Shown one piece after another: positions 1-32,537 of a stretch of DNA of 32,537 bases. A program made the position numbers and the translations under genes. The first letter of the stretch is position 1; every line of letters begins with the position of its first letter. The notes below the pieces were generated by a model. That model was not told the DNA's origin and did no database searches. It worked only from the letters and a program-made list of their open reading frames with translations. The DNA comes from a virus, in the IMG/VR virus record IMGVR_UViG_3300030098_005530, positions 531 through 33,067 of that record; one strand, 5' to 3'.

Positions 1-302
1 GCTACATCAGATACTAGTCTTATTTCTTGCATCATCATTTCCATTTCACCCATTAACATTTCAATTTCTGTTTGTAAAAGTTCTGTCTTACTAGACATTT
101 CTTCTTTTGTTAGCGCAATGTTCTTATCAAATTCAGATAGATCTGGTGCTACATAGTTCTGTATCTGTTCTTTCATGTTAAGGTAGTCCTTATAGAATTC
201 AAATCCACCCCATAATGCACCACCAGCTGTGGTTAAAGCCGTAAGTATGACAAATATCTTGCCACCTCTAAATTTTATACCACCTACTTCTACTTCTGCC
301 AT
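1..302 (-). CDS. Partial small membrane protein with coiled coil
   Basis: Starts at an ATG at 302 and runs off the left edge without a stop, so only about 100 residues are visible. After a short polar N-terminus (MAEVEVGGIKFRGGK) there is one hydrophobic segment (about residues 16-34), then a long Glu/Met-rich helix with coiled-coil character (MKEQIQ, KTELLQTEIEMLMGEMEMMM). This is the shape of an inner-membrane protein with a cytoplasmic or periplasmic stalk. The start overlaps the end of the upstream 584-residue gene by 13 nt, so the two are probably translated together. I do not recognise a family. A spanin-like or envelope-associated role would be a guess. Confidence 0.75.
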   Translation of the reverse strand, partial: MAEVEVGGIKFRGGKIFVILTALTTAGGALWGGFEFYKDYLNMKEQIQNYVAPDLSEFDKNIALTKEEMSSKTELLQTEIEMLMGEMEMMMQEIRLVSDV

Positions 303-2044
303 TGAGAATCCACCATGTCATTCATTAATCCATCGCTGCCTGCAAATAACAAATAAGCTGCAATGTTATTATCTGATATGGTTGTATCAGGTAATGTTAT
401 ATCTGTAAAGAACCCAGCACGGTCACTTAATGCCTGCTGGGTTTCAAAAAATGTCTTTGTATTACCAAGAACTTGCATGACTATAAGGGTTTTTGTTTGA
501 TTTGCTGAGTCATATTTACCCTTATCTCCCATTTTTTTAACAATTTTTTTAGCAGCTTTCTCTTTTTGCTGTTGTTTTTTAATGGGTTTTTCTACAGGCT
601 TCTCCTTGTCTTCAGCCTTATCTTCTGATTCATCCATATCGTCTTCGCTTCCTTCATCCTCAGAAGTCTCTGATGGGCTTTCTTCAGCCTCTGGCTCCTC
701 CGCCACATCTTCACTAGGTTCTTCTGCAGGTTCTTCAGTTTCTTCAACAGGTTCATCATTGTTTGTTTCCTCCATTTCAGGTTCAGCTTCTGGTTCAGGC
801 TCAGTCATAGATTCTTCCATCTCCGGTTCTGTTTCAGTTGCTGTTTCAGGTTCCATCTCCGGTTCAGGCATATCCATCTCCGGTTCTGGCATGTCCATAT
901 CTAATTCTGCCACTTCCATTTCTGGTTCAGGCATATCCATATCTGGCATGTCAATATCCATTTCCATCTCTAATTCCATTTCTAATTCTATTTCCATACT
1001 AGCCATATCCATTTCCATTTCAGGCATGTCTATGTCAAAATCCATTTCGAAGTCCATTTCAAAATCCATCTCGAAGTCCATTTCCATTTCATATTCAACA
1101 GTTTCATATGACATTTCCATATCTGGTTCTTCAAATTCTGGTTCAAAATACATATCATCACCTGGTGCTTCTACAACATCATTATGTTCAAATATATTTT
1201 CAACAATATCAATTACTTCTGTCTCTGTGCTGCCACCGTATGCTACCCACATTTCAACACTAAGTATATGTTCTGTTACTATTGTATTAACCACGTTGTA
1301 TAATACATTTATTTGTACATCATCAAATAGCGGTCCAATTGCCAGGTTGATATCACGTCCACCTACCTCCACAATTATTTTTGTTATTGTACCTGCAAAA
1401 TCAAATCCACCTGAGTATTCTTGAAATCCACTTGACACACCAGACTCTGATAGTATGTCTGTGCCACTAAATATAGATGTGTTTCCATCTTTACCTGTAA
1501 TATGCATATAGATACGATCTTGCGCATCACGTTTATCTACTTTAATTGTGTAATTTGTTCTCCCTCCGTTCTCTATATCTAATTCTGAAATATCAATTGT
1601 ATTAATAAATGTTGTGCCCATTCCTGATACACCCATTGTTGATGTACTGTTGCCACTGCCTGTTATTTGTGCACATTTATCTGCTCCAAGATTGTAGCAG
1701 CTGTTACCGGATGGCATGTTTGCTGGACCTTGGCCACCCCAGTCAATATCCATGTCCCCTTCATATTTTGATGTAACATAATCATTGTCACCATCTAAAA
1801 TGTCACCTGAATCAGGGTTTGTTGTAGTTACTGTTGTGGTTGTAGTTGTAGTTTCTGTTGTGACTGTATAGCCGTCAGCTTCGTATTCAATTGTTTCTAC
1901 TTCATCTATGACAATTGTTTCTTCAACGCCTGGAGTACATAAACCGGTTGAAGTAACAGGGCATTCGGCTCTAAGGGAAGAAGGCCACGACGCCAGAATG
2001 CATAGCCATACCAAATAAAATAAATTTCGCAAGTTTTTGTCCAT
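290..2044 (-). CDS. Secreted acidic repeat protein, 584 aa
   Basis: A typical Sec signal peptide opens the protein (Leu/Trp-rich core, likely cut after SLRA at about residue 26). Next come a Thr-rich linker (about 62-75), a probably beta-rich domain (about 90-290) with a few cysteines, and a very acidic Met-rich low-complexity region (about 300-480). Within that region the DNA carries in-frame 12-nt repeats encoding EMDF (near 1036-1088) and later MDMPEPE-like units. A short Lys/Gln stretch (KKQQQKEKAAKKIVKK) follows, then a folded C-terminus. Its start overlaps the end of the upstream 191-residue gene by 74 nt. The signal peptide indicates export to the periplasm or beyond. No function is recognised. 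The acidic tract could bind cations or act as a spacer. Confidence 0.8.
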   Translation of the reverse strand: MDKNLRNLFYLVWLCILASWPSSLRAECPVTSTGLCTPGVEETIVIDEVETIEYEADGYTVTTETTTTTTTVTTTNPDSGDILDGDNDYVTSKYEGDMDIDWGGQGPANMPSGNSCYNLGADKCAQITGSGNSTSTMGVSGMGTTFINTIDISELDIENGGRTNYTIKVDKRDAQDRIYMHITGKDGNTSIFSGTDILSESGVSSGFQEYSGGFDFAGTITKIIVEVGGRDINLAIGPLFDDVQINVLYNVVNTIVTEHILSVEMWVAYGGSTETEVIDIVENIFEHNDVVEAPGDDMYFEPEFEEPDMEMSYETVEYEMEMDFEMDFEMDFEMDFDIDMPEMEMDMASMEIELEMELEMEMDIDMPDMDMPEPEMEVAELDMDMPEPEMDMPEPEMEPETATETEPEMEESMTEPEPEAEPEMEETNNDEPVEETEEPAEEPSEDVAEEPEAEESPSETSEDEGSEDDMDESEDKAEDKEKPVEKPIKKQQQKEKAAKKIVKKMGDKGKYDSANQTKTLIVMQVLGNTKTFFETQQALSDRAGFFTDITLPDTTISDNNIAAYLLFAGSDGLMNDMVDSQWQK

Positions 2045-2546
2045 CCGTTAATCCAGTTGTTTGTTGTTCTTTTTGTTCAATTTCTATTTTCTTATATACT
2101 AATGATCCTTCAGGGACCATGTCAGGGTTTTCTTCCCATCCTTTTCGTGCATCCTCTCCTATAGCACCCATGTAAGGGCAATACGTTCCTGCCATGTGCA
2201 TGGCATCAAATACTCTTGGATCAGCACAAAGCGTTGACACTGCAGCCACTTTCATGCCCATTGAGTATAAAGATCTTGATAATTTTATTCTTTCACAGTT
2301 TTCATCAGTGATTGTGATTCCCGTCGCTACACCTAGTATCTGGGTTTGGACGGCAGTCGACGCCGCAGTCTTACATATATCTGAGTTATTAACCACTACT
2401 GATGGTGCATTTGCGGTAGGTACAGATTTATCCGTTACAACCGTCGAGCTCACCGTGTTCGTATCAGCAGCTATAATTGGTTTAGCCCACATAGAGACTA
2501 GTATTAGAATGACTGTTATTGCTATTATTTTTAGCCAAAATTTCAT
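1971..2546 (-). CDS. Exported cysteine-containing protein, 191 aa
   Basis: The N-terminus is a clear signal peptide (Lys, then a long Ile/Leu core, ending near KPIIAA at residue 27). The mature part has cysteines at ICKTA, ENCER, TLCAD and TYCPY, compatible with disulfides in the periplasm. The C-terminus (KFILFGMAMHSGVVAFF) is hydrophobic and could anchor it in the membrane. The start directly follows the TAA of the upstream gene. The last 74 nt are shared with the next gene, where the same bases read in another frame encode that gene's signal peptide. Function is not recognised. The setting is a chain of envelope-directed genes. Confidence 0.8.
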   Translation of the reverse strand: MKFWLKIIAITVILILVSMWAKPIIAADTNTVSSTVVTDKSVPTANAPSVVVNNSDICKTAASTAVQTQILGVATGITITDENCERIKLSRSLYSMGMKVAAVSTLCADPRVFDAMHMAGTYCPYMGAIGEDARKGWEENPDMVPEGSLVYKKIEIEQKEQQTTGLTDGQKLAKFILFGMAMHSGVVAFFP

Positions 2547-2777
2547 TTATGCGCCTGTTTTATTTAACCCTTTTATAGGAAAAGCCTCAAATGGTAAACA
2601 AAAAGCATCTGTAACAAGAGCATCCTTGTATTCCTGAGGTTTAGATTCATAATAATTAAGGTAATTAGCCACTGAATCTAGACATTCCATTTCTGTATTA
2701 TATAATAATGCATTATATTTTACTGATGGCATATTTGGTGAAGACACCAGCATTAGCATAAGCCATATAGTTTTCAT
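2547..2777 (-). CDS. Small exported protein, 76 aa
   Basis: A short hydrophobic N-terminus (MKTIWLMLMLVSS) looks like a signal peptide or membrane anchor. The rest holds two cysteines (MECLD and AFCLP) that could pair outside the cytoplasm. The start overlaps the stop of the upstream 213-residue gene as ATGA, and its own stop abuts the next ATG, so it sits inside a translationally coupled operon. I recall similar small proteins (LYNTEMECLDSV..., FEAFPIKGL) from marine phages, but no function. Confidence 0.75.
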   Translation of the reverse strand: MKTIWLMLMLVSSPNMPSVKYNALLYNTEMECLDSVANYLNYYESKPQEYKDALVTDAFCLPFEAFPIKGLNKTGA

Positions 2778-3415
2778 TTTTGTTCCTTGAGCTCATAAAA
2801 AAAGCTCGAATCATCACCAGCTGTCCATTTAGTTTTATCTTCAACTGAGTAATATTTTGTTGATACTTTGAAATCAGGCTGCGATGGTTTGGAAGGCGTT
2901 AAAGATTTATCATAAAATAATACTCTGTTATTAGGTTGGGCAGCAAAATGCCCATTATCTAATTCTAGTATATTAAACGATTTGTGCTCCTCTGGGACCT
3001 CTGAGTAATTTACATTTAGGATATTTGTATCCGCATGGCAACTATCAATCGTAAATAAGTATTTACCATAATACCATTTCTTTGATGGTGCAAGATATTT
3101 ACACTTCATCGAGCCCATATAAGATTTATTTATTACTGCAATGTGGTAGCTAAATGCATCCCACAATTCTAGTTCTTCTAATTCGAGATTATCTTTAATA
3201 TCAGGAGAATTAACAAAAGCACTGATAGGGAGCTTATCGTATAAAGCACCATATTCCGGCAGATACGTTTCAAAGTAAAGTGCTCTACCTTCAAGTGACT
3301 TAACAGATATCCAAACACCTTCTACAAGTTCTCCATGTCCTTTTTCGTGATCATATAAATATTCCTTCTTAACGTATACCTTAACTGGAGGTAGATTTGC
3401 TACTAGAAATGCCAT
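2774..3415 (-). CDS. Conserved marine phage protein, 213 aa
   Basis: First gene of the minus-strand operon, preceded by a good ribosome site (GAGGAA just before the ATG). It has no signal peptide or membrane segment. The N-terminus (MAFLVANLPPVKVYVKKEYL, then GHGELVEGVW and LPEYGALYDKLPISAF) is, from memory, highly conserved among cyanophages and pelagiphages of several morphologies, always annotated as hypothetical. Such conservation with no enzyme motif hints at a virion or assembly role, which is inference. Its stop overlaps the next start (ATGA). Confidence 0.8.
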   Translation of the reverse strand: MAFLVANLPPVKVYVKKEYLYDHEKGHGELVEGVWISVKSLEGRALYFETYLPEYGALYDKLPISAFVNSPDIKDNLELEELELWDAFSYHIAVINKSYMGSMKCKYLAPSKKWYYGKYLFTIDSCHADTNILNVNYSEVPEEHKSFNILELDNGHFAAQPNNRVLFYDKSLTPSKPSQPDFKVSTKYYSVEDKTKWTAGDDSSFFYELKEQK

Positions 3416-3499
3416 TTCCTCTTAAATATGTTTTGTGAGGTTTATATTTTAACCATTTTAATAGCTTTTTCCAGTATTTTCGCATGTTTCCTTAAATGG

Positions 3500-3530
3500 G
3501 ACCTTAGCACTACGAATGAGTGCTAAAGTC
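3500..3530. repeat. Inverted repeat, possible operator or hairpin
   Basis: TTAGCACT (3504-3511) and AGTGCTAA (3519-3526) are perfect complements around a 7-bp spacer. With one mismatch the arms extend to 12 bp (GAC...GTC outside). It lies between the divergent transcription units, about 90 bp upstream of the minus-strand start at 3415. No T-run follows on either strand, so a two-fold protein site or a leader hairpin is more likely than a terminator. Confidence 0.6.
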
Positions 3531-3568
3531 CACCGAGATGAAATGAAGTTGAGAACTTTATAAGTACA

Positions 3569-3577
3569 TTATCCACA
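3569..3577 (+). promoter_or_regulatory. Perfect DnaA box
   Basis: TTATCCACA matches the bacterial DnaA consensus exactly. It is a single copy in the divergent control region, outside the cluster at 8.0-10.3 kb. Confidence 0.5.
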
Positions 3578-3600
3578 GGAAATATGCAAGAAAAAAATGC

Positions 3601-3655
3601 TTGACACGATTTTCAGCATTTTGGGGTTAAATAAATGTTCATATTGACACGATTT
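3601..3655 (+). repeat. Direct repeat TTGACACGATTT, 2 copies
   Basis: TTGACACGATTT occurs at 3601-3612 and again at 3644-3655, 43 bp apart, about four helical turns. Each copy contains a consensus -35 hexamer, but neither has a good -10 at 16-18 bp. They are therefore better read as activator or repressor sites upstream of the promoter at 3660-3688. Confidence 0.5.
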
Positions 3656-3659
3656 GTCC

Positions 3660-3688
3660 TTGTTTTGTTCATAATGATGTGGTATAAT
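3660..3688 (+). promoter_or_regulatory. Strong sigma70-type promoter, extended -10
   Basis: TTGTTT (3660-3665), a 17-bp spacer and a perfect TATAAT (3683-3688), with TGG immediately before it (extended -10). It reads right into the small-gene operon starting at 3918. The expected transcription start is near 3695, leaving a leader of about 220 nt. Confidence 0.7.
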
Positions 3689-3694
3689 TAGTCA

Positions 3695-3917
3695 TACAAA
3701 AGAAGAGTATGTCAATTGCAAGTGACATATCCTCCTGGCTGAACAACAATAACCGAGTTGTAAGGCATGCGACACCGATCACAATGTCCCAATGGATTAG
3801 GGGTTGGAGTTTCAGTACTGAAGTACTAGTTAACATTGAAAAGTGTTGATTGGTCGGGAAAAGGTTGAGGGTGACCACAAGATAATCCCTCGGAGGCTTT
3901 TGTATTATGAGATTGAG
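3695..3917 (+). promoter_or_regulatory. Long structured 5' leader with mini-ORF
   Basis: Between the promoter and the first gene lie several local stems: GTATGTCA/TGACATAT (3708-3715/3723-3730), ACAAC/GTTGT (3743-3747/3757-3761), AACATT-GAAA-AGTGTT (3832-3847, GAAA loop, with a G-U pair that favours the plus strand) and GAGGG/CCCTC (3867-3871/3887-3891). A TCCTCC element (3729-3734) could pair with the GGAGG at 3892-3896. That GGAGG precedes a four-codon ORF (3907-3921, Met-Arg-Leu-Arg) whose TGA overlaps the ATG at 3918. No gene is seen in this stretch. A regulatory leader is inferred. Confidence 0.45.
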
Positions 3918-4178
3918 ATGATAGAGAAATTATTAAATATGTTAAGTATTAAAAGATTTGAAGAGTGGATTAATAAATCCAAAAAAGGTGATAAGGTTAC
4001 TTATTACCGTGGATATATTATGGCACCACATTTACAGAAGTTTTCACCTACAACAGATGAGCGTAGAGTTAATAGTTTAAAGAATCGTGTTCAAAATGCT
4101 TACAATCACAATCTCGTTACACTAGTGCAAAGAAGGCACGGTGATCTTGATTATGAATATATAGCAGTGAGGATATAA
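3918..4178 (+). CDS. Unknown basic protein, 86 aa
   Basis: First gene of the plus-strand small-gene operon. The frame is open upstream to a GTG at 3843, but the ATG at 3918 is preferred because it overlaps the stop of a leader mini-ORF (ATGA) and lies below the promoter and GGAGG. The protein is basic and helical at the start (IEKLLNMLSIKRFEEWINKS). It continues with KVTYYRGYIMAPHL and a C-terminal half rich in Arg/Asn (SLKNRVQNAYNHNLVTLVQRR). That half resembles a small helix-turn-helix or nucleic-acid-binding protein, though no family is recognised. The next gene starts inside its stop (TAATG). Confidence 0.75.
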   Translation: MIEKLLNMLSIKRFEEWINKSKKGDKVTYYRGYIMAPHLQKFSPTTDERRVNSLKNRVQNAYNHNLVTLVQRRHGDLDYEYIAVRI

Positions 4179-4261
4179 TGTGGTTAATATTATTACCTAT
4201 TAAACTATTATTATTTTTATTAGTTTGTAGATTTGTTTTAGAAATACTGGTTGGCATATGA
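4178..4261 (+). CDS. Leu-rich hydrophobic micro-protein, 27 aa
   Basis: ATG at 4178 overlaps the upstream stop (TAATG), and the TGA at 4259 overlaps the next ATG. The product is almost entirely one hydrophobic helix with the core LLPIKLLLFLLV, so it would insert into the inner membrane. The pattern L-L-P-x-K-L-L-L returns in the micro-ORF at 8935-9009 (as LIPLKLLLIILV). The size and composition resemble small membrane toxins or regulators, but its place within a coupled operon argues for a routine phage function. Support is from overlap structure and composition only. Confidence 0.55.
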   Translation: MWLILLPIKLLLFLLVCRFVLEILVGI

Positions 4262-4332
4262 GCGCATTTGATGACTGGGTAATGGACCACTATGAAAAAA
4301 TGTGGGAAGAACAAGAGGAGGAAGAATGGTAG
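4258..4332 (+). CDS. Acidic micro-protein, 24 aa
   Basis: Starts in the ATGA overlap with the previous stop and ends in TAG at 4330-4332. The sequence starts MSAFDDWVMDHYEKMW and ends in a Glu-rich tail. Its codons for that tail (GAGGAGGAAGA) double as the Shine-Dalgarno site of the next gene, which could be the main reason the ORF is kept. No family is recognised. Confidence 0.45.
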   Translation: MSAFDDWVMDHYEKMWEEQEEEEW

Positions 4333-4466
4333 AATATTTTTTATTTGGAATGTTTTTAGGCGCACTGTGCGCTATATTTTTTTATATGGGATGGAAAATG
4401 GGAATAGACAATTATTTAAAACGTGCACGTGAGCATGTTAAAAAATATGGCGATAAGTTATGGTAA
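4326..4466 (+). CDS. Single-span membrane protein, 46 aa
   Basis: An excellent ribosome site (GAGGAGG) lies 5-10 nt before the ATG at 4326. The first half (VEYFLFGMFLGALCAIFFYMG) is one transmembrane helix. The second half is basic and would face the cytoplasm. Start and stop overlap both neighbours (the next ATG is at 4460). The product is probably a small inner-membrane protein. No function is recognised. Confidence 0.65.
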   Translation: MVEYFLFGMFLGALCAIFFYMGWKMGIDNYLKRAREHVKKYGDKLW

Positions 4467-4915
4467 ACACACCAGAGGAAAAGAAATACATAGCCGAGCG
4501 TGATAAATTAAGAAAAGAACAACCACGTAAATGGGATCATATTCAAAAGGAACGTGATAAAATACGCGAGAAGAAGGCGTCCCAGGCACTTGCTGATGCT
4601 GAAGCAATAAAAGAATTAGATTACACACCACCAACAGTAACGTTTGAACAACCACCTGAGGGTACTGAAATAGGTGGTATGAAATCATTTCATGTTGAGA
4701 AGGGTGAAGAAAAGAATACGTATGAAATTACAACGAAGCGTGAAATAACATTTCAATATTTAATTCGTGCTAAAAATGAAGAGGATGCAATGATTCGCAC
4801 ACTTGGCTTTGTTAGTAAAGACGGTAGTGGACAGCGTGAGGATGTTAAGCGTCCAATGTATTCAAGTAAACCCTTTATTCGTGAGTGGATAGATAAAATA
4901 AAGAAGGTTGGATGA
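4460..4915 (+). CDS. Unknown charged protein, 151 aa
   Basis: Starts inside the stop of the previous gene and ends with a TGA that overlaps the next ATG (ATGA at 4912). The N-terminal 50 residues are strongly Lys/Glu-rich and helical (EEKKYIAERDKLRKEQ). The rest looks like a small alpha/beta domain ending in a basic helix (WIDKIKKVG). There are no cysteines, membrane segments or catalytic motifs. Coupling to the oxygenase gene suggests shared timing but not a shared function. Confidence 0.75.
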   Translation: MVNTPEEKKYIAERDKLRKEQPRKWDHIQKERDKIREKKASQALADAEAIKELDYTPPTVTFEQPPEGTEIGGMKSFHVEKGEEKNTYEITTKREITFQYLIRAKNEEDAMIRTLGFVSKDGSGQREDVKRPMYSSKPFIREWIDKIKKVG

Positions 4916-5559
4916 GCGAAAATATAGAATTAAAATACGATATATATCAACCATTTGGTCCAAGTATATTAAAGACTACATTACCACGAGGTTTTGTTAA
5001 TTTATTAAATGCTGAATCTGATCGTATACTACATGATGAGAAATTAAGTAAAGAGCATGACTGGTCACATAATTTAGCAGGCAATGTCAAGAAAGAAGTT
5101 GCAATAGATCATAATAAAATTCCAAACTTTCCAGAGTTTATGATTACAATGGCAAAGCAATATTATAAACATACAATTGAAAAGGATCCTATTGAAGGTA
5201 GCAAAGTTGGTTTTCGTGTGTGGGCAGTATCACAATACGCAGGTGATTTTAATCCGATGCACATTCATGATGCAAATCTATCTGGTGTTGCATTTTTAAA
5301 AATACCACCAGGATTTGAAGAAGAATATAAAAAAGAGGATCATCATCCAACAGCTGGGTGCCTGGAGTTTCTTGGATCTATGCCTAATCATTTTGCAAGA
5401 CATAGTTATATTGCAAAACCAAAGGTAGGAGATTTTTATTTGTTTCCTTCATGGCTTACACACCAGGTGTATCCATTTAGGTCAGAAGGTGAGCGACGTT
5501 CGCTTGCATTTAATATACACTTTACAATGGATAAGCCAATAAAAGGTGTAAACGTTTAG
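4912..5559 (+). CDS. Putative 2OG-Fe(II) oxygenase, 215 aa
   Basis: Matches the pattern of the 2OG-FeII_Oxy_5 type oxygenases common in marine phages. It has an HxH element (H117, H119, followed by D120) in MHIHDANLSGVAFLK, then GDFYLFPSWLTH with the distal iron ligand H184, and an Arg after it (R195/R196) in ERRSLAFN that would hold 2-oxoglutarate. The length fits the family. Such enzymes couple 2-oxoglutarate decarboxylation to oxidation of a substrate. Here the substrate is unknown; modified nucleotides and protein side chains are both possible. The gene is coupled to its upstream neighbour (ATGA). Confidence 0.8.
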   Translation: MSENIELKYDIYQPFGPSILKTTLPRGFVNLLNAESDRILHDEKLSKEHDWSHNLAGNVKKEVAIDHNKIPNFPEFMITMAKQYYKHTIEKDPIEGSKVGFRVWAVSQYAGDFNPMHIHDANLSGVAFLKIPPGFEEEYKKEDHHPTAGCLEFLGSMPNHFARHSYIAKPKVGDFYLFPSWLTHQVYPFRSEGERRSLAFNIHFTMDKPIKGVNV

Positions 5560-5569
5560 GAGAAATAGA

Positions 5570-5842
5570 ATGAAAGAATTAACAGATGCAACGAGGCAAA
5601 TGAATCAGATTCTTCATCAATGCGAAGAGGATGGTGATAATTTTGATACAACATTAAATAAACTTAGTAGAGTTAAAGTACACGGTGTTATATTTCCTAC
5701 ACTTATGTTAATGGAGATTATAGATAAGTTTGCTGAAGGATATAAAGAGCGACAGAAGAAAATTGAAATACCAGCAAGTGAAGAAGAGTTACAGAAGAAA
5801 TATGCTAAGGCATCATCTAATTGGAATAGTAAACTTAATTAA
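5570..5842 (+). CDS. Unknown helical protein, 90 aa
   Basis: A good ribosome site (AGGAGAAATAGA) precedes the ATG. The protein is largely helical and charged with a central hydrophobic helix (VHGVIFPTLMLMEIIDKF) too amphipathic to be a sure membrane span. Its TAA overlaps the start of the next gene (TAATG). No family is recognised. Confidence 0.7.
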   Translation: MKELTDATRQMNQILHQCEEDGDNFDTTLNKLSRVKVHGVIFPTLMLMEIIDKFAEGYKERQKKIEIPASEEELQKKYAKASSNWNSKLN

Positions 5843-6174
5843 TGGAAAAGAAAATAAAAATTGGATATCAAGATATAGTCATAGAGCGTGAGACATCCAC
5901 GTTTCAGAAGCAATCTGATTGCTACGGCGAGTATGATCACCGCAAGAATAGTATTACCATTCAAAATGGTTTATCACCGCTTGATGAGGCTAATACATTG
6001 CTGCATGAAATAATACATGGTATAGCATACATCAATTCACTAACGCAGAGTGGACAGCCACTAGATACGGAGAGTAAAGAGGAAGTGGTTGTTAATACAA
6101 TGACCAATGCCCTTGCCCAGGTGTTTAGAGATAATAAGTGGCTATTACCCTATTTTAAGGATAAATTTAAATAA
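5842..6174 (+). CDS. Small HExxH putative metallopeptidase, 110 aa
   Basis: The central helix carries HEIIH (residues 55-59), the zinc-binding and catalytic signature of gluzincin-type peptidases. About 20 residues later, the acidic pair E80/E81 in KEEVVVNTMTNAL sits where the third zinc ligand is found in small ImmA/IrrE-like and mini-gluzincin proteins. At 110 residues it is a bare catalytic domain. A protease role acting on a host regulator or a phage protein is inferred from the motif alone. The start and stop overlap both neighbours (TAATG). Confidence 0.65.
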   Translation: MEKKIKIGYQDIVIERETSTFQKQSDCYGEYDHRKNSITIQNGLSPLDEANTLLHEIIHGIAYINSLTQSGQPLDTESKEEVVVNTMTNALAQVFRDNKWLLPYFKDKFK

Positions 6175-6569
6175 TGCAGACATATGAGATTAATTTGTGG
6201 CTTGATAAAAAGATTATTGAGAAGATCGTCAAGCAATTTGAGAAGGATGAGGATGTGATGGAGTATATTAAGAATAATTTTGATACTACACCAGATCCAG
6301 AGTTTCCTGCATTAGATCCAGAGCGTGGATATGTGCGTCCTAAAGCTTCTAAATATATTATTACATGGTCTAAAGTTCATACATATGTAAGGAAGAAAGG
6401 ACCTGCAAGGATTGAGTTAACGGAAGAAGAAAAGGAAATACACAAGACACTAGAGAAATCAATAACTAAAGAAGCAATTGATGAGTGGGGTAATAACGAA
6501 ATGATGCGTCAAGTGCGAAAAAATTATGGACCTAATCCCAATGCCAAAGGATACGAAGAAATTAGATAA
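6174..6569 (+). CDS. Unknown charged protein, 131 aa
   Basis: Starts in the stop of the HExxH gene (TAATG). The N-terminus (YEINLWLDKKIIEKIVKQFE) and a central WSKVHTYVRKKGPARIELT segment suggest a compact alpha/beta protein. The C-terminal third is charged and helical. There are no catalytic motifs, cysteines or membrane segments. Its last 29 nt overlap the next gene's probable start. Confidence 0.7.
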   Translation: MQTYEINLWLDKKIIEKIVKQFEKDEDVMEYIKNNFDTTPDPEFPALDPERGYVRPKASKYIITWSKVHTYVRKKGPARIELTEEEKEIHKTLEKSITKEAIDEWGNNEMMRQVRKNYGPNPNAKGYEEIR

Positions 6570-6777
6570 ACAAGGACTCACACCTCGTCAAATGGAGGTG
6601 TATAAACTCATTAAGGATTATATTAATGCGAATGGGTTTGCCCCGTCGTATGAAGAGTTGAAACAGCTGATGGGCTCGAGGTCCAAGGCCCATGTGCATG
6701 CATTTGTGCATCAATTAATCAATAGAGGATGGATTGGAAGAGGAAATGGCAGAAATCGGTCAATTTATATTTTGTAA
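6541..6777 (+). CDS. LexA-type DNA-binding domain protein, 78 aa
   Basis: The protein aligns by eye with the N-terminal winged helix of LexA: LTPRQMEVYKLIKDYI, GFAPSYEELKQLMGSRSKAHV as the helix-turn-helix, then a recognition-wing part ending in RSIYIL. LexA's C-terminal Ser-Lys self-cleaving peptidase is absent, because the ORF stops right after the DNA-binding domain. It would thus bind DNA without RecA-triggered release, and it lacks LexA's own dimerisation domain. An in-frame ATG at 6526 gives 83 aa. Neither start has a clear ribosome site, and both lie inside the previous gene. The repeated GTGCCACA motifs right after its stop are candidate binding sites. Confidence 0.8.
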   Translation: MPKDTKKLDKQGLTPRQMEVYKLIKDYINANGFAPSYEELKQLMGSRSKAHVHAFVHQLINRGWIGRGNGRNRSIYIL

Positions 6778-6993
6778 TGTGGCACTACTAGTGATATATT
6801 TGCTCAAAAGTTTTTTTTATTTTGTTACCGGGGATCAAACTGGTGCCACAGTGACACAATTGGTGATTAAACTATATAATTCAATGACTTATGTTGTGGC
6901 ACCTATGTGTCACTACTCTAGACGACGCAAGGCACTTTTTTGTTTTTTAGAAAATAAAATGAGTAAAAATATACATATATCAAGGAGTTATCC
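6778..6993. promoter_or_regulatory. Operator-rich promoter of the small terminase
   Basis: GTGACA (6851-6856), an 18-bp spacer and TATAAT (6875-6880) form a promoter reading to the small terminase. GTGCCACA or its complement occurs at 6778-6785 (inverted), 6843-6850, 6895-6902 (inverted), 7016-7023 and 7028-7035. The variant GTGACACA sits at 6851-6858 and, inverted, at 6906-6913. One pair thus overlaps the -35 box, and an inverted pair lies just past the expected start at about 6887. No gene is supported here. Control by the LexA-like protein is inferred. Confidence 0.6.
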
Positions 6994-7602
6994 ATGGTAG
7001 ATAAGAGATTGAGAGGTGCCACAAGTGGTGCCACAAATATGTCAAAAAAGTATCCAATCAGAGCTGATGGATTAACAGATAAACAACGTGTGTTTGTTAA
7101 GATATATTCTGAAAATGAGGGTAGATTGACTCCAACAGAATGTGCAAGACAAGCTGGATATAATGAGGATAGTGCAAATGTTAGAGCATCTGAATTATTA
7201 AATGGTAAAAGATATCCTAAGGTTGTAGAAGCTATAATCCAACGCAGAGCTGAGATTGAAAAGACACACGAGGTTAAATTAAATAAACATGTACAAGAGT
7301 TGGCTAGATTGCGTGAGAAGTCTCTTTCTGAAAAGTCTTATTCTGCTGCTGTTAATGCTGAGCGGTTGCGGGGGCAGGCTGCAGGATTGTACATCGATAG
7401 AAAAGAAATCAGAACGGGTTCTATTGACTCTATGTCTAGAGACGAGGTTTTAAAACAATTAAAAGAGTTAGGATTAACAGGTGAGTTCAACAAAGAGGGA
7501 AATAAAACTGTCTTATCGGTCGAAAAGGAATCCAATAGCGAGGGACCTAAAGACATCACCCCGATGGAAACAAAGGGTGAACAAGAACAAGAAGAAGTAT
7601 GA
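6994..7602 (+). CDS. terS: Terminase small subunit, 202 aa
   Basis: The N-terminal half follows the Terminase_2 pattern: LTDKQRVFVKIYSENEGRLT, then TECARQAGYNEDSANVRASELL as the DNA-binding helix-turn-helix, then PKVVEAIIQRR. The middle is helical (oligomerisation), with NAERLRGQAAGLYIDRKEI typical of the family, and the tail is acidic. It would bind the packaging site and load the large subunit. AAGGAG six bases before the ATG at 6994 fixes this start; an ATG at 7039 would skip two GTGCCACA repeats, which here encode Gly-Ala-Thr twice. The large subunit lies about 3 kb downstream, an unusual separation. Confidence 0.85.
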   Translation: MVDKRLRGATSGATNMSKKYPIRADGLTDKQRVFVKIYSENEGRLTPTECARQAGYNEDSANVRASELLNGKRYPKVVEAIIQRRAEIEKTHEVKLNKHVQELARLREKSLSEKSYSAAVNAERLRGQAAGLYIDRKEIRTGSIDSMSRDEVLKQLKELGLTGEFNKEGNKTVLSVEKESNSEGPKDITPMETKGEQEQEEV

Positions 7603-8006
7603 CCGTAAAGACGGAAACAAATTTTTGGAAGACTTTAAAAACATACTTAGACGGTGGTGATTATATTGTTTCACGCCTTGAAAGTTATGTTACACCAGGA
7701 TTCCCAGATTGCTTAGTATTTCATAAGGATACAGGTTTCTTTACACTTGAGTTAAAAGTTGTGGGAAGTAATAATAAAGTGACCCTATCTCCCTTCCAAA
7801 TTGCCTGGAATATGCGTCATGCTTTAGCAGGATCACCATCTTACATCCTGGTTAGCCTCCCGGTCAGTGGCACGGTCAAATTGTTTCACGGCTGTAAAAC
7901 CAAGGACCTCGGCCAAAACAACGTGTTTAATGTGCCCGGGTTATACGAAGGAAGGCTCGAGGACCTAGACCTTGTCAAGCTCTTAAACTCCCAAACTCCC
8001 CAATAA
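7599..8006 (+). CDS. PD-(D/E)XK nuclease, VRR-NUC-like, 135 aa
   Basis: The core reads SRLESYVTPGFPDCLVF...FFTLELKV, giving the PD-(D/E)XK catalytic set E28, D37, E51 and K53, with a following Q67 in LSPFQIAW as in VRR-NUC and resolvase-like nucleases. At 135 residues it is a single nuclease domain. It could cut branched DNA before packaging or degrade host DNA. The start overlaps the small-terminase stop by 4 nt (ATGA). From about 7800 its codons turn visibly more GC-rich, and its last codons contain two AAACTCCC units of the adjacent repeat region, so its C-terminus appears to grade into that region. Confidence 0.75.
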   Translation: MTVKTETNFWKTLKTYLDGGDYIVSRLESYVTPGFPDCLVFHKDTGFFTLELKVVGSNNKVTLSPFQIAWNMRHALAGSPSYILVSLPVSGTVKLFHGCKTKDLGQNNVFNVPGLYEGRLEDLDLVKLLNSQTPQ

Positions 8007-8007
8007 C

Positions 8008-8027
8008 TGTTGATAACCTGTGGATAA
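8008..8027 (-). promoter_or_regulatory. Two phased DnaA boxes
   Basis: TGTTGATAA (8008-8016, one mismatch) and TGTGGATAA (8019-8027, perfect complement of TTATCCACA) start 11 bp apart, so both face the same side of the helix. They lie immediately after the nuclease gene, in repeat module A. Confidence 0.6.
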
Positions 8028-8281
8028 CTTCCGGTTCACCGCCCGGCGCCCGCGAGACAAACTTGTCAAGCCCAAACTCCCAAACTCCCAGAAATCTGCC
8101 ATTTTCCGTGGAGCTCGCATCACGCTTCAGGTTACCGGGATCCTTTTTCCAGAGTGCTGAAACTCCCAAACTCCCAGAAGTCTGCCATTTATAATTCCAT
8201 CTCGGAGCTGCATCCGACGCACCGGGCGCGCCGGGACTTCCCGATCAGAGCGTATTCATACCAGTCAGGTAGAACGGAAAG

Positions 8282-8290
8282 TTATCCACA
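8282..8290 (+). promoter_or_regulatory. Perfect DnaA box
   Basis: TTATCCACA, in opposite orientation to the boxes at 8008-8027, followed by AT-rich DNA up to the promoter at 8329. Confidence 0.55.
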
Positions 8291-8328
8291 ATTAATTTGA
8301 ACTATCTATATACTTCGTGATTCGGAAA

Positions 8329-8337
8329 TGTTATAAT
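8329..8337 (+). promoter_or_regulatory. Extended -10 promoter for the 69-aa gene
   Basis: TGT followed by TATAAT (8332-8337) makes an extended -10 element. No good -35 is seen 17 bp upstream. The expected start near 8344 leaves a leader of about 29 nt before the ATG at 8373. Confidence 0.5.
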
Positions 8338-8372
8338 AAGACAATTCATTAAGAATTAGAAATGGAGTTACT

Positions 8373-8582
8373 ATGGATCAAGATTTAATAAGAGTATTAG
8401 AAAAGATTTCTAATGCCTTAGAAGAAAACACTACTATATTAAATAGGATTGCAGATCATTATGATGGGGTTGTTCCCGTTATGACACGCAATGCAAATCG
8501 TGTTGAGAAAGCACACATGGAGGTTGAAGAAGATAATCGAAGTCCTTTGGACAAGATGTACGAAAAAGTATTTAACAATTAA
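8373..8582 (+). CDS. Small helical protein, 69 aa
   Basis: A ribosome site (GGAG) lies seven bases before the ATG, and an extended -10 promoter lies upstream, so this gene seems to be transcribed on its own. The protein is a continuous amphipathic helix (LIRVLEKISNALEENTTILNRIADHY) with heptad spacing. An acidic linker and a second short helix (LDKMYEKVF) follow. It could oligomerise as a coiled coil. It is an AT-rich gene standing alone between two GC-rich repeat modules. A role connected with that region, such as binding its repeats, is only suggested by position. Confidence 0.7.
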   Translation: MDQDLIRVLEKISNALEENTTILNRIADHYDGVVPVMTRNANRVEKAHMEVEEDNRSPLDKMYEKVFNN

Positions 8583-8589
8583 CCCATAG

Positions 8590-8655
8590 GTTTGGGGAGC
8601 TAGAGGGTTGGCACACTTGTAATAATTTCTTGAAAGCCCCTCAAACTCCCCAAAC
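8590..8655. repeat. Long hairpin before triple DnaA boxes
   Basis: GTTTGGGGAG (8590-8599) pairs perfectly with CTCCCCAAAC (8646-8655). Inside, GAGGG (8603-8607) pairs with CCCTC (8638-8642). The right arm is built from the AAACTCCC repeats. It could form as a cruciform or as RNA structure at the end of the 69-residue gene. No T-run follows. Confidence 0.55.
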
Positions 8656-8660
8656 TCCCT

Positions 8661-8691
8661 AGTGGATAACCTGTGGATAACCTGTGGATAA
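8661..8691 (-). promoter_or_regulatory. Three tandem DnaA boxes, 11-bp phase
   Basis: AGTGGATAA (8661-8669, one mismatch), TGTGGATAA (8672-8680) and TGTGGATAA (8683-8691) stand exactly 11 bp apart in repeat module B. This is the densest DnaA-box run in the window. Confidence 0.65.
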
Positions 8692-8874
8692 GTGGCCGCC
8701 CGGCGCCCGCGGGACAAACTCAAACTCCTGTGCCTTTCTGAAACTCTCAAACTCCCGGAAGTCCGCCATTTGTTGGCCGGGATCCAGGATGCCAGTTTCA
8801 GGCACCGGGCGCGCGATCCCGTTAACCTTCGGTATAAAAGGTAGGGTTTCTGCCGAAAAATTTTGAAGCCCGGG

Positions 8875-8904
8875 TTGACGCCACCAGGATGCGTATGTTA
8901 TACA
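8875..8904 (+). promoter_or_regulatory. Promoter into the noncoding region
   Basis: TTGACG (8875-8880), an 18-bp spacer and TATACA (8899-8904), preceded by TGT as an extended -10. It points into 8911-9540, which holds one micro-ORF, the folding segment 9200-9408 and a strong hairpin at 9515-9539. Confidence 0.5.
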
Positions 8905-8934
8905 ATTGAAGAGACTATAGAAAGAGAAGGAAAA

Positions 8935-9009
8935 GTGCCGTTTTTAATGTTATTAATACCCCTGAAACTCCTGTTGATCATACTAGTGGTCCAGCAGCTG
9001 CTGCAGTGA
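8935..9009 (+). CDS. Possible Leu-rich micro-protein, 24 aa
   Basis: A GTG start at 8935 follows AAGGA by only three bases and lies about 24 nt below the promoter at 8875. The 24 residues are one hydrophobic helix with the core LIPLKLLLIILVV. That core closely resembles LLPIKLLLFLLV of the 27-residue protein at 4178. A shorter form could start at the ATG at 8947. The end of the ORF (CAGCAGCTGCTGCAG) is itself palindromic DNA. The product resembles small membrane peptides, including type I toxins. It is weakly supported because the ORF is so short. Confidence 0.35.
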   Translation: MPFLMLLIPLKLLLIILVVQQLLQ

Positions 9010-9138
9010 GCTGCAGTGGCCGGGATCCATCTTCCCAAACTCCCAAACTCCCAGAAGACTGGATAACTTGGATTCGTGAGCTCTCTGACGCACCGGGCGC
9101 GCCGGGAGTTTAGTTCAGGGTTTGGATTCGTAAATCAG

Positions 9139-9147
9139 TTATCCACA
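9139..9147 (+). promoter_or_regulatory. Perfect DnaA box
   Basis: TTATCCACA, at the end of repeat module C and followed by a purine-rich tract (AAGAAAAAGAAAGAAAGGG). Confidence 0.55.
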
Positions 9148-9199
9148 AGAAAAAGAAAGAAAGGGTTGTGATGGATTACATTTGATGATATAAGGTGAA

Positions 9200-9408
9200 T
9201 AGAAATAGATTGAGTCAGATAGGAAAAACGAGTGATGACTCATATAACCAAACTCCCTCGTGGGTCGCTATTTCTAGGTTGAGGCGGAAACCCAACCAAT
9301 AAGAATGAGACCTGTAAGATAGATACTTACGAAGCTAGGATATATGAGAGTCGCCTAGTCATTCTACTAGTCGAGGCAAGATAAACGGAGTTATTCGGCT
9401 CTTGCCTC
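9200..9408 (+). ncRNA. Candidate structured RNA of unknown class
   Basis: Non-conflicting helices tile this ORF-free segment. TAGAAATAG/CTATTTCTA (9200-9208/9268-9276, 9 bp) encloses TGAGTC/GACTCA (9211-9216/9237-9242). GGTTG/CAACC (9277-9281/9293-9297) stacks directly on it. AGAATGA/TCATTCT (9302-9308/9359-9365) encloses GTAAG/CTTAC (9314-9318/9326-9330) and CTAGG/CCTAG (9335-9339/9354-9358). GAGGCAAGA/TCTTGCCTC (9373-9381/9400-9408, 9 bp) closes the set. A promoter lies upstream (8875) and a terminator-like hairpin downstream (9515). U-G extensions of two helices favour the plus strand. The class is unknown. It is not a tRNA. Confidence 0.5.
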
Positions 9409-9510
9409 AAACTCCTAAACTCCCCAAACTCTTAAACTCCATTCAATTATGATTCGTGCCCAGCCCGGGCAGCAGGTGAAGGGCATCAGAGTCTGCTGGA
9501 ATTTGGACAT

Positions 9511-9539
9511 AAAAAAAGGGGGATATTATATCCCCCTTT
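9511..9539 (-). terminator. Rho-independent terminator of minus-strand genes
   Basis: AAAGGGGGATA (9515-9525) and TATCCCCCTTT (9529-9539) form an 11-bp stem with a TTA loop. The A-tract 9511-9517 becomes a U-run on the minus strand, directly beyond the stop of the gene at 9568. In the plus direction only TTT follows, so it may also work weakly as the end of transcription from 8875. Confidence 0.8.
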
Positions 9540-9567
9540 GTCGTGGTTTATAAGTGGACTACAATAC

Positions 9568-9858
9568 TTATTCCACTAGACCTAGTCTTTTAACTAGGTA
9601 TCCAATATCGCCTTGCATATGCTTGATTAATTCTAAACCCCCATTGTTTCTATTTTGACTTGCCCATTCAACTATTGAATTGCAAAGTACACCACAAATT
9701 AGCTTCCAATCAGCACTTGAGGTCATTGGAACTTTTACATCAGCCAACTTATCAAGGTTGCCTAATTCTTTCTCTAACTTTAAATGTTCAATCATCTCTT
9801 TTAAAAGAGGAGATATGTCAGTACCATTTGAAGTTATCATTGGTAAATTATCAGTCAT
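9568..9858 (-). CDS. Unknown helical protein, 96 aa
   Basis: Third gene of a minus-strand island between the terminase genes. Its start region shares AAAGGACTAC-N-ATGACT with the first gene of the island (10243), with AAGGA as ribosome site. The product appears mostly helical, with a Leu/Lys/Glu-rich stretch (LLKEMIEHLKLEKELGNLDK), one segment with two cysteines (LICGVLCNSIVEW) and no membrane span or motif. A strong terminator follows its stop. No family is recognised. Confidence 0.7.
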   Translation of the reverse strand: MTDNLPMITSNGTDISPLLKEMIEHLKLEKELGNLDKLADVKVPMTSSADWKLICGVLCNSIVEWASQNRNNGGLELIKHMQGDIGYLVKRLGLVE

Positions 9859-9867
9859 AGTAGTCCT

Positions 9868-9990
9868 TTATATTAAAGTGTTATAACATCTGTCACTCAT
9901 TACACAGATGATAATTAAGAAATAGTAAATGGCGACAATAGTCGCCATAAACACAGTAAATTCAAATATGGTCTTAAACATCTTGACCAT
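9868..9990 (-). CDS. Small membrane protein, 40 aa
   Basis: ATG at 9990, or a second in-frame ATG at 9981 that lies just before the stop of the upstream gene. The stop is ten bases before the next start, so it fits the operon exactly. The sequence contains one clear transmembrane helix (FTVFMATIVAIYYFLIIC) with basic residues before it (VKMFK), which suggests an N-in topology, and two cysteines near the outer end. The palindrome GGCGAC-AATA-GTCGCC (9931-9946) lies inside it. No family is recognised. Confidence 0.55.
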   Translation of the reverse strand: MVKMFKTIFEFTVFMATIVAIYYFLIIICVMSDRCYNTLI

Positions 9991-10243
9991 TGATTTTAGT
10001 AATAGTTAATGGATTAATATTTGCCCATCTTCTATGTTGAGGTAGTAAGCCATTCCCAACACGATAAGCAAGAACATAATCATTATGCTCTTTAACATTT
10101 GTTGGAACAGGATTGTTGGTATGTCGCCAAGCAAATCCACCAAGAATACCTCTTTTAATTTTAGAAGTACTTCCTGCATTATTAGTCCATTCGCAAGAGA
10201 AGAAACCCATTCCTACTCTACGTTTGAATTCTTCTTTAGTCAT
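9974..10243 (-). CDS. Unknown small basic protein, 89 aa
   Basis: First gene of the minus-strand island, with a short leader below an extended -10 promoter and the AAAGGACTAC ribosome region. The product is basic and aromatic (FKRRVGMGFFSCEW, GGFAWRHTNN, NDYVLAYRVGN, QHRRWANINP), probably a small beta-rich fold. There is one cysteine and no membrane span. Its stop overlaps the next gene. No family is recognised. The composition would suit a nucleic-acid-binding or inhibitor protein, which is a guess. Confidence 0.7.
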   Translation of the reverse strand: MTKEEFKRRVGMGFFSCEWTNNAGSTSKIKRGILGGFAWRHTNNPVPTNVKEHNDYVLAYRVGNGLLPQHRRWANINPLTITKINGQDV

Positions 10244-10268
10244 TGTAGTCCTTTCTATTTCTAGTTAT

Positions 10269-10277
10269 CTTATACCA
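10269..10277 (-). promoter_or_regulatory. Extended -10 promoter of the minus-strand island
   Basis: Read on the minus strand, TGG then TATAAG (10274 to 10269) makes an extended -10, about 26 bases before the ATG at 10243. No good -35 is visible. A small inverted repeat TGTTG/CAACA (10296-10300/10309-10313) lies where a regulator could bind. Confidence 0.45.
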
Positions 10278-10314
10278 TAGTTAAATAATAAATGTTGTTG
10301 TATTATTGCAACAT

Positions 10315-10334
10315 TGTGGATAACCTGTGGATAA
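10315..10334 (-). promoter_or_regulatory. Two phased perfect DnaA boxes
   Basis: TGTGGATAA at 10315-10323 and 10326-10334, 11 bp apart, as in modules A and B. They border an AT-rich stretch (10261-10312) that could melt easily, as in bacterial origins. Confidence 0.65.
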
Positions 10335-10542
10335 CTTCGCCCGGGATATAGTATGCTAGTGCGTGTGTGCTACTAGATGTTGGGGTGCGACACTTTGTCG
10401 CGCGGCATTTTGTCGCAGGCGCCCGGGACTTCGCGTTCGCAAGCATGCTCGCGCTCGCAAACTCGTCAAGCTCCCAAAGTCTGGGGGTATCCCCCCCTTT
10501 TCCAATGGGACTCCGATTATTTTAATCTAGGCAAGTCTGAGG
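10335..10542. other. GC-rich noncoding stretch upstream of terL
   Basis: It continues from the DnaA boxes with GCCCGGG and contains a perfect hairpin GCGACA-CTT-TGTCGC (10387-10401). TTTGTCGC is repeated, and GGCGCCCGGGAC resembles the GC-rich blocks of the modules at 8.0-9.1 kb. Relics of the AAACTC repeat follow (CAAACTCGTCAAGCTCCC). It shows no credible gene. A packaging site or an origin part is possible from its place before the large terminase. Confidence 0.5.
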
Positions 10543-10571
10543 GTGACAATCATGTATAAAAACGTTATAAT
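10543..10571 (+). promoter_or_regulatory. Promoter of the large terminase and late genes
   Basis: GTGACA (10543-10548), a 17-bp spacer and TATAAT (10566-10571). Its -35 equals that of the small-terminase promoter. The expected start near 10578 leaves about 20 nt of A/T-rich leader with no Shine-Dalgarno before the ATG at 10598. Confidence 0.65.
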
Positions 10572-10597
10572 TAAAGTCTTAAAAAAATTTTTAAAAA

Positions 10598-12061
10598 ATG
10601 GAAACCGTTTCTAAATTAGAGTCACTAGATACGAATACACTGAAGTTGATTCTTAAAAATAAGCTGGAAGAAAAGCGTGAAAAAGCGCAAGGTGACTTCC
10701 TTACTTTTGTTAAGACAGTTTGGCCTGAATTCGTAGAAGGTAAACATCATAGGATATATGCGGAAAAGCTAAATCGTATTGCCAATGGTGAGCTTAAAAG
10801 ACTTATTGTCAATATGCCACCAAGACATACAAAATCAGAATTTGCATCAAATTTATTTCCGGCATTCTTCATGGGCCGCCATCCAAAAGCCAAGTTAATT
10901 CAAACAACACACACAGGAGAATTAGCAATCAGGTTTGGACGTAAGGCAAAGAACATGATAGAATCAAGTGAATATGAAAAAGTTTTTCCTCACGTTACCC
11001 TTGCTGCTGATTCAAAAGCTGCTGGTCGTTGGGAATCTAATCATGGTGGCGAGTATTTTGCTGCTGGTGTTGGTGGTGCTATTACTGGTCGTGGTGCCGA
11101 TTTACTTATTATTGATGATCCTCATTCAGAGCAAGATGCTCTTTCGCCCACGGTCCTAGAGTCACATTACGAGTGGTATACTTCTGGTCCACGTCAGCGT
11201 TTACAACCTGGTGGTGCCATAGTAATTGTAATGACAAGATGGTCTATTAAAGACCTTACTGGTAAATTGCTCGAGGCCCAAGGCAAAGATGATATGACGG
11301 ATAAGTGGGAAGTTGTAGAATTTCCTGCCATCATAAATGATAAGCCTATGTGGGGTAATTTTTGGACCATGAAAGGTTTACTTGGTGTTAAGGCATCTAT
11401 TCCACTTACAAAATGGCAAGCACAATGGATGCAACAACCTACATCCGAGGAAGGTGCACTTATAAAACGTGAGTGGTGGAAAAAATGGGAAAAGAAAGAG
11501 ATTCCTGAATTACAGTATATTATACAATCATATGATACTGCGTTCAGTTCAAAAGAGACAGCCGATTACTCGGCTATAACAACATGGGGTGTATTCCAGC
11601 CAAATGAGGGTGGAAGACCATGTATTATTCTTCTTGATGCAAAGAAAGGACGATGGAACTTTCCAGAGTTAAAAAATAAAGCACAAGAGGAATATAAATA
11701 TTGGGAGCCAGAATTGGTACTTGTGGAAGCGAAGGCGAGCGGCCTTCCATTAACCCACGAGCTCCAGAAGGCGGGGGTCCCTGTAATTAACTTTACACCG
11801 TCGAAGGGAAATGATAAACATTCAAGGGTAAACAGTGTCGCACCTATATTCGAATCAGGAGCAGTCTATGCTCCATTAGACAGACGTTGGGCAGAAGAAG
11901 TTATCGAGGAGTGTGCAGCATTTCCCTTTGGGGACCATGACGATTACGTTGATAGTACAACACAAGCATTAATGCGCTATCGACAAGGATATTATGTGGA
12001 ACTTAAAGATGACTTTGCTGACGAAGAGCGCGTTAGGGATAATAGGAGAAAATATTACTAA
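10598..12061 (+). CDS. terL: Terminase large subunit, 487 aa
   Basis: The ATPase and nuclease that pumps DNA into the prohead. The N-terminal ATPase shows a variant Walker A, MPPRHTKSE (73-81), Walker B LLIIDDP (169-175) and the coupling motif TRW (213-215). The C-terminal RNase H-like nuclease has SYDTAFS (D313), LVEAKASG (E377) and GDHDDYVDS (446-453). Length and motifs fit the Terminase_6 group. The leader lacks a ribosome site, but the start is the only one that includes the whole conserved N-terminus. The stop overlaps the next ATG (TAATG). The small subunit is encoded 3 kb upstream. Confidence 0.95.
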   Translation: METVSKLESLDTNTLKLILKNKLEEKREKAQGDFLTFVKTVWPEFVEGKHHRIYAEKLNRIANGELKRLIVNMPPRHTKSEFASNLFPAFFMGRHPKAKLIQTTHTGELAIRFGRKAKNMIESSEYEKVFPHVTLAADSKAAGRWESNHGGEYFAAGVGGAITGRGADLLIIDDPHSEQDALSPTVLESHYEWYTSGPRQRLQPGGAIVIVMTRWSIKDLTGKLLEAQGKDDMTDKWEVVEFPAIINDKPMWGNFWTMKGLLGVKASIPLTKWQAQWMQQPTSEEGALIKREWWKKWEKKEIPELQYIIQSYDTAFSSKETADYSAITTWGVFQPNEGGRPCIILLDAKKGRWNFPELKNKAQEEYKYWEPELVLVEAKASGLPLTHELQKAGVPVINFTPSKGNDKHSRVNSVAPIFESGAVYAPLDRRWAEEVIEECAAFPFGDHDDYVDSTTQALMRYRQGYYVELKDDFADEERVRDNRRKYY

Positions 12062-13383
12062 TGGCTGATCTAGAAAAAATTGATATGGGAAAAATGACTG
12101 ATGCTCGTAAAGAGGAATTCAGAAGACGTTGGCCCAAAGGTGATACCGGTATTGCTAGATTAGGGGCAGAAGCTGAAGGCTATGCTAAAGAATTAAGAGA
12201 ACAATATGGCACTGTTCCAAGCACCACGGACGAATATTCAAAAGGAATTGGTAATACGACTGTTGCTAACCAACAAGGTGAACAGCTAGATCAAGACGGC
12301 GCTAATTGGATGGCAGTTCTAGGAAACCAAGCACGATTAATTCCAGAATATTTTACTGAACTTGCACCAATAGCAAGATCAATGACACCTTTGTTTACAG
12401 GTGCTGAAACCTGGTCTGATTGGTGGGAAGGACAGAAATATGTAGGTCCAATAGATCTTCCTAGATCTATGACAAATACAAAGTTATCAATGGATGATAA
12501 TGTTGGAATGAATGGATTTGTCAAAATTGCAAAAAATCAAAAGGACGAAGAATTTGGACAAAGTATAAGTGGTCTTCTTGGAAGACAAATTGATGCGGAT
12601 ACAATTTTTAATTGGATTGCTGAAGATCATCCTGAAATAGAAACAAAAGAAGATGCAGAAAAACTATTTAATGAAAGTCCAGAGTTTAATGCAGAAGTTA
12701 ATAATTTTTTAGATAAAATACAACAAAGCGAAGAAGGGTCACAATACATGATGTATGGACGTGACTGGTTTCAAGACAAAGATAATTATTACATTAAAAA
12801 TTTTAAAAATACACCAGGGATAAATTTTGCGTGGACACAGCACAATGATTTAGCAATGCCTGGATTAGGGATATACAAAATTAATGATGATGGTAGTGGA
12901 TCCATGCTCCGTGCATCTCCATTATCATACAAAGGAATTCCAGGAATGGAACAATTGCAAGAAGCAGGATTATGGGGACAAGATCCTTCAGCAATGGGTG
13001 AAGTAGGACATTATAAATATAATATGATGTTTGATGGAGATAATCCTAAAACACAAATTTATTCACAAATTGCAGCAGTACCTGCAAGTATTGCAACTGG
13101 AAACATAAAGAACATAATGCATTTACCAAATGTAGCAAAAAATATTAGTGCCTTAAAGGGATTAAGAACTCCTGCAACACGACCTCTATGGAGTCAACCA
13201 GAAAGAACATCAGCATGGGGTGCTGGTCAACTTAAAGTTCCAGCGCAATCAGGAATTATACCAGAAACAGCAAAATCACTTACAGGATGGCCAGTGCTTA
13301 AAGGTGCATGGCAAAATAAAAAAGCAGTAGGTATAGCGTCTATCCCAGGATTATGGGGTGCATACGGACCTGACTGGCCGTAA
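12061..13383 (+). CDS. Unknown virion-module protein, 440 aa
   Basis: Coupled to the large terminase by a TAATG overlap. It is rich in Trp, Asn and acidic residues, without a signal peptide or recognisable domain. The middle is charged (ETKEDAEKLFNESPEFNAEV). The C-terminus is rich in Gly/Ala/Trp (KKAVGIASIPGLWGAYG). Notably, the next large gene lies in the same reading frame, separated only by this gene's TAA and one GCC codon, so the two form one 1644-codon frame broken by a single stop. The position between terminase and portal suggests an internal or ejected virion protein. This is inference. Confidence 0.75.
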   Translation: MADLEKIDMGKMTDARKEEFRRRWPKGDTGIARLGAEAEGYAKELREQYGTVPSTTDEYSKGIGNTTVANQQGEQLDQDGANWMAVLGNQARLIPEYFTELAPIARSMTPLFTGAETWSDWWEGQKYVGPIDLPRSMTNTKLSMDDNVGMNGFVKIAKNQKDEEFGQSISGLLGRQIDADTIFNWIAEDHPEIETKEDAEKLFNESPEFNAEVNNFLDKIQQSEEGSQYMMYGRDWFQDKDNYYIKNFKNTPGINFAWTQHNDLAMPGLGIYKINDDGSGSMLRASPLSYKGIPGMEQLQEAGLWGQDPSAMGEVGHYKYNMMFDGDNPKTQIYSQIAAVPASIATGNIKNIMHLPNVAKNISALKGLRTPATRPLWSQPERTSAWGAGQLKVPAQSGIIPETAKSLTGWPVLKGAWQNKKAVGIASIPGLWGAYGPDWP

Positions 13384-13386
13384 GCC

Positions 13387-16300
13387 ATGGTTGGAGTAGC
13401 TGGAATCGCGTCCCTTGGCAAACTAGGACAACTTGGTAAAGCCCCTTCTTTAAAAGGATTACTCCACGGTGAGCTTAAAAATGTATTTGGTAAAGGAAAA
13501 AATATTGATATTACCAAAGATTATTTTGTAAACTTTAAAGATAATGTTCTATCAAAGAAAAGTAGCTATAGTACTCCCCAGCATCATCTCCTTAAAACTA
13601 AAGATAGGATTATAAAAGAAAATGAAGAGGTTTTTAAGGGCATTAGAAAAAAAACAAATTATCCTTTAACTAAAGATGAAGTAACAGATATAAAAGACTA
13701 TTTTGGAGTTAGGGTAGGAAGAACAGATCAACAAATTAATGATCGTTTTAAACTTTCTAATTTTATCAATGAGACGTTTGGTAATAAAAAAACAATGCCT
13801 CCTTGGTTAGGTGATAATGTATTTGAAACAGTGTTTAGGAAAAACAATCCTGATTTTTCTTATAAAAAAATTAAAACTGGGACAGGACCTGTAGCCGGAA
13901 GATTAGAATTAAATGAATTAATTAAAAGTTTACATAAAGAGGGACTGGTTACTCCAAAGGCATTTGAAAACCTAAATTTGTGGAATAAAATAAGAAAAGA
14001 AAAATCTAATACTGTGTATTTTCAAAACAATCTTGATAAGATGAAAAGTCTTTATCAAAAATATTCAGTAAAGGTGCCTAAAGCGGCGTTATCTGAAAAT
14101 CCTAACGCGCAATCAATTGAAAATTATAATGCATTTACTAAGTCGTTTGAAGAAGCTACAGGAAGACCTTCCTATGTGGATGGTAACATAGCAAGAGGTT
14201 TTACGAATTATGTTAATGAATTTAATAAACAAACAGGACTGAAGGTTCCTACACCACTTGAACATCAAAAATTATATTCAACTACTCCTATTGTATCTAA
14301 AATTGGATCTGATAAATTCTCAAAAATAGCTAGGGTAACTACAAAGTCTCCTGAATTAAATAGGTTGATGAGTGACCCTAAATACAGCAAAATGATCAAG
14401 AGGGTGTTTGGTGATAGATTTGAAAGACTACATGTTCTAGGAGAAGCATTTGACGCAAGAAAAAAAAATGAATCACAAATAAAAAAAATAAAAAATCTTC
14501 TAACGCGATATGAAATGATTCCAGAGGAACTTGTTGATCAGATAAGAAGGCCACAATTTCCTGGAACAAAACTTCAAAATCAAGCCCACATAGATATTGA
14601 ATTTCCACTGATTGAAGCTTTAGTGAGGCAGTTTGATATTCTAGGATATAAGTTCAAACCTCATGGAAAAGTAAGAGGAACTGGAAAGCTTAAAGCTGGG
14701 GGAAAATGGGATCCAGAATCTACAAGAACTTCTCCATTAACAGCTGCGGAAAAAGGGGAGCTATCATTCCTTGATTCTATAATAAAGGATGCTCATAATA
14801 AATTGGAACGAAGTGGATTGGAAACAACTTTTTATAATCCAATAACTAAAAAATTAATAACATTTGGTAAAAGGCCACATAGTATTTTTGAATTAAGGAA
14901 AAGATTTTTGGATCCTGAAGATATATATGTAAAAAATAGAGGTGGCTTGATTAATTCAGACTTAACTGATACAATACCACCAAACAGAGGACCCATGCCA
15001 GACGGAATTCCATTATTAGATCCAGAAGAAAGCATTCAAAGACAACACTTCGTTGGAGGTGGTGGCGTTGGTGCGTTTGCCAATTTATTTGGTAAACTAT
15101 CTAAAGTACCAAGAGCCGTGGCCCGGGTTGGTGATATTAAAAGACCAACATTCACTAAACCTTCAGCTGCAGGCGAGGTTGCTGTATCACAAGCAGTAGA
15201 AGATAAACCAGCAATGTTTCTAGCTACAGTTAATGCGATTGAAGATATGCCTGAAACAAGTTTACCGGCACAACAGTGGCTTGGTACAATTAAAAATAAG
15301 CCTGGTGTGTCTGCAACAGAACTTGATGAATTTGGACTAGAGCCATTACTAAATAATATTGCAAAAGCAGATCCAAAAAGAAAGTTATCAAAGACCGAGC
15401 TCCTTGAAATGTATAACAAGGAAATGCCAAAGATTGATATGGATATTGCAATGGCAGAACCTGTATCACGTGGTGCAAAAGATATTACAAAAATGTTGAC
15501 CGCAGTTCGTGAAAAAGGAAGTGATGTCAGCGGATATGATAATTTAAAAATTTTATCCAATGATGCAAGATTACTCACTGCATTACATCAACCTCCACAA
15601 GATAGAATAGGGTTTCATTTAAGAGGAAAAATTTTAGATATTATGCAAGGAACGAACAAAACTATCGGAACTGGCGAGGATGCAAATATAATTCCTTTAA
15701 TATCCCAACGATATACCTCTCATCCTGTTGAACTTCATACAGGACAACATTTTACAGAAATGTGGCAAAACGCTTTTCCAAAAATATACCATACAACTAA
15801 TAAAATTCTTAAAGAAGGTCATTTTGATGTTTTAAAGAATCTTGTGCCAGCAGAAGATATAGCAAAGTTAGCAAAAGCAAAAAACATTTCAGAAGAAGAA
15901 GCTTTTAACCAGTTATACCAAGCATTAAATATTTTTGATCGGCAGGTAATCACAGGTGATGTTCCAATTCCATTTTGGACAAAGAAATTATTATACCGTT
16001 TAGGTGATATGAGTGAAGGTAGAGGATTCTTTTACAAAAGTAAAAAATCACCAGCACATGATGGTGCACAATTTATTCCTGGTGGTTCTGGATACGGCGA
16101 ATTAAAGTTTTATCAGAACTGGGGTCCAAATGCTGTAAGGTCTGCAGAGAAAACATATGACGCTGGTCACTTTAGTGGTGAAAGATTTGGAAGAGGACCT
16201 TTAACTGATAGTGGTAATGCACCCTTTGGATGGGGTCGATTTAGTGAAAGAATTGATGAAAATGGGCGAAAAATACTACTTATGGAAGAAATTCAGTCCG

Positions 16301-16995
16301 ATTTACACCAACAAGTGGCTCAAAAAGGCTATAAATATGCCCCAAGGCTCGATAAGGGTGATGTTTTGGCGGAAATGGGTGATTTTGCTGCGCAATTAGA
16401 CAAAAAATTGCAAACTTTGGAGTCAACAAGGCTTCGAAAAGACAATATTATGGGTTTATCACGCGCAGAACGTGAATTACCGGAAAATGTTGCTGAATTA
16501 AAGAATATTGAGAAGGCAATGAAGAAATTAGTGGTAGATGTTAAGAAATTACAGGCAAAAGTGGCGGAACAGAAGAAATTAACAGGTAAAACTGGTCAAG
16601 TGCACCCAGATACGGCGTTCAAGAAGTCTGAAAACTATGCAAAAGTGTTTTTGCAAGGATTAATGAAGATGGCAGCTGATAAAGGATATGATGGCATTGC
16701 ACTTTCAACTGGAAAAATGAAAAAAGCACATGGTGGAATACCTAAAGGTGGAGATAAATTTTATGATGAGATAGGAGTAAAAGCGATGAAAAGAATTGCT
16801 AAAAAGAGTGGATTTAAATTTAAAGACACAACAATAGTTGACGGGAACGGATATACGTGGGAGAAGATCCCTTTAATTGAAATGAGAGATATAAATACAG
16901 GACAACGTATTCCTGGTGAATCAACTATTCCAGTTTACAGTAAAGGTGGATTTGTTAAACAAAATATGGTAAGAGGATATAATAATGGCTATTAA
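13387..16995 (+). CDS. Large polyvalent-type virion protein, 1202 aa
   Basis: The C-terminal half matches, from memory, conserved segments of large phage polyvalent proteins: QQWLGTIKNKPGV near 629-641, then GHF...FGWGRFSER, then MEEIQSDLHQ (966-975), HPDTAFKK (1073-1080), GYDGIALSTG (1100-1109) and KFYDEIG (1124-1130). The invariant acidic and polar residues suggest an enzyme, of unknown reaction. The N-terminal 550 residues are not recognised, and a Gly-rich hydrophobic patch lies near 554-571. The C-terminus carries KGGFV. There is no Shine-Dalgarno before this ATG, which follows the in-frame stop of the 440-residue gene, so expression may need reinitiation or readthrough. It is probably packaged and ejected into the host. 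Confidence 0.8.
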   Translation: MVGVAGIASLGKLGQLGKAPSLKGLLHGELKNVFGKGKNIDITKDYFVNFKDNVLSKKSSYSTPQHHLLKTKDRIIKENEEVFKGIRKKTNYPLTKDEVTDIKDYFGVRVGRTDQQINDRFKLSNFINETFGNKKTMPPWLGDNVFETVFRKNNPDFSYKKIKTGTGPVAGRLELNELIKSLHKEGLVTPKAFENLNLWNKIRKEKSNTVYFQNNLDKMKSLYQKYSVKVPKAALSENPNAQSIENYNAFTKSFEEATGRPSYVDGNIARGFTNYVNEFNKQTGLKVPTPLEHQKLYSTTPIVSKIGSDKFSKIARVTTKSPELNRLMSDPKYSKMIKRVFGDRFERLHVLGEAFDARKKNESQIKKIKNLLTRYEMIPEELVDQIRRPQFPGTKLQNQAHIDIEFPLIEALVRQFDILGYKFKPHGKVRGTGKLKAGGKWDPESTRTSPLTAAEKGELSFLDSIIKDAHNKLERSGLETTFYNPITKKLITFGKRPHSIFELRKRFLDPEDIYVKNRGGLINSDLTDTIPPNRGPMPDGIPLLDPEESIQRQHFVGGGGVGAFANLFGKLSKVPRAVARVGDIKRPTFTKPSAAGEVAVSQAVEDKPAMFLATVNAIEDMPETSLPAQQWLGTIKNKPGVSATELDEFGLEPLLNNIAKADPKRKLSKTELLEMYNKEMPKIDMDIAMAEPVSRGAKDITKMLTAVREKGSDVSGYDNLKILSNDARLLTALHQPPQDRIGFHLRGKILDIMQGTNKTIGTGEDANIIPLISQRYTSHPVELHTGQHFTEMWQNAFPKIYHTTNKILKEGHFDVLKNLVPAEDIAKLAKAKNISEEEAFNQLYQALNIFDRQVITGDVPIPFWTKKLLYRLGDMSEGRGFFYKSKKSPAHDGAQFIPGGSGYGELKFYQNWGPNAVRSAEKTYDAGHFSGERFGRGPLTDSGNAPFGWGRFSERIDENGRKILLMEEIQSDLHQQVAQKGYKYAPRLDKGDVLAEMGDFAAQLDKKLQTLESTRLRKDNIMGLSRAERELPENVAELKNIEKAMKKLVVDVKKLQAKVAEQKKLTGKTGQVHPDTAFKKSENYAKVFLQGLMKMAADKGYDGIALSTGKMKKAHGGIPKGGDKFYDEIGVKAMKRIAKKSGFKFKDTTIVDGNGYTWEKIPLIEMRDINTGQRIPGESTIPVYSKGGFVKQNMVRGYNNGY

Positions 16996-19576
16996 ATCAA
17001 GAATGCCCGCTTCTGGTGCAATAGAAAAGGCAATTGAAGCACTCAATGATGGACTGGAGATTTCTGGAAGTGGAACGGAAGTTCAATTACCAGATAAAGA
17101 AGTTCAATTTGAACCTGATATTGAAATTACTGAGTTATCAGATGGCGGCGCTGAAATAAATACAGATCCAAACGCACCAATCGATCAATCACAAGTCCCG
17201 TTTGATGCAAACCTTGCTGAATATCTTGAAGAAGCAGATCTTCAAAAATTAGCAGATAAATTAATTGCAGCTTACGAAACAGATAAAAATTCTAGAAAAG
17301 ATTGGGAAGATACTTATACAAAAGGTTTAGACATGCTTGGATTTAAATATGAGGACCGCACACAGCCTTTTGAAGGTGCAAGTGGCGTCATTCATCCTCT
17401 ATTGGCAGAATCAGCAACACAATTTCAAGCACAAGCATATAAAGAATTATTACCACCTTCAGGACCTGTTAACACAGAAATAGTTGGTGAAATTACACCT
17501 CCAGTTGAAGAACAAGCTAAACGTGTAAAAGATTTTATGAATTATCAAATTACACACGTGATGAAAGAATATGACCCCGATATGGACCAATTATTATTTT
17601 ATTTGCCTTTATCTGGTTCAGCATTCAAAAAAACGTATTATGATTCTGTATTGGGTCGCCCAGTTTCAAAATTTGTGTCAAGTGAAGATTGTGTAGTGAA
17701 TTACATGGCATCTTCTTTAGAAGATGCTGTAAGAATTACACATATGACAAAAGTTGACTCAAACGCACTTAGAAAACAACAAGTAAGTGGATTTTACCGT
17801 GATATACCAATTACAGCAGGAACAGTTTCAACAAATGATGTAAAAGATAAAATTGATGAATTACACGGTGTAAGTGATAATTTAGCGTCTGAAGATGATG
17901 AACATGTATTATTAGAAATGCATGTTGATGCAGATGTTCCAGGTTTTGAAGACGAAAGTGGAATTAAACTTCCTTACGTAATTACAATTGATCAATACTC
18001 AACAAAAATACTTTCAATAAAAAGAAACTGGAATCAACAAGACCAGTTAAGAAATCGCGTAGATTATTTTACACACTACAAATTCCTCCCAGGATTAGGC
18101 TTCTATGGGTTTGGCCTAATACATATGCTTGGTGGATTGTCAAGAACTGCAACAAGTGTTTTGCGGCAGTTAATTGATGCAGGTACTCTTGCCAATCTTC
18201 CAGCAGGTTTTAAAGCACGTGGTATGCGTATACGTGATCATGATGATCCATTACAACCAGGTGAGTTTCGTGATGTTGATGTAACAGGAACATCTATTAG
18301 AGAATCATTATTACCACTTCCATATAAAGAACCTTCGCAAGTTTTATTTGCGTTATTAGGTTTCTGTGTTGATGCAGGGAAATCATTTGCAGCAATTGCA
18401 GATATGAAAATGGGTGAAGGTAATGAACAAAATCCAGTTGGTACTACACTTGCGCTATTAGAGCGTGGAACAAAAGTGATGAGTGCAATTCATAAAAGAT
18501 TACATTATGCACAAGGTGTTGAGTTTAATTTACTTGCACGTTGTATTAAAATGTTCCTTCCACCAGAATATCCATACATGGTTAAAGGTGGAAACAGAAT
18601 GATTAAACAAGCAGATTTTGATGATCGTGTTGATATATTGCCAGTATCTAATCCAAATATATTTTCAATGTCACAACGTGTTATGTTGGCACAACAGCAA
18701 TTACAATTAGCAATTGCTAATCCAGCATTACATAATTTACGTGAAGCATATAGAAGAGTTTATCAAGCATTAGATGTTGATAATATTGATGCATTATTAA
18801 AACCGGATCCAGGTAATCCTCCACCTAAAAGTCCTGCTACTGAAAATTCAGAAGCAATGCGTGGAACGGAACCAAAAGCATTTCCACAGCAAAATCATAA
18901 AGCACACGTGGAAGCACACGCAGAATTTATGTTTACAAGACCAGTTCAAATTAATCCACAATTGTATGCAATGATGGAAGGACATATTTTACAACACATT
19001 GCAATTATGGCTGCGGAACAAGTTGAACAGCAAATGCAACAACAAACTCAGCAATTTCAACAACAGATGCAACAGTTACAGCAACAAGCACAACAAAATC
19101 CACAAGTGGAACAACAGATGCAACAGTTACAGCAACAATATATGACTCAAAAAGAAGCTGCAATTTCTGCTTTGGAAGCACAATTAATTAAAAACATGGC
19201 TGCTGAAGAACAACAACGAAGCGGATTAGAAGATAAAGATCCACTTGTTAAACTTAAACAACAAGAAATTGATCTTAAAGCTGCTGAATTAATGCAGAAA
19301 TCACAACATGAAGAAACAGAAATGTTGATGAAGACAGCCGTTGATGCGGAAAAACTTGACTTGGAAAGAGAAAAGATGCAGAGTACTAATGAATTAGGTA
19401 TGGTTAAAGAATCTTTTGGTCTTATGAAAGAAAGTCAAAAAGATGCAACTGCTGAAATTAAGGAAAATGTGACTGTATTAAGAGATAAAGAAAAAAATAG
19501 AAGCAATGAAAAAATTGCTGCAATGAGGGAGAGAGCTGCGGCTAAAAAAGCAAATGGAAAAGCAAAAGATAAGTAA
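16985..19576 (+). CDS. Portal protein, 863 aa
   Basis: The size and the segments SRKDWEDTYTKGLDMLGFKY, GASGVIHPLLAESATQFQAQ and KELLPPSGPV match, from memory, the large portal proteins of marine podoviruses. It would form the dodecameric ring at the capsid vertex that gates DNA. From about residue 680 the sequence becomes a Gln-rich coiled coil (a barrel- or tail-like part), then a long Lys/Glu helix to the end. A 27-bp identical repeat (19061-19087, 19112-19138) shows a recent 51-bp duplication in the Gln tract. The start overlaps the upstream stop by 11 nt. Confidence 0.85.
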   Translation: MAIKSRMPASGAIEKAIEALNDGLEISGSGTEVQLPDKEVQFEPDIEITELSDGGAEINTDPNAPIDQSQVPFDANLAEYLEEADLQKLADKLIAAYETDKNSRKDWEDTYTKGLDMLGFKYEDRTQPFEGASGVIHPLLAESATQFQAQAYKELLPPSGPVNTEIVGEITPPVEEQAKRVKDFMNYQITHVMKEYDPDMDQLLFYLPLSGSAFKKTYYDSVLGRPVSKFVSSEDCVVNYMASSLEDAVRITHMTKVDSNALRKQQVSGFYRDIPITAGTVSTNDVKDKIDELHGVSDNLASEDDEHVLLEMHVDADVPGFEDESGIKLPYVITIDQYSTKILSIKRNWNQQDQLRNRVDYFTHYKFLPGLGFYGFGLIHMLGGLSRTATSVLRQLIDAGTLANLPAGFKARGMRIRDHDDPLQPGEFRDVDVTGTSIRESLLPLPYKEPSQVLFALLGFCVDAGKSFAAIADMKMGEGNEQNPVGTTLALLERGTKVMSAIHKRLHYAQGVEFNLLARCIKMFLPPEYPYMVKGGNRMIKQADFDDRVDILPVSNPNIFSMSQRVMLAQQQLQLAIANPALHNLREAYRRVYQALDVDNIDALLKPDPGNPPPKSPATENSEAMRGTEPKAFPQQNHKAHVEAHAEFMFTRPVQINPQLYAMMEGHILQHIAIMAAEQVEQQMQQQTQQFQQQMQQLQQQAQQNPQVEQQMQQLQQQYMTQKEAAISALEAQLIKNMAAEEQQRSGLEDKDPLVKLKQQEIDLKAAELMQKSQHEETEMLMKTAVDAEKLDLEREKMQSTNELGMVKESFGLMKESQKDATAEIKENVTVLRDKEKNRSNEKIAAMRERAAAKKANGKAKDK

Positions 19577-19811
19577 AATAACTGAAGTTATGCAAAAAGC
19601 TGAAAAGCTAGTAATGGAAGAGGTTAATGGTAAACCAGAAGATCAACTTGTAGTTGCGGCTGGTTTAATGGCTGTTACACGTAATCTTTATATACAAACA
19701 CTTGGAGCCGAAGAGGCACAGAAAGTATTTGAAGTTATGATAGATTCATTTATAATGGCCGACGAAATTTATTTGCAGGCTGGTCAATATGATAAGCCTA
19801 CAATTCACTAA
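19554..19811 (+). CDS. Unknown small helical protein, 85 aa
   Basis: The ORF starts inside the last codons of the portal gene (23-nt overlap); no strong ribosome site is seen. It appears helical throughout (VMQKAEKLVMEEV, LGAEEAQKVFEVMIDSFIM), with a hydrophobic stretch VVAAGLMAVTRNLYIQT that looks buried, not membrane-spanning. I recall similar proteins just after portal genes in marine phages, without a known role. A head or neck assembly factor is possible. Confidence 0.7.
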   Translation: MEKQKISKITEVMQKAEKLVMEEVNGKPEDQLVVAAGLMAVTRNLYIQTLGAEEAQKVFEVMIDSFIMADEIYLQAGQYDKPTIH

Positions 19812-19826
19812 ATATAGGAGGTATAT

Positions 19827-19961
19827 ATGAAATTACTGAAAGATATTTGGGCACACTTGAAGGAATGGAATGATTGGGGAATGCGTGACTGGATAAAAGC
19901 CGGCATAGTAGCAATTATTGTATTGATTGTGCTTAAAGCTGTAATTCTACCAGGTGCGTAG
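19827..19961 (+). CDS. Single-span membrane protein, 44 aa
   Basis: A near-ideal ribosome site (AGGAGG, 19817-19822) precedes the ATG. The N-terminal half is an aromatic amphipathic helix (LKDIWAHLKEWNDWGMRDW). The second half is one transmembrane helix (AGIVAIIVLIVLKAVIL). It could be a small holin or holin-associated peptide, or a virion membrane component ejected with the DNA. No family is recognised for certain. Confidence 0.7.
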   Translation: MKLLKDIWAHLKEWNDWGMRDWIKAGIVAIIVLIVLKAVILPGA

Positions 19962-19986
19962 GGCTGAGCAATAGGAGGATATTAAA

Positions 19987-21228
19987 ATGGCAATAGATTG
20001 GAGTAAAGCTAGACAAATGATGACTAGCAATCCAGCATATAGAGGAACAAGAAGTCCTACGCTCGGTGCTAATGAAGGCAGAGGCGGAATGGGAAACTTC
20101 AGACGAACAGGAAGAAGATTTGGACCAGCAGGTGGACCAGTTCCAACGAGACAGCAAGTTGCTGCTAATAGAGCTGCAACTACACCAAGTGGTGTAGGAG
20201 ATTTTGCAAAAGGAATTTATAACACTGGAAAAGACGTAGCTGGTAAATTTATGCATCCTACTATGATGCTTGCTAGAAGTATTGCCGCTAACCAAGCACA
20301 ACATGATTATCTTGATGATGTATATGGTGAAGCAAAAGATATGGCTTTTTGGGCTCAAGCAGGAGATAATTATTATGATAGAGCTAGAAGAGCAGGAACA
20401 CTTGATGATAAAGGTCAACCATTAAGAACTGGATATGGAATGTCATTTGCAGATATGGAGCCAGGAGGTGGTGGAACTTTAGGTGGAACTAGTATGGGTC
20501 AAGCTCAAAAATATTTAAAAATGGCTGGACTTACAGATAATACATTAAATAAATTTATGGATCCAAATTATAAGTTTGCTGGTAATGAAGCATGGTTAAG
20601 GTCGCAAGCAGGAGGAGATGAAAGATCTCAAGAAAATTTTGATACTGCAATGTCCTTTATTAAAAATGCAAAAGCAACTGCTAACCTTGCAAGAGGTACG
20701 CAACAAATGGAAGAAGATGCAAGATTGGCTAATTTAGGTGGACCATTAACTCCAGCAGGTGGACCAATTCCAGATATGGATATTACACGTGATATAGTTC
20801 CAGAAATTAAACCAAAACCTCCAATGCCAGGAGCTGATCCATATAATCCTTATAGAGATGAGGATTATGGAGCACCTCTTTGGGATAGAGGAGTTCAACC
20901 ACATCCTAACCCATTACTAAGACACGGTAATTTAGGAGTAAATGATCCGGCTAATGCAGGGTTTCCTCTTAATATAACGGAACCTTACACTCCTTACAGA
21001 GACGAAGATTATTTTGATATTGACAGAACAGCTGGCTATGGATTCGCTGGAGATGCAAGCGCAAATGCTTTACAAAATAGAGGTTATGATTATGATGATC
21101 AAACTGGAACAATTTTTCCTAACATAACAGTAGAATTTACTGGAGATGATGAAGAAGAAAACACAGGTGGTGCAATAAATCCACTATGGAATCAACCAGG
21201 TTTTAAATATCGCGGAATTGGTGGATAA
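19987..21228 (+). CDS. Putative internal virion protein, 413 aa
   Basis: AGGAGG lies before the start. Gly/Pro/Asp-rich and probably partly disordered. It has an internal duplication: PYNPYRDEDYG and PYTPYRDEDYF (about residues 287 and 338), and GPAGGPVPT echoed by TPAGGPIPD. The N-terminus is basic (FRRTGRRFG), then a helical part follows (about 75-240), then an acidic, Tyr-rich tail. Basic head and acidic tail suit a capsid-internal or DNA-associated protein. No family is recognised. Confidence 0.75.
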   Translation: MAIDWSKARQMMTSNPAYRGTRSPTLGANEGRGGMGNFRRTGRRFGPAGGPVPTRQQVAANRAATTPSGVGDFAKGIYNTGKDVAGKFMHPTMMLARSIAANQAQHDYLDDVYGEAKDMAFWAQAGDNYYDRARRAGTLDDKGQPLRTGYGMSFADMEPGGGGTLGGTSMGQAQKYLKMAGLTDNTLNKFMDPNYKFAGNEAWLRSQAGGDERSQENFDTAMSFIKNAKATANLARGTQQMEEDARLANLGGPLTPAGGPIPDMDITRDIVPEIKPKPPMPGADPYNPYRDEDYGAPLWDRGVQPHPNPLLRHGNLGVNDPANAGFPLNITEPYTPYRDEDYFDIDRTAGYGFAGDASANALQNRGYDYDDQTGTIFPNITVEFTGDDEEENTGGAINPLWNQPGFKYRGIGG

Positions 21229-21230
21229 TT

Positions 21231-22127
21231 ATGCCAGGCCCTCATCAAGATAATGGGGTACCTTGGACGATTAGTACACCTACAACTACTCCAAAAACTC
21301 CCGTAAGCACAGGAACACCTAATTTTGGACCACCAGGAACTGGTGGAAGTAATCAACCACCTCCACCTCCACCTCCAGAAGTAAATTTTGGATTAGGTGA
21401 TCCTCACGGAGGAGATAGAGAATATACTCCTATATATCCAGGTTTAGGGGAAAAAGGTGGTACGGAATATACCATGGAAGATGTTATGGGAGATTTAGCA
21501 TTAACACATGGATCACTTACAAATCCGGATGGTACACCAACTAAATACGGATTAAGTTATGCAGGAAAAACAGGACAATTAGGATCTGATCACACTTTAG
21601 GTTCATTTATTGCAGTTGATTCAAGTGGGAATCCTATACTTGATTCTCAAGGAAATCCTGTTTACACAAGTTTAGGTAAGCATATTCATGATGAAATGCA
21701 AGATGCAGGTTGGGTAGGACCAAATCAAAAAATACTTGGTCCTGATATGCCCGCACTTCAAGATTTTGTTCAAGGTCTTAGTTATGAAGATATTCACGGA
21801 ATGGAAGATGATTTTTGGCGTGATTATACTGCACCAGGCGGCGAAGGTGGATATGAAGATTATGGAAATTTACTAGATGATAGACGTGCGTGGCAAGAAC
21901 AATTATGGTATGGACCAAGACAATCACCCCAAAAAGATATACAAGAACAAGGATTTTTTGACACAATGGAAGCTGCATATCAACCAGACATTGAAGAAAC
22001 ATTAAAAAAAGGATTATACTCCAAAACTTTTATGCACCCAGGAGCAGGAATTTTGCCGTGGGGCATGGAGAAAAAATGGGCGACAGGACGTGCTAAAGGT
22101 GGTATAGTCAGTTTAGTAGGAGAATAG
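21231..22127 (+). CDS. Putative internal virion protein, 298 aa
   Basis: Starts two bases after the previous stop. The first 50 residues are Thr/Pro-rich with a seven-proline run, then a Gly-rich and acidic body with Trp and Tyr. It ends GRAKGGIVSLVGE. The same K-G-G-hydrophobic-V signature closes the 1202-residue protein (SKGGFVKQ). From memory, that tail occurs in many marine phage virion proteins, so it may be a targeting or processing tag. Otherwise unknown. Confidence 0.75.
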   Translation: MPGPHQDNGVPWTISTPTTTPKTPVSTGTPNFGPPGTGGSNQPPPPPPPEVNFGLGDPHGGDREYTPIYPGLGEKGGTEYTMEDVMGDLALTHGSLTNPDGTPTKYGLSYAGKTGQLGSDHTLGSFIAVDSSGNPILDSQGNPVYTSLGKHIHDEMQDAGWVGPNQKILGPDMPALQDFVQGLSYEDIHGMEDDFWRDYTAPGGEGGYEDYGNLLDDRRAWQEQLWYGPRQSPQKDIQEQGFFDTMEAAYQPDIEETLKKGLYSKTFMHPGAGILPWGMEKKWATGRAKGGIVSLVGE

Positions 22128-22128
22128 A

Positions 22129-22521
22129 ATGTTAAATTTATTATTAAAACCATTATTAGGGGTTGCAGGGCAAGCAGTTTCTGGCTTCGTGGAAACAAAG
22201 AAAGCGAAGGCACAATTGAAACTAACAGAAGTTCAAGCAGCAACTAAGTTAAAACAAGACCAGATCGCCGGAAAAGTGGCGTGGGAAGCATCAGCCGTAG
22301 ACCAAATGAAAGGGTCGTGGAAAGACGAACTAATTTTAATTTGCCTACTTGGGCCTGCAGTTTTAGTTTTTTTTCCAGGAATGACACATCATATTGAGGC
22401 TGGGTTTGTTGCACTGCAACAGCTTCCGGATTATTATAAACATCTTTTATACATCGCCTGCTCAGCTAGCTTCGGCATCAAGGCTGGAAAAGGTGCAATG
22501 GGATTATTAAAGAAAAAATGA
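22129..22521 (+). CDS. Putative holin, GTA 3TM-type, 130 aa
   Basis: Pattern as in the 3TM holin family known from gene transfer agents: a charged helix (KAKAQLKLTEVQAATKLKQD), then SWKDELILICLLGPAVLVFF as first sure span (about 63-82), then GFVALQQLPDYY and a last span LLYIACSASFGIKAGKG. The N-terminus (LLLKPLLGVAGQAVSGFV) may be a further membrane-associated helix, and the C-terminus is basic (LLKKK). Such proteins open the inner membrane at lysis. The stop overlaps the next ATG (ATGA), pairing it with another membrane protein. No endolysin gene lies next to it in this window. Confidence 0.65.
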   Translation: MLNLLLKPLLGVAGQAVSGFVETKKAKAQLKLTEVQAATKLKQDQIAGKVAWEASAVDQMKGSWKDELILICLLGPAVLVFFPGMTHHIEAGFVALQQLPDYYKHLLYIACSASFGIKAGKGAMGLLKKK

Positions 22522-22739
22522 TAACACCGGAGCGATTAACATCGTGGAGAATATTTCCACGTTTATTAATTACACTTTACGGATTTGCTTTTTATAGAAC
22601 AACCGAGTGGTTCATGGCGCTTCCTGACCCAACAAATGCACAATCTGCCTTTGTTTCTGTCATAGTAGGTGCAGGAGCAGCTTGGTTTGGTTTATATGTA
22701 GGTGGAACAAGGCAACATAAACCAGAAAGTAAAGAATAA
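22518..22739 (+). CDS. Two-span membrane protein, holin-like, 73 aa
   Basis: Two transmembrane segments (about 14-30 and 44-63) separated by the loop WFMALPDPTNAQ, with a polar tail. The conserved-looking string SWRIFPRLLITLYG and AAWFGLYVGG are, from memory, common in marine phages and usually unnamed. The ATGA overlap with the putative holin supports a joint role in lysis, either as second holin or antiholin. Confidence 0.7.
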   Translation: MITPERLTSWRIFPRLLITLYGFAFYRTTEWFMALPDPTNAQSAFVSVIVGAGAAWFGLYVGGTRQHKPESKE

Positions 22740-22740
22740 C

Positions 22741-22769
22741 TTGAAAAAATATAAAATTTAGTGTATAAT
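22741..22769 (+). promoter_or_regulatory. Near-consensus promoter, leaderless start
   Basis: TTGAAA (22741-22746), a 17-bp spacer and TATAAT (22764-22769). Transcription should start near 22776, only about two bases before the ATG at 22778, so the first gene would have almost no leader. It sits between the holin-like and co-chaperonin genes and could boost capsid-assembly genes. Confidence 0.7.
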
Positions 22770-22777
22770 TCGCACTA

Positions 22778-22969
22778 ATGAGAGATGAAAACGCTATTTA
22801 TATAATTCTGAAAAGAATTAGAGCGCGAAAAGAAGAGTTAAAAGAAATCATTTCAGCTGGATTACCTAGCTGGGATGAATACAACAAAACCGTAGGAGAG
22901 AATAAAGCCTACGCAATTATGGAACAGGAAATACAAGACCTGCAGAAAGACGAAGATGGAGATACCTAA
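22778..22969 (+). CDS. Small charged helical protein, 63 aa
   Basis: Follows the near-consensus promoter with virtually no leader or ribosome site, so translation may be leaderless. The sequence is two charged helices (IILKRIRARKEELKEII and KAYAIMEQEIQDLQKDE) joined by SAGLPSWDEYNKTVG, like a short coiled coil. Its end overlaps the co-chaperonin gene by 14 nt. I recall similar small ORFs in this position in marine phages, without a function. Confidence 0.65.
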   Translation: MRDENAIYIILKRIRARKEELKEIISAGLPSWDEYNKTVGENKAYAIMEQEIQDLQKDEDGDT

Positions 22970-23450
22970 AAGAAAGTTTGCTTTAGAAGAAAAAGACTTA
23001 GCAATTGAAGCAGATGAGAATAATAAAGTAGCAGAAGAAAAAGAAAATCGTTTTCTTAATAAATTACAAAAAGATGCTACTGATAATATAGAACATTTAC
23101 CAACAGAAAAAGTATTAGAACGTTTGCCAGATCCTACTGGATGGAGAATTTTAGTTCTTCCATACAAAGGTCAAGGTAAAACTAAAGGTGGAATTATACT
23201 AGCAGATGAAACAATTGAAGAAAGAAGTTATACAACAGTTACAGGATTAGTTCTTAAAGTTGGACCAGATGCTTATAGTGATAAAGAGAGATTTCCAAAT
23301 GGACCTTGGTGTAAGAAAAACGATTGGATTATATTTGGTCGTTATGCCGGATCCAGATTTGGAATAGAGGGTGGTGAAGTGAGGATATTAAATGATGACG
23401 AGATAATCGCTGTGGTAAAAGACCCAGAGGATATCTTGCAATATAAATAA
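22956..23450 (+). CDS. GroES-like co-chaperonin, 164 aa
   Basis: Residues about 60-158 follow the Cpn10 fold: GWRILVLPYKGQGKTKGGIILADE contains the GGI-hydrophobic-L mobile-loop signature (78-82) that contacts GroEL. The roof and core strands follow (TGLVLKVGPDAY, KKNDWIIFGRYAG, VRILNDDEIIAVV). A charged helical extension of about 55 residues precedes it, absent in host GroES. Like T4 gp31, it probably adapts host GroEL to fold the capsid protein. The scaffold and capsid genes follow within 2.2 kb, which supports that role. Confidence 0.85.
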   Translation: MEIPKRKFALEEKDLAIEADENNKVAEEKENRFLNKLQKDATDNIEHLPTEKVLERLPDPTGWRILVLPYKGQGKTKGGIILADETIEERSYTTVTGLVLKVGPDAYSDKERFPNGPWCKKNDWIIFGRYAGSRFGIEGGEVRILNDDEIIAVVKDPEDILQYK

Positions 23451-23463
23451 ACAGGAGTAAAAT

Positions 23464-24405
23464 ATGCCTGCAGAAACCACAATACAGACACAATCAGAGG
23501 CAGATGCTAAAATGGTTGACCTTCCTGCAGAAGGTAATTCTGTTGATGTTGAAATATCCGATAAAAAGGAAACAGTTATAGATACTTCTCCTAAAGAAGA
23601 AATAAAAGAGGAAGAAGTAAAAGTAGAGGAAACAGCATCTTCAGAAGAAATGGAAGATTACGGAAAAAAAGTACAATCCCGTATAGATAAATTAACAAAA
23701 AAATTACGAGAAGCTGAAAGACGTGAAAAAGCTGCAATTGATTTTGCGCAAGGTGTTCAAGGAGAAGCTGAACAATTAAAACAAAGATCTGCTTCTTTGG
23801 ACCGTGGATATATTGCTGAATATGAACAGCGTGTAAAAGCGGAAACTGAAGATACTAAAGCAAAACTTAAAACAGCTATGGATAATGGTGATGCGGATGC
23901 GGTTATAGCTGCACAGCAAGATCTTGCAAGATTAGCTGTTGAGTCAGAAAGAGCTAAAGCCACTATTGCACAACGTGAAAGAATGGCTAGAGCAGCACAA
24001 AGTCCTGCTGCACAGCAATATCAACAGCAACAAATGGCTCAACAACAGGTTCAACAAGCACCTCCACCACCTGATCCACAGGCTGAGGATTGGGCTGAAA
24101 AAAATGAGTGGTTTGGTAAAGATGAGCCTATGACTTTAACAGCATTCTCAATTCATAAGAATTTAGTTGACGAAGGTGTTGACCCATCGTCAAAAACATA
24201 CTATAATGAATTAGATAAACGAATGAAGGATAATTTTCCTCATAAGTTTCAAAGTTCAACGCCAACTCAAACGGTTGCTTCTGTAAATAGAGGTGGACCT
24301 GTTCAGGCGCGTAAAGGTACTGTGAGACTCACACCGTCACAAGTAGCCATAGCAAAAAAACTAGGTGTGCCACTAAGCGAATATGCGAAGTACGTGAAGG
24401 AGTAG
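23464..24405 (+). CDS. Capsid scaffolding protein, 313 aa
   Basis: Acidic N-terminus (Glu-rich to about 60), a long coiled coil (VQSRIDKLTKKLREAERREK...), a Gln/Pro-rich linker (QQQQMAQQQVQQAPPPP), then a conserved C-terminal part (WAEKNEWFGKDEPMTLTAFSIHKNLVDEG) and a basic helix-turn-helix-like end (LTPSQVAIAKKLGV) that could grip the capsid protein. This architecture and the position two genes ahead of the capsid gene are typical of phage scaffolds. A ribosome site (CAGGAG) lies before the start. Confidence 0.8.
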   Translation: MPAETTIQTQSEADAKMVDLPAEGNSVDVEISDKKETVIDTSPKEEIKEEEVKVEETASSEEMEDYGKKVQSRIDKLTKKLREAERREKAAIDFAQGVQGEAEQLKQRSASLDRGYIAEYEQRVKAETEDTKAKLKTAMDNGDADAVIAAQQDLARLAVESERAKATIAQRERMARAAQSPAAQQYQQQQMAQQQVQQAPPPPDPQAEDWAEKNEWFGKDEPMTLTAFSIHKNLVDEGVDPSSKTYYNELDKRMKDNFPHKFQSSTPTQTVASVNRGGPVQARKGTVRLTPSQVAIAKKLGVPLSEYAKYVKE

Positions 24406-24409
24406 GCAT

Positions 24410-24883
24410 ATGAATATTAAAAATATAAAAACAAATAAACTACCGTCACGCGAGTCCGAAACCCGATCTAAAACCGAGAGAAGGAAACCATGGGCTCCAC
24501 CGTCTCAGTTAGACGCACCACCTGCACCAGCTGGATTTGTCCATCGCTGGATAAGGGCCGAATCTGTAGGACAGATGGATCAAAAAAATGTATCCGCTAG
24601 ACTACGCGAAGGATGGGAATTTGTCAGAGCTGATGAATATCCAGACATTGAATGGCCTGCAATTGATTCAGGTAGATATACAGGTGTTATAGCTGTTGGG
24701 GGTTTAATGCTAGCAAGGATTCCAAAGGAGACCGTTAAAGAGCGTGAAAAATATTTTGCACAAGTAACGCAAGATAAAGATGACGCTGTTGCAAACGATC
24801 CACTTAAGGACCAACATCCTAGCATGCCTATCTCAAATGAGAGAAGCTCTCGCGTAACATTTGGTGGCGGTAAGAAGAACTAG
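24410..24883 (+). CDS. Conserved phage head-module protein, 157 aa
   Basis: Lies just after the scaffold. The basic N-terminus (SRESETRSKTERRKPWAPPS) looks disordered. The core (GFVHRWIRAESVGQMDQKNVSARLREGWEFVRADEYP) is, from memory, widely conserved next to capsid genes in marine and other podoviruses. The end is Gly/Lys-rich. A minor head or assembly protein is likely, with no proven role that I can name. Confidence 0.7.
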   Translation: MNIKNIKTNKLPSRESETRSKTERRKPWAPPSQLDAPPAPAGFVHRWIRAESVGQMDQKNVSARLREGWEFVRADEYPDIEWPAIDSGRYTGVIAVGGLMLARIPKETVKEREKYFAQVTQDKDDAVANDPLKDQHPSMPISNERSSRVTFGGGKKN

Positions 24884-24896
24884 TTTTTCTCCCCTT

Positions 24897-24940
24897 AAGT
24901 TACAAAAAATTTATACATTCATGGTGAATGTATATAACTT
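24897..24940. other. Stem-loop ahead of capsid genes
   Basis: TATACATTC (24912-24920) pairs perfectly with GAATGTATA (24926-24934), and outside it AAGTTA (24897-24902) pairs with TAACTT (24935-24940) across a one-sided 9-base bulge. The helix, 15 bp in all, sits in the leader of the capsid gene pair. An RNA-stability or processing element is likely. Confidence 0.55.
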
Positions 24941-24960
24941 ATTAACATGAGGATAAAATC

Positions 24961-25560
24961 ATGGCTAACATTGATGCGGCCTTTGGGTACAGACCTATTG
25001 GAGCAGTTGGCAGTGGCGTTAATAATGGGGGTACTACCCTCTACACTATCGAAGACAATTACAGCACATCTATTTTTAAAGGTGATCACGTAATGCAGTC
25101 TGGTGGTTATGTAATTGCTGGAACAGCTTCCGGCGCTACTAACCTTGGTGTTTTTAACGGTTGCTTCTATATTGATCCAACTAGTAAAAAACCTACATGG
25201 TCAAATTACTATGCTCAGACAAATGTAACCGCTACTGGTTCCATTTCTGGGTCAACTAATATCGATGCATACATCTATGATAATCCGTACACTCTTTTTG
25301 AGGCTCAATGTGATGGCACTATAGCTAAAACAGATATTGGTAAAAATACTGATTCTGTGCTTGGTACTTCTAGCACTGTTAACGGTCTGTCTGTGACAGA
25401 AATTGACAGTGGTTCTGAAGCTACTACAGCTGGCTTACAGGTCAAAATTATTGGGATTACAAAAGATCCAGAAAATGACGATGCTTCCAGTGCAAATGCA
25501 AACTGGTACGTAATGTGGAACGAACACGTTAAGTTAGGCACCGGCGTAACTGGTACGTAA
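24961..25560 (+). CDS. Putative capsid decoration protein, 199 aa
   Basis: Ribosome site GAGGA nine bases upstream. The protein is Gly/Ser/Thr-rich and beta-structured (AAFGYRPIGAVGSGVNNGG, TLYTIEDNYSTSIFKGDHVM), starts MANIDAAFG, and lies directly before the major capsid gene, separated by only 18 bases. This is the typical place of head-stabilising or decoration proteins. I recall MANIDAAFGFRP-type starts in marine phages labelled structural. Function is inferred from position. Confidence 0.7.
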   Translation: MANIDAAFGYRPIGAVGSGVNNGGTTLYTIEDNYSTSIFKGDHVMQSGGYVIAGTASGATNLGVFNGCFYIDPTSKKPTWSNYYAQTNVTATGSISGSTNIDAYIYDNPYTLFEAQCDGTIAKTDIGKNTDSVLGTSSTVNGLSVTEIDSGSEATTAGLQVKIIGITKDPENDDASSANANWYVMWNEHVKLGTGVTGT

Positions 25561-25578
25561 TAGTTAGGAGAAGGTAAA

Positions 25579-26484
25579 ATGGCAATTTCAAGAATGCAAT
25601 TGGTCAAAGAGCTCGAACCTGGCTTGAACGCTTTGTTCGGATTAGAGTATGACCGATACGAAAACCAGCACACAGAAATTTTCGATTCTGAAAGTTCTGA
25701 TCGTGCTTTCGAGGAAGAAGTAATGTTAGGTGGGTTTGGTAATGCAGAAGTAAAACCGGAAGGATCTGGTGTTGTATATGAATCAGCACAAGAAACTTTC
25801 ACTTCTCGTTATACTCACGAAACAATTGCTTTAGCTTTCTCATTAACTGAAGAAGCTGTAGAGGATAACCTTTACGACAAAATCAGTACTCGATACACAA
25901 AAGCATTGGCACGTTCAATGGCTAACACTAAACAGATTAAAGCTGCTAACGTTCTTAACAGAGCGTTTAACAGTTCTTATCTTGGTGGTGATGATAAGGA
26001 GCTTTGTGCTACTGATCACACTACTCTTGGTGCTGACCAAAAGAACGAATTGTCAACTGCTGCTGACTTAAACGAAACTTCGCTTGAGCAAGCAATGATC
26101 GATATTGCTGGTATGAAGGACGAAAGAGGAATGAAAATTGCTCTTCGTGGAATGAAAATGATCATTCCTGTAAATCTTCAATTTACAGCTGAAAGGTTGA
26201 TGAAATCTGCAGGTAGAGTAGGAACTGCTGATAATGATATCAACGCAATCAAATCAATGGGAATGGTTCCACAAGGATATGTGGTTAACAATTTCTTAAC
26301 TGATACTGATGCTTGGTTCATTAAAACAGATGCTCCTAATGGACTGAAAATGTTCACTAGAGCTCCTATTAGAACTGCTATGGAAGGCGACTTCGATACT
26401 GGAAACGTTAGATATAAAGCAAGAGAAAGATACAGCTTTGGCTGGTCTGACTGGCGTGGAATATTTGGCTCTCCAGGAGCTTAA
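25579..26484 (+). CDS. Major capsid protein, 301 aa
   Basis: Matches the Mu gpT-like major head subunit type (HK97 fold): MQLVKELEPGLNALFGLEYDRY, then EVMLGGFGNAEVKPEGSGVVYESAQETFTSRYTHETIALAF, FSLTEEAVEDNLYD and a C-terminus GNVRYKARERYSFGWSDWRGIFGSPG. The length fits. The gene follows a clear ribosome site (TTAGGAG) and ends in a strong stem-loop, and its codons are clean and regular, as expected for the most abundant product. There is no sign of an N-terminal propeptide, so a separate scaffold (23464) is consistent. Confidence 0.88.
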   Translation: MAISRMQLVKELEPGLNALFGLEYDRYENQHTEIFDSESSDRAFEEEVMLGGFGNAEVKPEGSGVVYESAQETFTSRYTHETIALAFSLTEEAVEDNLYDKISTRYTKALARSMANTKQIKAANVLNRAFNSSYLGGDDKELCATDHTTLGADQKNELSTAADLNETSLEQAMIDIAGMKDERGMKIALRGMKMIIPVNLQFTAERLMKSAGRVGTADNDINAIKSMGMVPQGYVVNNFLTDTDAWFIKTDAPNGLKMFTRAPIRTAMEGDFDTGNVRYKARERYSFGWSDWRGIFGSPGA

Positions 26485-26490
26485 TTAATT

Positions 26491-26517
26491 TAAGTGGGGG
26501 AATAATTCCCCCACTTA
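26491..26517. terminator. Strong stem-loop after the capsid gene
   Basis: TAAGTGGGGGAA and TTCCCCCACTTA form a perfect 12-bp stem with a TAA loop, seven bases past the capsid stop. No T-run follows, so it could be a partial terminator or a 3'-end block to RNA decay. A second inverted repeat ATATAGA/TCTATAT (26558-26564/26582-26588) lies before the next gene. Confidence 0.65.
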
Positions 26518-26604
26518 TCCTAGCATTAACTAGTTATACAGACTGGCTAGGCAGACGATATAGAGACTGTATGACGATAGGTCTATATGACCGAGGAGAA
26601 AATT

Positions 26605-27516
26605 ATGGCTAATACAAGTTTTGTGGGTCCGGTAAGATCCAAAAATAATTTTAAGCTATATAGTACTACTGCTTCAACAGGTGTTGAGCACGATAGAACT
26701 ATGGGTGATCCTGCAAAAGATGCAAGACGCTACTACTTAGAAGAATGGTTTTTACAAAGACCAGGACTTAATGCAGTAAATATTATTGACCCAGATGCTG
26801 ATAGTGCTTCTGCACTAGCGGCAACACAAGCGGCTAATAAAAATTTTGAAACATTAGGTACTAACATGACAACTGCTTTGACTACTTTCTCAGCTACACA
26901 CGGTGGTATTTTAATGACTACTGCTGGTGCTGACCAAGATCAAGCAATTCTTTTACCTCACTTAGATACTAACCAAACAGCTTGGAGTGGTACTAAATGG
27001 GGAACTGAAAACTCAGTAGAATGGGAATGTTCAATTTCCTTACCTGCACTTGATAACCAAAAAGTTTGGGCTGGTTTGAAGTTAACTAATGATCAATTAG
27101 TTGCAACTGATAACAACCAAATCTTTTTTAAGTATCAAACAGATGCTACTAACAGTGAAGCTTTTAGTGATTATAGCTATTGGCACTTAGTACACAGTAT
27201 TGGTGGAACTGACTACATCAGTCAAATTCCAGTTACTGTTGCGGCCGATACACCTTATCACTTGAAAATTTCTATTGGTAGTGATAGAAAAGCTACATGT
27301 TTCATAAATGGTGTACAGTACAATATTACTAGCACATCAGGTAGCACAGGTGGAACTGCAGTAACAGCAGTACAACCAGGTGTTGCAGCAGCTAAAACAG
27401 CGGCTTTAACTAATGATACGGATTTCATTCCATACATTGGTATTGAAGCAGGTGCGGCAGCAGCTGAAGCAATAAACGTACACTACACAGCAATTAGTAG
27501 AAACGTTTTTGAATAA
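26605..27516 (+). CDS. Virion structural protein, 303 aa
   Basis: The frame opens at 26587, but GAGGAG six bases before the ATG at 26605 (MANTSFVGPVRSKNNF) marks the true start. The body is beta-rich with Trp and Asn (WAGLKLTNDQLV, FFKYQTDATNSEAFSDYSYW, ISIGSDRKATCFINGVQY). It resembles the jelly-roll of concanavalin-like binding domains, which would suit a capsid-surface or decoration protein. The end is Ala-rich. Position after the capsid gene supports a head role. Confidence 0.7.
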   Translation: MANTSFVGPVRSKNNFKLYSTTASTGVEHDRTMGDPAKDARRYYLEEWFLQRPGLNAVNIIDPDADSASALAATQAANKNFETLGTNMTTALTTFSATHGGILMTTAGADQDQAILLPHLDTNQTAWSGTKWGTENSVEWECSISLPALDNQKVWAGLKLTNDQLVATDNNQIFFKYQTDATNSEAFSDYSYWHLVHSIGGTDYISQIPVTVAADTPYHLKISIGSDRKATCFINGVQYNITSTSGSTGGTAVTAVQPGVAAAKTAALTNDTDFIPYIGIEAGAAAAEAINVHYTAISRNVFE

Positions 27517-27532
27517 ACAACTTTAATGGAGC

Positions 27533-27548
27533 GGGGGTGAAAACCCCC
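27533..27548. other. GAAA-capped hairpin before a ribosome site
   Basis: GGGGGT-GAAA-ACCCCC forms a 6-bp stem with a GNRA tetraloop, and the flanking GGAG and CTCC can add pairs. It ends 11 bases before the GGAGG of the next gene. Probably an RNA-stability or partial termination element that adjusts the yield of the following genes. Confidence 0.55.
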
Positions 27549-27568
27549 TCTCTCCAACAGGAGGAAAA

Positions 27569-27985
27569 ATGGCAGACGCAGTAACAAGTCAAACATTATC
27601 AGATGGTGGTAAAACCGCTGTTATAAAACTTACAAATATATCCGATGGTACTGGAGAAAGTTCAGTGAAAAAAGTTGATGTATCAGCTTTAACTTCAGCA
27701 GCAGATGGTACAGCATGTTCACGAGTTCATATTGATCAAATATGGTATGATATTGGTGGTATGCGTGTAGCATTAGAATGGAATGCAACTTCAAATGTTG
27801 TTGCAGCAGTTCTAGGCGGAAGTGCGGCAGCAGGAAATGTTAGTGGACATATGGATTTTAGATCATTTGGTGGTCTTAAAAATAATGCTGGCAGTGGTAT
27901 TGATGGTGATATTGACTTAACAACTCATGGACATACTAACCATGATCATTACACTATAGTATTACAGTTAAGAAAAACATTCTAG
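27569..27985 (+). CDS. Unknown virion-module protein, 138 aa
   Basis: Preceded by AGGAGG. Beta-rich, Gly/Asn/Thr-rich (LSDGGKTAVIKLTNISDGTGES), with the segment VHIDQIWYDIGGMRVALEWNA and a His-rich patch (THGHTNHDHY). I recall proteins of this type in marine phages labelled structural, probably a small tail- or head-completion protein. No enzyme motif is present. Confidence 0.7.
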   Translation: MADAVTSQTLSDGGKTAVIKLTNISDGTGESSVKKVDVSALTSAADGTACSRVHIDQIWYDIGGMRVALEWNATSNVVAAVLGGSAAAGNVSGHMDFRSFGGLKNNAGSGIDGDIDLTTHGHTNHDHYTIVLQLRKTF

Positions 27986-27993
27986 AGGTTTAA

Positions 27994-28743
27994 ATGGCTT
28001 ATTCAGGCACTCAAACATTTAACCTCTCAATAGAGGAAATAATCCAAGAAGCGCATGAGCGTTGTCAATTACAAGTTGGCGATGGTTATGATTTAAAGAC
28101 AGCTAAACGTTCTTTAAATTTGATGTTTGCAGAGTGGGCAAATCGTGGTTTAAATTTATGGACCATAGAGTATGCAACGCAAACTCTAACAGCTGGTACA
28201 AATTATTATTCAATTGATCAAAAAGTAGTAGATATAGTAGATGCAGCAATAACAACTACTACTGGTGCTACATCTAATTTAGAAGGTGACAGCAACACAA
28301 CAGATGTTTCTATGAATAGAATTTCTAGAACTGAATATTTAAATTTATCTAAGAAAGAAAATTCATCTAGTGGTGACGGAAGACCTGTACAATTTGCTTT
28401 AATTCCAGGACAAGTTACTGTTGGAGGATCTTCTTCAACTGGTCGTCCTGAAAATGATATGACATTATTCTTATATCCAAGTCCGGATAAAGCTTACATA
28501 TTTAAATATTTTTATATTGGTAGAATACAAGATGCGGGGGATTATACTAATAATGCCGATGTACCTTTTTATTTTTTACCATGTTTGACTGCAGGCCTAG
28601 CTTACTATATAAGTTTAAAAAAAGCACCAATGTTAAGTGCAAACTTAAAAGCGGTGTATGATGAAGAATTTGAACGTGCTGCTGATAATGACCGCGAACG
28701 TGTGTCATTTAAGACAAAACCAGCACAAGCGTATATACCATAG
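27994..28743 (+). CDS. Putative head-tail adaptor, 249 aa
   Basis: The N-terminal helices (FNLSIEEIIQEAHERCQLQ, LKTAKRSLNLMFAEWANRG) followed by WTIEYATQTLTAGTNYYSID and a beta part recall gp4-like/neck adaptors of podoviruses (the P22 gp4 and T7 gp11 role). The C-terminal helix (LKAVYDEEFERAADNDRERVSF) fits such ring proteins. It would bind under the portal. The assignment is by pattern memory and position; the exact family is uncertain. Confidence 0.65.
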   Translation: MAYSGTQTFNLSIEEIIQEAHERCQLQVGDGYDLKTAKRSLNLMFAEWANRGLNLWTIEYATQTLTAGTNYYSIDQKVVDIVDAAITTTTGATSNLEGDSNTTDVSMNRISRTEYLNLSKKENSSSGDGRPVQFALIPGQVTVGGSSSTGRPENDMTLFLYPSPDKAYIFKYFYIGRIQDAGDYTNNADVPFYFLPCLTAGLAYYISLKKAPMLSANLKAVYDEEFERAADNDRERVSFKTKPAQAYIP

Positions 28744-28751
28744 GAGGGAAT

Positions 28752-28862
28752 ATGCCAGAATGTAAAATATGTGGACATGAGTGTCATTGTAGTAATGGTG
28801 GATCATGTTGCGGAGGACAATGTGGATGTGCAGATTGTCAATGTCAAAAGGAGGAAAAATGA
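28752..28862 (+). CDS. Metallothionein-like Cys-rich micro-protein, 36 aa
   Basis: AGGAGGG precedes the ATG, and the TGA overlaps the next ATG (ATGA), so this tiny ORF is very likely translated. Ten of 36 residues are Cys (4, 7, 11, 13, 19, 20, 24, 26, 29, 31), plus His 9 and 12, in the order CxxC-G-H-x-C-H-C, then CC, CxC and CxC. It also has many Gly but few large hydrophobics. This is the pattern of a metallothionein binding zinc, copper or cadmium by thiolate clusters. Its place between adaptor genes is odd for such a protein. It could buffer metals for the cell or form a metal-bound virion peptide. Confidence 0.7.
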   Translation: MPECKICGHECHCSNGGSCCGGQCGCADCQCQKEEK

Positions 28863-29092
28863 GTAATCCAAATTGGAATAAAGATTCTAACGCCGGAAGA
28901 AGTTCTAAAGGTGGAGTAAAAGGAAATTGGAGTGATAGAGGAACTATCTCAATTCCTAATGCTAGCCCTAAGGAAAAAGAAAAAGCTATTTCTATTGCTA
29001 AAGGAACTATTACAGGTTCTGCAAAAGGAATGGGTGCAGCTGCTAAAGGTGGAAAGTATCATTGGGCTGGATCAAAAGATTCTAAATGGTAG
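28859..29092 (+). CDS. Small basic Gly/Ser/Lys-rich protein, 77 aa
   Basis: The ATG at 28859 has a perfect AAGGAGG upstream and overlaps the metallothionein-like stop; the frame is open further upstream but that part reads over the other gene. The protein is basic and low in hydrophobics (WNKDSNAGRSSKGGVKGNW, GSAKGMGAAAKGGKYHW). It may bind nucleic acid or be a virion component. I recall similar small proteins in pelagiphages, with no function. Confidence 0.7.
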   Translation: MSNPNWNKDSNAGRSSKGGVKGNWSDRGTISIPNASPKEKEKAISIAKGTITGSAKGMGAAAKGGKYHWAGSKDSKW

Positions 29093-29097
29093 GATAA

Positions 29098-29592
29098 ATG
29101 GCTTACGCTAGAGGAAAATACGCTAAATTTATTTCTGACCGTAGTGGTATGGAATATCCATACACTGAAATGGTTATAGAATGGAATGGCTCACGTGTTC
29201 ATAAAAGTGAATTTGAACCAAAAGCGCCACAGGAACAACCACAAAAGTATGTTCCAGATCCTGAACCTTTACAGTTTCCAAGACCTGATAGAACAGAAAA
29301 TGCAGTTGCAACATTACTTCCTCGTAATCCTTTTAGGTTTACAGCTAGTAGTTCAACAATAACAGTATTTGAACCAGATCATGGAAGATCTAGTAGTGAC
29401 ACTGTAAGATTTAGAGATGTTACAGGAAATTTATTTGGAGCTTCTGTAACTGAACTAGAAGATTCAGACGGATATAGTATAACAAAAACAGATGATGATT
29501 TTTACACATTTACGGTGTCAACGGCACCAGGAACAACAGGAAATGGTGGTGGAGGCTATGCTTCTGCTGGACCAGCAACATTGAGTAACTAA
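29098..29592 (+). CDS. Virion-module protein with relic zinc ribbon, 164 aa
   Basis: The N-terminus (YAKFISDRSGMEYPYTEMVIEWNGSRVHKSEFEPKAPQ) has the outline of a small zinc-ribbon domain found in phage structural proteins, in which other members show two Cys pairs where this one has Ser and His. The metal site therefore appears lost. A Pro-rich linker leads to a beta-rich C-terminus ending in a Gly run. It sits between adaptor genes and ends in a TAATG overlap with the next gene. A tail-assembly or adaptor-associated role is inferred. Confidence 0.7.
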   Translation: MAYARGKYAKFISDRSGMEYPYTEMVIEWNGSRVHKSEFEPKAPQEQPQKYVPDPEPLQFPRPDRTENAVATLLPRNPFRFTASSSTITVFEPDHGRSSSDTVRFRDVTGNLFGASVTELEDSDGYSITKTDDDFYTFTVSTAPGTTGNGGGGYASAGPATLSN

Positions 29593-30290
29593 TGACAACA
29601 TACGCAGAATTAACAACACAGATTTTAAATTATACTGAAACAAGTACAGATGTATTGTCATCTACCATTACAGATGATTTTATAGAGCATACTGAAAATA
29701 GAATATTAAGGGAAGTTGATTTAGATGTTTTTAAATCTCATCAAACAGCAACCTTTACTTCTAGTAATGCTTTTTTATCATTACCTGGTGGGTCCTCTCC
29801 TGATCCAACATCGCTTGTGACAATTAGAACAGTTCACATCTGGCCTGCTTCTGGCACAGCTAATAGAACATTTTTAGAAAAAAAAGATTTAAGTTATATG
29901 AATGAATACTGGCCAAATAGGACATCTACAGGAACGCCAAAGTACTGGTCTAACTGGGATCATAACACAATTTATGTTGCGCCAACGCCGGATTCAGCGT
30001 ATAACGTAGAATTAGGAATTACTAGACTACCTACAAGACTATCTAGTAGTAATACAACCTCATGGTTGGGTAATAATGCTCCATCAGCATTATTATATGG
30101 ATGTCTTGCAGAAGCCTTCAAATTCTTGAAGGGCCCAGCTGAAATGCTGCAATTATATGAACAATCATATCTACGTGCTATCCAGGAATTGACAATAGAA
30201 CAAACTGGAAAGAAACGAAGAGATGAGTATATGCAAGGGGAATTAAGAATACCATTGCAACAACAAGAACAGAAATCCACAGGAGGATAG
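29592..30290 (+). CDS. Phage adaptor protein, SU10-like, 232 aa
   Basis: Starts within the upstream stop. The N-terminal helices (YAELTTQILNYTETSTDVLSS, DDFIEHTENRILREVDLDVF), then YWSNWDHNTIYVAPTPDSAYNVELGITRLPTRLSS and WLGNNAPSALLYGCLAEAFKFLKGP match, from memory, the adaptor protein family typified by phage SU10, which joins portal and tail. The C-terminal helix is followed by a Gln/Lys-rich tail. Together with the 249-residue protein it would build the neck. Confidence 0.75.
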   Translation: MTTYAELTTQILNYTETSTDVLSSTITDDFIEHTENRILREVDLDVFKSHQTATFTSSNAFLSLPGGSSPDPTSLVTIRTVHIWPASGTANRTFLEKKDLSYMNEYWPNRTSTGTPKYWSNWDHNTIYVAPTPDSAYNVELGITRLPTRLSSSNTTSWLGNNAPSALLYGCLAEAFKFLKGPAEMLQLYEQSYLRAIQELTIEQTGKKRRDEYMQGELRIPLQQQEQKSTGG

Positions 30291-30293
30291 AAC

Positions 30294-30725
30294 ATGGCAA
30301 TAACTCAAGCTGTTTGCACTAGTTTTAAACAAGAAATACTTGTCGAAGGACATGATTTTACAGCTACAACTGGTGACACTTTTAAAATTGCATTGTACAC
30401 AAGTTCAGCTACTTTAAGTGCTTCTACTACCGCTTATTCAAGTTCAAATGAAGTTTCTAACTCAGGAACTTATACAGCAGGTGGTGGATCGTTAACAAGT
30501 GTAACACCAACTACTTCAGGAACTACAGCTATTTGTGATTTTTCTGATATATCATTTACATCAGCAACAATTACAGCAAGAGGTGCATTAATTTATAACA
30601 GTAGTAATTCTAATAAAGCAGTATGTGTGTTGGACTTTGGAGGCGATAAAACTTCAACAAGCGGAACTTTTACAATCCAGTTTCCTACAGCCGACGCAAG
30701 TGATGCTATATTAAGATTAGCATAG
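30294..30725 (+). CDS. Probable tail or virion protein, 143 aa
   Basis: Ribosome site AGGAGG just before the start. A beta-rich protein with many Ser/Thr (FKIALYTSSATLSASTTAY, TAICDFSDISFTSATITARGALIYNSS). The string ITQAVCTSFKQEIL and FKIALYTSSA are, from memory, frequent in phage genomes near tail genes. It may be a tail-tube or fibre-associated protein. There is no catalytic motif. Confidence 0.65.
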   Translation: MAITQAVCTSFKQEILVEGHDFTATTGDTFKIALYTSSATLSASTTAYSSSNEVSNSGTYTAGGGSLTSVTPTTSGTTAICDFSDISFTSATITARGALIYNSSNSNKAVCVLDFGGDKTSTSGTFTIQFPTADASDAILRLA

Positions 30726-30734
30726 GAGAAATAA

Positions 30735-32228
30735 ATGGCATTAGTCATTAATGATCGCGTAAAGGAAACAACTACTACTACAGGAACAGGAGCAGTTTCT
30801 CTTGCCGGTGCAGTCACTGGTTTTGAAACTTTTGCTTCTGGTATTGGTAATTCTAATACTACTTACTATGTCATTGCTCATCAAACAGCAAGTGAATGGG
30901 AAGTTGGATTAGGAACACTAGATGGTGATAGTTCTGATCTTACACGTACAACAGTCATATCTTCTTCAAACAGCGATAGTGCTGTTGATTTTGCTGCAGG
31001 AACGAAAGATGTTTTTTGTACAGTACCTGCTAGTAAATTACTCATAGAAGATGCTAACAACGATATAACTATAGGCCGTAACTTAACAGTTACTGGTGAT
31101 TTAACAATTTCTGGTGATGACCTTACTATGGGCACAAACACTAGTGGTGCTGCTCTTATTGGGGATGGTACAAACTTTAATCCTGTTGCTATATCTGGTG
31201 ATATAACAATAGGAACAACTGGAACAGCAGCAATCGGTTCTGGTGTTATTGTCAATGCTGACATTAACAGTTCTGCAGCAATAGCAATGTCCAAAACTGC
31301 TTTTACAGCAGGAACTGGTGTAAGTTTATCAACTAACACATTAAGTGTAGATGCGGCACAAACAGGCATTACATCAATATTAGCAACTGATGTTAAGATT
31401 GGTGAAGACGATCAAACTAAAATAGATTTTGAAACTGCTGACACAATTCATTTTTATGCCGGTAATGAAAATCAATTAATTTTAACAGATGGTGCATTAA
31501 CACCGGCTAGTAATGCTATTGTAGATTTAGGAACAGATGCTTTAGAATTTAAAGATGCTTATTTTGATGGAACAGTAGAAACAGATGCTCTTAGTATTGG
31601 GGGCACAGCGATAACAACAACTGCAGCTGAAATTAATTTAATTGATGGTGGTACTGCAAGAGGCACTACGGCAGTTGCAAGTGGTGATGGTATACTTATC
31701 AATGATGGTGGTACAATGCGTATGACTAACGTTGATACCGTTTCAACTTATTTTGCTTCTCATTCAGTGGGTGGTAGTAATATTGTAACGACTGGAGCAT
31801 TAGATTCTGGTTCAATTACTTCTGGATTTGGAACTATTGACACTGGTTCATCAACTATTACAACAACAGGATTAATTACTGGGGGATCACTAGATATTGA
31901 TGATGTTTTAATTAACGGAACAACAATAGGTCACACAGACGATACTGATTTAATAACTGTAGCCGATGGATTAGTAACTGTTGCAGGAGAAATATCTGTA
32001 ACCACTTTAGATATTGGTGGAACTAATGTAGCATCTACTGCGGCAGAATTAAACATCATGGATGGTGGCACTGCTGCTTCATCTATAACGTTAGCAGATG
32101 CCGATAGATTAGTAACAAATGATGATGGAACAATGAAGCAGGTAGCTTTAACAACATTAAAAACGTATTTAACAAGTGCAGGGTTCTCTTCAGAAGACCC
32201 AACTGCCCTTGCAATTGCGCTCGGATAA
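30735..32228 (+). CDS. Tail-fibre-like repeat protein, 497 aa
   Basis: Good ribosome site (AGGAGAAA). The first 100 residues form a module (EWEVGLGTLDGDSSDLTRTTVISSSNSDSAVDFAAGTKDVF) seen, from memory, at the attachment end of many marine phage fibres. The rest is Gly/Thr/Asp-rich beta repeat, with a unit AAEINLIDGGTA...DGTM...V...YF repeated at AAELNIMDGGTA...DGTM...TYL. There are almost no cysteines. Such proteins form trimeric beta-helical fibres or spikes that contact the host. A receptor-binding tip, if separate, would be encoded downstream of the window. Confidence 0.8.
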   Translation: MALVINDRVKETTTTTGTGAVSLAGAVTGFETFASGIGNSNTTYYVIAHQTASEWEVGLGTLDGDSSDLTRTTVISSSNSDSAVDFAAGTKDVFCTVPASKLLIEDANNDITIGRNLTVTGDLTISGDDLTMGTNTSGAALIGDGTNFNPVAISGDITIGTTGTAAIGSGVIVNADINSSAAIAMSKTAFTAGTGVSLSTNTLSVDAAQTGITSILATDVKIGEDDQTKIDFETADTIHFYAGNENQLILTDGALTPASNAIVDLGTDALEFKDAYFDGTVETDALSIGGTAITTTAAEINLIDGGTARGTTAVASGDGILINDGGTMRMTNVDTVSTYFASHSVGGSNIVTTGALDSGSITSGFGTIDTGSSTITTTGLITGGSLDIDDVLINGTTIGHTDDTDLITVADGLVTVAGEISVTTLDIGGTNVASTAAELNIMDGGTAASSITLADADRLVTNDDGTMKQVALTTLKTYLTSAGFSSEDPTALAIALG

Positions 32229-32247
32229 TATTATAATAGGAGGATAA

Positions 32248-32537
32248 ATGGCTAATACTTTTAAAGTTGTAACTAAAGCAGGAGTAACTAGTGCTGATGT
32301 TATCTATACCGTTGCAAGTTCTACTACTACAGTAGTTCTTGGAATGATGGTGGGTAATACAACAACTGGTCAAATTACTGCTACAGTTACGTTGACTTCA
32401 GATACCTCTAACAGAGCAGGAGCTAATAACGAATCCAACCAGACGGTTGAACTTGTTACCACGGCGCCGATTCCTGTTGGCGGATCGTTGGAGTTGCTTT
32501 CAGGTAACAAAGTTGTGATGGAAACAACAGACACGCT
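32248..32537 (+). CDS. Partial virion structural protein
   Basis: AGGAGG seven bases before the ATG; the gene runs off the right edge after about 96 residues. The sequence (MANTFKVVTKAGV, IYTVASSTTTVVLGMMVGN, LVTTAPIPVGGSLELLSGNKVVM) resembles small structural proteins that, from memory, accompany fibre genes in cyanophages and pelagiphages. The fold is all-beta. It may decorate the tail or fibre. Confidence 0.7.
   Translation, partial: MANTFKVVTKAGVTSADVIYTVASSTTTVVLGMMVGNTTTGQITATVTLTSDTSNRAGANNESNQTVELVTTAPIPVGGSLELLSGNKVVMETTDT

Follow-up and report, generated by a model that had tools for sequence, protein, structure and literature searches.

A short reading frame in the virus DNA analysed here is, judged by its conservation and by selection, a real gene, and its product is most likely a phage metallothionein-like metal-thiolate peptide produced alongside the late structural genes. 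We consider it probable that this genuine phage gene encodes a soluble metal buffer or store, made late in the infected cell. The window, by which we mean the whole stretch of 32,537 nucleotides that was analysed, is nearly the whole of a 33,067-base virus record. The analysis directly supports the reality of the gene, its conservation, purifying selection, the order of its cysteines, and module exchange, loss and relocation.

The peptide gene and its neighbours

The translation, MPECKICGHECHCSNGGSCCGGQCGCADCQCQKEEK, is 36 amino acids long and does hold the ten Cys and two His counted in the first-pass annotation (28% Cys). The gene and its surroundings are as follows.

27994..28743, + strand: upstream head-tail adaptor, SU10_adaptor PF24175 (Pfam match 5e-8), syntenic anchor
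28742..28747, + strand: AGGAGG ribosome site for the peptide gene, overlapping the adaptor TAG stop (28741-28743)
28752..28862, + strand: metallothionein-like peptide gene, long module, C4xxC7x3C11xC13x5C19C20x3C24xC26xxC29xC31 plus H9 and H12
28845..28859, + strand: C-terminal codons Q-K-E-E-K (CAA AAG GAG GAA AAA), with AAGGAGG at 28848-28854 as the next gene's ribosome site
28859..29092, + strand: 77-aa gene after the peptide gene, function unknown, its start overlapping the peptide stop via ATGA (28859-28862)
29098..29592, + strand: structural-module gene downstream of the peptide gene, phrog_28581 (function unknown), second syntenic anchor
29592..30290, + strand: second adaptor-like protein, SU10_adaptor PF24175 (Pfam match 1.5e-25)

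The gene had been placed inside a neck-gene cluster, and this is correct, since the genes on both sides, at 27994-28743 and 29592-30290, match PF24175. The second adaptor is closest to proteins of the cultured Pelagibacter phages HTVC027P (43% identity) and HTVC023P (41%), and a SAR11-type host is therefore likely for this phage. Phages of the ocean bacterium Pelagibacter are the nearest cultured relatives of these uncultured viruses. Relatives of the upstream adaptor were searched for in genome contigs and none was found.

Several other genes were noted in the window. The 77-aa product (28859-29092, +), which is rich in Gly, Lys and Ser and has no match in Pfam, is co-conserved after the peptide and retained where the peptide is lost. 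The product of 2774-3415 (-) strongly matches phrog_3704, which is annotated as ferredoxin (5e-99; class 'moron, auxiliary metabolic gene'), and a 2OG-Fe(II) oxygenase (4912-5559, +; phrog_81) is also found near structural genes in related phages. A co-chaperonin GroES-like phage protein (22956-23450, +) matches phrog_3188 over residues 59-155 only, its N-terminal stretch being unmatched.

The peptide gene is closely tied to its neighbours. Its ribosome site had been called perfect; AGGAGG is indeed strong, and the adjective is slightly generous, the spacer to the ATG being short at 4 nt. GGAGG or AGGAG precedes the peptide gene in 109 of 125 distinct genes. At the other end the ATGA overlap with the downstream gene is present as described, and every one of the 117 distinct genes with a [KQ]KE[ED] C-terminus has the codons AAG GAG G. 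The phage prefers AAA over AAG (272 to 71) and GAA over GAG (262 to 59), and since these codons hold AAGGAGG despite that preference, the conserved KKE need not reflect peptide function. The embedded site would tie translation of the next gene to that of the peptide. Together with the overlap and the spacing, it supports the proposed co-expression with the adaptor genes.

Conservation and selection

Loci were fetched through the adaptor and the phrog_28581 gene, and thus independently of the frame itself, from 146 sources including the window. A Cys-rich frame stands at the same spot in 128 of the 146 loci; the remaining 18 comprise 15 that end at a contig edge and three (L075, L077 and L078) that are cleanly without it. 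In these three the 77-aa gene begins about 9 bases past the adaptor and gene order is otherwise unchanged. Pattern searches and neighbour-fetched loci together gave 99 distinct proteins, from collections of viral contigs of unknown sampling, with overlapping loci and many near-duplicates. A pattern of Cys spacings alone returned mostly antisense TGC/TGT repeats from viral contigs, and later patterns therefore included specific residues. Frame and position are kept across the neighbour-fetched loci, which excludes the possibility, raised in the first-pass annotation, that the frame is not conserved in relatives.

Purifying selection is strong on the cysteines. Across the family the Cys columns are near-invariant, with codons varying between TGT and TGC; among the 36-aa forms of the neighbour-fetched loci there is no Cys loss in 290 column cells (226 TGT, 64 TGC). 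In the alignment of long forms (A1) the invariant positions are C4, C7, C11, H12, C13, C19, C24, C26, C29 and C31. Pooled dN/dS for the 36-aa forms, from pairs that are not independent, is 0.15 overall and 0.30 outside the Cys columns, and the 28-aa forms are less constrained there (0.82).

These results bear on whether the stretch encodes a protein at all. It might be a leader that serves only to give the downstream gene its ribosome site, as the site fixed in all 117 C-termini would allow, or a chance frame. Against this stand the strong purifying selection on the Cys columns amid synonymous drift and the state of the two other forward frames, one of which is closed in every member. An RNA-level role was rejected, as no structure was found in the RNA (z 0.19) and Rfam gave no credible match. 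A chance origin of such a composition is rare: in 100 random windows matched to the dinucleotide make-up of the real one, 25% Cys was attained by a single frame among 19,947 small ATG-ORFs (25-60 aa), and the real window has one. A leader or chance frame is thus scarcely credible, and we infer that the peptide is translated.

Two cysteine modules exchanged at one locus

The family comes in two versions, which were not recognised as interchangeable in the first reading of the sequence. The long module, CxxCx3CxCx5CCx3CxCx2CxC, carries its His as CxxCxHxCHCx5CCx3CxCx2CxC and has ten Cys. The short module, CxxCx3CxCx3CxCx2CxC, has seven to nine (example, MVKCEKCGCDCDCKDNCQCTNCECKKEEK). Their profiles are related (HHalign E 5e-19).

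The labels were mapped onto a quick tree of 131 adaptors with support by SH-aLRT only. There the long label requires 14 changes and the short label 12, of which 7 and 6, respectively, are forced by well-supported branches; shuffled labels require about 43. Absence of the peptide gene needs three changes on the same tree. The adaptors of L081 (short) and L082 (long; labelled by hand, as automatic labelling overlooked it) are identical. From these label changes and the identical adaptors it follows that the peptide gene has repeatedly been replaced by its other version at one locus.

Tailed forms, a second genomic site and a possible virion role

The main rival to a metal buffer is a role in the virion, as a small metal-clipped neck protein that would bind Zn and sit on or between the adaptor rings or aid their assembly. 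The translational coupling described above agrees with it, and so does position. In a divergent group (L433, L434-436 and L438) the adaptor is only 40% identical to that of the window, and the module still lies between adaptor genes. In this group the peptides are extended at the N-terminus and carry a C-terminal tail that closes with motifs such as FDPDFSLTIH, with the short module in L434-436 and the long one in L433 and L438. The conserved C-terminal motif of the tailed version, [FY][DE]xDF[SN][LVI]TxH, could bind a partner.

Other observations count against a neck protein. The gene is cleanly absent from the three loci named above, and modules that range from 25 to 38 aa and differ in Cys number swap at one locus beside nearly identical neighbours. 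Tailed long modules also occur without an adaptor nearby (L187, L286, L308, L333 and L334). In L187 and L334 the tailed gene lies downstream of ribonucleotide-reductase genes and is followed by a gene for a lysozyme-like product, after which holin- and spanin-like genes come in L334; these names come from inspection of the genes rather than from strong profile matches. The question whether the peptide helps assembly had been posed from the sequence, and no specific result favours it, the gene being absent in a close clade and elsewhere beside lysis-like genes. On this evidence we regard a virion role as unlikely.

Records searched whole with profile A1, which can miss short forms, hold one copy of the peptide or none. 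In L334 a lysine-rich ORF upstream (11933-12265, in the region 11933-12276; KKGALHKDLGVPMGKKIP...) overlaps the tailed gene across AAAAAG in a different frame. This may be a plain overlap, a frameshift or a run-on; a programmed frameshift that yields the tailed form seems less likely, because GAGG stands before the ATG and the overlapping ORF is missing in L187.

Proposed function

The soluble metal buffer that we favour would work as follows. The peptide would be made late, translationally coupled to the adaptor and to the following small gene, as the overlap and ribosome sites suggest. We predict that its CxC- and CxxC-ordered cysteines hold several Zn(II), Cu(I) or Cd(II) ions together in a single thiolate cluster and, by analogy with metallothionein chemistry, that the two His make the long form prefer Zn(II). 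The peptide may then serve as a soluble buffer or store of metal while structural proteins are produced. Metal binding, the identity of the metal, timing and role are all what we infer from the sequences. Two points could be held against a buffer: its place among virion genes could mean a structural role, and an accessory gene that exchanges freely would not usually keep its position for so long.

The exchange of two module types by these phages would probably match metal supply. A broader proposal, which we put forward tentatively, is that this is a phage-specific metallothionein family with no detectable cellular homologues, in which a swap of about 100 bases at one fixed late locus would retune metal preference to each ocean niche. 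In that proposal the His-containing module would be the Zn type and the His-free module possibly a Cu type.

The cysteines could also serve without metal, as a thiol, sulphur or redox buffer in which Cys content is what matters. The peptide's Cys share certainly stands out, 15 other late proteins of the phage's structural module holding only 0.28%. However, it is the order of the cysteines, not their number alone, that is conserved and resembles metallothionein, and the His of the long form are near-invariant, which makes a purely thiol-based role quite improbable.

A further alternative, which we think very doubtful, is that the peptide regulates the expression of host or phage genes as a small protein of the zinc-finger or zinc-knuckle type. 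Its N-terminal CxxC(G)xxxCxC looks like one half of a zinc ribbon, and the short profile has a weak, local match to the transcription-machinery zinc-ribbon protein 1qyp (E 1.3). Zinc ribbons and fingers are recognised because they match a profile and use some four ligands in each fold, whereas this peptide gives no Pfam zinc-finger match and packs 10 Cys and 2 His into one short chain. Ten Cys in 28 residues exceed the needs of one or two mononuclear zinc sites, and basic or aromatic residues are not conserved between them.

If the peptide does bind metal, widespread phages spend scarce reduced sulphur on a metal buffer during particle production, and infection is linked to the handling of Zn, Cu or Cd; these phages may thus have their own protein for handling metals. 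SAR11 bacteria require reduced sulphur, so in hosts of that group the expense would be especially notable. The two modules that already replace each other at this locus also lend themselves directly to a structure-function comparison. No paper on a phage-encoded metallothionein was found among the open-access papers searched; one may nevertheless have been described before, for example in subscription papers.

Comparison with known metallothioneins

The peptide family lies outside every named family: neither it nor any member reaches the cut-off in Pfam, and searches of NCBIfam and PHROGs gave no match. No cellular homologue was found when the genomes of about 85,000 prokaryote species were scanned with a pattern of SD, ATG and spacing, which returned two TGC microsatellites only. 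A tblastn search of annotated phage records with the peptide and a tailed relative gave no match, under a low-complexity filter that may mask such sequences. AlphaFold gave neither helix nor long strand (pLDDT 63), which is uninformative as to fold; as a weak argument, the prediction is in keeping with a peptide whose fold is imposed by metal.

The description 'metallothionein-like' nevertheless gains support from the order of the cysteines, beyond their content. In profile searches of the PDB, metallothionein chains (MT-1 and MT-2 beta domains, MT_nc and the EC protein) made up five of the seven long-form matches and two of the three short-form matches, at E 0.09 to 1.4, scores that are not significant alone. 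Alignment columns were then permuted to see whether composition was the source of these matches. The observed score was reached in none of 400 permutations for the long form (three MT beta domains) and in 0 to 1 of 400 for the short form, so the resemblance appears to depend on the order of the cysteines and not on content alone. Single-member Pfam scans gave weak matches, mainly to five eukaryotic metallothionein families. In the broad, functional sense metallothioneins are small, with at least about 20% Cys in CxC, CxxC or CC and few or no aromatic residues, and they hold several d10 metal ions in thiolate clusters. In size and composition the peptide is of this kind, with no Phe, Tyr or Trp, and so are nearly all untailed family members.

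Among prokaryote-associated proteins, the bacterial SmtA/PmtA family (PF02069, Metallothio_Pro) likewise consists of small Cys/His metal-thiolate proteins. Nothing in the window's record matched PF02069 at E <= 10, though a control set was detected, and no member of A1 or of the short-form alignment A2 matched. Small, lysine-rich proteins with a C-terminal CxC/CxxC cluster are also found in cultured Pelagibacter phages, namely HTVC106P gp36 and HTVC021P gp54, which differ from the peptide in their amphipathic N-terminus and genomic place. HTVC106P gp36 (QGZ18079.1; L432:25597-25794) joins that N-terminus to cysteines clustered at the C-terminus (KCKDCKCDCHCKDD...CNCEGCKH). Other pelagiphages share the gp36-type N-terminus; among them the HTVC021P protein ends in CKCKDKGKCQCK, and that of HTVC034P has only lysines. 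Profile A1 found no match in HTVC106P searched whole, and these Cys tails form a second, perhaps convergent, story.

Two further parallels are eukaryotic. The vertebrate metallothionein beta domain (PF00131, Metallothio; PDB 1dft, 2mrt, 2mhu, 9q7p and 1m0j) is similar in size, Cys share and Cys order. From the shared CxC on, the spacings are 2,6,1,4,2,3,2 in the phage long form and 2,6,2,4,2,3,2 in the beta domain, so that six of seven are equal and one differs. The phage form adds an N-terminal CxxC, has CC in place of one CxC, carries two His and lacks the vertebrate alpha domain. PF00131 does not match the window peptide even at E 10, whereas several short members match it weakly (best E 0.0047). 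Convergence rather than homology with the vertebrate protein is possible. The plant PEC/EC metallothionein (PF02068; PDB 2kak) provides the counterpart of the short form, whose CxCx3CxCx2CxC, with spacings 2,4,2,3,2, coincides exactly with the stretch of the EC protein to which it was matched; unlike PEC/EC, the phage form is one short module, and scores are weak (best E 0.024). Most probably, then, the phage peptide works like a metallothionein, outside the named families.
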